Assembly (NCBI GenBank): GCA_010405405.1
Contig: MU004243.1
Location: 987,340 to 1,051,339 of the forward strand
Source: Microthyrium microscopicum
Lineage: Eukaryota > Ascomycota > Dothideomycetes > Microthyriales > Microthyriaceae
Direction: 5' to 3'
DNA: 64,000 nt
Shown one piece after another: positions 1 through 64,000 of this stretch. Under the pieces are notes generated by a model, which had not been told where the DNA came from, searched no databases, and saw only the letters and a list, made by a program, of their open reading frames with translations. Numbering within the stretch: position 1 is the first letter of the stretch; each line of letters starts with the position of its first letter. The translations under genes were made by a program, and so were the position numbers.

Positions 1-143
1 GCGATGTGTATCAAGATATAAATCTAGAAAGGTTTGCCAAAGAGACAATCTGATATCCCCTAAGAGAACCCAAAGAACCACCAGACAGACCCAGAAGTCC
101 GAGAAAATCAATAACTCCAACGCCCTAAACGCCGCCACCACCC
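1..143. other. Window edge, 3' flank of BTB gene
   Basis: No coding signal is seen. This is probably the 3' untranslated flank of the BTB gene that ends at 144. Confidence 0.4.
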
Positions 144-1135
144 TCACCTACCCCGACAGACTTCCGTTTCCCCATGTTCATGATACGCGCACATGCCTCG
201 TAGCCAAGGCTTGCACTCCTTCTCCGCCAGCGTCCAGTCAAGCGCACCACCGCTCTCGCCCCGTACAATACACAGACAGCAAAAAGCCTTCTCGCAGACC
301 ACACACATGTTCGCGCTGACCAGCGGCTTGATGACTGTACTGCATACAGCACAAGCCTTAGTCGCCGGCCAAGCACTCGGTCTCCAAGGACGCACATCAT
401 GCCGTTTCAATGACACATAACCCGGTCGCTTGAGTTTGCATACAAGCTCTCTGAGGAAAGAAGGATGCCACTCATCCGGATGCGTCGCGACCAAATTATC
501 CGTCTTCTTGAACGCAAAAAGGTCCAGGATCAGCCTCCGGATCGGCGCATTATCACGTATCGTCTCGTACAGAATATAAGTATCGCTCGGCGTAGGCACA
601 CTATTCGTACGCTCAGCGAGCTCAGCCATCCGATCCACAATCGCATTCCTCATGCCCTCTATCGTCAACCGATCTGCCAAACTGTAGATATCCAGCAGCG
701 CGAAATAGGTCGGTTTGCCGTCTTTGTAGAAATATTCGGTGTTTTCTAGTCGTTGGGTATAGAACCAGAGGACGACGTGCTCGAAATGCTTGGGCTCGAC
801 GTCGGCGAGTGTGACGGTTTGAGAGGTGGCTTCGGCGAAGGAGCCGTTGAGGGCGGCGGCGAAAAAGGGAGAGTGAGTGCAGAGGAGTTCTTTGTGCATT
901 AGGAAGGGTGTGCTTTGGGGTCCGACGAGGACGCGGGCGGTGGCTTCAAAATCTTTGAATTGGGTGCTGTGGAGTTGTTAGTGGTGGAGGGCCGGAGATG
1001 GCACTGGTGATAGGAGACTTACCGGAAGCAAAATTGGTGGTTGCGCACTTGGAGACGACTTGACTTTCTTGGTTCTCTTGGTGTGTCTGCCATTTCCATG
1101 GGTGCTATGGGCACCAATGCGTTCCGGTCGACCAT
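144..1135 (-). CDS. BTB/POZ domain protein with Cys-rich C-terminus
   Basis: Two exons (1023-1135 and 144-966) joined over a 56-bp intron give a 311-residue protein. The start is the ATG at 1135, because the BTB fold begins in exon 1 to early exon 2 (TARVLVGPQSTPFLMHKELL) and continues with HSPFFAAALNGSF and the VVLWFYTQRL strand-helix pair. This is the usual core of fungal BTB proteins, which dimerise and often recruit cullin-3. The last 100 residues hold paired cysteines (CAVC, CVVC, CCLC, then CKPW and CAYH), a possible zinc-binding segment. No Kelch or MATH partner domain is visible. BTB assignment is secure; the cellular target is unknown. Confidence 0.8.
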
Positions 1136-2005
1136 TACGCCAACAAATGTTGCAACAGTATTCTCTTGTTCCGCCGTTGTGACGGTTGTGTTGCGACACT
1201 GGAGCTGTATAGAAGTATATGCAAAAGGTATGTATGTTGGCTTTCTTGTTGTGGAGAACGATCAACAATTGGTGAGGAGTATATCTGGGTAGGTTGATGT
1301 GTTTTGTCAATCACTTCGCTGACAAACGGGAAGATTTAACAATCAAAGCGTGCAATGTGATCGTACCAAGTGGTTCAGTTTTCCAAAGTATATGAGACTG
1401 CCAATTGATACATTCCAGCTTTTACTGGCCATTTTCGGCATATTCATGTATGCTGAGATCGGATTTCTCTAAAAGCAGTGAAGAGCTAGACCTGCTGCCG
1501 GAAGTGTCTAAGACCTTTGTTCTCGAGACTTTTGCGCACGGTTTCTTTGTTGTTTTCAACCCGGCCAAAAGACAATCACCGTGTGCAGCCCCAACGCGGT
1601 GCGGAATTCAGGCTGAACAAAGGAAAGATGCCAGCCACAACAACCAGGCATTCTGCCTAGAGCTAGATTGTCTGACTTTGACTTTATTACTTGTTGGTGA
1701 CACAAAACTGGTGAAGCACAAGATCCGGAACTGATAGAGTGCCGAATGATTGGACAACATCTTTGTTCTCACGATTCGAAACTGCCAATGCCAGCTTCAG
1801 ATCAAGAAGCACACCAGGCTAATCGTTAACTTTAGAAGAAATGGTACGAGCAAACACGATTGAAAGAAATTTCAGAAGATCTCAGCTTATACTATATATA
1901 AAAAAATGGAGCGACAACAATCAGATACACAACCAGATAGCAAACAGTATCTATATGCGACTTCCTCTGACCACATTAGAGTTCGAAATTGACCGGCTCA
2001 AAAAT
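1136..2005. other. Intergenic, no gene seen
   Basis: Lies between the start of the BTB gene and the 3' end of the F-box gene. The open frames here are short, lack domain motifs and do not extend by splicing. It probably carries the BTB promoter and the F-box 3' UTR. Confidence 0.5.
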
Positions 2006-3811
2006 CTATTGCGGCGCACTAGCTTCATCTCTCTGCACCTTGAGCTCAGGCTTCGCAAACCAGGAGACTACAGGTGGATTTAGAGGAGGCCTGTGAGTAG
2101 CTGCGCATCTTTGGTGGACCGCTACCAAACCCCGAGCCGCGAATAACCCAATGCCCAGATCTTCGAATATAGGTCTGAGAAATGGTACCAGTAGCCGAAC
2201 GCTAAGAAGCTCAAAATTACGAGTTGCAGACCACTCGTTCTGTCTGAACGAAGCCTGTAAGAGATAGTACCAGTAGGCGTCATCAGCACTAAGTCGACTA
2301 TCTGACGAGATGTCCAAGATTACCCTTTTACAACCTTGTGGAACCGACGCTTTGATTCTATCATACAAGTCTTCGTAAACGTCTTCAGGACACGGCAAGG
2401 TTAGGGAGGTTACTCGGCTGGGAAATGGCGTAGTGCGACCCCCAAAGTCGCGGTGTCGTCTGATACCGAGCTTACCAGGCTCTTTGTCGGGGATTTGCTC
2501 CCACTCAATGGATACGTCGTGATCGCGCGCATATACTAGCTCATCATGAAGCCAAGAATCCAGCAGGAATACGTTGATCGTAACGGTCGGGGTCTTGAAA
2601 TAGTTAAGAGTGAGGTTTCGATTGTCAAAGTCTTGATGGAGAGCTCTACTAGATTCTACGACTAGCGATCGGAGTTTTTGTTTTATTTTGTCGCCTAGGA
2701 ATACCGGTCCATGCTCGGTCGTACCTGAGAATCGAGGGAATATACCGAGAGTCAGATGCTTGAGTCTGGTGAATTGACCGAGCCATTCATTGAGAGGATG
2801 ACCAGCTATAGGGACATGATTACGCAGAGTCAATTTTTCGACTCTCCGCCACGGATTTCGACCAGACTTATCATCTGCCCAATAGTCATCCGAGAATTTT
2901 AGGTGACGAAGGTCTATATCGAGCTCGACAATTGGCAAGTTGGAAACAATCATTGCAAAATCTCCGTGATAAATCTGGCGTGGTGCAAGCTGATCATGAT
3001 TTCTTCTGGAGATGTTTATATTCCAGCATCTATGCTGAGCACTTCCGCTTTTAGAGTCTCGAATAGTTAGTCGAGAGATGCGTCGTGGAAGACGTAGGTG
3101 ACGACCACTGCCCCCAAACACCAGGCTTAGAACCCTCAAAAACATGGCGGTGTCATAGATGATAAGATGCTCCAATCCGTCAAGTGGCTGTAAACTCAAC
3201 ACCATGCCGAGACAGAACACTACAAATGCACGTGTAAAGTTTGTTATGAAAATGTCATCTTCGCTGATCAGAGCTCGCGCAGGGTTTGGGCCCGGGGGAC
3301 CATCGATTCCACTGTAAAGAAGAGTGTTATTCGCAGCCCAGAAATTTTGTTTGTTCCTACGAGTTGCATTTTGCACGTTCCTCAAGTATCGCCAGACGAA
3401 AGGACATCCGTGGAGCAGCTTATTGTTGTTCAGTCTTTTTGCGTCCTCGCCTATTGATGTATATAACGTGCCATCCCAAGTCCAGTCGGATGCAATAATG
3501 TCGAGTTCTTTGATTGAGTGCGCACCTCTTGGATACTCGGCAATATGTAAAAGTCGATTGAAGGGGTTCCAATGCCCAAAGCTAAGGGGGGGATAACCAT
3601 CAGTTTCGAATCCCTTGAAATATCTCACCCACTTGAGTGTCCCTTTTTGCGCTTCGATAACGGAAGGATACTGTTTAGCTAGGTCGTACAAGGAGTGATG
3701 GGTGAGAAGCAGATTAACAAAGTCGGCTGGAATGTCTACTTCGTACATTACCTTGAGTTGAAGCTCAAGTGGAAGATCAAGCAACCGAAAAGGGGTGCTG
3801 GTGCTAGCCAT
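2006..3811 (-). CDS. F-box domain protein
   Basis: A single uninterrupted exon of 601 residues. The N-terminus (FRLLDLPLELQLKVMYEVD, then LLLTHHSLYDLAKQYPSVIE) is a clear F-box, the Skp1-binding adaptor of SCF ubiquitin ligases. The rest has irregular LTL- and LDI-type strands, as in the leucine-rich or fold-poor C-termini of fungal F-box proteins, but no countable LRRs. Late segments such as PQGCKRVILDIS resemble IPHGLKTLVV in the F-box protein at 9746-11860, so the two may be distant paralogs; this is by eye only. The substrate is unknown. Confidence 0.75.
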   Translation of the reverse strand: MASTSTPFRLLDLPLELQLKVMYEVDIPADFVNLLLTHHSLYDLAKQYPSVIEAQKGTLKWVRYFKGFETDGYPPLSFGHWNPFNRLLHIAEYPRGAHSIKELDIIASDWTWDGTLYTSIGEDAKRLNNNKLLHGCPFVWRYLRNVQNATRRNKQNFWAANNTLLYSGIDGPPGPNPARALISEDDIFITNFTRAFVVFCLGMVLSLQPLDGLEHLIIYDTAMFLRVLSLVFGGSGRHLRLPRRISRLTIRDSKSGSAQHRCWNINISRRNHDQLAPRQIYHGDFAMIVSNLPIVELDIDLRHLKFSDDYWADDKSGRNPWRRVEKLTLRNHVPIAGHPLNEWLGQFTRLKHLTLGIFPRFSGTTEHGPVFLGDKIKQKLRSLVVESSRALHQDFDNRNLTLNYFKTPTVTINVFLLDSWLHDELVYARDHDVSIEWEQIPDKEPGKLGIRRHRDFGGRTTPFPSRVTSLTLPCPEDVYEDLYDRIKASVPQGCKRVILDISSDSRLSADDAYWYYLLQASFRQNEWSATRNFELLSVRLLVPFLRPIFEDLGIGLFAARGLVAVHQRCAATHRPPLNPPVVSWFAKPELKVQRDEASAPQ

Positions 3812-4587
3812 TTCTACGACTGGTTTAACCTGCTATGGCTTTTTAACGTATGTTATGTTGGGGCCTCTGCTGGATATCAGTAGTATACCACTGGCGGACA
3901 CTTTTGGTTGAAAAGGAAACACAAGACCAAGGCCAGAATAAGGATGTTGGGAATTGAGGAGAAAGTTCCACATGAGCTGACTCAATAGCCATCGTCTTCT
4001 CGAGCGCAAGCAAAGAACTAATACTAAGCTTCGATACTTTAGGACAAAGAACTTCTATAACGACAACAAAGAAAATCGACAGAAGCGGCGAACATCCTAT
4101 ACAAGCCCAATCGTGCCCTCCCAGACTCCCAAAGAACAATGCGCAGGCTGTTTATCGTTATACTGGAATGATGTGCAAAAAATCATAGAAGTTGAGAAGT
4201 TACTGAAAGAAATGAAAGTTGGCTCGATGATGTGACTTCTTTGCAAAGAGTGAAACTGTTCACTTGAAAAAAATTCCCAGTTTTTCAAATTGGGGGATGC
4301 TTGACAGTATCCCACAGTTTTTACACAACGATCAATTTCTATCAGTATTTATGTAGTAGATGGAGTATGTCTCGTACGAGAGCCCTATGCAACAGCTAGA
4401 TCGGCATGGCATGACGCAGAGTAGCGTGACTGCAGTGATCGAATCCCGTGAAATCTACAAACCACAACTTCCATTTCTATCAAGCCTTGAAGTTTACCTT
4501 CCTCAGGTATGCTGCGAGTATAAAATCTTGAACTGCAAGCTGCCCATCAAAGTGAAGATTCATAATCTACAACTCATACATCCAACC
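3812..4587. promoter_or_regulatory. Divergent promoter region, F-box / amidohydrolase
   Basis: Upstream of two divergently oriented genes. A TATAAA sequence at about 4519 lies some 70 bp before the amidohydrolase ATG, which supports the ATG at 4588 over an in-frame upstream ATG at 4360. No coding sequence is recognised. Confidence 0.45.
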
Positions 4588-5972
4588 ATGGCAACGATAT
4601 CAGATTTAGTCACCAAGCACCGCCCCTCTCTCTCACCATATGAATCCCTCTACAAACACTTCCACAGCAATCCTGAGCTCTCCCATCAGGAACGTAGAAC
4701 TGCCGCAAAAATTGCCTCTGAACTCGCAAAACTCAACACCTACACCATCCACACCGACATCGGCGGCCATGGACTCGCCGCCGTTTTTGCCAATGGACCA
4801 GGGACCACGGTCTTACTCCGCGCAGATATTGATGGTCTGCCGGTGGCGGAGGAGACTGGACTCGAGTATGCAAGCCTTGTGCGGATGCAGGATAAGAGCG
4901 GGGTGGAACATCCAGTGATGCATGCGTGTGGACACGATATGCATATCACAAGTCTGCTGGTTGCCGCAGAGTTATTAGTGAAGGCAAAAGATGAATGGAG
5001 TGGGACCTTGATTTTGTGCTTTCAGCCGGCTGAGGAGAGAGGTAATGGGGCAAGAGCGATGGTTGCTGACGGATTGTATGAGAAGGTTCCTGTGCCGGAT
5101 ATTGTGCTGGGAGGCCATGTTATGCCATTTAGAGCTGGTATATAAATCCTCTTCACACCCCGTACTTGACACTGACGCTTCATAGGCACGCTGGGAACCC
5201 GCCGCGGTCTCGTAGCTTCCTCCGCAGACTCATATCAGTATGGCCCTCTCCCCAGGATTACTGTACGCCATCATGGTCATGAATATAGCTAACAATCCCC
5301 AGCTGCACAATCTACGGCCGCGGCGGCCATGGCTCCCAGCCTCACCGCACCAACGATCCAATTCTTACAGCTGCCCATACAATAGTCCGGCTCCAGTCTA
5401 TAGCCTCCCGCGAAGTTGACCCAACCGACTCCGCTGTGGTCACCGTCGGCGCCGTCCACGCCGGCACCAACGAGAATATCATCCCGTCTTCCGCGGAGTT
5501 AAAACTAGATATACGCGCACTAAACCCTACCACCCGCAGCAGAGTGTATGAGAGCATGAAACGTATCATTGAAGCCGAAAGCCTTGCGTCCAACGCGCCG
5601 AGGAAGCCGGAGTTGAGTCAGACGCGCATGTTTCCGTTGCTGGTGAATGATGAGGATGTGACGGCGAAGTTGGAGGTGTCGTTCAAAAGTCATTTCAAGG
5701 AGGGAAAGGATGGGTATGATGCCAATGCGCCGAGACTCGGTGGCAGTGAAGATTTTGGGGAGTTAGCAACGGCGGTAAACAAGCCTAGCTGTTTTTGGAC
5801 ATATGGGGGTGTAGATCCAGAGGTCTGGGATAAGACGGAGAAGGAGGGACGCTTGATGGAAGACATTCCTGTGAATCATAGCCCGTTTTTTGCGCCGGTC
5901 ATCAGTCCGACTTTGGGGCTTGCAGCGGATGCTTATGCGGTTGCTGCTTTGACGTGGATGATCAAGGATTGA
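4588..5972 (+). CDS. M20-family amidohydrolase (IAA-amino-acid hydrolase/hippuricase-like)
   Basis: Three exons (4588-5137, 5186-5237, 5303-5972) give 423 residues, a normal length for the M20D subfamily. Visible metal and catalytic motifs in order: RADIDGLPV, HACGHDMH (Cys/His metal ligands, residues about 113-119), QPAEE (catalytic glutamate pair, about 148) and GGHV, then YGRGGHGSQPH after the second intron. The family hydrolyses N-acyl or amide bonds using two metal ions. The exact substrate (indole-acetyl, hippuryl or other N-acyl amino acids) cannot be told from sequence. No signal peptide is seen, so it is probably cytosolic. Confidence 0.88.
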
Positions 5973-6803
5973 GAATGAAAATCCATGCAGCGGGAATCAT
6001 GGTGTGTAAATGTCAGGAACTAGTACAAATACTGTACTTGCATATTTGAAATATGGCAACTTCAACTCCTTATGAGAGCAGCGAACTTGGGCGGCGAGGG
6101 CGGAATCCGCCTAGCCTTCTTGTCAAACAAAGTCGATCCTTCAAAAGTAGAAGAACTTTCAAAGCGTCGATACCAAATCCCAAAGTGAGGATTCCAGCAC
6201 TGGCTCGTGGCCTGACATCACTAATTGTTGTACTTCAGTATATGGCGGCCACTATTTGGTCCACTTCGTAACTGGCCTCTTGGGGGGTTGGACTTTCGCT
6301 CTTGGATTGAGAAAAGGATCATATTGCTTCTGATATTGTCTTTCCTCACTGTACTGGAGAGATGTACCACGCCTTCCACCAACCAAGCCACCAATGGTAC
6401 TATGTTTCAGAACGAATGCCAGACGAAGTCTTGATCTTTGAATCATTTGACTCGAAGAGAGATGAAGCACACAGTAAGCCAGCGCATAGCAAAAATTATT
6501 GTCTTACACTCATATTATTGCTTAGTTTGCCCTCATGCACCTTGTGATCTGGGTTTGCCTGATCAGAGGTTGCGAGAGAGCGTCGAAATGATAGTCCTTT
6601 TGATATACCCTGAACAAGACAAGTAATGATAAAGGATCGCTGCGTTAACCAGGTTGATTTAGAAGAGCGAACGAGGAGACCATGCGAACGACAATGGTTT
6701 GCCACAGGACGCGGAGATCAGTTTGTGGTGGAAATCACCTGTATTGAATTCTATAGCACAATAGCTCTTTCACAAGCTATTGCGATCTTTGGTCATAAAA
6801 ATA
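5973..6803. other. Convergent 3' spacer, no gene seen
   Basis: Separates the amidohydrolase and eIF2A, which end toward each other. Short frames on both strands show no domain or splice continuity. Confidence 0.5.
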
Positions 6804-8943
6804 TCATCTCAGGTCCCCTAGACCCATGGCATCCAACTCCTTCTTGACCTGTTGCTCACTCTGTATTTTCTGCACTTGCGTCGCCTCGAGCTTTTCGCCT
6901 GATGCCTGTCGCATCTTGAGATCCTCAATGGCCCGCAACTTCTTAAGCAAGCTTCGCGTCTTCTTCTCCGTGTTGGCATTCGCCTGAGCTTGCGCTTGTG
7001 AGATGGCCGGAGCCTGTGGCGGTTGTGATTGTTGCGGCGGCTGCGAATGAGCGACTGCAACAGGCACATTACCGGCATCAATAGGTACACCACCATCAGG
7101 CCCTGGAGGTGGTATGTATTGTCTGCTGTTGTTGCGATGGTGGTTGTTCTCTCGGGGTTGGTTGGATTCGTTATTCCCGTCCTTGACCTTGGGACCACGT
7201 TTGTTCCGCTTCTTGGGACCTTTAGGGATATTGTCGGCGTTGTTGTCAGTTCCGTTGCCTTGTGGTTGCTCTGCAAGTTCTGCTCCCGGCACTTCGCGAC
7301 GTCGACTCTTCCCAAACCCGTTTGCGCCTCCAAAAGCACTCGATAGTGTGTTTGGCTGGTACGCTGCTCCACCTTCATCCTCACGCTTGAAATGCAATGG
7401 TGTGCTAGTTCCACGAGCCCCTGGTGGTCGATAAGCGCCGACAGATTTTGCTACTGGCTTGGCTTTTGCTAGAACTGCCTTGGCTGAAGCGTGTGGCTCC
7501 GGAACAAAGCTTAGTGGGTCCTTGGGAAGAGGTTGCATGGTCGTACTCTGTGGTCGCCAGCAAACGTGATAGAGCTCCTCCATCTCTTGGGTGTACATCA
7601 GACCTCCGCCTATATGGAACACTCGGATACCGTTGTCAACGCGCAAACGAGGTGAGGTAGTAGCGAATAGAATATGAGTGCCATCCGGGGACCAGTTGCA
7701 GACAGATGCGTTACTGGCTTCGATCGTACACACTTTGGTATAATTCTTAGTCAAATCGTAAAGGTCCACTTGTCCTGCCAAATTTCCAAACCCAGCTACC
7801 AGCACAAAGCGACCGTGTGGCGAGAAGGAGATGGTGTTTCGAGGTCCGAGAGCAAAGTTGTGGGTTGCCTGAGCTTTGGCGTTGAATATGGTTGTTTTGG
7901 CTGGCATGTATCCATAGGTAACACCAAACTCTCTGGAATTGGGTGACCAAGCAACATCATGAATCGGTCCCTCTTTGTCTGTATACTGTTAGTTCAGGAA
8001 ACTGCAAGCAATGTGGCTGTAGCATACCGAGAGTGATTCGGGAATCGAACCCCGTCGTTGTTAACAAAAACATGGTAGATTCTCCGTAGTAGTTCTTGTT
8101 AGTCTTGTCCACGTCGGTCTGGGCTAGAATGAGACAGCCGGTTCCGTTTTCATTCCAACTCATCTGAACTTTGTCGCCTTTGAAGAAAGTCTTTTGACAA
8201 ACTGGAGAATCGAAATTGGGCACGGTGTATAGCTTGACTGCCGCGGGTTGACCTTTGCGCTCTGGAACAAATACTGCTACTGAATGGTTTGCGCCAGGAG
8301 AGACTGAAAAGTCGGTGACGCCCTCGAGAATGAGTTTGTTCCATACTTGTCGCAGATTACCACTTTCGTAGAACTGAACTTCGTTTGTCACAACTCTTGC
8401 GCAGAACTTTTCGTCCGCTGTGTATTGTAGATTCCATCCGGTTTGGTTGCGTTGAACGAACTGACCAACTACAGATCTCTCTCCACCTTCAGATGCGGCG
8501 TCGTCCACTGTTCGCCAAACCTTGAGGTTTTTGACGGCATTACCATCTGCATCCTTTGCGGGCCGCTGCCAGGTTATGATATATGTGCCGTAAGGAGAGA
8601 AGCCAAGTTCGTACACGTTGGTCGCTGGGAGAATCGTAATGACGTGGCCGACGGACGCATCGACTACGTTGACTCTGGTGATAGTGCGATTAGGACAATA
8701 TGCGCACAATTTGAAAGCAGACTTACTGTTCAGGCGATGCCCAAGCAAAGAACTTTCCATCTGGCGAGTAACAACAACACCGCAGGTTTCCTTCAGGCCT
8801 GGCTCTCGTTAGGTTTACATGCAGGGCGATCGACGCGTCAAAACTCACTTGACAAAGCCTGGGAGATCTTGGTAGACGGGAGCAGCATTCAAGACTCCGA
8901 TAGTCTTCTGAGAACGCCAGGCGAGTTGAGTAGGCTCCGCCAT
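6804..8943 (-). CDS. Eukaryotic translation initiation factor eIF2A
   Basis: Four exons (8849-8943, 8727-8798, 8028-8674, 6804-7978) close in frame to 662 residues. The first exon opens with LAWRSQKTIGVLNAAP, typical of the eIF2A N-terminus. It is followed by a WD-repeat beta-propeller (YSPDGKFFAWASPE, YELGFSPYGTYIITW, VAWSPNSREFGVTYGYMP, CNWSPDGTHILFATTSPR) and a basic, proline- and glutamine-rich C-terminal tail with a coiled segment near the end. eIF2A is a monomeric factor that can deliver initiator tRNA to 40S subunits independently of GTP and eIF2. Strong family call. Confidence 0.93.
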
Positions 8944-9745
8944 ACTAATCAAAGCAGAACGGAGGATGGAAACTGGAAGGATCTTTGTCGAACTCGAAAA
9001 GCGCAGAGTGCTCGGTCAGGCTTCTGTCAAGAAAGTTCAGGGACAAAGTGGGAAAGTTGAGGTAGAAAGCTGAAGTGCTGAGTCATCCGTTTTATAACCC
9101 CACGCTATCACTGCTAGCCCGCAATGGAACGCTATTTCAGCCTTATCGGTCACTTTCTTCAGCCTTGCCTTAACTTCACCTGTTTTTACCTCAGTGAACC
9201 TTTGAATTTTTTTATTTACCGACGCTCACTAGTCGCACCAATTTCACAGAATGGGCCAAACATATGCAAGACTCTCTTCTTGATCCAGGAAAAACTGAGG
9301 CCCTCCAATTTTGTGCAAGAAAAGTATATAGCAATACTATGTCCAGGGAATATTGTGAACAAGAGTGTTGTCAGAATCTGACTACTCGGTCCTATTGAGG
9401 TGGAGATCTATTGATCAATTTCAATCCTGCTAGCTCAACGACCTATTTAGTGAAAGAATGAAGTTGCCGTTTGTACCGCACACCTGCTGACCTCCACTGC
9501 CAATATCTCCACAGCATACCCAGAAATTGCCAGTTCTATCTCGGCCTTGGAGCTCGTCGCCAATTTCCCTAAAAAAAATTTGCCTCGAATGCACCACTTG
9601 ATTCTCGTCAATTGTTTGTGCAATCCATCACAACTACCATCACATTAATCAGGAAGACACGACTAGAAGCTCAACGTCAGCTACCTATTTGCCCCATTTG
9701 CTACAAGTCCTTGCAAGAAACGAAGCTAAGCTAACACGCATTACT
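8944..9745. promoter_or_regulatory. Divergent promoter region, eIF2A / F-box
   Basis: Holds the promoters of eIF2A (leftward) and the second F-box gene (rightward). No coding sequence is supported here; the F-box reading frame is open from 9689 but has no ATG before 9746. Confidence 0.4.
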
Positions 9746-11860
9746 ATGGGTTCCCGATTCAAAATGCGCCGGACTCGAAAGGTGCAAGTTCCTCTTCGCT
9801 CCATATTTCATTGGACGACACCGAAGCGACAGCTGCTGGACCTCCCAACAGAAATATTGATGGAAGTATTTGACCGATGCGATGCAAAGTCATATGTAGC
9901 GCTTCTATCTACCTCCAAGAGTCTACGGGAAGTTGGAATGCAGCCCGCTATTCACAATCGTCAGGTTTTGCGCAAGGCCTGGCTCGACTCATTCCACTGT
10001 TTGATCGAACCGCGGGAGGCTGATTATACCGACTCTTTCAACATGTTGAATAAGCTGTCTGACTATCCGGAAGGAGGAAATCTATGCAACAAGCAATGGG
10101 TCCATTTTGGCAACATTCTACCTCCTTGGTTCTTGTCGCATATCGACCTAACACTTGCTGCATCCCGGCTTGTGCGTTTCGTTGAGTCTATCCGACACCA
10201 TGAGAAAGCGGAGTATCGCTCGTGGATACTTAATATACTCTCCGTTCTGGGCCGGGTGCGCAATGATGCTCCTACCGGGCTACTGGCCAATGGTTGCAGC
10301 GCTCGAGTCCAAGAGATAGTAGATGCAATTTGTATGGACATGCCGTTCAACCCGATTTTCACAAACCCGGACCAGCTCTTGCCATATCAGTTGCTTGGAA
10401 AAGCACTGATTATGGCGCAGGTACCGCAAATTGAAATGCTTATAAGCTATAATCCATGGATTGTTCCATTTCTCGTCCCTCTTGTGAGGGCAGATGAGAC
10501 GCCGCAGTGCGAGAAACCCCAGTCCCGGGCAAAGCCTGCATTAGTGAAGAAACTCACGCAGCTTCAACTGACTAGGATCACAAGCTGGTCGACGCAGAAT
10601 AGACTAGGAAAGAATCCGTTAGCCACGCCTGATGCGAATACAGGCATCATCAGACCTCTTCTCATGCAACCGACGATTGCACTTCTTTCGTTTGGTCAAA
10701 TTCAACTTCTCCGATTAGATGGCATCGAAATACCCGAGTGTAACCCTTTTTTACTTCCGCAAACCGATTTCGTTGTTCGAGACTTCTATCTCGAAGCAGT
10801 TACGCTTGATTCTATTATCAATATCCTGCCGTTGATCAAGAGGATGACAAGCCTGGAAGTCTTCTTTTTTGAATTACCAGCGACCAACCGGAACGGTGAC
10901 GGCGGTACAATTCTCCTTCGTCATCTGCAAAGGCTGATCGACAGCTTCCGGTCGAAGCTTGAGCACTTCAGAATCGATATCAGTGCAGTCCGATGCTTAA
11001 ACCACTTCCCACTGCCGGGCTTAGACTTCTCTAATATAGAGGTCGAAAACTTGTCCATCCAATACTCGATTTTGGATATGCTACTGGCTGACCTGTTCGT
11101 TCCTCAGTTTGCTCGACCAGGTTATAAGCCAGATCGGCCAGATCCAAAATATTACGTTCAACCACCGCGCAGCACCCTGACTCATACGTCTGCTCCAGCT
11201 TATGTCCAGCTCAGCCATCAGCTAGGCTACACACTGAAATGCCCGCCGAAGCCTGCTTCTGTGTTTATGGGTCGCAAAGCACTCGAAAATCAACTTGAAG
11301 TCCATAGCCAAAATATGAGAGACTTGGTAAACGACATGTCTCAGCTTTCTCTAAACACTTGTCCAATAACCTCGACGGCCTGGCTACCTCCGACAAATCT
11401 CGCCACCGCCCCCAAGGCCTTCGCAGAAGATTTTGTGCTGGATTATTTGGCTAGTAGAATCCCACATGGACTGAAGACGTTAGTTGTTATGCCCTCGGAA
11501 TGTACCATAGGGGGCATCGTTCCTCTTGTGGGCCTACGACGTGCACAGAGTTATGAAGCTTTTATGGAGGCAGAGCGCACTGCGCATGAGTTTTTCAGTC
11601 CCTGGTTATGGCGGGTCATACCCAAAGGCATAAAGATCGTTTTACATAGCGTTGACGACGACATCGACGAGGGCATATGGTCTGGCTACGGTGAAGCACT
11701 GCCTTCTCAACCCGCTGAATTCTCTAAGGTGATTGATGAGCGAGGTAAGCGTTGGGATGAGGAAGCTAGGCAGCGCGCTGAGAACAACAAAAGGTCACGA
11801 GCAAAGGGCATATTGGACGTTGATAGCCAGTGTGATTTGATTCTTGATGAGGACATTTAA
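9746..11860 (+). CDS. F-box domain protein
   Basis: A single exon. From the ATG at 9746 it encodes 704 residues. The F-box lies at about residues 29-60 (KRQLLDLPTEILMEVFDRCD, then LLSTSKSLREVGMQPAI). The remainder is a long helical/LRR-like region of unknown specificity, with a strongly charged C-terminus. Fungal F-box proteins of this size act as substrate receptors of SCF ubiquitin ligases. No introns or frame damage are seen. Confidence 0.75.
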   Translation: MGSRFKMRRTRKVQVPLRSIFHWTTPKRQLLDLPTEILMEVFDRCDAKSYVALLSTSKSLREVGMQPAIHNRQVLRKAWLDSFHCLIEPREADYTDSFNMLNKLSDYPEGGNLCNKQWVHFGNILPPWFLSHIDLTLAASRLVRFVESIRHHEKAEYRSWILNILSVLGRVRNDAPTGLLANGCSARVQEIVDAICMDMPFNPIFTNPDQLLPYQLLGKALIMAQVPQIEMLISYNPWIVPFLVPLVRADETPQCEKPQSRAKPALVKKLTQLQLTRITSWSTQNRLGKNPLATPDANTGIIRPLLMQPTIALLSFGQIQLLRLDGIEIPECNPFLLPQTDFVVRDFYLEAVTLDSIINILPLIKRMTSLEVFFFELPATNRNGDGGTILLRHLQRLIDSFRSKLEHFRIDISAVRCLNHFPLPGLDFSNIEVENLSIQYSILDMLLADLFVPQFARPGYKPDRPDPKYYVQPPRSTLTHTSAPAYVQLSHQLGYTLKCPPKPASVFMGRKALENQLEVHSQNMRDLVNDMSQLSLNTCPITSTAWLPPTNLATAPKAFAEDFVLDYLASRIPHGLKTLVVMPSECTIGGIVPLVGLRRAQSYEAFMEAERTAHEFFSPWLWRVIPKGIKIVLHSVDDDIDEGIWSGYGEALPSQPAEFSKVIDERGKRWDEEARQRAENNKRSRAKGILDVDSQCDLILDEDI

Positions 11861-12942
11861 TCGAACTCTTCGTAGGGCGATCCTGACAATATCTTTTGAC
11901 GCGCTGGAACTTCGAAGCAAGACTCTGGCCTCGTTGTCTTTTTATATCATATTTAAGCATAATCGGGAAACGTAGTAAAGTTTAATCCTGCTAAATATTT
12001 CATAGAAAATCTTTCACTCTCATGAAAGGTTGCTCAACTTTCGACTGATCAAATCGATGGAGCAGTCTAATCGTTGCAGTACGGAGTGAGTTTCTTCCTG
12101 CTGTGCTTTCACTGGTCACTGAGCGCGACTTTGTCATTGCGTTGTCCGATCTGTACAAGCCTTTTTTGAAGAATTTCATAGTCTGGCAACTTTTACTCAC
12201 TATAGATAGCAATGAAGTGTGCAGGCCTGTACTTGAAATATTCTCCAGCCTCACATTCATTCGTACTCCAATTGTACTAGCCTCAACTAATCCTGTGCTT
12301 CTTTCCAAAGTTTTTTATTCGAAGCCTTGAGCCTTTTCCAATGTCGTTTTGTGTCCTTTCTGGATTTCTATAGGAATACTACTGTGCCAGACGAAATCTG
12401 ACTTGATTGGGCTTTCACCCCTTTCCTTTGGGCTTCCTGACCTTTTACCCCTGAATCGGTGTACTCAAGGAAAATATTCCTGCTATCTGCAGCACTTCTC
12501 AGGCAAAGATTACACGCCACTCAAACTCTCCTTGATAATGTTCCAGGCCTTCAACGCATCTGGCCTCCAATATACTTTGCTACACCACATGCCTTGGCGC
12601 CTAGACCTATAAACGCTCTCTCGATGCTTTGGAACAAAGCCAAGCTTTTTCATAAGGTTCCTTTGACCACAGAGTGACACGAACCCCTCCGCGATGGCGC
12701 CCAAAGTTGACAAATGGGGGCAGAGCAGCTGAAAATAAGGAAAACAGATGTAGGGATTTGACATAATAAGACTTGCACGATCTCGCTTCCAGTGGTATGA
12801 AGATGCGTAGACTATCTTCTCCTTGTCTTGCTGCTGTTAAGTCTGTCCCTCTATTTCTTCTCGTTGGCAGTTATTCTCAACCACTTGATTAGACAATCAC
12901 TCTCCTGGAACCAAAACACAATTTTCATAATCTCAAAGCACA
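11861..12942. other. Intergenic, no convincing gene
   Basis: Several short frames occur on both strands, including a minus-strand frame at 12510-12764. None shows a domain, signal peptide or splice-linked continuation. It may contain decayed coding sequence, but I cannot support a gene. Confidence 0.4.
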
Positions 12943-13575
12943 ATGAAGTCTGGGATCCGAACCAGCGTAGCCATGCTACTCGCTCTCTCTCACGTCAGCC
13001 ATGCATATTTCGCCTGCTCCCTGAGCAACGCAGTGCCACTCAGTAGTCTCCTGCCCAGCGGAGGATCAACGGCAGGCGGTGGTGGTGGTGTCACCTACAC
13101 TCCGACATCACCAGGATGCAGTTTCTACATCGCCGCTGGAGGATCATGCACCACCAGCAAATCCAAACAAAAAGTCAAACGCAGCGGCTCAACTAATTCC
13201 GACCACCTTACGACCCATCGGAAAAGAACATACACCACTTTGCCTTGCTCGAATACGATGAGCTGTGTGACTGTGAAGGATCAACTGGGTTGCTTCGATC
13301 TCAACACCTACGACTATATCGACGATGAAGGCACCTGCGGCAATTTGAACACTGGTGAGGAAGAGACAGGATGTGTTGCAAAGTTCTTGGCAGCGCAATC
13401 GAGCCCAGCGAGTGCGATAAGAGTTGAATCGACAGGAACTGCCACTCCGGCGAACTCGACGGCATCGTCGTTAAGTGCGAAAACTGGGGCGTCGAAATCA
13501 GATGGCGAAGCTCTCATCCCCGCTAGGTCACTTCTAGCATTGCTTGTGTCGGTGCTTGGTTTATTAATGGTATGA
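12943..13575 (+). CDS. Secreted Cys-rich protein, probably GPI-anchored
   Basis: A single exon of 210 residues. The N-terminus (MKSGIRTSVAMLLALSHVSHA) is a signal peptide. The middle has a Gly-rich linker and about eight cysteines (CSFYIAAGGSC, LPCSNTMSCVTV, GCFDL, GTCGNL, TGC). A Ser/Thr-rich stalk (TGTATPANSTASSLSAKTG) leads to a hydrophobic end (RSLLALLVSVLGLLMV) with no basic tail after it, the pattern of a GPI-attachment signal. Cell-wall or membrane-surface location is inferred. I recognise no named domain, and the function is unknown. Confidence 0.7.
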   Translation: MKSGIRTSVAMLLALSHVSHAYFACSLSNAVPLSSLLPSGGSTAGGGGGVTYTPTSPGCSFYIAAGGSCTTSKSKQKVKRSGSTNSDHLTTHRKRTYTTLPCSNTMSCVTVKDQLGCFDLNTYDYIDDEGTCGNLNTGEEETGCVAKFLAAQSSPASAIRVESTGTATPANSTASSLSAKTGASKSDGEALIPARSLLALLVSVLGLLMV

Positions 13576-13884
13576 TTCTGTCTGAATTGTAATGTAGCCA
13601 TGGTTTTCTGTACTACATGGCTCCAGTAGACGGAGAACGACATGTTACTACAGGAGTTCAGCCATCCAGGACTCACATGAAATGGTATGCGTGATAAAGA
13701 TTGATTCTGGATGACGTCTTTATACTGTTTTGCTTCACTCTACTAAGTATATTTTTTCCGAATGTCTTCTCAACTGAATCCGCTGTTTGTGTCTTACCAT
13801 ACCATAGCGTGGGAGGGGGGGTAGAGCAAATGATGTTGAGTAGTTCCAAGATAGACATTTTGGTAATAGGAAGTCCAAAATGGT

Positions 13885-14345
13885 GATTTTAGGGGTTAGC
13901 ATGTCTTAGAATAGGCAGATTTCCTAATCATGTCTAGATACATATTATGTTAATAGCTAAGAAGGATTACAATAGGATACGAAAAAGGAGCAAAAGTAAT
14001 TACTATTAAGAATAAGCAAGGGAAATTGTTAGTAATCTCTATATACGAAAAATACTAAATTGCATAATTAGTATTCGTAAAACTAGTCAAACTTTAATGC
14101 TTAGATTCTTTAAGCTTATAAGTAAAATATAAGCCTAGCCTAATTCGTAAACTAAAATACTATAATTTAAAAATATTTATAGCTCTCTAAATTATTCTTA
14201 TAAATTTTCTAGCTTAGATATATAAGTAAAAAATTGCCTAATTAGGCAAATTTTTTATATTCTTTCTAAGCTAGAGAAATTATTTTTTAGCAAAAGCTAT
14301 TTTAGGCTTTTAAATTATATCTAAAATTTAGATATTTTACCCATT
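13885..14345. repeat. AT-rich RIP-like block with long imperfect hairpin
   Basis: Base composition drops sharply to mostly A and T between normal-GC flanks. At about 14205-14280 an inverted repeat pairs CTAGCTTAGA with TCTAAGCTAG around a second palindrome, AAAATTGCCTAATTAGGCAA. This is compatible with a short terminal-inverted-repeat element degraded by repeat-induced point mutation. No coding sequence survives and the family cannot be named. Confidence 0.45.
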
Positions 14346-14639
14346 ACCTACTGCCAAGAGAACCCTTCCAGAAAATGATATAGAAATGATAGTAGACATG
14401 ATTTCCTGTACCCCCCGTCGCACGCTATAGTAGGTTTCGAGGCTGATTGTGGTCATTACAAGCACTGGTCAAGCCATTCGACCCCTGAAAAAATAATATA
14501 CCCTTTCGGAACCGTATACCAGGGGATGCATAGGAGTTGCGGCACAGCAAATCGTCATCACCACGAAAGCATTAAATAAGCTTTTGTCGTCCTCAGTCAA
14601 ACTTGGGCATCTAGCATAGGCACAAAGACGAGAGTTCAT

Positions 14640-15987
14640 ATGCAGTTAAGGGCGATTCTAACTTGTATTCTTCTGGTCGTTTCTGCTTCCTATCAAGATT
14701 TGCAGCAGCAGAAGGTGTTAAACATACCCAGACTAGCAACCGAAGCCACGATCTATGTTAGTGTTTCGCATTATACACCGTATCAGTTCACTGATTGATT
14801 GGGACTGGACCGAGTTGCCTGGGGGATACTTAACAAAATTGACTGTTGGCACACCATCACAGAAATTCAAGGTTTTACTCGATTTCGGTTGGTCTCGTGA
14901 GTATCAAGCTTTAGTAGAAACGTGTCTAGATCAATGCTTACAAAACCAAGAATTCTTTCTACCATCTGTGCAATGTAGATCGACACTTTGCCACCCAAAT
15001 TATTTCAATCATTGGGAGCCTTCGCTCTTCAATGAAACCGCATCAAAAACGTTTGAAACGACTGGAGACCACAGCTCGGCCCCGTATTTAGGCGCTTATT
15101 CAAGGGAACGCTGTGTCAAGATGCTGCCCACCTAGCTGGCATTTCTTTGAAGCGACAAGGATCTCTAGACGCCATAGATGTGTCTACACCGGCATTCATC
15201 TCCATGTATATGTTGTATGATGGCGTGTTGGGCCTAGCTCCGTTTAATGCGTCTGACCAAGCCGATCTTTCGGCAAATACTTCACCTTTCCGGTCCATGG
15301 TCCGTGAGAAAGCAATCACGCGAAACGTTCTTACATTAGAACTCCCTCGAGGACATCGCTTCATCGAGGATGGCTGAATGCCGGGTTCGTTAAGCTTTGG
15401 CAAGCCGCGAATCCGCTCAGATGCCCACAAGGTGATAACACTTCCTTTATTGCGACAAAGTATTACCAAGAAGAAATGGTATACCTCGGGTCGAACTTTA
15501 AGCTGGAACGGTGGAGATCTGGATTTGCAAATAGGTCCCAATCACCCTGTGCAAATAAATCCCTGGGATCTAATGATTCGACTTCCATGGCCTCTTGCTT
15601 TGATAATTAACAAACAAATCAGTCTTCCAGATCGTAAGGGCCACGTGGACTGCGCTCAACGCGCAAACCTGCCAAACCTCGTGCTTACTTTGATAATGGA
15701 TCAATCTTTGAGATTACCGGATTTGATTATACGCTAGAAAGAGTGTATCCAAATGGAACATCGATGCGATGCATGAGCCTTGTTAATGACACGGATGAAC
15801 TACCTGGAATCATCATTGGCGCTGGTGTGCTGGAGAAGTATATTTCTGAGTGGGATTTGGATCATATGAAGATTCGCCGTAAGTCTAATTTTCACTCTGA
15901 CCGAGATTTCCGTGCTCTTGCTAAATAGCCCTTGTGCAGTGGAGAAGCGCCATAGGGAGTAGGTTCCGGCATAATCCTCCAATTTGA
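14640..15987 (+). pseudogene. Decayed pepsin-type (A1) aspartic protease gene
   Basis: Aspartic-protease homology is spread over several frames. Exon 1 (14640-14756) gives a signal-peptide-like start (MQLRAILTCILLVVSASYQD). A regular 58-bp intron leads to GGYLTKLTVGTPSQKFKVLL at 14821 onward. Later blocks include DGVLGLAPFNASDQ (15220), a flap-distal LPGIIIGAGVLEKYISEWD segment (15800) and a well-formed last intron. The first active-site triad reads DFG rather than DTG/DSG. The frame changes near 15105 and again near 15690, and a stop interrupts at 15375, so a functional enzyme is unlikely. The introns are intact, so this arose by decay of a normal gene and not by retroposition. Confidence 0.75.
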
Positions 15988-16070
15988 TTGCTCCGCTTGG
16001 TTCGAAGAACCCATTGCTTCAAATCAGTAGTACAGTATCGCGATTTGAGCAACTTCCAGATATGAGCAAT

Positions 16071-17898
16071 CTATTTCACCGAGGCCAATGTGTCATCAAA
16101 TGGCCAAAGTCTCTTAGCTCTCTCCTTGGTCATCGTGGAATCTGCTTCTTCCATAACAGTCTCCATCCACAACTCAAAGCCTTCTCGACAGGCATTTTGT
16201 GCCTCCTCCCAGTGCTCATTTGGCACCCAGCCATCCGAATTTGACCCCACAAGTTTAAACATGAAAGATCTGAGTTTGTGCACGGTTTTGTAATCTTCCC
16301 ATTCCTTGTTATGCGTAGAAATCTCTTCCTGGCTTGGTTGATAGGGGCATACGCCTGGTAATCCAAGATCTTGCCATTGGTTCGACAAAACCAGGAGCTG
16401 TTCGCGGAGGGCGACTCCTCCATCTTGCCAGGATGAATCGCAATAGCGAAACAAGTTGATATAAGACTGATCAATCTGCATAGCAGTCCATAGACGTGGT
16501 AGCAACGCTCGAATCACGGTAGTGTATGTCTTTTGGCAGAGCTCAATCTCAGTCTTGAGTTTCTGATGCTCGCGCTCGGAAATGGGGTCATCGGAAGAAT
16601 CTTTGGCATCTGGGCCGAGAAAGTCACGGAGGTCGAAATCTGGAGCATGCTGCACAAAGTCCGGCGTCTCTCGAGCATAGAAAAACATTGGCTCAATACT
16701 GGTAGATTGCCAGTCGATGATAGCCGTAACAACCTGTGGGTCGTCATCCGACACGTAAATGTTCCGTTTGTGAAAATCCTTATGAAGCAGCGTGGGCGTG
16801 GATATGTCCTGAACCACTTCGGTCTGAAGCAACGCTTTCATGAGAGCTTCACTCACTCCAAGCAAGTTGAGGTGTTCCTGGGCAGTAGCCCCAAAGTCGT
16901 CTTGCACATTTGGGCCTGGAGGCAGCCGTGAGTACCCTGCATCTAAAAGTCCAGTGCCATATGCTTCTAAGCCTTTCCCTGAGACGGCGTTAGAAATTGG
17001 TAATTAGAGAAGATGGGGAGTTTTACAGGGCCCTCGGTTCGGATTGCGACGTTGATAATATCGAGGGTCTTCTGAGGTACAAGGCCAGAAGTCTGTACCG
17101 CAATGAGGTCCAATGCAAAATCCAGATCCGATGTCGATTGTTTCTTCGGTGGTTGGCAATGAGCTCGGAAAGTATATGCTTCCAAAACCAGGAAACTTCA
17201 GATTGCCTAGCTCTTTCATACATCTTGATAACTTCTCTACACAGCCTATCTTTTGCACTGTATCCATGGTTGGCCATCGTTCCTGCAACGGAACTCCATG
17301 CACATGATTCATGATGATATACGGCGTGCAAACGGCATTTTCTGCATCGCCATTCCAATCGAGGACCTCAGGAACTGGCAACGAGGTGACAGATCGAACT
17401 TTTCAATTAGCCGAACTTCAGATAAGCAATGCACCCCTGGACTCACCATAAGACATTGTTGCAACTTCTGAGCAGGTGGTCATACGTAAATGGCCAGAAT
17501 TGTGGAATGGGATTCTAGCAATCATTTTCGAAGCGTTGTCCATATGAAGAATGAAGACGCGATTGAAGCCACCCTCCTTCTTTTCATAGTTGACAACTTG
17601 GGATGCGCCCGGACAAGCTTCTATTGCTTTTTGACAGAGAGCGTTGAAATCAAAGTCGATGTATCGGGCGCGTAGCTGCACCTCTTCATGGTGGAGCCAC
17701 CTTCCGCTCGTATATTTGTACGGGTTCAAGGCTGAATCATATGTCAAAATTGAAATTCAGTCAGCCCCGAGTTGGCATACCAGTGTTTGCTCGCCATAGG
17801 TGAGATAGATCAACACGCTGCTGATGGAGGTCTCGCTTACGCATAACCTGCAAGAAAGCTCTTGCCGCAGCAGGATTCTTTTGTAATATATGTCGCAT
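16071..17898 (-). CDS. AIM9: AIM9-like phosphotransferase (aminoglycoside-phosphotransferase fold)
   Basis: Four exons (17781-17898, 17447-17731, 17027-17398, 16071-16978) with 48-bp introns give 560 residues in frame. The start at 17898 yields a basic N-terminus (MRHILQKNPAAARAFLQVMR) that could target mitochondria. It is followed by NPYKYTSGRWL and EGGFNRVFILHMDN, the nucleotide-binding lobe of AIM9-type proteins. The catalytic loop is LLHKDFHKRNIYV (HxDxxxxN) and the metal-binding aspartate is in AIIDWQSTSIEP. Mid-protein motifs CGTDFW and RGPWKGLEAYG also fit. The AIM9 group affects mitochondrial inheritance in yeast; its substrate is not established. Fungi carry many paralogs, so the symbol marks similarity only. 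Confidence 0.72.
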
Positions 17899-18502
17899 GT
17901 TAGAGAGGTGATTGCTGACGGCCCATTGCTGTGATGGCTGTTGGCATCGCTGAGAGAGCGAGAAGCGAAGCCTTGATCAACGATTAGCCTTTTGAATTTG
18001 CCCTCAAGATTCAAGCCTAGTCAACCTTACTCGATCTTACTTAACCTTGACCAACGTCGAATTTATGCCGATAATAGCAACAAACCTATGGAATGGAAGG
18101 CACCAAGAGGGCAGCGACAGAGGATGGATGCAAACATGGGCTTTTGAAACACGTCAACCCGTTTCTGCTTCGCAATGAATTCAACTGCTCGCAACTTCTC
18201 TCATGTATCGACATGGACGATAAAATAAGAACAATAAGAGCTTTTGCTTCTCTATTTATGCCTGGAGATACTTCATATCATGATCCACTAAAAACTCCTT
18301 AGCGCCGGGAATAACCGAGTGGAACCCAACTATTCCCTGAAGCTGCCATGCTCTCTGATCGTGATCCAACTTCATCCCAACTCCTGTTTAGGCTCCAGCA
18401 TAATCATACACCTATATACTCTCTAGATGGAACCTCGACGCCGAAGCACACCTGGCTTTGTTCTGGCAAACTATCAGCAATGTCTCGCTAGAAGTCCGCA
18501 AG
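17899..18502. promoter_or_regulatory. Divergent promoter region, AIM9-like / Zn2Cys6
   Basis: Between two divergent genes. The region beside 17898 remains open upstream without a usable ATG. No other gene is supported. Confidence 0.4.
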
Positions 18503-20043
18503 ATGGAGAAGCGCCACTGCTGGGAATGTCGTCGGCTCTGTTTGGTGTGTGATTTCGCGAATCCCGCCTGCAACAGGTGCTCTAAATCTGGCATCGAATG
18601 CCCTGGATATAGCGATGTCAAACCCGTTCGACTGGAATGGCTTGCGCCTGGACAAATCATCTCTCGTGGACGAAAACGAAAATTGGCGGCGTCTGCGAAA
18701 GCTGAGAGTAAACACCGCGCGACGAAGAGTCCGGCAGCTACCGCACTAGTCTTCTCGAATACACGTGCTCGCGTGGCCATTCCACGTTTCGAGATGAGAA
18801 CCACCGTTTGTGCTTTGTCTGATTGCGCAGAATACTGCAAGTAATGACCCATCAACCTATCGCGCAGTGATGCACTAACGACAAAGCAGTCAATGCGCAA
18901 ATATACCCCGATCTACTCCCACTTTGCGAACTCGGCAATAATCCTCATGTATACCCAATATCGGCACCGCTACTTCAAAACGCGACATCTTCTCCGGACT
19001 ACATGCAATTTGGATCAATATGCATGGTTCTAAGCCATCGAATCAATCGGACGAGAAATGACAATCAGGTCGAACCTTTGGTGGAGAAGTTCTACCTATA
19101 CTGGGGTCTTGCTGTGCGCGCTCTAAATGAACAGCTGGAAAGCGATAATGTCCCTCACAGTGATTGGGCCATGGCGGGAGTATTGGCATTACTTTTCGCC
19201 GACATACAACATGGTGTGTCGCTCAATTGGAGATGCCACTTGGACGGCTTATATCGTTTGATCGAACTTCGTGGTGGCTTCAAGGCGATAGTGAGGTCAA
19301 TAAGATTGACGCCATTGCTGTTCGTTCTCTGGCCGACCGTAGTGATTGCAAACACGACATGCCCGGCGTCAGACATCACATCAGAGTTCGATGAGCTTCA
19401 AGATTTGCTGGAACAACTGAACATTGAAGAATCTCCCTTGCAAGCCTGTCCTTCGCCACTATTTGCAGAGATCATCAAAATCAACCAGCTACGAGGAGTC
19501 GCGAGCCAGCGCAATCACAGTCTTTTAGATGACATTTCACAGCAAGCATATAAGCTTCTGGATCGCATAGACGAATTTTCACCGAAACTGTGGATCAAGT
19601 CTAAAGCGCAATCCAAGGAAGACTGGTTGCTTGTGGCCGAGGTCTACCAAGCTTCTATAAGAATATACTGCATTCTCTCATTGCAGAGCCTACGCGTTCT
19701 ACCTAAAAGTCGATCCTTGCGAACTCGTTGCCTCGATGATAATCACCTCCTGCACGACGCTCTCAGCAAAGGGCTTTCGCGTCTGAGAACAAGTCGACTG
19801 CTGCTTTGGCCACTAGTCGTGCTAGGCGTCGAAGCTGCTCATGGCGATTTGACGATACGGCAGTTCGTATCCAGTCAGCTCCAGGCAGTGAGTCGCAATC
19901 TCGGCATTTATTTGCCGCTATTGGCGCTGCAAGTGCTCGATTCATTCTGGCAATCAGGTGCGAAGAGCTGGGATGCATGCTTTGACAAGCCATACGCATT
20001 TACAACACAGATTGCTGTGGATTGTAGTCGATTGCAGCATTAG
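18503..20043 (+). CDS. Zn2Cys6 transcription factor (GC-AG intron)
   Basis: The ATG at 18503 is placed just before the zinc cluster. The cluster is C-x2-C-x6-C-x6-C-x2-C-x6-C (CWEC ... CDFANPACNRC ... C), the canonical DNA-binding module, followed by IECPGY and a basic stretch (SRGRKRKLAAS). The frame continues into the second exon only if the intron is 18837-18889 with a GC donor (T|GCAAGT) and AG acceptor. The obvious GT donor at 18841 leads to a stop. The joined protein has 495 residues, and the junction reads AEYFNAQIYPDLLPLCELG, which matches the fungal regulatory-domain family. The C-terminal two thirds is the helical middle region typical of these regulators. Target genes are unknown; the RTA1-like gene is 220 bp beyond its end. 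Confidence 0.8.
18837..18889 (+). other. Putative GC-AG intron
   Basis: The donor is T|GCAAGT, with a branch-like GCACTAACG and an AAAGCAG acceptor. A GT donor three bases downstream breaks the frame, whereas the GC donor restores a family-like junction. Confidence 0.6.
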
Positions 20044-20263
20044 AATTAGATGTATTCTATAAAAGATTGTAATTCTAGAAGCACGAGCTAATCGACCGCC
20101 ATCCTATGTTCTTCCCAACATTGTCTTCGAAACTTGAAGCCTCGAGCCAGGAATTCTCTAGTTTCCTCCAGCCTCCCCAAGCCGATCCTCCAGTTAAATG
20201 ATTGGCACCCACCATGGCATTCCCGAGGTAGTCAAAACGTGGAATTAAAATCCACCCAAACCC

Positions 20264-21453
20264 TCAGGAACGAATACCAGCCGGATACTCATTCAACTCC
20301 TGGGAACGCTGCGGTTGTTTCTTCTTTCCCGCAAGCACACCAAGAAGACCGAATGAGATCACGTTAGCGACCTTAGCAATCAGCGGTCGTCTGTCTGATT
20401 CTTCTGCACCCGCAACTTCAGTACCGTCTTGTGCCAGAAATATGTGAACATCCCTCGGCAGAAAGCGCCCCGGGTGCCACAGGTTCCATAGCAAGGAATT
20501 TGCCAGCATAAGACCCGCCTCGAAGATATAGAAAAAGTACTCGTATCGCAGCAACGGACTCAGAGCTTTCATCGAAGCGAGGTCCGCAATATTTATCTTC
20601 GTGCTGCCTGTGTGCTCCACGAGGCGATAGATGCAGCGAAGGAGAATCAAAGTCATGCTCACGTACAACGTGACAAGCATGTTCCTAACAATTTTAACAT
20701 GTACCCCAGCTTTGATGCATCTTCGTTGGAAGAGTCCAGCGAGACAGGCGAAGCATAAAATGACCAGAAGCTGAAGGGTAAGCGCGGAGACAGTCAGATT
20801 GCTACCCAGTGATTGTTTTGAGGCTGAAGCTGAAGAGTTTGCGGACAATGATACTCCAAGCGAGTTCAACGCTTCGACGACGGCCATCAGACCACCGAAA
20901 ACGACTAGAACTTTGCTCGGCGGCAGAGGGCTACAGTATGGGACGTAGTGAAGTAATCGACCGAGAACATGGTAGTTTGCAAGCTCGAGGAGGGGCCTGT
21001 TTTGGGTAATATCTTGGTCAGTACCTATCGGTATATTGCTTCCTGCTTGTTTGGTACTTACGGGCATATGTAGATGAATACTTGGCTAAGTATAAACGTG
21101 AGCAAGGTCGATTTGTTTGTCTCACTATAGATGTAGTGGTTTTGTGCTCCATATTCACGCAAGGCGAAGCCAGCAGCGAAGAGAGCTGCGCACAAAGGAT
21201 GCAATCCAATCAGCTTGAAAGCTTTACATCGACTGTTGGGACATGTAAGCGGCATAAGTGACGCGTTTCTGACAGGAGAAACATACAAGCATTGCCAGAG
21301 ATCGAACGCCGCCGAGATGGCGAATGCGGCAGTGAAGATAACTGGAGCAATCTTACTCGGAGCGTAAACGTAGAGGCTATATAGAACTAAGTTCTTATGA
21401 GTCGAGGCTTACAAAAGGGAGCATAGCATCTTACCTGGCATCCCAGCTACCAT
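20264..21453 (-). CDS. RTA1-family integral membrane protein
   Basis: Four exons (21435-21453, 21287-21386, 21062-21232, 20264-20996) give 340 residues in frame. The short first exon encodes MVAGMP, spliced into VLYSLYVYAPSKIAPVIFTA, the first membrane span. About seven hydrophobic spans follow, with RTA1 hallmarks: AFDLWQC, LHPLCAALFAAGFALREYGA, and the late block LRYEYFFYIFEAGLMLANSL followed by HPGRFLP. RTA1/RSB1 proteins sit in the plasma membrane and are linked to resistance to toxic lipids or 7-aminocholesterol. Transport substrate here is unknown. It lies between two Zn2Cys6 genes. An in-frame ATG at 21597 would add 48 residues, but they are not family-like. Confidence 0.85.
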
Positions 21454-22502
21454 CTTATGAAGACAACCCCGTTTGGTCAACGCGGCAGCAACCCCAAGAC
21501 AATGCAAATAGAAGTTTGTATATCGTGCTCCAACAGATACTGATGAATTGATTTCGAACAATGTATAGTGGCTGAGGAGGTCATGTATAGAAATCAAGAG
21601 GCAGAATACATCATCATGTACAGATGGAGGCTTCTAAGTGATCTTAAGTAAATACAAGAAACGGACAACTTATTGTTGACAGTGGAAACTACGCAATTCG
21701 TCAACTCTATCCTTCCAGGCAATGAGTGATTCAGCCCGAGTTTATAGCCATTGGCGTGCTTATTATCCTACTCCGGTTAGACTCTGTACGCACTCGACAA
21801 TGTCTAATCCTGTGTTTGCGTCCAACTAAGCCACAGAAAACACATTCGACAGCAAAGCGGAAGGCTCAATCAGACAGTGTAGCAACAACGGGTCCAGATT
21901 CTGATAACGCTTAACCCAAATAGGACAATAAAGCTGCCAAGCATCTTGAAGCATCCTTGTTGCATCCTTCACCCTAGAGTCGATCAGGGGCTATTCAGGT
22001 CATCTTTGTGTATGACAATGACTTCTCGCTTTTCCAAAGGCAACTCTCAGGCAACAGCCCAAGCTTTTAGGGTTTGTATGCACAACAGCTCAAGCGACTG
22101 AAGGAATATCTTCCCATGCGTCAATACGGAATAGTCGGAACAGCTTGGGAGGAGACGTGGAGGCCTAGAGCACATCATAAGACGGTGCCACATATCAGTC
22201 AATAGCTAAAGGGTCTTGCGGTCTTGGTCTATGAATGACATTTATCTCGGCGATTGAAATTCTGGATGACCACGAGTAGCCAGCTACCTAGGTACCTAGG
22301 TACCTCAGAGCGGTCGCTTCACCCGCGCAGTCAAGGTGTCCAAGTCCAAGCAAAGGCCGATGTAGTTGCATTGCTGATTAAGAGCCAAAAGATCATTTGT
22401 GATGATAAGCCGGCGAATCCGCATGGCTTGTAGCTATTATTCCTTCCTGCCGGCCGACCAGGAACGGATTTGTTGTGATAACTCGGAGCAAGCTTACACA
22501 GA
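21454..22502. other. Intergenic, no gene; short ACCTAGGT repeat
   Basis: No coding signal is supported. At 22285-22305 the sequence repeats TACCTAGG in tandem, a self-complementary motif that is often seen in fungal intergenic DNA. Confidence 0.5.
22285..22305. repeat. Short palindromic TACCTAGG tandem repeat
   Basis: The unit TACCTAGG is repeated about two and a half times and is self-complementary over most of its length. It could be a slippage product or a binding site; nothing else supports a function. Confidence 0.5.
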
Positions 22503-24064
22503 CTATATCGCGATGCGTCCGAGCTCATTCCAATCCACAGTCAGAAATGCAGGAGATCCAAGAGCTCCGTGGGGCTTGGGAACTATCGAGCTTGTCGCCG
22601 GATTCTGCAATTGTTCACTCAAAGATTGAGCGTACTCTAGCCAGTTTGTCGTATTAGAGTCTTGTTGATATAGCTCTAATAGTGTCTCGATCTCAGCATT
22701 CCTAGACCGATCGTGATACGATGCAGCTAGTGCGACAACAAGGCAAAGCGGCATAGAGCTGGAGCCCAAAGGTCGATACTGGGTAGCCGTCTCTGCAAGT
22801 CTAACAGCATCATCCACAAGAGACGCACATTCCGTTAGGAGCTCAAGAGTGAAAGTTGACTCGAAGCTCCGAAGAACTGAATTGAACAACAAAGTAAAAC
22901 TAAGAATCAGAGCAAAGCTCATTTGTACTCGGACCTCAGTGCTTCTTACGTTATCAGAAGAGGATGAATTGGGAAGGTTGATCAACAGCTGATGCATCTT
23001 TATCCGCTCCATCCACAGTTGGTTGTACATCGTTTGAGTCTCGATCAAGTCTTCATAAGGATGGTGAAGTAATTTCGACAATTTCGCAAGATTTTGGACT
23101 TGCAGGCTATCGAAATAGGTTTCATCCTCATTGGGGCCCGAAATGTTGGAAGATGACAATATTGTTGGATCTACTTGGATACTGGAGTGGCTAAAGCTTT
23201 CTAAAACCTTTTTGAGCTGTCAGTAATAGTTATTCGATACAGTTTCCAGTACACGTATGGACTACTGACTGTGATAAAAGTAAGAGTTTCAGCCACATTC
23301 TTTTCAAACGTGCCGTGCCAACTTTTCACGTCAGCCTCGTTGAGCAGATACGACAAGGCCTTAGCATGATTTGGACTAGAATCGTCTTGTTTGTTGACCC
23401 ACCCCTATGGGAACTTAGTCAGAATTCAATAACAGATGATGTCGGCCACTAACCTGGCAAACCATCAACAAATAGATCGCGCAGAGCGTGTCGGGGGTTT
23501 TGGCCTCAACAGGGTCGCTGAGCAAGAGTCTTGTTGCTCTCGACGCATTGCCATAACTGGTGTACATCTCGGACGAATGAGTGCTCGAATACACGTAAGA
23601 CATTGTAGTTGTGAAAGCAGACACTGCTGCATCGAGGGCTTTGTTACAGCCTAACCGCTGTGGAATCTGATTGACAAAATCGCCATAAATGCTGATGTCG
23701 AATCTTGCATCTTTGACTTGCAACATGCTGACAAGTTTCTGACTAACTTCAGTGACTTCGTTGGTTGGGACGAACAACATAACAGTTTGGCAACTCCTGT
23801 TTGATAAAGCCTTCTCGAAATCTTGACGGGAGTCGTCTGATAGTGTTTCGTTCACGAACTTATATCGAAATTGGCCAGCCCCAATGCATTGAATTCTCGA
23901 TCGAACACATCGAGAGCACGATGGCTTTGTGAGATCGCACTGAATGGGCAATCAGCAATATAATCAAGCGAATTTGAAATGGACGATCAGAAAGAAATGA
24001 AGCACACCTTCTTCTTTTGCTTCCGACATCCATCGCAGCCCCGGCCATAGGGAGCTCTCGCCAT
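22503..24064 (-). CDS. Zn2Cys6 transcription factor
   Basis: Four exons (24008-24064, 23454-23939, 23270-23404, 22503-23216), all in phase 0, give 463 residues. The first intron splits the zinc cluster: exon 1 ends CDGCRKQKKK and exon 2 starts CDLTKPSCSRC, completing C-x2-C-x6-C-x6-C-x2-C-x6-C at the extreme N-terminus. The remainder is a helical regulatory region typical of secondary-metabolism or transport regulators (TLCAIYLLMVCQ, ALSYLLNEADVKSW). It points away from the RTA1-like gene at 20264-21453, and with the regulator at 18503 it encloses it. Confidence 0.82.
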
Positions 24065-25422
24065 GTCCTATCTATATCTAGCTTTTGCGGGCTTTGTTAT
24101 GGTGGAGGGAAATGTTGACTTGAACAATAGCAAACACGAGCACTCCAGATGAGGATGTTGACCCACAACCAAGGAAATGCACAAAGACGTAGGTAAGCGG
24201 CTAAAAATAGAAGCGGCTACGCTTTAGCGTTGCTTCCTGCTTTTGGCAGAAACTCGGCAGTACCACCAAAAGTGTTCATGAAAAGTATCGTCGGCTGTTT
24301 CGTACTCGTAGCATCTTTTGCAACCACGATGAACGAAGGCCTACTAAGACCAAACATTCAAGTCTCTCGCCGCTACATCTCTTCTTACAGCACCTCGTAC
24401 AGGATCTTTCAGTAGCAAAACCACCCGCAACAATTTTACCACCGCCCTTTTTTGGGACAAAGATATGTCGGCTATCGTGTCTCATCATGGAAGACATATG
24501 TGGTGAGGCTTTTCAAGCTACAATTTCAGCTTTAGGGAAGTCAACGTCAACCCAATTGGTCAGTGACGCAGCCGGACCAATGATTAGTCAAGAGCAGCAC
24601 AAACGGTAAAATCATTTGATCTCCATTTTTGCATTTCAAAAGCGTAGACGCTCCTCTATATGCTCTTGATTGAAATCGTATGACCCGATTGATTGGGATT
24701 TTGCTGAGCACTGCTTGACACATCAAGTCGAAGTAATCGATCCAATGATCTTCATGTTGTCAGTGCTGGAAACGTCAAAATAGATACACGTTGACATTTG
24801 GCACCAATGATTTGATGACCGCTGAGTGAGCTGTCTGCATTTTCTACTCACCAAATCGAGGACCTGTAGATCTTCGAGGTGATGATGAAAAATAGTTTTA
24901 TTCACCATTTTATAAGATTGCATTTCGATCGACGCAAGAAGATATAATGTCGAGATCCATTGACCATCAATAAAGACAGTCGAAAGGTCACCATTTCGGA
25001 ACGAAAGGCTGATAGCTTCCGGGTGTTGAAGTACTGCTTCAAACAAATACAGCTCTTATGGTTTTGATATATCGTCATTTTGCAAAATAACCCATCCCTT
25101 ACTGACAATCATGTCCACACCCATTGCATAGAAGGCCAAAGAATCTGATCATTGCTTATGTGAGTTGCGCGAAAAGCCTCTCTTGGGAAGATACTGACCT
25201 GCATTCCTACAAGGCTTTCCAGAAGTATCCTAAGATTCCCAATATAGCGAACAAATAGCAGTGACTAATATTCAGCAAAGATTAGAACTGTGGAAAGATA
25301 AAATATGTGATATTGACATGCTCTTCGGAGAGTCTCTTTCCCTTCCTAAAGCGACCAAAGTCTGAAATCGCATTCTTGTAAGCACAATATCATATGTTCA
25401 AGGGAAATCATAAGTCCAGCCA
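24065..25422. other. Intergenic, no convincing gene
   Basis: Contains the promoter of the regulator on the left. A stretch at about 24720-25140 on the minus strand reads as fairly ordinary protein over about 100 residues but meets stops and has no recognisable domain. It may be decayed coding sequence. Confidence 0.4.
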
Positions 25423-26895
25423 TTAAGCGTCTTTCTTCGGCTTGACAGTCTTTCCAAACAAGCCAGGTATCTCACTGACTCCAATACCCAGCAAATTCTC
25501 GCCCTCCGACCCTTTGTATGCAGCACCACCTTTGAACTCGCCTGATATGACAGGGGCGTCAAGTAAGTCCAGCGGCAAGCCTTCATTTGGCACCTCACAT
25601 TTCTTTGTGCCAGCAATCTCCTTACCATCATTGTCCACATCCCAGTGACACCCGCCACCACCAGGTAGCGCCTTGTCGACGGTGGATTGAATTTTCTCAA
25701 ACTCTTTTGCCACTAGAGAAGAAAGATAGGCGTAATCTTTTGAGGACTCTGCGGTGACTTCTCCAACACTTTTCACGACTGGACGGGGACCTTTGGGGGC
25801 TTCATATTCGCCGTGGTACAGAGGAGGGCCGGGGATTACATAGAAGTTTGGACCTATGAGATCTTGATAAGCTGGAATCAAAAAGTCATTTCTGTTGCTT
25901 CTTACCATAGTAGAGATTGTAAAGAATTCCAGGGTCGGTAGAACTGTATGCGCCAGGAAGTTTGACGCCTGCTGGTATTGCAGATCCATTCCCAATAACT
26001 TCAACGTTGACACACGTAGGATAGAACTGCGCTCCAGCAGTTTTTCCAGCACCGACTTGGTTTCCCGGTATAGCGGATTGCAAGGCAATAAGTTCGTGAC
26101 GAATCACGTAAGTTCCGGGCTTGATGTTACTTGGGATTGTCAACGACCAAGTGTTGTCTTGCTTGATTAATGTATCGCTTGCCCAGGTGTGAGTCGTCCG
26201 ATTATATCCGCTTTGGTCTATTTTGAAGAACGATAGGTCTTGAACTCTCTGTGTTGGATCGTCCAATCGTGCCATGTACTACATGCGTGTTAGCCGGTCA
26301 AGAAATCTTGAGCGTCATAGCATATACTCACTGTGATCAACGGTCCTTTGTGGTTCTTCGGCCAATAACTCCTAAGATGTATTGTTAGTGAGATAAAACG
26401 CAACGGATCCACATATCTTGAAGCTCAAATAACACTGACCATTGAAACTCCATCTGACTTCCAGCTCGAGCAACAGCTGTCAATGCTGGCGAAGTTGCAT
26501 TGGCACGGCATGTAATATCATCGGAAAGTACCTGAATCATTAGCTTCGTGAAGAAATGTAAAACCTTTAGGAAGACCTTACATCCAAAACTGGTCCAACG
26601 CCATAAGTGTTTTGTCCGGGATATCCCCAGACAATCCGCTTCAATCCCAATCCTACCGACATGTATACTTTATCGACCGGAGGAAGATAACTATTTCATA
26701 GTTTAGCAGAGACATCAAATCATACACGCCAGAGTATGCTACCCAGGATAGCTGCGAAGACAATTAGTAAACCACTTGTTGGAAAGGTACTGGATCAACT
26801 TGCATTGTCCCATCAATCTCCAGACTTTTGATGTACCCGTGTCCGGCAACCTTTGTTGCGCCAATGGAAATGGCTGCATAAAGCGACAGCAACAT
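25423..26895 (-). CDS. AA9 lytic polysaccharide monooxygenase with C-terminal extension
   Basis: Exons 26804-26895, 26582-26690, 26440-26531, 26332-26371, 25906-26278 and 25423-25853 give 378 residues. The signal peptide (MLLSLYAAISIGATKVAG) ends exactly before HGYIKSLEIDG, which makes His19 the N-terminal histidine of the copper brace. The second brace histidine is in SYWPKNHKGP (about 105), and the axial tyrosine is in GAQFYPTCVNVEV (about 197). YGPNFYVIPGPPLY closes the catalytic domain. AA9 enzymes oxidatively cleave cellulose or related glucans outside the cell. About 110 residues follow the domain (from HGEYEAPKGPRP), ending basic, with no CBM1. The first intron stays in frame only with a GC donor (AT|GCAAGT). 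Confidence 0.83.
26691..26803 (-). other. Putative GC-AG intron in AA9 gene
   Basis: GT donors between 26804 and 26775 all leave exon 1 in phase 0, while the family-like exon 2 (YLPPVDKVYMS, RIVWGYPG) needs two leftover bases. The GCAAGT at 26803 supplies them and gives an in-frame 378-residue product. Confidence 0.45.
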
Positions 26896-29800
26896 CTTTC
26901 GAGTGCAGTTTGAACGACGGCGTCAATTCGAAGAAGACGATAGTAAATCTGCGCTAAAGACAAAACCTACTTGGCCAGAGGCTTGATTATATGCCAATGG
27001 ACTTCGGAGAGGCAATTTTCTTTGAACATCAGGTATATGGCTTTCCCCTCCGAATATCATTATAACCTAGAAGTTAAGACAGTCCTGATAGGCTCGATAG
27101 GTACGATTACCAGGCTGGAGAGATTGCTGTTGGCTGCCCATTTCGTCCGAAGTTCTCGCCATGTACAATTGTATAATCGCATGTGTATCATCTTAAAGCC
27201 AGATCAAAAGTACAAGATCCAGACCTCCGGTTATTCATGTTTCCAATTGGCTAGAATTTTAATTACTTCTCAGAGAATTGTGCTTGACTAGTAATTATTC
27301 TAGGCAAAAGACTCAGGCTGTTTTGTCCGTTATGCATGTCTGACACAAAATGGGGCCGAAGGATTTAGGTCATATACACATTCACATACAAGACGTCCCA
27401 TGATCATTTCTGATCCCGGAAGAGGGTCAAAAAACCATACTCAAGTCCGTGTTTACGATAGAATTGCCTGAATCCTGACAAAAGGCATCGAAAGCTCCGC
27501 ACTTCAGAATACTGTGTTCATAGTCGTATTTGGTAAAATAAATGCAACCCCCGGTATGGCATTGTGGATGCAGAGATACTACTGAAAACAGATTGCATTT
27601 TTCATTATTACACTCTCTTTTGCAGTAATCCAACGTTCAATAGCGGGCTTCGATTAGCTTCTGCTCTGCTCCGGAATCCAGCTACTCTCCTCCAGTTTTA
27701 CCATCCTCAAGGAACGCTGGACATCTAGCCTCCTCAAGACCCTTCTTACTACCTAAGGAGCTTTTGCTAAAACCAAAGAACAGCTATGCAGTCCAGTATT
27801 CGTTGCTAAGATTCTGTTCGCTGTCGGTAAATAAACTCGCAAGGAGCCAAGTCGATATAGCAAGGCACAAGAAAAGTCTGGCTCTTCAGTCCACGGCGAG
27901 CTGCCCTAGAAGACTTCGACGCACTGAATGATTGTAGAACCTCAAGCTACCTGATGTCATAAGCATCACGGCCATCGTGGTATGTATGTGAAAACGTTGA
28001 TGCGCAAAACATTCGGCGAGTGACTGACTAGGAGGCTTTGAAGCGTAATATGTCAGGTTTTTTGGAGTAGAGCTCGAAGTGTCTCTATTCTCTTTTTGTT
28101 GGAGTTATATTCTGAACTATTAGTTTATATCATCCTCAAACCAGTATTTTCTGTCCACTTGATTTTCTTAGGTTTACAAAGTTCATCTCCAGATGAATTT
28201 TGAGTTTCGGAAGTAGGATATCGAGACTGAGAGACACCATTGTCAGTTGGATACGCACAAGATTTCCTCCTAAATCTTACCATGTTGTTGTCCACCAACT
28301 CGAGTTGGAGTTGGAGTTGAGGAGAGTTTGGTGAAGGGATCGGCATTCCGAGTTGGGACTAGCGGATCCAAAAGAGGAGCATGTGAAAGCGCAATGACGA
28401 AGTTATGGTTGATTTTTTATGCAGGAGATATTTAGCTTGGGGTCATTTCGAGCAGTTGATTCCCTGAAAGAAATGAGATATCCATTCCGTATAGACATAA
28501 TTCAATGCTACGGCAGCTAGGCGCAGTAATTGAGTGTTGAGAGCTATTTATCAGATACTGTAGAAAGAGCCGGAAAGAGCCGAAAAGAGCGAAGTAGGAA
28601 GAATGAAACAGTTTATACAGAGTGTTTGATAGCGAGCTCGATGCCATGCTATCTCACAGCTACTTTTGCATCTGATAGAAGTTGAAACAACATAAAAAAA
28701 GGCAGAAGTGGTAGCTTCAAGCTCCAACAGTTGTCATGTTGTAGCGATTGGATATGCCCCTTTTCAGGGTTCAAGGTACAAAGATGAGGAACCAAGGAGC
28801 TGTCTGCCGAATGAAGCTCGTTGGAGCTCTTTCAACGACTGGAACCTCCGTTGCTTGAACTTTGCTAAGATGTAATATTTCTTCCGATAAGTTGAACAGT
28901 GTAAAGGTGGGAAATTGAGGCATAAAGTGCGGAATTTGATGTTGATATGAGGATCAAGGTATGGGGATCAAGAGGCGTTTTAGCTATCGATTGGCTGATT
29001 GACCCCGCATTGGTGGTTGCGAGTTGCGACTGCCCTGACTGCACCTTCCTTGACCTTCCTCCCTTGCCCCAATCATGGGTGAGCAAGGAAGGTACACACA
29101 GCAAGGTGAAGCAGGAGCCTGTCACCCCTCAGTGCTCTTTCCTCCTCGAATTGGGAAACAGCAGTTGAGGACAGTCCGGATCAAGGAATGGCGAGGCAGC
29201 TTGTGCAGGTCGCACTTGCCTGCTTTACCATCGCGCTTGCCCAGTTTGCCCACATAGATATTTGGCATAGTTCTTGCACTGAGAAGATGAAGAACCTCGA
29301 TAGTGATTCCGCAATGCGGCGCATATAGCGTTAAGGTACTCCATTATTCGACTCATGGCCCTATCAATCACTAAGCTATCCAATTGCTAAGCAGAAGCTC
29401 CATTCTTTACCTCTCTTCTTCCCAGTGAGTTCCCACCCTCGGCTCCATGGCCAGCTGGCTTGTCAACCAGTAAGCTTTCCAGCTTGATAGACACTGAGCT
29501 CTCCCGTCTAAAGCTTGTGCGCTTCTTGGCCCAATTACAAGACCATACTCCAGAGCACTGTCAATCTCTTTCACACATTGTGCCCAAAGCTGTTCCCAGC
29601 TCTCACCCTGCGCTTGTGCGCTGCTCAATACTCTTCTCGAATCTCAATCTACTGATCCGCAACGCCACTCTGTATCCCCGGCTTCTGGTACTGCCGTCTT
29701 CTGGACTCGTTCCTCAACATCTTCAGCTGCTTTCGTGGACGGCATTCGAGGCTCTTTCGTCGTGCGCTTGTTGTCGCTGCTGCTGCTGCTGTTGTGAAGC

Positions 29801-30234
29801 CGTGCATGTGTGCTGTCTGGACTCGTTAGACCCTTCAGCCCTTGTCTTCCCCCAGTCCAGCGGCCAGAGGCCAGCCCCAAGCTTCAAATTCAATCCACTC
29901 ATCTTCCTTCCACCCACGTTCCACCTGCAACCTGCAACCTGCTCTCCACCCTCTTATTCTCTTTTCCTTCTCTTTCTTTCCTCCCAGTCTCGGTTGACAA
30001 TTGCATCGCGCACTTTGATCATTGCTGTTTGATTGCGTTGCTTTGTTCAAGCTTTCTAGAGCTCGAGGTCCGAAACCTCAGGTTTCACCCCCAACACGCC
30101 CACTGCGGGGCTCAGTGCTCCTTCCCAGCTTGCCAGCTTGCCAGCTATCAGCTCCAACTACATCCCGGCTTCAACTTCGCAAAGCTCCAATTCATCAAAG
30201 CTTCCTCAACCGGAAGCTTTCCTATCCTCCCTAA
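26896..30234. other. Long intergenic region and pyrimidine-rich leader
   Basis: No gene is supported over 3.3 kb. A 68-residue minus-strand frame at 27427-27633 is cysteine-rich but has no ATG or signal exon. From about 29400 to 30234 the plus strand is pyrimidine-rich with small repeats (TGCTGCTGCTG near 29780, AGCTTGCC near 30128), as expected for the promoter and long 5' leader of the zinc-finger gene at 30235. Confidence 0.45.
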
Positions 30235-32197
30235 ATGCCTGCTACTTCCGCACTGGCTCAAACCGCAGAGGTTGTCTGTCCTCTGAAGAATAGTGATGGT
30301 TCTCACTGTCGCAAGCGCTGCACCGGCGACAAGCGCTATCGCTCTATGATTGAGCATGTTCGTCGAGTCCATAGCGAACATTATATTGCAAAGCTTCCTG
30401 CTACTGAGGAGAGCTTCTCTCTCATGGTCAATACGCCTCCATCGGAACGGCCACAGCAACCCCAGCAGCATTCTCTTCAGCACTCACCTCAAAATGCCAT
30501 TCCAGGTGAGCATTTCCATGTGATATATTCGGTCTTGGCGAACAGTTGCTTCTGTTGAAACACACCGGCGGACAAAATGACTGCCGCAATCTCATCAATT
30601 ATCATGTCTACCATCACACTTTCAACGACAACATTCTTGATTCCAAGCTCTTTCGACCAAGTCTTCGCCTTTTGCGCATTCCATGGAATCCGAGAACTCA
30701 GCTAGAACGGGAATCCGATGGTAGACATTGTACTTGATGAGATCTTGTCAATTCTTTTGTTCTCCGTGTGTAGTTTCATATTGTTGGCTTCTCAGAATCC
30801 GTTCAAGTAGTCGGCTTGTCGTTGAAGACTAAACAGCTGCCACCGTGTTCACTACTATAGCTTCTTCATAGTCAACATGCTAATCACCATAGGTCCCGTC
30901 GGTTCGTCGCCTCTTGCATCAATCGCCCATTTACTACAACAACCACTGACTGGACAAATTCCCGGAGCAGATTACAATCACATGTACAAGAACGAATTTA
31001 CCTATCCTGGCGCCACTCGTTCTTCGGATGAATATCGTCGCGGTTCTATACTTCCTGCCGCCAATGCTGCCGAGGTTCTCGCTCAACTCCATGCCCATCA
31101 ACCTCCAACTATTAATTGGGAGCAAGATCATGTATGTTTTGCTTGAATATTTGTCACTAAACCATTTTCCCCAGGCGTGAAACACGAGCGATGGGTAGTC
31201 GAGACGTTGGGAAACAGCTTTTTGAAGCTTCGAGGTTTTGAAGAGTACTAACTTGGGATCAGAACTATGGACAAGACCTCTTTACCGATGGTGATTCAAT
31301 GGGTCCCAGATTACCCCCGATAGACCCTCCTACTGATCCGCGACTCCTTTTGGATGATCCTTATCGAGAACCCTCAAGACACCGAGATGGACTTAATTCC
31401 ACCATAAGCCGTTCACCGCCTTATCGGTCTTCTACCCTACCTCCAGCCGGAAGGCTAACCGGCAATAAGCCTCAGCGTCCTCGTAAGTCCTCAATTACCC
31501 AAAATGCCCGGAAACCCAAGCACGAACGGACCAAGTCCAAGGATCACCAAAGGCGTATGAGCTACGATAGAAAGGCCATGTCTGCGGAACCTTCGAGTAT
31601 CCCAGCCATTTATGGAAAACGATGGGAAGATCTAATTGACGCTGCAGCTTCTGCTACAGAAGAAGATAGTCGAGATCTTACTCCAGTATGTTTTTGCTCC
31701 TGTCCAAAAGCTTGTAGTATTATGCAATTCCTAAGATTTGGTTCCATATATAGGTCCCCCCATCCCCACGCTTTGGAAACCGGGCATCTTTACCACCATT
31801 ATTATCCGCCCCCCATTTCCAAAATAACACTTATACCGCTTCTCCCCTTCAGCGAGCTCTAACACCCCCTCCTCCAGAACATAATGATCTCCAGCCTTTT
31901 CCTTCTGTCGAATCGTCTGTAGATTCGAGCAAGTCTGGCCAGAACTTTCACATTTCTTCCCATGGACTATCGGATTCATCGCCACAGTTTGCGCACCATG
32001 TCCAGATTTATTGTGCCGGATGCCATCGTCTCTCGGTCCTTCAGCAAAGTTATGCGTGCACCGAGTGCATTTGTGGACTATGCAAAGATTGCGTCGATGC
32101 CATCTGCACTGATAGCACTAGAAGGCGAGCAGTGGGATGTCCTCGATGCAACGGGATTGGTGGCAAGTTTAAACCGTTTCAACTGGATATTCGCTGA
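30235..32197 (+). CDS. Zinc-finger protein, Di19/RING-like
   Basis: Four exons (30235-30505, 30893-31131, 31263-31685, 31754-32197) give 458 residues in frame. The N-terminus has a C2H2-like unit (CPLKNSDGSHC ... EHVRRVHSEHY). The middle is low-complexity, Pro/Ser/Arg-rich (RLPPIDPPTDPRLLLDD, a basic KPKHERTKSKDHQRR run). The C-terminus holds a dense zinc-binding block, CAGCHRLSVLQQ followed by CTECICGLCKDC and CPRCNGIGG, resembling RING/DnaJ-type knuckles. This two-finger layout is found in conserved Pezizomycotina proteins of unknown role, probably nuclear. The first intron is long for this window (387 bp) and could hide an extra exon. Confidence 0.72.
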
Positions 32198-32695
32198 AAT
32201 AGGTCTCTCATTGAATGATCAATCCTGGCCAACAAGTCTACAAGTGGCTGATGAGCTCAAAACCTTCCGGACCAGAGGACATCTCGCGGTCTCTTCACGA
32301 CATACATTCTAAACCCTCAAGATGTGGAATTTGACATCTCCATCCACGGCTGGGCCAACCCATACCTTCGAATAGACGGACACTCCTGGAATAACGAATC
32401 ACGGCGTTTACGGTTCAACGGCAAATCTTACGGAAAAGCTGTCTTTTTGGGGGGTTGATACCATAGAGGCTTAGGGGAGTTATAGCATGGACTCGGCGTT
32501 TTAAGATATTACAAGCATTCTTTCCACACAAAGCCGCGCGAGGCTATCGCGCAGAATTGGAGAATGGGGAGCATGAGAAGGAAAGGAAGAACGAACTCAT
32601 GTATGTCTTCCAAGGCATTAGATTCCTCACAGCTAGATGAACCGCTGGAAATGAATGAATGCATACAGTCCCTTACCGGGCTTATAACAACCAAA
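32198..32695. other. Convergent 3' spacer
   Basis: Between the zinc-finger gene and the glyoxalase-like gene. One open stretch (about 32275-32459, plus) reads smoothly but has no start or splice link; see rejected items. Confidence 0.4.
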
Positions 32696-33644
32696 TCACG
32701 ACGTTTTAGGAACCCTTTTGAACCTCATCTTCAATCTATTCCCCTCAACCATCTCCTCCACTACTTCAGGCACTTCATCGCCATCAACCCACAGCACAAT
32801 CTCAGTCATCACCGCCTGTCCGCCCTGTTTCTCCAACAAATCTCGCTCTAGATCATCTTTCGGCATACAAACATTTAATTTGCAAGCCGGCGCCACACCA
32901 TCCTTCGGATGTCCCACCTCAACACTCCATCCATCCTCAATCTCCGCCAGCGACGCCGTATCCTCGCCTCCATTCACTAACGTGCCATATACCTTCACAT
33001 ATGCCTTCGCCTGCGCAGTCGTATTCACAGCTAGAAAAATTGCTGCTATGCCCACCGCTTTACACGCATGTTCACCTTCACCGGTACGAAGCTCGCGAGG
33101 CGTTTCATCGATGCAGAAAAATGGCACACTTCCGCGCGCAACGCTCGGTGAAGGGAAGACGACTTGCCACTTGACTACTTGTCCATCCAGGCGGGTTCGT
33201 TGGCCGGGGATAGGTTGGTCCCAGTTTAAGCGCGTATCGAGGCCGGGAGGATTTGGGCTGATGGGCTCTGCGAGGGAGCCTAGGGTGGTGGATAATGGCG
33301 TGGTGTTGCTGGGGGTGAGACACCAGTCTATTAGGCCGGCGGGTTTGTTGGCCCACTATGGGGATGTTAGTTTGTGCGATGGGCAGAATCGCTTGTAAAA
33401 TGGCTGTACAGCTGGTGGGAATTCAAGTACTTACCCAGTGATTCCCGCGGTCCTCATTAACGAAAGAGATGAGTTCGATGTAGGTGCCTGAGCGTAGTGG
33501 GATGAGAGCGTTGGCTGTAAGACCGTCGCCATGGGTGCCGCCTGGCGTGATGGTAAATAGTTCATTGAGGATAGGAGGTATGTTTTCTAGTGAGGGAAGG
33601 AGGATGATTATGTGGTCTAATGTTGATGGTGCCATTGTCTTCAA
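32696..33644 (-). CDS. Glyoxalase-like domain protein
   Basis: Two exons (33435-33644 and 32696-33355) over a 79-bp intron give 289 residues. The start MAPSTLDHIIILLPSLENIP and the following PGGTHGDGLTANALIPLRSG and YIELISFV are the signature of the Glyoxalase_3-like domain, and NHWWANKPAGLIDWCL spans the splice junction. Members of this vicinal-oxygen-chelate family in fungi are mostly uncharacterised. His11 and the glutamate of YIELI are candidate metal ligands. No targeting signal is seen. Confidence 0.82.
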
Positions 33645-33961
33645 TAGAGGTTGTGTGTTGGAGTGTAGAAGTAGATGATGTGTGAGTCAGTAGGAGCTTG
33701 ACGTTGGGGATGAATTTTGGCATGTCCTTGCTCGGTTGGGTACATTTTGGATTTGATTGCTATTGGCTGCTGATGGAGACTCTCAGTCTGATACCAGTTT
33801 GAATGAGGCCCATGTCACTGCCTTGATTTTGGCTACCAGAGTGAAGCCTTTACAGTTTAATAGCGACTTATTCAGCTTCAGTTGAAATCATCAAGATCTA
33901 CTTTAGAGTACTACCTATGTAGTTTTTGAATGTTGCTACCTGTCTCTATTTGTCATTCAGT
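33645..33961. promoter_or_regulatory. Divergent promoter region
   Basis: Short spacer between the glyoxalase-like gene and the disrupted gene that starts near 33962. No motif beyond A/T-rich stretches was recognised. Confidence 0.35.
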
Positions 33962-35277
33962 ATGACTCTCCAAAGCGTTCTGTCCTCAAGTCAAATCAAA
34001 CTCTTTGATCAAGCGTCCTCCAATTATGATCCATGGACGTGCTGACTAGACGGAAGCATCCCAGAGCATCCTCATTTTTCTAATGCAGCGAGAATAAAAG
34101 CCATTGTGCAAAAAATCAACAACGGCTGCTGTGTTTCGCGCTGCAAGGGTGCGCGCACCTTCTCAAGCGATCTGGTGACAAAGAGATGCTGGTATCCATC
34201 GAGAACGATGAAGCTGTTTGGCGAGCAGCTATTTCAGCTCAAAAGTACGATATTATTTACCTAGCATCCCGTGGAGACTGTCGGGATGATCTCTTGCCAA
34301 TCTTGAAAGCTGGCCTGCACGTTTTCAACAAGATCGACGCCTTTCTCAACACTGACTTCAATGTCATCCGAATCATCAACTATGCCGTACATGAGTACGT
34401 GCAAGATGAAATTATGACTGTGGATCATCCCGGCGAACTAATACCACCTCGAGCTATTGCCTCAATTGGCTTCAATCATGTGGCTGTTCGGCAGCAGGAT
34501 TTCGACGTCAAGAGTACTCAGCTTTCGATGGTCACTGAGCCATTATGGGATCTTCATGACTTTGCGCACCAGGTCACAGCATCTCTCGCCTCACATCTTT
34601 ATGGCTCAAGCTATTTCTCACATCTAGCGAAGCTTCAACCAAGCTTGACGGCGTTGATTCGCAGTCCTGGGTTGAGGACCAGCTCACCAAAACCAGTGTT
34701 CTCTGATGGAGTGGTATTCAGTGAGCTGCTTACCAATCTGTATACGACGGAGATCCAGGCAGTGCAAGACTCACAGTACTCCCACACATACGCGAGCCTG
34801 ACAGAAAAGCTAGCCGATGCGGTGGCGGACTATCTACTTGGTAAACGAGGACTTTGCCATCACACCACAGGAATAATGTTGTCTATGAAGCAGCCGTTGA
34901 CTGCAGCTCAGTTGGCAGTACTGGTTCAAAACAAGTCCTATGAGCTGCCAGCTAGCGAAATGGAACAGCGAGTGTTTACCAGAGGAGGACCGAATGGAGA
35001 CGAACGTGATGAGCTTGATGGCATGTCTGCTGAAGATAGAATTCGGTGCGTCGCGTACCAAGACACATGGCTCTATTTTGAGACGCGGAATACTATCAAG
35101 CATAGGGCGCAAAAGTTAGCGTATCGAAAGGTTGCAGCAAAAATGTTGATTAAAGCTAGGTTAGGCGAGGAACGTCAGGATGAAGAGCTATTGGAACGAA
35201 TTTTTGACTCTCTGGATTACCGGGGATGGGAATCTGGCCATGTTGTCAATCTCTGGGGTCTGGTGACTGAGAGTTGA
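33962..35277 (+). pseudogene. Conserved fungal unknown with disrupted 5' end
   Basis: A long frame from the ATG at 34186 encodes 363 residues (LASRGDCRDDLLPILKAGLH, VTEPLWDLHDFAHQVTASL, RSPGLRTSSPKPVFSDGVVF) that I do not recognise but that looks conserved and globular. Coding sense continues upstream of that ATG (RLLCFALQGCAHLLKRSGDK in the same frame). Further upstream it lies in a different frame from 33962 (MTLQSVLSSSQIKLFDQASS, a stop at about 34042, then EHPHFSNAARIKAIVQKINN). No intron with standard sites joins these parts. The gene is therefore either a recent pseudogene or carries a sequencing error; a shortened product from 34186 is also possible. Confidence 0.6.
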
Positions 35278-35365
35278 GGTCAACTTTGAAAATGCTTTGA
35301 AAATAATTTTGTGTATACTAGCAAATTTGAATGTCTTGTGGCCAACATAATGACCTACCATGTCT

Positions 35366-36057
35366 TTACTGATCCATGATAATGGCCTTGATCTCCACAA
35401 GTGAGTCAACCGTGAAGGCCGGCTTCAAGTCTTGACATTCCTTCTTATCCCCATAACCGTATCGACACCAACAAGCCCGGCAACCAATGTTTCCCGCGAA
35501 TTTGAGGTCGGCGACGGTATCTCCAACCACAAGAACGTCTTTTGGTTCAACTTGAACGCCGCGAGCTATCAATAGAGGTACGAGGACGTCCTCGAAGCTC
35601 CCAGGGTGCGGCTTCCTCATTGCCCCTGGCGTATTGTCTCCGATGATGAACTCAGCTGGTAAGCAATCGAAGAGCCCATTATTTTCGAGCGCAGTTTTGA
35701 CCGCAGATACACCTTTGTTACTGATGATAGCAACCGCAATGTTGCTGGCTTTGAGGTGTTCCAAGATTTCTTTAGCTCCGGGGTAGGATTTGATCAGCGG
35801 CTGGCCGTGAGCAGTATAAACCTGGCGATATTGCGTTATCCATTTGTCTTCATCGGCACTAAAGGCTGCTGGATCCGGGTGAAGGGTACGAAATGTTTCG
35901 TTTAAGCCAGCCCCAGAGGAGATGAGACGATGAACGTCCACGTCTTTGGGATTGTGTTCGGCAGTCGAGAGGCAAAGGTGAGTTTGATGCAATGCTCAAT
36001 GGACGCATGTGTCTCGAAAAGTGTACCATCGAAATCGAATAGGAGCAGTTTCTTCAT
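35366..36057 (-). pseudogene. HAD-family phosphatase with apparent frameshift
   Basis: The ATG at 36057 begins MKKLLLFDFDGTLFETHASI, which carries HAD motif I (DxDGT) with the nucleophile aspartate. The rest of the enzyme (DVHRLISSGAGLNETF, KSYPGAKEILEHLKASNIAV, IISNKG motif II, KPHPG motif III lysine, DVLVVGDTVADLKFAGNIG motif IV) lies in another frame ending at 35366. The change falls around 35950-35975, and no GT-AG intron fits the 60-bp overlap. The intact family is phosphoglycolate-phosphatase-like. It could be a recent pseudogene or a base-call error. It ends 88 bp from the disrupted gene at 33962-35277. Confidence 0.65.
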
Positions 36058-36504
36058 ATTGATGGAAGATGATAAACTGAGTGCTTATGGAACGATTACG
36101 AGAAAGTAGAGCACAAGCATGGTACTTAGGCGGAAGATGATAGATTGTTTGTGTTTTGCCAGCCTTTTTTGGGCTCCACCTCAGCCTCAGCCTTCACGTC
36201 AGCCTGATGGAACAAGTCAGCCGCAAGCAGTCACCAGTTGGACCCTAAAGAATGTATCAAGCAACTAGAAAAACCGTACAAGCGAGCTCTGAAAATAGAT
36301 TGCGGCTAAATTCCCCAACAAATTGATGCATATTAAAATTGTAATTATAGCCCTCAGACTTATTTGTAACTACACTACACGTACACCACTTATTCTTCAA
36401 GGTGTGTACTTATCGGTCCAAAACGAAAACCGGATGTAGCTTTTTGCATCAGGTTATACAAACACAGATTTGATTTGACTTGGAATCTGGATTTGGTCGA
36501 AGAA
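36058..36504. promoter_or_regulatory. Divergent promoter region, HAD / GH18-like
   Basis: Upstream of the HAD gene and the secreted GH18-like gene. No coding signal. Confidence 0.4.
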
Positions 36505-37374
36505 ATGAGGTCTTCTACCTTTCTGGCAGCTCTACTGCTTCAGTTCCTGATTCAAAATGTTCTAGCTGAAAGCATACGAGCGATATATTTATTCAAAGAT
36601 GTCATGAAGTCAAACACCGCCGCACTGAAAACATCTGGCTTCAATACACTGATCATGTTCGGTGTCGGCGTCATCGAGAATGGCGATATCAAATACTACT
36701 CCAACACACCAGGAAGCAAAGATGTTCTCATAGCTTCCAAAGGGACATACGTTGGAGGCGATGCGTTAGCACAAAAAGTCGGGTCATTCAAAGCTGGAAA
36801 CGGCACGGGAGTAAACAGACTGGAAATTTCCATGAACTCAAACAACGTCCGAAATCTCATGTCCAAAAACGATCAGAACTTATTGCGCAACTTCCAGGCT
36901 TTGAAAAAGGCGTGGAGCTTAGACGCAGTCAATAACGACGATGAAAAGGAATACGATGCCGCCAGCACCGTGGCGTTCGCAAAGATGTTGGGAAAGTTGG
37001 GATATAAGTACACCATTGCCCCATACACTAGGACGAATATCTGGTCTAGCGTTATATCGCAATGTAACAAGGGTCTGAAAGAGTCAGAGCGGTTGCTGGA
37101 TCGTGTGTATCTTCAATGCTACGATGGGGGCGTTCGAAATGATCCAGTCAGTTGGCAAAAAAGCTTGGGCATGAAGGTGGTGCCATTGATTTGGGTTACA
37201 AACGATTCAAAACCAGGCCAAGGCAATTCGGCGGCGCAGTCACGGTCGAGGTTTAGTGGTTGGCATCAACGAGAGTCGCTAGGCGGAGGAGGGTATTGGA
37301 ATGATTTTGATATTGAGAAGATGAAGTCGTCTTATAAGCAGTATGGAGACGTCTTAACGAGCGTTTTCAAGTAG
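36505..37374 (+). CDS. Secreted GH18-like (TIM-barrel) protein
   Basis: A single exon of 289 residues from the ATG at 36505, chosen because MRSSTFLAALLLQFLIQNVLA is a signal peptide. The barrel-like pattern includes IRAIYLFKDVMKSN, FNTLIMFGVGVIENGDIKYY, SLDAVNNDDEKEYDAASTVA and YTIAPYTRTNIW. Fungal GH18-like secreted proteins share this order. The acidic NNDDE cluster takes the place where GH18 enzymes carry DxxDxDxE, so catalysis is uncertain. It is probably extracellular; the substrate is unknown. Confidence 0.6.
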   Translation: MRSSTFLAALLLQFLIQNVLAESIRAIYLFKDVMKSNTAALKTSGFNTLIMFGVGVIENGDIKYYSNTPGSKDVLIASKGTYVGGDALAQKVGSFKAGNGTGVNRLEISMNSNNVRNLMSKNDQNLLRNFQALKKAWSLDAVNNDDEKEYDAASTVAFAKMLGKLGYKYTIAPYTRTNIWSSVISQCNKGLKESERLLDRVYLQCYDGGVRNDPVSWQKSLGMKVVPLIWVTNDSKPGQGNSAAQSRSRFSGWHQRESLGGGGYWNDFDIEKMKSSYKQYGDVLTSVFK

Positions 37375-37974
37375 AATCTGGACAAAATCAAAGTTTTAAG
37401 ATTCGGCTTGGTCTTTTTCAAGATGAAATTGGGGAAAATCTGATCGTATTTGGTGGCAACCTAGCAGTCAATGAGCAACGCTTTCTATGGGAGCCATCAC
37501 TGGCTTTGATCTCATCAGATGGCATCAAGAATCAAGAAATGTGATCTCACACGGGGCGATCTTACCGTCGCATTAGCCATAAGAGATCTTAGCAGGCACT
37601 GAGGTATTTTCTAATATTCCTTCAATGTTGGTGCCTGCCAGAGCTCATACCTCAAAACGGCTAGAAGGCTTGCTCATTGTGGATTTGAAGAAAACTATAA
37701 GAAAGGAAGCGGTAGTAGGAAAAACACAAGGCAATGAAGTCGAGCAAAACGACGCTAGGCCGGAATGGGAAGGCATGATGGACAATTTACATCTTCATTT
37801 TTCTCGGATGTCCTTTCCTTCAGCACCCAAGGAACCCCAATATTCCTTTCAAGGTCAGTTGAAAATTTCTACTGCTGGAAGTAGTAGTAAAATTTGGGCA
37901 TCAAAGAGCTGGTGTATATATAATCGGAGTGTGAAGCGCTCTTCACCCACCACTCAACCACGCAATCCTTCAAC
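37375..37974. promoter_or_regulatory. Spacer and translin promoter
   Basis: Contains the 3' flank of the GH18-like gene and the upstream region of translin. A 145-residue frame starting at 37625 overlaps the translin first exon in another frame and has no domain. Confidence 0.4.
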
Positions 37975-38879
37975 ATGGCTTCCAATACTGTCATGGTCGA
38001 CTCGTCTATATTCGAGGATATTCAGCAGAAAATTGATGATGATACGGCTTTCAATGATGTAAGGCCCTCGGTTTTTCTTCTGACCACATCTGACTAGAAC
38101 TATTTAGGAGCTTCGTGAGACGGTTCAACAGCTCAACAAACAAGGTCAGTAGTCCTCAAAAGGTTCAGAAAAGACAGCTAGCTAACACATCACAGTCCGC
38201 TCTGCACAAGCAGCTCTCTCACAAGTCCATGCTATTCCTCGCGACCAACGTAAGCCACCCGTTCATGAACCGGACTGCAACTAATCCCCCACCAGTAGCA
38301 GCACACATCACGAAAACACAACCACTAATCCACGCTGAAATCACAACAATCAGCCAACTCGCCACCAAAGCCTCACAGCAACCATACTACAAATGGAACC
38401 ACGTTTGGACGCGTAGCGTCCAAGACGCCGTAAGTCCCTCCCTGGCGCCAGTATCACTCAGCTAACCATTTCAGTGCTTCACAATCCTTTTCGCCCACTA
38501 CGCAGCCTCCTCTGCTCTGCTAACCATTGAGGACCTCGGCGCACGTCTCAGCATACCAGTCAACCTCAAAGACCGCGATGCGTTCCACCTGACGATCGAA
38601 GAGTATCTGCTCGCACTAATCAGCCTGATCGAGGAACTCGCTCGTCTAGCACGCAATGCTGTCACCATTGGCGACTACAGCCGCCCACTGGAGATTGCTC
38701 GCTTTGTAAACAACATACATGCCGGCTTCCAGATCCTCAATCTGAAGAACGATATCCTGCGCCGCCGATCTGATGGAATCAAGTATAGGCTCAAAGAAGT
38801 TGAAGATGTGGTATATGATTTGAGTCTGAGGGGCTTGGTGCCAAAAGAGGAGACCAAGGACGAGGAGATGAAAACTTGA
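37975..38879 (+). CDS. Translin
   Basis: Five exons (37975-38058, 38108-38144, 38196-38249, 38296-38429, 38475-38879) give 237 residues, the usual translin length. Recognisable blocks: IFEDIQQKIDDDTAFNDELR, YYKWNHVWTRSVQDACFTIL, LKDRDAFHLTIEEYLLALIS and YSRPLEIARFVNNIHAGFQI, ending LRRRSDGIKYRLKEVEDVVY. Translin forms octamers that bind single-stranded RNA and DNA and, with TRAX, makes the C3PO endoribonuclease. No TRAX gene is in the window. Exon density is high for this region, and all junctions close in frame. Confidence 0.93.
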
Positions 38880-39254
38880 GCCGGTGGATGGTGCATCAAT
38901 ACGAGGACGCGAGGATCATGAGGCAAGTAAGTGTATTATAACATCTAATAAATTCAATACTGCCTACATCCCAAATCTGTATGCCAATCTATCTCCATCC
39001 CTACGCCAGCAAATGCACCAGATCAAACCTGATGGGGGTTACGTAACCATGCGCTAAACTACACGGGAAGGAGAAGAGTGGAGTGCATAGTACACAAAGG
39101 TTGCCCGAAATCCTGACGGTTTGCTGTGAAGGAGGTATATAATTACACTTTTGGCGAAACTTGGCATCCGATATCTACACATGCGCCTTCATTTACAGAT
39201 TTGGACAGTTGTGGGTTGTCAACAGATGTTTTTTGTGAGCAAAGAGTGGTTGAT
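38880..39254. other. Convergent 3' spacer
   Basis: Between translin and EF-Tu, which end toward each other. Only UTR-like A/T-rich sequence. Confidence 0.5.
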
Positions 39255-40799
39255 TTATTCGATGATGCGGGTGACTAGGCCAGTGGCAACGGTGCGGCCG
39301 CCTTCACGGACGTTGAAGCGCTGTTGCGGCTCAATGGCAATTTTGTTGTGGAGAACGCACTCCATTTCGACATTGTCACCGGGCATGACTTGCTTGGATT
39401 CTTTGAAAGCCTCAGAATCCTCAGGCCATGTGAAGGTTGCTGCCTCATCTACACATTCTGATTAGCACATACAAATGATGTTAACAATTGGCAAGTCACT
39501 CACCGGCTGTGCGGATGTATACTTGTGGCTTATAGTTGTTGGTGAATCCAGTGTGTCGGCCACCTTCGTCCTTGGTCAAAACGTAGAGAGAAGCGAGGAA
39601 TTTCTTATGGGCTTTGGCAGATCCTGGAACAGCAATGACCATACCACGTCGGATATCCTCGCGCTTGACACCTCGTAGAAGTAGACCAGAGTTGTCACCA
39701 GCTCTGCTCTCTTCGCAAGACTTCTTGAAGGTCTCAATATCGGTGACCTTGGTCTTGATTGGCCCACCATCAGTCTTGCCGACAAGTTCCACTTCAGTAT
39801 CTCTCTTTAATGTTCCACGCTCGACACGACCGCTAGCAACAGTACCGCGACCAGCGATGGAGAAAACATCCTCCACACTCATTAGGAAAGGCTTGTCTGT
39901 GTCGCGCTGAGGAGTTGGGATCCACTCGTCGATGGCCTTCATAAGCTCGTCAATCTTCTCAGTTCCAATCTCTGGCTGACGACCTTCGAGTGCGCAAAGA
40001 GCGGAGCCCATGATGATAGGAGCCTCATCACCTTCGAATCCGTAAGTATCCAAGAGCTCGCGCATTTCCATCTCGACGAGTTCCAGCATTTCCTTGTCTT
40101 CAATAGCATCGACCTTGTTGACGAAAACGACGACCTTCTGGATACCGACTTGTCGAGCGAGTAGTAAATGTTCTCGGGTTTGAGGCCTATTGGCGCGTTA
40201 GTCTCTGAATCATCGTCTGGTCCATTTTTGCCACCCACATTTGTCCATCGCTGGCAGCCACCACGATGATCGCACCGTCCATATTTGCTGCTCCTGTAAT
40301 CATGTTCTTGATGTAATCGGCGTGACCGGGACAATCGACGTGAGAGTAATGCCTTGCTTCGGTTTCATATTCGAGATGTGCTGTAGAAATTGTGATACCG
40401 CGCTTTCGCTCTTCGGGGGCTTTATCGATGGCGCCGTACTCGAGAAATTTGGCCATTCCTTTGTCGGCTTGACGTTTTGTGATTGCGGCAGTCAATGTAG
40501 TCTACATTTTTGTTAGGATTGAGGTTGTCTTGAAATCGATCGAGTCGCATTGTACCTTGCCGTGATCGACGTGACCGATAGTTCCTGAAATGATTAGACG
40601 ATGGTTGTTGGTTTCAAAAGGATTACATACCAATGTTGACGTGTGGCTTTACCCGGGAGAAGGTTGCGGCATATCGCTGGTATGCTCCAGTATACTTGTT
40701 CGTGCCTTTTTGGCCCAAAGCGAATTGTAGAGGACTCGCTTGGCGGCGGCGAACAGCATAGCGGCCAGATCGTACGAGAGTTTTGGCGAAGGACGACAT
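39255..40799 (-). CDS. TUF1: Mitochondrial elongation factor Tu
   Basis: Five exons (40631-40799, 40556-40584, 40239-40501, 39504-40186, 39255-39448) give 445 residues. The basic N-terminus ([20 protein letters not shown]) is a mitochondrial presequence. It is followed by [20 protein letters not shown] with the P-loop (GHVDHGKT), [38 protein letters not shown] and the domain II/III landmarks [12 protein letters not shown] and [10 protein letters not shown], ending [10 protein letters not shown]-Tu delivers aminoacyl-tRNA to the mitochondrial ribosome. A 29-nt exon splits the P-loop region. Confidence 0.96.
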
Positions 40800-41243
40800 A
40801 GTGGTGAGAAATGAAGTGAGCCGTCAACGCCAATTGATCGCAAAGAAGGGTAAAGGAGAGACAGAATGATGCGCAGATGGATGATGAGCTCCCTGAAATG
40901 CGGATGTTGAGCTTCAACTTTTTCAAAGTTTCCGCGCTATCCCAACTGGCACTAGCGCTGTATGTAAGCTTGTAATCTTCGGTTAGCGTCGCTCAATGCA
41001 ACAAGCTTTGAACTCAACAACTGTTGCATCTGCTGGGAAAATCGTACCCGGTCGGCTTTTACTACTATTTTCAGAGCTTCATTAAGCTGGATTGACCCTT
41101 TCACTCCTTCATTGTGATAAGATACTGCTCATTCAACACCAAATCGTCGAGTTGAGAATATATCAAGCTCCGCAACACCGAACCTTGCTTGCATGAGCAG
41201 GAATATCCGAGGTTGTTGATATCACTGGGGCTCCTCTGCCAAA
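40800..41243. promoter_or_regulatory. Divergent promoter region, TUF1 / HIBCH
   Basis: Shared upstream region of two nuclear genes for mitochondrial proteins. No coding signal. Confidence 0.4.
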
Positions 41244-42850
41244 ATGGCTTCCTCCCTTCCTCGCTCAGTCTGTCTATTATCCATAGGACGAACTTCCATA
41301 CGACAAAGGCCAATCATGCCATTGAAAGCAAGGATATCACAAGGTGCGCTACCAGCACGAGGCTATGCTGTGGTAGGATCCGACTACTATCCCGCAATTG
41401 AATGAACACTGATTAAGCTCGTCTAGAAAGCACTGGAATCCTATCAAGAAAACAAAACGAGCGATCCCGATGGCGTTTTACGAGAAGATGACCCCGATGA
41501 TATCCTATTCACCAAGAAATTCGGTCTCCGATCCCTCGAGCTAAACCGACCTAAAAAGCTAAATTCACTAAACGGATCAATGGCAAGAAAACTGGTGTTG
41601 AGATTGAAGGAACTTTCAAAATCAGACTTGGCGCAAGTGGTAGTGATAAAAGGAGCTGGAAGAGCTTTTTGTGCTGGCGGTGATGTCGTTGCGCTGGCAG
41701 ACTGGAACGCAAAAGGAGAGCCCGTTCTATCAGACGACTATTTCGCTCTCGAATACAAGCTCGATCATCTTCTGGCGACCTACAATAAGCCGTTAATCGC
41801 ATATCAGGACGGCATTACAATGGGTGGTGGTGTTGGCTTGAGTATTCATGCTCCTTTCAGAATAGCCACCGAAAACACCGTCTTCGCCATGCCTGAAACC
41901 ACAATCGGATTCTTCCCAGAAGTGGGTGCAACCTTCTTCCTGCCTCGAATGGATGGTGAACTAGGTACATATTTAGCGCTTACAAGCGAACAACTTCGCG
42001 GCGTGGACGTCTTGTAAGTCTTCCTAAACTCTTCAATCCCATTAATCCACTAACATATCTACCTAGCTACCACGGCATCGCAACGCACTACATCCACTCA
42101 TCCACCCTCCCCACCCTATCCGAACGTCTCTCCGAACTCCGATTCAAGGACTACGCCACCCCTAACGAACGATTCGCCATCATCGCCAGCACCATCGCCG
42201 AGTACGACTCTGGTCTCCCATCCACCCGACCCGCCATCACTGGTGCCATCCGCCAAGCAATTGATCACTGCTTCAGCGCAAGCACACCACTTGAAATCCT
42301 ATCTCAGCTCGAGAAGACGCGAGAAGCCACGGCGGACGAAAGCATCAAGGCGTGGGCCGACAAGACCATCGCCACGATTCGCGAACGCAGTCCGATAGGC
42401 GTCGCAGTCACTCTGCGCGCCTTAAGACTTGGAAAGAGCTGGAACATAGCACAAGCGTTCCGCAACGAATTGGAGATAAGTCGCGTATTTATGCGCCATG
42501 GAGACTTCACGGAGGGCGTGAATGCAAGATTGGTGCAGCGGTCGAAGACTCGGCCCAACTGGAGCCCGAATACACTTGAAGGCGTCAAAGCAGATGACGT
42601 GGATGCCTTCTTTGCGGGTATTGATCGGGATACGTTGACATTTTATACTTCAGGCGAGGGGACCAAGTATACAGAATACCCACATGCGTGGTTGGGATTG
42701 CCAACTGATCAGGAGATTGAAGTACGCTTGCTGGAGGGCAAGAGCGGCTCGGAGATTGTGGCGGAGTTTATGAAGCAGAAGAACGGAAAGGTTGGCGTGA
42801 GGGAGAAGGTAGAGGAGGTTGTTGAAAGATTACGGCCTGCGAAGGGATAA
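41244..42850 (+). CDS. 3-hydroxyisobutyryl-CoA hydrolase, mitochondrial
   Basis: Three exons (41244-41372, 41427-42013, 42067-42850) give 499 residues. The first exon looks like a presequence (MASSLPRSVCLLSIGRTSIR). The crotonase fold follows: LRSLELNRPKKLNSLN, VVVIKGAGRAFCAGGDVVAL, MGGGVGLSIHAPFRIATENT and MPETTIGFFPEVGATFFLPR, where the glutamates fit the hydrolase subgroup. The long C-terminal half (SKTRPNWSPNTLEGVK) is characteristic of HIBCH over plain enoyl-CoA hydratases. It acts in valine breakdown; in fungi related proteins are also mitoribosome-associated (EHD3). Confidence 0.9.
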
Positions 42851-43147
42851 GGGGATTGTATATCAGTGTTTATACTCCGCACCATTTATGAATACACATA
42901 GACGGCAATGTTTACCTTTGCTCTAAAAGTTATCTCTCTGCTAGCAGCAGTTTGGGTCGTTTACACAGCACAATTATTCAAGCGAATCAATTCATTACAT
43001 ATATAATCGCTACCGTAGGTTTCAAAATCCTACATCCAAGTCTGTCTACCAACTCTGCTAGGCCGGATCAACGCGCCATTTTCCACGCCCAATGCCTCGA
43101 ATTCAAATCAACCCTCGCTGCGGCAATCAATGAAGTTGTCGCGGAGC
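42851..43147. other. Convergent 3' spacer
   Basis: UTR-like sequence between the HIBCH and MARVEL genes. Confidence 0.4.
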
Positions 43148-43981
43148 TCAATATTGCTGTCCGTGTGCCGGCTGTTGTTGAAACTGTCCTTGCTGCTGAT
43201 ACTGCCCCTGCTGCGGCGCTGGATATAATGGTTGCGCTTGCTGCTGCTGTTGTTGTCCATATTGCTGCTGACCATATGGTTCCATTGCTACATCATGCTT
43301 AACGTGCGTCTCCTTCGCCTGCCCGTTCTTGCGGAAATGTATAAAGCCCAGTATCGCCACTGCCACGAACAGCAAACTACAATCACCCGTTAACTCTATG
43401 TTCCACACTCCTTTCCACAGCGGTGTAGATCATCACTTACAATTCAATAGCACTGATCACCGCAATTCCACTGATCCCCGCCTTTCCAGCCGGTCCAACA
43501 ACAAGATACGGATTCGTCCGCTTCACAAGATTTGTCGGCGTGAGAGCGCTGCGTTTCGTCACGCAGAAATGGCTGTTAACGGCATCCCCAGTGTCAACAT
43601 TTGCGACACAGTCAATGGGAACGTTCAGGATCGAGCGCAGATGCGCATTGGCGCCCATGGAGGCGAGCCAGAGCACTGCGAGGAGGGCGTCGGCGGAGAG
43701 GAGGATGATGGTGAAGAGGTCGGTACGCAAGGAGGCCATACGGCCTGCGAGAATGTTGACTACGGCGAGGATCATCGTGAAGAGACCCTGGGGTCAAATT
43801 AGTTGGCAAATTCGAGGTTGGGTTGTTTAAGGAGGCTTACGCAGACGAGGGCGAGCACGAATTCATCACTGACGGCGCCGTGTATCAACCAGGCTGATAC
43901 ACCAAGTACTATGAAGCCGAGAATAGCCTGGACGGCGCGGATGATGGTGAAGTGCATGGGGGTTTTTGCGTGTTGGTCCAT
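43148..43981 (-). CDS. MARVEL-domain membrane protein with Q-rich tail
   Basis: Three exons (43841-43981, 43441-43787, 43148-43376) give 238 residues. Four hydrophobic spans are visible: FTIIRAVQAILGFIVLGVSA, VLALVCGLFTMILAVVNILA, LLSADALLAVLWLASMGANA and a last one made across the second splice (VISAIEFLLFVAVAILGFIH). This is the tetraspan MARVEL layout, with two cysteines in the last loop (DCVANVDTGDAVNSHFC). The cytoplasmic tail is rich in Gln, Tyr and Pro. MARVEL proteins shape cholesterol/ergosterol-rich membranes and vesicle traffic. The exact role is unknown. Confidence 0.75.
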
Positions 43982-44788
43982 TTTGAATATTCACTACTGT
44001 AGTATATGACTGTGAAATGAGCGAGGGGTTGGTAAAAAGGATTCACGATATCAGGCTGAGGGGACGACGAGGAGTTGTCTCCGTCTTAAAGAAGCGACTC
44101 ATACTCCACACTGAAGCTCTGCAAGCCCCTCGGGTGTACCGTTAGGCTGTGCAAGTATATGCTATAGCCTATAGGCGATTATGGCTCGTGGCGCTCAAAT
44201 GCCAACCCTTTTCGCGAGAAGTAGTGGTTAACTGCGTTACTGCGCCCCTGTCGTTCAGTTCTTGTCTTTGTTTTCAGAAACACATGAGAAATCAGAAAGG
44301 AGAATCACTTCAAACTGCACGCGACAAACAGGTGTAAATCTCGAAACAAATGGTCAAAGAATGCGTGATTGGCTTGTTGGCGATACGTCAGGGTAAATTT
44401 AGACCAGTTGGCGCTGGAGTTGGAAAGAGAAAGGAATGCCCAGAAGTGAGGCTGAAGATGTGTTGGCCTAGACCGCGAATGTTAGCCTGGTTGAGAATGG
44501 ATTAGGTTGCTGTAAGGCTTGGCTGCATAACGCCACTGAAAAAGGGTTCAAAGAGTGTCGATGTGAAACGTAAACTGGGCAAGAATCGGAAGGTGTCCGG
44601 TCAAAATACGGTTCGTGGAACTATTCAGCGGTTGACAATGTCCGAAGGGGAGGAATACTTTTCTAGAAATTGTGGTGGTTGAGCTTGTGTACCCAGCCAT
44701 TTCAGTGATATTTCCCATCATCGCTCACTTCTGCATACTTCGAGACTTGAGATTCGCATTCCTAAGCCACTAGTCAAAGCAAAAAGTA

Positions 44789-44818
44789 CCTCTGGTGTGC
44801 ATTCTGTGCCTTACCCCC
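44789..44818 (+). repeat. MITE left inverted repeat
   Basis: 30 bp, identical in inverted orientation to 44985-45014. Confidence 0.85.
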
Positions 44819-44984
44819 CAACGAAAATAAATTTATCTTGAACAAGGCAATCTAGCTAGCTGATTGGTTAGAGCTTAGGGCTTGGCGGTCTTCAGAATTA
44901 TTTTGCGTGCAGCCACCACGTGATATTTATTTTGAGCCAATCATAGCTTTAGCTCAGAGGTAAGTTGAGAGGAAATATTTCTCT

Positions 44985-45014
44985 GGGGGTAAGGCACAGA
45001 ATGCACACCAGAGG
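44985..45014 (-). repeat. MITE right inverted repeat
   Basis: 30 bp, exact inverted copy of 44789-44818. Confidence 0.85.
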
Positions 45015-46614
45015 TATCGTAATCTGAACGCAGCGGGTAATTTCATAGATTATCTCAATTATGTTTGACTGTTAAGGAGGAAGGCTTACGATGTTAAGTA
45101 CCCACCTGTCCAAGGAGTGGGAATAGGGGCTATAAAAGGGGGTGCCAAGTTTTTATATCTCTACCGCGCGCTCTGGCTGTTGCACAAGTTCTATTTTGAA
45201 AGACACTTTTGATAATATTCTTATGAGACTTATTACTCAACTTGTAGGTGCCGTCTATTTTTTCAAGAAATATATCACAGTATGTGGCATATAGGCGCAT
45301 GAAGAGAATATCAAAGGATACCATTTCGCCATCACCGCTGTTCTCCGGAATACCGTACAGACGTGAGAGACCTCGGCCGGCAAAGCAGCAACCAGCAACT
45401 TTGTCTTATTTCATTTTTTTGAGCATATTTCCCCATCATTTGCATTTCATATGTCCAAGAGCCGAACGTCAACTTGTAAAACTAATCCTTTATTGCTTTT
45501 CTGCATTTTGAAACATCAACATCCATCCCTACGGGCTCACGGAGTACCTGGTGCAGATCTAGTGATCTTCAAGGGATTCTTACAAGTAACGCCGAAAATG
45601 TTCGCTTACTTCCTTACTCGGTCTTACTTGCTGGGTCATTTTTTATCCTCTCTCGTATCAGTTCACAAGTTCACATTAGTTGAGTTGGAGGATGATCATG
45701 CAGTCATTGCACTGTCTCGGTAAGGGAAAGAATTGGCGAAGAATTCAAGAACCTTTTGAGTCTCGATAATGCAATCTTGCGGCCATTGAGCCGCATCCAA
45801 CCCACTGCCAAATAAAAACCTTCTAGAAGGCGACTATCGGTCCTGCCGCCAGCATTGACTTTGTAGATTCAATCATTCACTTGAGATCAAAGTCGATTGT
45901 CCACACATGACCATGTTCGGAATATTAAATCGATCTGGTCGCAAACCAATCACCCCCGTTCGCTTAAGTTTGCCAGCAGTGCTCCTACGTCAGATAGTCA
46001 GATCAAGATGAAGCATTTCACAAGCCAGCGAATAACGTCACAACCGACCAACATGCTGGAATGCCCACGATTCTGCTTGTCAGCCTCGCCAATCAATCCA
46101 CATGGAAGTAAGCGATCCTCGCTAACGGCCACGATATGATTGGCACCGTTATGGCCCACGCTACCAACTAACACCCAGTTGCACGTTATTCACTGCACCA
46201 CCAACTAAGCAATGCACCCAAAAGTTTGTACGATCAGCGCCCCGCAATGATCAATCATGGTAAAGGCTGCTTTTGCAATTTTGGCATCTGGCGCATGCAC
46301 CTTACCGCCTGGGGTTTGCGCGAGTAGTAACTCTTCTTAAACCAAACGTAGGTACATAGTAGAAAGAGAAGTGTCGTAGCGGTGGCCAATATTCACCCCA
46401 TACCCTTTGGTACTAAATATTCAATACATCTTCGGTCCCACTGTCCCAGCGCTGAGGTTTCTGGAATCTGTTGTTCAATAATGCTTCCGACTATTCTTCC
46501 CCCTTCCCAAAAGTCCCTTTATTACCCTCGTTGATGCCTTCTCATGATCACGTTGCACGGCTGATCGTCCAACCCTACTGTTGAATGACGTCGTGGCGGC
46601 TGCGGCATTAAGTA

Positions 46615-48284
46615 ATGACCATGCAGTCAAGTCTCGATAAAATAAACCCGTTTTCCCACTCCGGTGGAAGACGAGTAGGTCCTGCGGAACAGGATATATT
46701 ACCTTTGCCTATATCACCTATATCCCCTACATCTTCTACGCTACAAAGTCGCAGAAGTAAATTTCTGGAAGAAGGCATTATGGATGAAGAAAAAGTAAAT
46801 CTGCGATCTGGTCCTGATTCGGCGACGCGGGATTCTGTTGCGCCAGGAAAAGACAAGGAATTTGAGAAAGAAGAACAGGGTGAATTACCATGGTATAAAC
46901 AGCGGAAACTTAGCAGCGCAAAGAACGATCCATTTGGAGACGAAGAGGATGCAGACGTCAAATATAAATCCATGGAGTGGTGGCAGGCTGCGATGAGTAT
47001 GAGCATCCGGCGCATACGGGATTCCAAGCTAACAACGAGTAGTTATGATCGCAGAGACTGTATCACTCGGCATATTAAGTCTTCCATCGGTATTAGAAAC
47101 AATTGGAATGGCACCTGGAGTCATTCTAATAGCTGGATTGGGCATACTCGCAACATACACCGGCTACGTCTTCTGGCAATTCAAAATGGCCTATCCACAC
47201 GTAAGTCCATCATCAACCTCCACCGCATACTCCCAATTGACTAACAAAATACCAGGTTCATAATATGGCCGACGCAGGCGAAGTTCTCTGCGGTCGCATC
47301 GGTCGCGAAATAGGCGGTGCCGCGCAAACAATCTTCCTCATCTTCAGCATGGCCAGCCATATCCTAACCTTCACCATCGCCTTCAATGCCATGACCGGGC
47401 ACGCAACCTGCACCATTGTCTGGGGTGTAATCGGCGTAATCGTCTTCTTCCTTCTCACCCTCCCCCGGACGCTCAAAAAAGTCTCATATCTCTCCATCGT
47501 CTCCTTCATGTCCATCACCGGCTCCATCCTAATCACCATGATCGGCGTCGGCGTCTCAAAACCCAACCCACACCCCGTCGCAGTCAACCACGTCTCGTTC
47601 GCAAAAGCCTTCCTCGCAGTAACAAACATCATCTTCGCCTACGCCGGACATGTCGCCTTCTTCAGCTTTATCTCTGAACTTAAAGATCCCCGAGATTTCC
47701 CAAAAGGCCTCTTCTTACTGCAAATCACCGACACACTCCTCTATATCATCGTCGCAGTCGTCGTATACCGGTACGCCGGACCTTCCGTAAAATCGCCCGC
47801 AATTGGCAGCGCAAGTCCAATAGTTATGAAAGTCGCCTACGGAATCGCCCTCCCCACCATCTTAATCGCCGGCGTCATCTACGCACACGTGGCAGCGAAA
47901 TACGTCTACGTGCGGTTGTTTCGCGGCACAAAACATATGCAGAAAAAGACATTCCTTGCGGTCGGCAGCTGGGTGGCCATCACATTGACGTTCTGGATAA
48001 TTGCGTTCGTAATAGCAGAGTCGATACCAGACTTTAATGATTTACTCGCGCTTATTAGCAGTGTATTTGCAAGCTGGTTTACATATGGACTCGGAGGTGT
48101 ATTTTGGCTATATATGAATAAGGGAATGTATGGCAAGAAGTGGTATCTGACCCTACTTAACGTGGGTCTTGTAATAATGGGAGCGGCGATCATGGGGCTG
48201 GGGCTGTATGCTTCTGGGACGGCTATCAAGGAGGGTGGCGGCGCGAGTTGGAGTTGTAAAGATAATTCCGTGGGAACTGGGTAG
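46615..48284 (+). CDS. Neutral amino-acid permease (AAAP family, MTR-type)
   Basis: Three exons (46615-46996, 47043-47200, 47256-48284) give 522 residues. A cytosolic N-terminus of about 120 residues precedes the first span, MIAETVSLGILSLPSVLETI, the diagnostic start of MTR-type transporters. About ten further hydrophobic spans follow (VILIAGLGILATYTGYVFWQ, FLLTLPRTLKKVSYLSIVSF, FAYAGHVAFFSFISELKDPR, VFWLYMNKGMYGKKWYL). The family moves neutral aliphatic and aromatic amino acids with protons across the plasma membrane. Substrate preference cannot be told. Confidence 0.88.
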
Positions 48285-48890
48285 TCTAATGTGTAATGAC
48301 TTGTTGGATTATTTTGATTACACCATGCGTGGTGTTACTGGCCGATTGTTGCGGGTTTGTCTGGAGGTTTGGATTTTCGGCGCAATGTTTATACCCCTGA
48401 ACCCCTATTGTGTTTTGTCAAAACAAATTTTATTATAATTGAGATACATGACTTTTTTGACATGTTTGTTTTTTGGTCTATAACGCACACGTGTGCAAGC
48501 TTGACAGAGCATATAATTGCCAAAGTTGAGCTCGAAGTAGCTATTATCATGTAATTGCGGCTGTTAATGACACGGTAAGACTTGAACGCGGGAGACTAGT
48601 GTCATGGGATCTGTTATTTTCGCAAAGGTAACATGCGAGGAACTGCAATGAGTTCTAACTCCCTCTCGGGCAACTGTTCGTGAGATGGTTCTACCCGTTA
48701 GTGAGCAGAAATAGCGCTCTAGGGAACTGGTCAGAAATGCTCTTGTATTACAAGCTAGTATGTCTGTCTTTCCTAAACACTACATAGTGTAACGACAGAA
48801 TTTGGTAGTAGTACCTGGAGACTACTTCACTAGAAACTTTACATACCAGGTGGACAGTGTGTAAGCAGACGTCCATGTCTGGTAGATTTA

Positions 48891-48956
48891 GGGCATTGTT
48901 AGCCGGCGCCAGAATATTTATTAACCGGCGCCAGAATATTCGTTAACCGGCGCCAG
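48891..48956 (+). repeat. MULE left inverted repeat (three 22-bp units)
   Basis: Three direct 22-bp units ending GGCGCCAG, matching 49544-49609 in inverted orientation at about 60 of 66 positions. Confidence 0.8.
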
Positions 48957-49543
48957 GAATATATGGCGCTCTAGGCTATGCCTAAATAGGAAATAAATAT
49001 AGAAATCTTGGTGTTGGTCTACTAAATTAAAAGCAGGTTCAAAGAAAGTGCAAAATATCAAAGCTTTTACTACGGACAAAGCCTGCGGGACCAGTTCAGC
49101 AGATTATCTCCTACGACAGCGATTTTACACCCAAAACACGCCTCTGGAAAGATCTATCTCTTCCGCATCCCATTACCCGTTTTGTGTCCTCCCGCAGCCA
49201 TTTCATATCCTATCTCGACCCCAGTTTTGGTGTTTTTATGTTCTCCAACCCGCGGGTCTGAAGGGAGGCTATTTCTACGACTTCTTTACATCTTTTAGCT
49301 CTAATAGTGCCCTGTTCTTAGAACCCGTTTTGTAGTTGGCGAAAATGTAGTTGTTATGGGTTAATGGTAGGGACTGTAAGACTCAAAGACTTGAAGATAA
49401 CGTAGTGAGGTAAGGCTTAGCTAACTAACGCTAGTGGGTTAATCTTGATGATCTTACTATATTCGGCTAGATTATATGGTTAAGGCTAGCCGCTATACCT
49501 GTTATAGCCTAAAGCGCCACAATATTACGCATACGGTATAGCT

Positions 49544-49609
49544 CTGGCGCCGGTTAACGAATATTCTGGCGCTGGCTAACAAAAATCCTGGCGCTGGCTA
49601 ACAATGCCC
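49544..49609 (-). repeat. MULE right inverted repeat (three 22-bp units)
   Basis: Inverted counterpart of 48891-48956. Confidence 0.8.
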
Positions 49610-49894
49610 GTAGATTTACTCTACACGATTTAGTCCCGTGCTATAGATGTATGTCTCCTTCGTGCCAGAAATGTTTTACCTTACACAAGCACTGTGCAAG
49701 GTGTTCGAGCCGATAGTTCATACCATGTAAGACTTCGTCAAGGTGAGATGACGAAATGCTAAACCCCCGATTTGAAAGATAGATTAGGCATAAGATGGTT
49801 TAGCTTCCTTGAAATTGCAATGAAAAGCTCTTCCAATATTCATCTATCTCCCATACATCGCCATAGTGGGCGACTTGAGACGCGATTCATTACC

Positions 49895-52413
49895 ATGAAG
49901 TCTTTAACTTTCCTCGCATTCCACGTCATGCTCTTGGCCGCAGTTCAGGCTAATCCAGTGCCGGAGCCTATCCAGGAAGGAGACCCTAGCGTTGAGGTAT
50001 GTAAACTGTTCATGAGTTTTTCTCTTCACACAATACACCAATCTGGATATCACAGCACTGGGCTGTTTTTGGGTGTGGCTGTATGCTGTCTGTACTCTTC
50101 AAGTGTCTTTCTGGATCTTACACTCATAGCATTACCAGTACACTTTCCGACTTGCGGCTAACATTCAGTAGGCTGCTACCGAATGCAATGGTATGTCAAA
50201 ATTCGATGATGTAGACTCGTTCCGGGTCATTGACAGCAAGAATTAGGCGTTAAGTGTGGCCTCTTTGCCAAGGAGTCGTTCTGCTGTCCCGGTGCCATAT
50301 GCTCCAACAACTGGTACGGAACATGCGCCGTAAGTCGTTTCAGTCAGTGGTTGTTGTGCTATTATCACTTATGCATCTTCTAGACTTTAACGAAGAGGAC
50401 CAATAGCCTTGGAACTACCGACTGGATCAATAAAGATCCTTGGTGGTTTTGGTCTCATGGGACCCAGATCTCGGTATGTTGTCCTTGAAGATTGTTTCTA
50501 TCGATTGTCGTTGATAGAGTTGACCCGTATACAGAAACCACAAGACAAGGGGATCGAAGCAGATCACATCGATGGCGAGGGAAAAAGCAAGGTTGCTCGA
50601 GCTGAAATCCTTGAAGACAAGGTCCGTACTCTGCCGCTCTCTCGAGTTTCCATGCATCAAGTTATGTAGATACAAATCTAACCTTCTAATAGGCTCCAGC
50701 TTGTAATGCGCTTTGTTAGTGGAACCCAATCCAAATATCATTTGATGCTGACAAATATAGGGACTCCATGTAGACGTGACGCCGAGTGCTGTCAAAACCT
50801 CTTGTGCCGTACTGCCCCTAAAGGTTGGAGCTCGCCTGGAATCTGTGTTATTGATCACAATTTGATTCCCCCTGATGATTCGGATGAGTCATTCACTCGA
50901 GAGTCGAATCAGGAAACTCAAAACACTCACGATAAAGTGACTCGATCTGAGTTTACTAGTATCAAGGTACGCACTCCACTCCTATTCACATCTCTATCCG
51001 CATAGGCCGTTACTAACATCTGCTAGGCTCCAACTTGCCTCGGACTATGTTTGTTGATACTGGAAGGACTTGTCAACAAATGACTGACAATCCCAGATGA
51101 TGTATGCTATCAGACGGCAGGAGCCGAAGATTGCTGTGCACCTCTCAGCTGTGGTTATTCACGTGGAGCTACGTCAGGAATATGCAGAGATCCGTTCGCA
51201 AGACGCGGCGTTCGTTTGAGTGAAAAGGACGAAAGAGATTTCGAAGTCCTTGACGCCGAAGTGACTCGAGCTGAATCACCTCAAGTGGAGGAGGTGAGTG
51301 CTCCCGCCCTGCATTGATTGATCTTGCAGTCAATTGTTTACTCCGAGTCTAACAGCAGTAGGATCCCAACTGTGTCAGAGAAGGTTGGTAAACGCGGAAA
51401 AGAACACAAGTACGGAGGCTGATGAAAGTAGGAGGACCGTGCAAGACCTATGAGTGCTGTAATACACTGACCTGTGACACATCCAGAGGTCCTATTGGAA
51501 CTTGTGGATTCAACTTTCCGAAAGAGCGCACACCAATCGTGGACTCCGCAACTTCAAAAGTGGAAGAAAGCTACAAAGGGAATGGAGATGCTCTAGATCG
51601 AGCCCCTGGGGTGAAGGTACGAACTCATGCATTACTTGAGTCACTTGGGAATACTTTCAGAGGTTTATACATAAAGATCTGACGTTGACTAGAGTCCAAG
51701 CTGCTCAGGACTAGGTTATTAGACCTAAATATGGATATACGTTGTCACTTACTCACGAGCTATAGGAGCCGCATGTAGCGGAAGCGATTGCTGTGAAGGC
51801 CTTATATGTTCCACCACAGTGCAAACACTTGATGACTTTGCCGGCCCTATAGGAATCTGCAGGTTCTTTGCTAAGAGCTTTGGAGGAAGTGTACAAGCTT
51901 CAATCGAAAAAGTCGCACCGGATTCAAACGACAACATCGACGCTGCTAGCACCAAGATAACCCAAAAGCCGGTACGCATGGTGCTATCATCCTGAAAGTG
52001 CTACGTCGGTAGTTTCCCACGCTTACATTTCTAACCTATCATTCCCAGGAAAAACGAGGAATAATCAAGGGACTTATGCTTCACAATGAAAATGAGATTT
52101 CCAAAGACACCAAAGACGAAACAATTCAGGCTATTATCCCTGAAATCCCCAGAGCTGAAGTAAGTTCTCTCCGTATTATGTCTAGTAGTCAAATCTAACA
52201 TCATTCAGGCTCAGACCTGTGCCGGCGTCGGTTCGTAGACCTTCATATGAGATAGTTTCCCATAGACTTACGATTTCAGGGGTCGTTTGTCGTCAGGGCG
52301 ATTGCTGTAAGTTTTTAACTTGTTTCATAACTGACAGTTCAAGTCAAATCGGAGTGTGCGCTTTTCTAGAGGAGGATGAAGAAGCTGTCGTCAAAGTTCT
52401 CGCTGCCTCTTAG
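49895..52413 (+). CDS. Secreted six-module cystine-knot-like repeat protein
   Basis: Sixteen exons close in frame to 510 residues: 49895-49996, 50172-50190, 50247-50329, 50384-50473, 50535-50621, 50693-50714, 50761-50966, 51027-51048, 51097-51293, 51362-51383, 51429-51616, 51693-51714, 51766-51971, 52049-52159, 52209-52230, 52280-52413. The signal peptide is MKSLTFLAFHVMLLAAVQA, followed by NPVPEP. Six modules share C-x4/7-C-x4/8-CC-x4-C-x7/16-C, the inhibitor-cystine-knot order. Examples are CCPGAIC, CCQNLLC, CCAPLSC, CCNTLTC, CCEGLIC and CCKFLTC, each closed by G-x-C. Acidic, lysine-rich linkers separate them, with dibasic sites (TKR, ARR, EKR) that a Kex2 protease might cut. Each Cys1 sits on its own 19-22-nt exon. 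No family is recognised; extracellular, effector-like or inhibitor roles are guesses. Confidence 0.75.
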
Positions 52414-52999
52414 TACGATATAATATGTTTAGCACTAGTTTGAGGAAAGCGATAACCAACTCAGCAATCCAGAAAGCACTTTATTCGTTGCTGTTTTCGT
52501 GGCCCACAGTGCATGTCTCTATTAAATTCATCTGGTTTCTTGACAACTTTTCAAGCTCGTCTAGTATCCATTCCTGTGGCATTCACTTTGAAGTATGGAT
52601 GGAGCGGCTTGCCTAAGTGATTGCTGAGACCCATGAGGCAGGTTTCCAATCACATCAATCTTGTATGGTTGTGTATCTACAATAGTTTGGTGATACCCGT
52701 TTATAAGCAGGCAGCACAGGGCAATAGTACACCGTCAGTGACTCCCCAGAAAGCAAATCGCTTGTGGCCTTAACCTTCAGTGCCGGTACATTGAAATGTT
52801 GTCGATATCCTCCAAGTCGAGATAGCTTGTCGTCGGTACAAGTTCAACGGAGAAAGAGATAATATGGTGCATCATATCGGGCAATATATTGTTATTGATG
52901 TCTGGATCGTTTCTCGCTATTGAACATTAGCCACTGCCTCTGTTTGGAACCTTGCAACCTGAAAGGCAGATTAAAGTATAGAGGTGTGCTCCCAGCTTG
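52414..52999. promoter_or_regulatory. Spacer within the repeat-protein cluster
   Basis: No further CC-x4-C module was found. Probably the 3' end of the six-module gene and the promoter of the next. Confidence 0.4.
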
Positions 53000-53392
53000 A
53001 TGGCAACGAGTACAGTGAAGTGTTTCCCGTTTATCTTCGTATCGGTCACTTTGCTCACCGCCATCCATTCCGATCCCGTTCCAACACGCTCCACAAGCGA
53101 AAATGCCGTTGATGTAACCGCTCATCTTGATGATATTCCTGTACTTTGGGTATGTTTCCTGGATTTCTTCGCGCTAGAAATTAGCACTTCTACTAGCCAC
53201 CACCTTGCAGTAAGTTATGTTTGGTCAAAGTCAACGAATTTCGCCCTCAGAAAGCTAACAGTAGCAGCGATCGGGGCGACGTGCTTCAAAGCTTTCCATC
53301 CGCCATGCTGTCCACAACTATTCTGCAATATGCACGGGCACAACGTGGGTTATAGAACTTGCGACTCTGATGGAGCTTCTGTGGGGCGATAA
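53000..53392 (+). CDS. Secreted single-module cystine-knot-like protein
   Basis: Three exons (53000-53149, 53197-53209, 53268-53392) give 95 residues. The signal peptide MATSTVKCFPFIFVSVTLLTAIHS is followed by DPVPTR, echoing NPVPEP in the upstream gene. A 13-nt exon encodes PPPC plus the first base of the next codon. The last exon supplies IGATCFKAFHPPCCPQLFC and GYRTC. Spacing is C-x5-C-x7-CC-x4-C-x11-C. The same phase-1 split after Cys1 ties it to its neighbours. Cleaved, the product would be about 70 residues. Function unknown. Confidence 0.68.
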   Translation: MATSTVKCFPFIFVSVTLLTAIHSDPVPTRSTSENAVDVTAHLDDIPVLWVCFLDFFALEISTSTSHHLAVSYVWSKSTNFALRKLTVAAIGATCFKAFHPPCCPQLFCNMHGHNVGYRTCDSDGASVGR

Positions 53393-53706
53393 CAATATGC
53401 AGAACACAAGGGAGCACAAACGGTAAATTCTATCAACAGATCCATAGAGAATCATAATATCAGTGTCCAATATTCATTACTATTGAGACCGATTCCATCA
53501 AGCCGGAATTTGTGCTCATCATTGGACAAACTTGTACGTCTATTTTGCGAGTGGACTGCTATACATAGAAAACGTGCTGAAGACACAACCAGATTTATCA
53601 GAAATGTCTCGGCCATATTCTTTGTGCTAAATGCACGTGGAGGCTTCATCTATTTGACCTATTCGTCTTTTATCAGTCAAGTCGGCCCTATATCCAAGCA
53701 ACCAAA
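53393..53706. other. Spacer within the repeat-protein cluster
   Basis: No additional module or splice-linked exon was found. Confidence 0.4.
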
Positions 53707-54416
53707 ATGCAGCCGTCAGTGTTTTTCTTGGTGATTACAACTGTGTTTACCGCCCACACATATGCCAATCCCTTTCCAGCAGCTTTTGCTGCTGGGGACG
53801 CAGTCGAAACAATCGCTCAGAGGACAGATCCTGTTAATCCTATTGTATGTTTTCCCATACAACCTAAGAACGCCTGATATCTAACACATCTATCGAGCAG
53901 TTAACAGAGTGTTGTCAGTACCACGTGAAATCAAGATAACCCATATCAAAGTTCTAACAGCAACAGCGGAGTATTGCAATCCCAATGCCGAGCCCATGTG
54001 CTGTCCAGGCTACTGGTGCTACCGTGTTCCGCAGAGCACGGCCAAAGTTGGATATTGTCTTTTAGGAAATGAACCCACTGTCGAGGACGTGGTCCACAAA
54101 GACGTTATACAAAACGACGTTGTTGACAATGGCGCCGTGAAGAGAGACGTCATTAAAACACCCATGCTGACAGATAAACCGGCTGTAATGTTTCCTATAG
54201 GTGCTACCGTTGCATAACTAAAATTCTTGACAGTAGCAATGTCTTGGCTGTTCGTCACATCTCATTTTATCATAAGCTACCCGAAGAAGTCTAACAATTG
54301 CAGCGCTACACCTTTGCGACCTTACGGCGGTTCCCGACTCTTGCTGCCCTGGCTGCTTTTGCTATCATAGCGGAGCTGGCGGTCCAACAATGGGATGCTG
54401 CTATGGTATGTGTTGA
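53707..54416 (+). CDS. Secreted two-module cystine-knot-like protein
   Basis: Five exons (53707-53844, 53901-53913, 53967-54184, 54237-54249, 54304-54416) give 164 residues. The signal peptide MQPSVFFLVITTVFTAHTYA precedes NPFPAA. Module 1 (LTECSEYC, MCCPGYWC, VGYC) is followed by a linker with near-repeats DVVHKDVIQNDVVDNGAVKR. A 52-bp intron with donor at 54185 then leads to a second 13-nt exon and module 2 (CDLTAVPDSCCPGCFC, TMGCCYGMC). If that intron is not removed, translation ends at 54217 with module 1 alone, a 133-residue form. The second module has two or three extra cysteines. Confidence 0.65.
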
Positions 54417-54689
54417 AATGTTAAGGATAATCCATAGGCCAACAACAGATCGTGGTTTGACGACGTCCTGTGCGCTTGAGTCGTTATGGAGGAGCCACGC
54501 CTAATATGGTGTGCGACAGTTTGTAGAAGATAGCAAGGTTGTTAGCATGCTCTGATGACACAAGAGATCAATGTTGGCGACATATTCACAAAACGGCGAG
54601 TTCGAGTTAGTTGTGATATTACAATGTCTAATGGTGCCTACTTTTCGCTACCGCAATGTACATCATACAGAACCTGGCGCTTTTGATTT
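54417..54689. other. Convergent 3' spacer
   Basis: Between the repeat-protein cluster and the CCT-eta gene; no coding signal. Confidence 0.4.
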
Positions 54690-56525
54690 TCATCGTCTAG
54701 GCATGCCTCGTCCACGTCCGCGGAGAGCTCTCTGTGCTGCGCCAGGAGGCAATGGCTGATTCGGTGCTTGTGGTTGCTGCGACTCTTGGTTCTCTGTCAA
54801 TAATGATTAGCAATGTTCCATCTCTCGCGGAGTCAAAGTACTGACTGATCGTCTCATCAACACTCAATATTAAGCACGCCGCTTCAATCGCCGCCTGCGT
54901 AGCGTTGATCTTCACCAAAGCTGGCTCCCAAACAAACGTCTCCATATTATTCGCCACACCCTCATGTACGAAGTCCACGCCCGCCCATGTATTTCCTTTG
55001 CGATGCTCAACTCTAAGCCGATTTAAGATGTCCGTCGAGTCAAAGCCCGCATTGTCGCACAACTGGCGTGGTATTACTTCTAGTGCTTTGGCAAATGCTT
55101 TGATGATGGTTTGCTGCTTATGTGGTATCTTCTCATCCGCGTAGCTATGTAAGTACGCGGAAATCTCCATCTCACAGGCACCTCCACCAGCCACGATTGT
55201 CTTGTTCTTGAGCGCGCGCTTGACGACCATAATGGCATCGTGCAGACTGCGCTCCGCCTCGGCAATGAACTGCTCTGCACCACCACGCAGCACGAGTGTG
55301 CATGTCTTTGCTGCTGGACAGCCTTCGAAGAAGTTGAAGCGTTCGCCGCCGATTTGGCGCTCGTCGAAGCGCGCGCAGGTGCCAAGATGTTGTGGCTGGA
55401 TGTCAGAACAGGTGGATTGAATGCCGGCACCAGTGGCCTGGACGACGCGTTCCATGTCGTCACTCGCGACGCGGCCGGCGCAGAAGATATCGCGGTCAGC
55501 AAAGTATTGGGTGGCGAGATCGCCGATAGGGAGTTTGGAAAGGACGACTTTGGCGCCGGTCTTGTAGACGGCTTCCATTTTGTTGAAGATGATTTGCCAT
55601 TCGGCGTCGACGATGGCTTGATATTCGGAGACTTGTTCTACGCGGACTTCGGCGTTGTCTTTTTCGGCTTTGAGTTCGAGTTCGACATTCAGACATACGA
55701 TTTTAGGGTCTTTGAATGATTTGGGCTGTTGTTCGAATCCGGCATACGAGAAAGTCTTCTTGAAGGCAACACCGTTCACAAATAGCGAATCTTCCAACGC
55801 GCCTCCTGTGACCTTCTTGATTCCAATCAGCTTCTCCTCCAAGTCGTCCTGGTCCAAGCTCATGACAGCATCCACCACCATCTTTGTGAAGAATGGCGCA
55901 TTTCTGCTGACAAGCTTGCTGCTCATAGCCGTGGCCGCAAGCTTCTGTAGAGTATCGCGCTGAGCTCCCTCATCCGTGCTGACCGCAATTTCCTTGATCT
56001 TGTTTACCGCCATGACCGAAGCTCGCCTTAAACCCTTTATGATGGTTTGTGAAGACACGCCCTGCTCAACAAATTCTTTCACTTCTTTCAGTACTTCGCC
56101 AGCGAGGACGACAACAGAGGTGGTGCCATCGCCAACTTCGGCGTCTTGTGATCGTGCAATGTCGGTGAGGATGCGGGCGGCGGGGTGGACGATATCGAGC
56201 AACTTGGAAAACACAAATTAGCATCGTCGCAAAGGGCGCAGCACAAGATGACATACCTTCATGACAGTAGCTCCGTCATTTGTGATGGTCTGTCTGCCGT
56301 TGCCATCAACTAATAGAAGATCGCCGCCATATGGACCGAGTGTGCTTTTGATGGTGGACTGGACAGCGAGACAGGCGTTGATGTTTGAGAGAATCTGACC
56401 TCGGCCTTGCGACTGATCGGTACCTGACAATAACGATTAGTACGCGCAAAGAATTAGCTGGGAAGCTGTGTATGGTTACCTTCCCGCAGGACGACAATAG
56501 TGGGAGTTTGACCCCCGAACGACAT
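54690..56525 (-). CDS. CCT7: T-complex chaperonin CCT, eta subunit
   Basis: Four exons (56480-56525, 56257-56423, 54846-56202, 54690-54793) give 557 residues, as expected for a CCT subunit. Start [20 protein letters not shown] is eta-specific. Group II chaperonin motifs are present: [43 protein letters not shown] (ATP binding and hydrolysis) and [13 protein letters not shown]-type [13 protein letters not shown]. The tail is Gly/Arg-rich ([10 protein letters not shown]). It is one of eight subunits of the cytosolic ring that folds actin and tubulin. No frame damage. Confidence 0.95.
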
Positions 56526-57036
56526 GATGAGAGGTTCAAATGATGGCGCGAACTAGGTGATCGGAAACTAGAGTGTTTATACTGAACGATAAAAGCAGCA
56601 GAAAGTCAAAACAAAAGGGTATCGTGAACAAAAACTCAGAGTTGACTTTTAGACAGGCATCTTCAAATGTTTGATGTGAGGGAGGCAGCAAAACAGAAAA
56701 CGAGGGGCGCGATTTAGCGCTGGGCCGACTTTTCTCCGGGCACGCTTCAGCCTTGCCAAGCTTTCTAGCCTGATGTTCCGTCTTCATCAAGGACAATGGT
56801 GTCAGAAAGGATTAAAGAGTTAATAGGGGAATTGGAATGGATACAATGTAATAGTTACGAAATCATACAGCGGACATGGAAGCTAAAAGTCTCACTTAAA
56901 AAAATGCAAATTTTGGGGAAGTCAGGTTTCATTTTCTTTGGCTAAGAATACTTTAAAGTTTAGGACGAACTACACCTTGATAGTGTCGGAACACCGAGGA
57001 GTCATAATCATAGCAGACTCCGATATTTCGGAACGA
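56526..57036. promoter_or_regulatory. CCT7 promoter and spacer
   Basis: Upstream of CCT7 and downstream of the small membrane protein gene. No coding signal. Confidence 0.4.
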
Positions 57037-57405
57037 TTAGTTACGGGCTGCTTTCTTGCGAGTTGTGGCTCCGGAGGGAAGCACATCAAGAAGAGCCCAT
57101 AGCAACACTACCAGAGCGACCATAGCAACCACCAGATTGACCTGAGGCTTGCTTGCTGCGCTAGACTCGAGGAGGCGCTCGCAATAATCGTGTGGTGGAT
57201 CGTGGTCGTGTAAAGCGTACCACGCAGTAAGGCAGGGCTGGGAATAGTAGGTGCCAGGGTCTGGCTGGGTGACATTGATGTCATGGTGCTTGCTGGCGTT
57301 GAATCCGGCCTTTGGAGTGGCGACGTTGAGCTTCATGCTAGAAGCTGGATTGGTGCTCTTAATAGGGCTGAGAGCGGTCTTTGTTGCGGTAACGTTGAGC
57401 TTCAT
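57037..57405 (-). CDS. Small protein with C-terminal membrane span
   Basis: From the ATG at 57405 this encodes 122 residues. The segment MKLNV-[TA]-T is repeated at residues 1 and 24 within similar Thr/Ser/Asn contexts. A short region CLTAWYALHDHDPPHDYCER follows, and then one strong hydrophobic span near the end (VNLVVAMVALVVLLWALLDV) and a basic tail (TTRKKAARN). This is the layout of a tail-anchored protein. The same frame stays open upstream to a likely splice acceptor at about 57480, so an earlier exon may exist, but I find no upstream ATG. Function unknown. Confidence 0.5.
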   Translation of the reverse strand: MKLNVTATKTALSPIKSTNPASSMKLNVATPKAGFNASKHHDINVTQPDPGTYYSQPCLTAWYALHDHDPPHDYCERLLESSAASKPQVNLVVAMVALVVLLWALLDVLPSGATTRKKAARN

Positions 57406-58017
57406 GGTAGAGGCTGCAATGGTGCTAGCTGAGGGAACCGGCGTTGTCGTTGTCGCGGTTTGAGGTAGGTCGGTTTGTTGATCTGAAATCGATGGAAGCC
57501 TTATAAGTGATTTAGTGTTGTAGTAATCACCTGGAAAGCTGCTGATTTGATACTTCCTCTTGGACTAACGTTCTAAGTCTATATATATATTCCTGGCTTC
57601 AATTTTGAAAGACTTTGAGCGAGGAAAGCCATCAACTGTTCGGTCATTGTATGGCGGAAGAGAAGAAAGAAATGGTTGAGAAATTAACTTTGTGTGGTTG
57701 GATACAATAGCTTTCTGCAATCTTCCCTCACGCAACTCTTTATCTGGAGTTCGAGAACAAGGGCATTGTTGAACAGAGTTTGCCATTCAGATCTTCTAAG
57801 GTTGTAAGCCATGTTCATAGTAGTCTCATATTCTTTCACTGGGTTTAATTAGACAAGACTTGAGCCTATTCGGGTCATCGTCATCGGTCCACAGGGGCCA
57901 CATCAGTATGAAATATCAATTATGAAAGTTCAGCATTCGCACAAGCAAAAGGGGTATAATACGAAATCTCAACACTTGCCCAGTGTCCAATAGCCAACAC
58001 ATTTACCAACAAAGACA
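57406..58017. other. Intergenic, possible 5' exon of small membrane gene
   Basis: A CAG acceptor near 57480 and GTGATT donor near 57530 (minus strand) frame a plausible 48-bp intron, but no coding start precedes it. Nothing else is recognised. Confidence 0.35.
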
Positions 58018-61000
58018 TCAATCTCCAAGCTTTGACAGCGCACTTACTTGCAGAGACCCAGCTTTTTTGCCAACCACTTCGTCTTTCCTAGTCTTCTTTC
58101 GAGTTGGGTTATCCTTTCCACTCTTCTTCTGGCTCGGATGCATCATCTTACTCAACCGGATTGTTCGCCAAGTTGAAGCATGCACATATGTATCCTGCAT
58201 GGTATCCCCACTCCGCAAAACCCTGTTGTCCAACCCTCCAAGATCATCAATGGCAGCGCCTTCAATGGCCGCGGGACCAGCTTTGGCAATCGAAGCCTTG
58301 GGTATCGACTCATGGCTCACCGCTATCGTTTCCGGGTTTACCTGCCGCGCTCGATGTAAGTTCAACATGCTCGCGGCGATTGTATCCAAAGCACCCCGTT
58401 GACGCCGTATGACACGCAGCTTGCGACCAGGATCATACAGCTGCTGCTGAGGGATGTGCTGTTCATTCCAGTGAGAGTTCACTATCACTGACTGGAGCAC
58501 CGTGGGCTCATTAGGCGAGGTGTCGGCCTGCCTTGTGGTTGTGGCTCTACCCAGGTGCGAAGACAGCGATGCACCTTTGGCAAAAGAGACTTGGGTAGTC
58601 GGATGTTCAGCAATCGAGTCCTTGGCGTTCCCTTCTTTGACAGTCAATTTCTCAGGGTCCTCATCTGCTGGCGCTCGGAAAGTCAGCGTCTTATGAGTTT
58701 GTCCAGGACGGTAGTTATGTTGCTCATGGCTATCTGCGGCAATGTCCTGTAAGCGTTCCAGTAAACGCTTCGCAACAGCCAAGGTGGCTGCTTCTCTAGT
58801 ATGACTGCGAACGGAGGTTGATGACGAGGTATTAGGTGGCCGCTTCTCATCATCTTCTACTATCTTGAGGTATCGGGTAGTGCTAAAGCCTCGTCCAAGT
58901 TTTTGCAACGTAGTCTGCAAGGCCGAGCCCCCCATAGCTGTTTGAAGCGTTGGGCTTCTTGAAAGGTGCCATTGCCGTTTATGTCCAACACTGGGCTTTG
59001 TTTGAATATCAAGTTTAATTGCGCTGTACTTCATTGCCTTGGCTGATTGGATCTTTGGGATGTGTAAGATTTTGCTTGACGAGGGAAATGCGAGGTTTGG
59101 ACTTGTAGGGCTGAAGCCGTCTATCATTCGTTGTGTTTCCAAATTGGATAACCTGACAAGATCATACAGGTGCTCAGCAGTTGGCGTGGCAAACAAATTT
59201 TTTGCTTGATATTCTGCTGTTTTAGGGAGTTTCTGATTCATCCAGGCGGGTTGCTCGTCACGGTCAGGATTTACCAACTTGAACGGTTCTGTGAGATCCA
59301 AAAGGTGTCTCTGTTTGAGGTCATTTGCAGTGTGTTGTAGCGGCCTAGAGACTATATGTCCGTTGAGTGATTCTGGCTGTACCTCATTGTCTGGCTGTGA
59401 TGTAAGGACGAGTTTTTTTGATATTGTATTGGGTGGTGCCGAGTCGGGAACGTCGCCCACCTTACGCCATGCTGTGTTGGGGTACCTCAGAGCTGCGAAG
59501 ATTGCCTTCTTGCTGTCCGCTACGGCTACCTGCTTCGAAACGAACAAAGACGACTCTATTGTAGCAGCTCGTCGGGCGGGAAAGCCAGATCTTTGCAATA
59601 CAGTCGTTGCATTGCTGGCGTCATGCTTTGCTACTGAGGTAGAATCGTGGGCTGCAAGACCGACAGGACTCGGAGCAATGGTTGAAGATACAGCGTTGAC
59701 AAGAGAAGGAGCTGAATTATGTCTTGGTTGGAAAGTCCGTAGTAAAAAAACTACGCCTTTATTCAGGTTCGTTTTCTTCACATCGTGCTTATCAGAATCC
59801 CGGTCGTTGATTATCCGGCCCGTGGCTGTAACGCGAGCTTTGTGGAGAACAGAGATGGATTTTGAGTTGCTTTTGGCCCCTTGCGCCAACTGCTCTCCAG
59901 CACTAACATATGGGTTCAATATTCCCCTCGAGGCTGTATCTACTTTTGAGAACGTCGACTTGATACGTTCAAGTTGCGTTGCCACGTGTTCTCGTATAGA
60001 TCTCCGGTCACCAGACCATTCTGGTTGGCTCCTAGGTTGAGGAGTGTGATTCCAGGGCTCTTGTAGTTGTGCATTGCCTTCATGAAAAGAATAGAGATCA
60101 TAGACGCCCTGGTCGCGCAAAACGTTAAGAGACTGTAATGCTTTGAAGTGGAAAATCTCCGCAGCCTGTTCTTTTTGGTGCAGTGCCAGCCTTTGCCACC
60201 TGCGCATAAGTAGGTCCATTTGGGAAAGAAGTTTTTTATCTGTTCCGCATCTTCTCAGATAGCCGAGGACAAATTGTGCTCGACTCCTGGTGTAGCCACG
60301 TGTCTCTTGCAAAGGACGAAATATGCCCGCCATGCTTAAAGCGCGACCAATTCCGTTGGTATGGGCATGTCCATTTACACGTAGCAAGCGGGAGAAGTAG
60401 TACACGATGGTAAATGCCATCCAGGAAGGCATGGCTTCGTCATTGGCCGCGAGCCAGGCCACTTTCTCAACGAGTGGTAGATAGCCGGAGGCTGACATTG
60501 GGTAGCAAACTCCACTGTCTAGCTTTAATTTTGCAGTCTCGTTGAACTTGAACGTTCTCCACGAGGATTGATCCAGTAGCTTTTTTGATAGTTCCCACGT
60601 ATAAAATACCAACCGCTCTCTTTCGGCTTCGGAAGCACACTGTTCGTACAGATAACTCGCAATGCGGACAATAGTCCCCAGTTGGGCGCCTGGCTCATAT
60701 GAGTGCTGAATGCCTGCTTTGATCAGGAGATGGAGAAAGTCTAGCACCACGCCGATGCCTCCATGCAGTGAGTGCAGAATTTTGACAACAACGTCCATCT
60801 CGAACCCCCATTGAAGACCCACATGCGCCCATGCTGATATTAGTGCAATAAACTCGTCTGGTGCTTCAGTCGCGTTGTAGTTTCTTGGCCGATGTAAAGC
60901 AAGTTCAGTCAACCATGCAGCTCGAGCGACAACTTGATCATGTCTTCCAAGAGTAGTTTCATCGGCTATGGCCCGTTCTCGCGGTCGAGTGAAATACGAG

Positions 61001-62691
61001 CCAAATCCGAAGCATAATAGCAGCCTGCAATGTTGCGTTGCACTCAGTTCAGGAAGTAGTTGTAGTGCAGCACCTGTTGTAGAGTTTCGAGAAATCTCAA
61101 GAAAGACATCGTACCAGATTTTGGGCATTGAATATTGAAACTTGTGTGAAATCAGGGCGACTACAGGAGCTACGTCTCGATGAGCGAGAAAAATTGATGT
61201 ATGGAATAAAGCCGTGAGCCATGTACGGAGCAAATCCGTTGCTTTTTGATCCATAGAAAGATGTCGAGTAATCGTTGTGATAATACTGTCAGGCTGGTAA
61301 TCTATATCTCCTACAATACACCACTGAGAGCTAGAATAGCTTCGTTCGCTCAGATATTGTATCGCCGCTTTGAGGTGATGTTCTGTAAAGAGAGTACTGG
61401 TGACAGCCGATTTATTCTTTACTTGGGCTGTAGACTGGCATGCAAGACTCGTCCAGTATAGTAGTAGCTGTATCTCGGCCACTTGACTCTGCAGTGGCAA
61501 TGGACCCAGCGACTTTCTCCCACGCGACCCTGATTTTGAGTGTATTGCCGCGAACAGAGCCGTCATCTCGGTATCGAGTTCTTCACGGGGTACTTTTGAT
61601 GCAACATTTGGTACTATTGATTCGCGTATTTGTAAGGGCCAGCAGATCTTAAAAAGTTTGAATTGTATGGCTCGCATCCCCGGAACATCCAGAAACTGGC
61701 CTACTTGAAGGCGGAGCTTTTGTAGAACAATAGCATCAGGGCTCTCCTGAACCTTGCATTCCGCGAGCCCATGGACGATAGCCGAATATACGCCAACAGT
61801 GATACCAGCTTCTTTCTGTTTTCCTCCAGGTTCAATCCAGATAGGGAGTGCGTCCAAAACTCGGTGTAAATCTTTGGAATCCACCAATCCGCTTATCAAT
61901 GCCTGCCTCAAGCAGTGTATGTACTGCCTGAACTCGGAGCTAGAGACTTGCTCATCTTTCAGTCGTTCCAATAGGGTCGAAAAACAAGCAGATCCAGGAG
62001 CAATATTGGCTGGATTACCAAGAAATCTCAGAAGCTCCTGAAACGGCGCAACGCGATCCAGCAAGCTCTCAAAAGCTTCCCGGCTCTCATTCGCTGTTGT
62101 TATGACATCAGCCAGCGCATCATCCGGCCATGTCGGCGCCAGCACTGGTTCAGGTGCCAGATAATGCTCAGCAAGGCTTGCGAGCAAGTGCACTGCATCC
62201 TCCTTCCTCTTTCGCTTCCTTGGCAGTGGTCGCGACTCCGCTGGCAGAGGCTCAACGACTTGCTTTGGCGCCAAATAATGCTCAGCAAGTCCAGCTAGCA
62301 AATGCGCTGCATCCTCTTTACTTTTCTTTCGCTTCCTTGGTTGTCGGCGAGACTCGGCTAGTGCAGGAAATATACGCCCATCTGGTGGCTCCCAAGCCGG
62401 CTCTTTTGCTTTCCAAGCCGTGGAAGCGAATAGTTTTGATCCAAACAGCGCACCAATATCAATTGCTGACGCAGGGCTATAGGATTGGTATTGACCCATT
62501 CGACGCTTCCCCAGTCGTCGTTGGGCTTCCAGTGGCCCTGGTACACTACTTCCATGTCTCTTCTTGACAACATTTGCGAATCGATTGTAGGCGTTGTTGA
62601 GGATGGAGTCTGATATCCAGATAAAGTTGTGAGGTTGGGAAGACGAGAGTTGTTTGGCGAGTCGGCGACATTGCGGGCGAGAAGGGTTCAT
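58018..62691 (-). CDS. Large conserved fungal protein of unknown function
   Basis: One uninterrupted exon of 1557 residues, the longest frame in the window. The N-terminus has NRFANVVKKRHGSSVPGPLE and RRLGKRRMGQYQSYSP, a segment I associate with large single-exon Pezizomycotina unknowns. An internal duplication covers residues about 112-142 and 151-180 (PRKRKKSKEDAAHLLAGLAE versus PRKRKRKEDAVHLLASLAEH, each ending HYLAP). Its basic runs could be nuclear signals. The middle 700 residues look all-helical and repeat-like. The last third is low-complexity, Ser/Thr-rich and basic. No catalytic motif is seen. Scaffold-like function is a guess. Confidence 0.6.
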   Translation of the reverse strand: MNPSRPQCRRLAKQLSSSQPHNFIWISDSILNNAYNRFANVVKKRHGSSVPGPLEAQRRLGKRRMGQYQSYSPASAIDIGALFGSKLFASTAWKAKEPAWEPPDGRIFPALAESRRQPRKRKKSKEDAAHLLAGLAEHYLAPKQVVEPLPAESRPLPRKRKRKEDAVHLLASLAEHYLAPEPVLAPTWPDDALADVITTANESREAFESLLDRVAPFQELLRFLGNPANIAPGSACFSTLLERLKDEQVSSSEFRQYIHCLRQALISGLVDSKDLHRVLDALPIWIEPGGKQKEAGITVGVYSAIVHGLAECKVQESPDAIVLQKLRLQVGQFLDVPGMRAIQFKLFKICWPLQIRESIVPNVASKVPREELDTEMTALFAAIHSKSGSRGRKSLGPLPLQSQVAEIQLLLYWTSLACQSTAQVKNKSAVTSTLFTEHHLKAAIQYLSERSYSSSQWCIVGDIDYQPDSIITTITRHLSMDQKATDLLRTWLTALFHTSIFLAHRDVAPVVALISHKFQYSMPKIWYDVFLEISRNSTTGAALQLLPELSATQHCRLLLCFGFGSYFTRPRERAIADETTLGRHDQVVARAAWLTELALHRPRNYNATEAPDEFIALISAWAHVGLQWGFEMDVVVKILHSLHGGIGVVLDFLHLLIKAGIQHSYEPGAQLGTIVRIASYLYEQCASEAERERLVFYTWELSKKLLDQSSWRTFKFNETAKLKLDSGVCYPMSASGYLPLVEKVAWLAANDEAMPSWMAFTIVYYFSRLLRVNGHAHTNGIGRALSMAGIFRPLQETRGYTRSRAQFVLGYLRRCGTDKKLLSQMDLLMRRWQRLALHQKEQAAEIFHFKALQSLNVLRDQGVYDLYSFHEGNAQLQEPWNHTPQPRSQPEWSGDRRSIREHVATQLERIKSTFSKVDTASRGILNPYVSAGEQLAQGAKSNSKSISVLHKARVTATGRIINDRDSDKHDVKKTNLNKGVVFLLRTFQPRHNSAPSLVNAVSSTIAPSPVGLAAHDSTSVAKHDASNATTVLQRSGFPARRAATIESSLFVSKQVAVADSKKAIFAALRYPNTAWRKVGDVPDSAPPNTISKKLVLTSQPDNEVQPESLNGHIVSRPLQHTANDLKQRHLLDLTEPFKLVNPDRDEQPAWMNQKLPKTAEYQAKNLFATPTAEHLYDLVRLSNLETQRMIDGFSPTSPNLAFPSSSKILHIPKIQSAKAMKYSAIKLDIQTKPSVGHKRQWHLSRSPTLQTAMGGSALQTTLQKLGRGFSTTRYLKIVEDDEKRPPNTSSSTSVRSHTREAATLAVAKRLLERLQDIAADSHEQHNYRPGQTHKTLTFRAPADEDPEKLTVKEGNAKDSIAEHPTTQVSFAKGASLSSHLGRATTTRQADTSPNEPTVLQSVIVNSHWNEQHIPQQQLYDPGRKLRVIRRQRGALDTIAASMLNLHRARQVNPETIAVSHESIPKASIAKAGPAAIEGAAIDDLGGLDNRVLRSGDTMQDTYVHASTWRTIRLSKMMHPSQKKSGKDNPTRKKTRKDEVVGKKAGSLQVSALSKLGD
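62152..62358 (-). repeat. Internal tandem duplication in the 1557-residue protein
   Basis: Two adjacent copies of a roughly 115-bp in-frame unit encode PRKRK...HLLAxLAEHYLAP. Copies differ at several codons, so the duplication is not brand new. Confidence 0.7.
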
Positions 62692-62969
62692 GAAGCGAGA
62701 GACATTGGGCGATGAGTTGTTGAGCCTTCTATTTACGAGTCGATTGGGCGCATGTAGGAGGCAGAAGTTTGGGCTTGGTGATGTGTTTGCTGGGTGGATT
62801 GAAATTCAAGAAAACAGTTGAGATGGAAGCAGTTGAATTGAACTTTTTGACTTTCAAACTTTCAAGCTTCAATTGGAGGACAGGGGTCAGTCTTGGCGCG
62901 ATTTTTAATTCAGCGCATCTGGCTATTTTATGCCTGGAAGAACCTCTATAGGTTCGGAAGGGATAGTAT
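62692..62969. promoter_or_regulatory. Promoter region of the 1557-residue protein gene
   Basis: Normal-composition sequence between the gene start and the AT-rich block. No coding signal is supported. Confidence 0.4.
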
Positions 62970-64000
62970 TAGTAAAAAAAGGAAAAAGGGAGGTTAGTGA
63001 GTTTTCTACCTAGAAATGATTTTGCCCTACGTTATAATTTATAATTATTTCGTCTAATTTGTCTCTCTAATTAGTTTCTAAAGCAAGACCTTTAATTAGT
63101 TTAACTATCTTAATTCTTTAGTCCTTTTTAAGCTATAAGTTATTAACTAAGGTTTAATCTATTAAAGATATTAATTATTATTAACTATCTTAATTATATT
63201 AACTATTTTATTACTATTATATATTTTTACTACTAATTATTAATATTAATTGTTAAAGTTATTATTAGTTTCCTCTTTCTCTTTCTTTATTTTATTATTA
63301 TCTATATTATTACTATCTTTTATATCTTAGTATTATAGTATTAAAGCTAGCTCTATATAAAGGTTAACTAGTCTCTTTAACTTTCTAATATTTAATAGAT
63401 AGTATTTAAGATTATATATATTTATATTATAAATACGTATTTTTAATAATTTTGCTATTAGATATTAGTATATAGAGACTTTAATAAAAATATATAGGTA
63501 GTAGCGTTTAGTATATAGTTAAAATAATTACTTAGATTAATTAGATAAAGAGTTATTACTTTTATTTTCTTTATAGATCTATTATTATATTAATTATATA
63601 TTTAGTATTATAAATAAAGCTCTTATTTACTAACGTATTTTTTTATATTTTTTTTAGAAAGGTATTAAATAATAGTTTAGTTATAAAAGGTTTAGTAATA
63701 AACCTTATAGGAAGGCTCTAATATAATAAGTTTTTATATAAAAGAATCTATTTAAGGCCTAATTCTTTATATTTTAGTAAGTCTTAGAAATATAGTAGTA
63801 TTAGCTATTTTATAAAGTATTATTATATATAGTATAAGAAAAAAAAGTAAAATACTTAGTAATCTATAAAAACTACTTATTTTTACTTATTAAATATAGC
63901 TATTTTATTTATATAAAAGTAAATATATTAGTAGGTAATTAAGAATATCTTACCTTAGAGATATATTTTAAACTATTATAGTATTTTAACTTTCTATTAT
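62970..64000. repeat. AT-rich RIP-like block, open at window edge
   Basis: Composition changes abruptly to almost pure A/T with hardly any CG or GG/CC steps, and stops crowd every frame. This is the mark of repeat-induced point mutation on an old repeat. Neither the element class nor its right end can be told from the window. Confidence 0.6.

Follow-up and report, generated by a model that had tools for sequence, protein, structure and literature searches.

A gene of Microthyrium microscopicum, a leaf-litter fungus of the Dothideomycetes, was found to encode six copies of a six-cysteine module in one chain, and its product is very probably a secreted protein made of six inhibitor cystine knot (ICK) domains. 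ICK chains of this length are unusual, and this one would be the longest natural example known to us. Every module is encoded by its own microexon together with the exon that follows it, and two genes with one module each lie downstream. The coordinates of all features are collected in Table 1.

Gene structure and module design

The window, that is the whole stretch of DNA analysed, comprised 64,000 nt of contig 14 (1,141,360 bases) of the 36.9 Mb genome. Splicing of the six-module gene, with exon ends placed by reading, removed 15 GT-AG introns of 46-175 nt and gave a coding sequence of 1530 nt. The resulting product was identical in every letter to the deposited hypothetical protein BT63DRAFT_429883, which bears out the start, the stop, the 16 exons and the six modules proposed by the sequence-only reading of this DNA. 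An in-frame stop resulted from the retention of any of the 15 introns, and the skipping of any of the six microexons (19-22 nt) caused a frameshift.

Table 1. Features of the cystine-knot locus of M. microscopicum (positions are those of the window)
Feature	Position	Strand	Content	Basis
Whole gene	49895..52413	+	16 exons, 509 aa, six-module, putatively secreted protein (BT63DRAFT_429883)	Splicing, identity to deposit
Exon 1	49895..49996	+	Putative signal peptide and N-terminal NPVPEP stretch, end phase 0	Splicing, hydrophobicity
Module 1	50172..50329	+	Microexon 50172-50190 (C1), exon 50247-50329 (C2-C6)	Splicing, Cys loops
Spacer exons, modules 1/2	50384..50621	+	Two phase-0 exons, 50384-50473 and 50535-50621	Splicing
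Module 2	50693..50966	+	Microexon 50693-50714, exon 50761-50966	Splicing, Toxin_12 above cut-off (module alone)
Module 3	51027..51293	+	Microexon 51027-51048, exon 51097-51293	Splicing, Cys loops
Module 4	51362..51616	+	Microexon 51362-51383, exon 51432-51616	Splicing, Cys loops
Module 5	51693..51971	+	Microexon 51693-51714, exon 51766-51971	Splicing, Toxin_12 above cut-off (module alone)
Spacer exon, modules 5/6	52049..52159	+	One phase-0 exon	Splicing
Module 6	52209..52413	+	Microexon 52209-52230, exon 52280-52413 including stop	Splicing, Cys loops
Gene 2, single-module paralogue	53000..53392	+	95 aa, exons 53000-53149, 53197-53209, 53268-53392	Inferred model
Gene 3, single-module paralogue	53707..54217	+	135 aa, exons 53707-53844, 53901-53913, 53961-54217	Inferred model

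Residues 3-18 of the product held all six of the most hydrophobic 11-residue windows, with a maximum of 2.43 on the Kyte-Doolittle scale against 1.47 for the top window beyond residue 20, and the stretch AVQANPVP follows directly. This N-terminal maximum fits a signal peptide, and by eye the N-terminus is plausibly one, which supports the secretion predicted by the earlier reading. The computed pI after residue 20 was 4.7, four of the five inter-module linkers were acidic and one neutral, and the net charge of the eight modules, those of genes 2 and 3 included, ranged from -4 to +2. The acidic chain and linkers and the module charges do not suggest a simple cationic antimicrobial role.

The 36 cysteines of the protein are distributed as six per module in the order C-C-CC-C-C. 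The modules measure 29-36 aa and follow the pattern C-x(4-6)-C-x(4-8)-CC-x4-C-x(7-16)-C. In all six the first cysteine (C1) lies on a microexon of its own, with start phase 0 and end phase 1. C2 to C6 lie on the following exon, whose end phase is 0 except in module 6, where it runs to the stop. The exon pairs of modules 1-5 are symmetric 0-0 units, since the phase is 0 at both ends, and could be duplicated without a change of frame.

The strict regular expression C-x(3-9)-CC-x4-C-x(5-18)-C, applied in six frames, matched eight times in the window, all on one strand and within a span of at most 3.8 kb, with six cores in BT63DRAFT_429883 and two downstream. In 60 Markov-1 resamples of the window such chance matches averaged 0.23 and never exceeded 2, and 189,661 nt of contig 14 flank (19 stretches) held one match, which was judged by eye to be due to chance. 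Because two of the eight matches are the single-module genes, the true feature extends past the end of the six-module gene, where the earlier reading had ended it, to ∼54217.

Genes 2 and 3 were modelled from the exon pattern that they have in common with the six-module gene. Each model opens with an exon of signal-peptide type (end phase 0), continues with a C1 microexon of 13 nt (end phase 1) and closes with an exon for C2-C6, and the N-termini have a (N/D)P(V/F)P motif in common. The deposited model of gene 3, BT63DRAFT_460699 (188 aa), uses other splice sites, lacks C1 and has a different tail. It was the only protein returned by a database search with genes 2 and 3 aligned to the six module units (545 candidates, word-limited search), which returned no deposited protein for gene 2. 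Cysteine modules split by microexons may therefore be easily mis-annotated, as these two genes illustrate. With a looser regular expression a possible ninth module, irregular and with extra Cys, appeared at 54315-54410 just 3' of gene 3, a stretch that the deposited gene 3 model reads in another frame. The cluster of knottin-type genes is bordered by an Aa_trans transporter frame on one side and a TCP-1 chaperonin frame on the other.

Modules 2-6 and the module of gene 2 were 30-46% identical to module 1, in short alignments in which the cysteines are counted. When the module cores were compared with shuffles that kept the cysteines in place, 13 of 28 pairs were closer than the shuffles at p≤0.05, the other 15 fell short, and the gene 2 module exceeded them in none of its seven pairs; module homology thus rests no less on the common exon design than on residues. 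Among the module introns one of 28 pairs was more alike than shuffles at p≤0.02, that of modules 5 and 6, with two more at 0.025 and 0.035. The introns being mostly at shuffle-level similarity, most duplications look old, with the cysteine framework kept; the cysteines, the phases and the CC-x4-C core persist despite the divergence of the introns. The youngest duplicates may be modules 5 and 6. The adjacent cysteines were encoded by TGC-TGT in all eight modules (50282, 50787, 51132, 51455, 51789, 52303, 53306 and 53999), and six other long open reading frames of the window used TGC 34 and TGT 24 times.

Fold of the modules

A profile of seven modules (the six and that of gene 2, with gene 3 left out) was searched against 177,635 PDB sequences and gave 57 matches at E≤10. 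The best match was the double ICK Xt3a (2.7e-5), followed by 1koz and Hi1a. Chains of at most 82 aa, with names that were mostly those of toxins or asteropsins, made up 55 of the 57 matches; the other two were flavivirus methyltransferases (E 0.19 and 0.24). A profile of the reversed modules had no match in the PDB. Three control profiles from shuffles that kept the cysteines reached best E-values of 0.068, 0.035 and 0.0094 with 7, 9 and 3 small chains, named mostly as toxins or alpha-amylase inhibitors; in the first of them C6 was left spread over more than one alignment column. The third brought in a further 51 chains, large and unrelated (E≥0.24), that aligned in their first few dozen residues, so that raw match counts are unusable as a measure. 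The cysteine spacing by itself already favours small chains of knottin type, and with the remaining residues the signal becomes ∼350-fold sharper than in the best control. The third shuffle (0.0094) narrows the margin of the real profile over the controls without removing it. Measured against its shuffled and reversed controls, the profile argues for the ICK type that the sequence-only reading had proposed for the modules. The predicted knot would join cysteines I-IV, II-V and III-VI, with the III-VI bond passing through the ring.

The spacing C-x2-7-C-x3-10-C-x0-7-C-x1-17-C-x4-19-C, which the available text of PMC6889267 gives for knottins, was found in all eight modules, those of the modelled genes 2 and 3 included. 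Against the Pfam family Toxin_12 (PF07740, cut-off 21 bits) the whole protein scored 19.8 bits, 1.2 bits short. When the modules were scanned singly, module 2 (22.0 bits) and module 5 (24.1 bits) exceeded the cut-off, and the family was not listed for modules 1, 3, 4 and 6 or for gene 2. The sequence database lists PF07740 for BT63DRAFT_429883. A phmmer search of the whole protein against the PDB gave a macrodomain protein as best match (E 0.097) and three ICK toxins at E 0.86-8.1, and an NCBIfam scan returned a single row at chance level (E 0.15).

Linkers, processing and alternative readings

The modules are separated by linkers of 39-77 aa, and the earlier reading had suggested that these are cut at dibasic sites. 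Pairs of K and R, all of them KR or RR, were found at residues 72, 139, 246 and 423, where ∼2.2 pairs are expected from the composition. The pair at 139 lies within module 2 and the others lie in linkers 1, 3 and 5, so that dibasic sites occur in three of the five linkers and are missing between modules 2 and 3 and modules 4 and 5. The case for dibasic cutting is thus weak, the sites being not clearly above chance, and Kex2 cutting as a general rule was rejected. A different motif, hydrophobic-x-R-[AS], occurs in each of the five linkers between modules and is confined to them within the 509 aa. Its arginines lie at 120, 196, 268, 340 and 456, and the next C1 follows 6-12 residues on. None of 20,000 linker shuffles reached four or more of the five linkers, for a pattern that was picked after the linkers had been read. 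Neither the stretch preceding module 1 nor those preceding the single modules of genes 2 and 3 carry the motif, and common descent alone could account for its presence in the linkers.

The reading that we favour, with confidence that is about even, is that of a secreted polyprotein with six independently folding ICK domains, which grew by duplication of an exon pair and whose linkers are cut to give single knots. The phase-symmetric exon pair of each module suggests that the chain probably grew in this way. The ancestor would have been a three-exon gene for a single knottin, with a signal exon, a C1 microexon and a C2-C6 exon, of which the symmetric 0-0 exon pair would have been duplicated within the gene and whole genes duplicated alongside the six-module gene. 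The polyprotein would enter the secretory pathway, where the modules would fold into separate knots and one of its endoproteases would cleave the linkers on the C-terminal side of the hydrophobic-x-R-[AS] arginine. One transcript would then yield several different knottins, acting as extracellular binding or inhibitory peptides; competitors, grazers and plant litter are guesses at their targets or settings. For the cleavage into single knots, taken by itself, we hold the arguments to be evenly balanced. Cuts at hydrophobic-x-R-[AS] alone would leave long C-terminal tails, and the post hoc choice of the motif and its absence ahead of module 1 and from genes 2 and 3 also count against the polyprotein, as do the whole-protein Toxin_12 score (19.8 against 21) and the fact that only 13 of 28 module pairs exceeded the shuffles. 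A fuller proposal is made tentatively and with somewhat less than even confidence: the protein would be a fungal polyknottin and the longest natural ICK chain known, grown by duplication of a two-exon unit and not within an exon, matured at the monobasic motif into six different knottins, with the single-knot neighbours as the ancestral form.

The chain might instead stay intact and gain avidity from its repeated domains, as double-knot toxins do, which we regard as possible but rather unlikely. The best PDB match of the module profile is a double ICK, the third, Hi1a (1.1e-3), is another, and the chains of Hs1a, which we take to be DkTx, match weakly at E 1.2-7.6. Dibasic sites that do not clearly exceed chance also fit an uncut chain, and double ICKs are described as binding bivalently (available text of PMC9950431 and PMC6262176). 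The long linkers with their recurring R-[AS] motif speak against it, and the modules are very dissimilar outside the cysteines, so that a mixed set fits better than an avidity array. Less probable still is a tandem cysteine-rich protein of the cell wall or surface with a protective or regulatory role towards enzymes of the fungus itself. It would have the general architecture of QID74, with secreted cysteine-rich repeats, but the repeats of QID74 are described with eight cysteines and another motif (available text of PMC13170347). Pfam scans of the protein and modules found no chitin-binding domain, and the last 30 residues reached at most 1.21 (Kyte-Doolittle) against 2.43 in the signal peptide, which argues against a hydrophobic anchor.

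That the modules have this cysteine order in a fold other than ICK we consider very improbable. The evidence for the fold comes from sequence, and modules 2 and 4 had matches to Dickkopf_N and DUF7866 below the cut-offs; the module profile, set against the shuffled and reversed modules, nevertheless points to ICK. A precursor of a dikaritin-type RiPP, with repeats cut by Kex2 and cyclised by UstYa, would share the signal peptide and the repeats, and the genome has at least 22 match rows for UstYa. Among the matches listed none lies in the window, and the one listed for contig 14 is ∼520 kb off. The modules, moreover, are diverged disulfide units of 29-36 aa and not short, near-identical cores. 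This reading is scarcely credible and was rejected, as UstYa was not found in the cluster among the matches listed. The UstYa rows, of which several may be exons of a single gene, are spread over ten contigs, which suggests several dikaritin-type clusters elsewhere in the M. microscopicum genome.

Relatives, known systems and surroundings

A search of ∼5.8 billion sequences with the full protein returned only the protein itself at E≤10 (6,506 candidates, word-limited search), and residues 205-390 likewise returned only this protein (486 candidates). Such a search needs common 5-residue words and similar length, and so the lack of relatives outside the species is weak evidence. Genome searches with DUF7866, single-gene and whole-protein queries found only the known genes; the same queries also miss sister modules, so that copies elsewhere may be overlooked. 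A Toxin_12 match on contig 13 was dropped as a further copy, being below the cut-off (E 0.56) and having an internal stop. In the titles and abstract starts of open-licence literature no fungal multi-ICK protein was found, and none of the 57 chains matched by the module profile is named as fungal.

The repeats of Cin1 from Venturia inaequalis, a member of the Dothideomycetes, are helical and have four cysteines. Cin1 resembles the present locus as a secreted, multi-repeat, cysteine-rich protein with single-repeat paralogues; it has eight repeats and is said to be Venturia-specific (available text of PMC9632046). Avr9 and the Histoplasma knottins, of the Fungi1 knottin family, and Melampsora MLP124266 are fungal proteins likewise secreted with an ICK domain, but the available texts describe one such domain apiece (PMC4503680, PMC6889267). 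QID74 of Trichoderma shares fungal, secreted, tandem cysteine-rich repeats and differs in its 13 repeats, each 59 aa long and with eight cysteines, and in binding a chitinase, as far as PMC13170347 is available.

The earlier statement that knottins are nearly always single-domain stands as a tendency with exceptions, namely two-domain ICK toxins, a putative three-domain one (available text of PMC9950431 and PMC13172734) and the multi-knottin TIPTOP precursors of plants. DkTx, Hi1a/Hc1a, Xt3a and U1-Pm2a resemble the Microthyrium protein, with its putative ICK domains, in that several such domains follow one another in a single secreted chain. These animal toxins, as described in those texts, have two and once putatively three ICK domains, in contrast to six in the fungal chain. 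A spider-toxin paper of 2026 states that a three-domain ICK peptide had not previously been described, to its authors' knowledge, and places the whole mature double toxin of the Hc1a subfamily on one intron-free exon, from an intra-exon duplication (available text of PMC13172734), whereas each Microthyrium domain has an exon pair. TIPTOP precursors also carry several knottins that are cut apart, but at asparaginyl endopeptidase sites and with cyclisation, and the MCoTI knots lack the adjacent CC (available text of PMC7101308). SCREPs are similar as secreted repeats of independently folding disulfide domains, defined by a secretion signal and repeated disulfide domains with detectable self-alignment; here a signal-like N-terminus precedes six modules with the 30-46% identity given above. 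SCREP is a descriptive class and not a family, and the available text of PMC6262176 places ICK outside its 20 commonest folds and makes no mention of fungi. As far as these sources describe them, none of the nearest known arrangements combines six ICK domains, a fungal host and exon-pair duplication. With six putative ICK domains on intron-split, phase-symmetric exon pairs and single-domain copies adjoining them, an exon-duplication route to multi-ICK proteins would become directly testable, and the single transcript would offer a natural set of diverse knottin scaffolds.

Three further observations were made in the window. An element of 719 bp at 48891-49609, lying upstream of BT63DRAFT_429883 with 285 bp between its end and the start codon, has terminal inverted repeats of 73 nt (88% complementary) built of 22-nt direct repeats. 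It looks like a mobile element, since sequences matching its end are found in inverted pairs on contigs 7 and 8 too (6 rows in total). The open frame at 12931-13575 has a signal-peptide-like start, a hydrophobic C-terminus and cysteines, and by eye may encode a wall-anchored secreted protein. The G+C content drops to 0.33 in 62001-64000; the remaining 2-kb windows range from 0.41 to 0.52.
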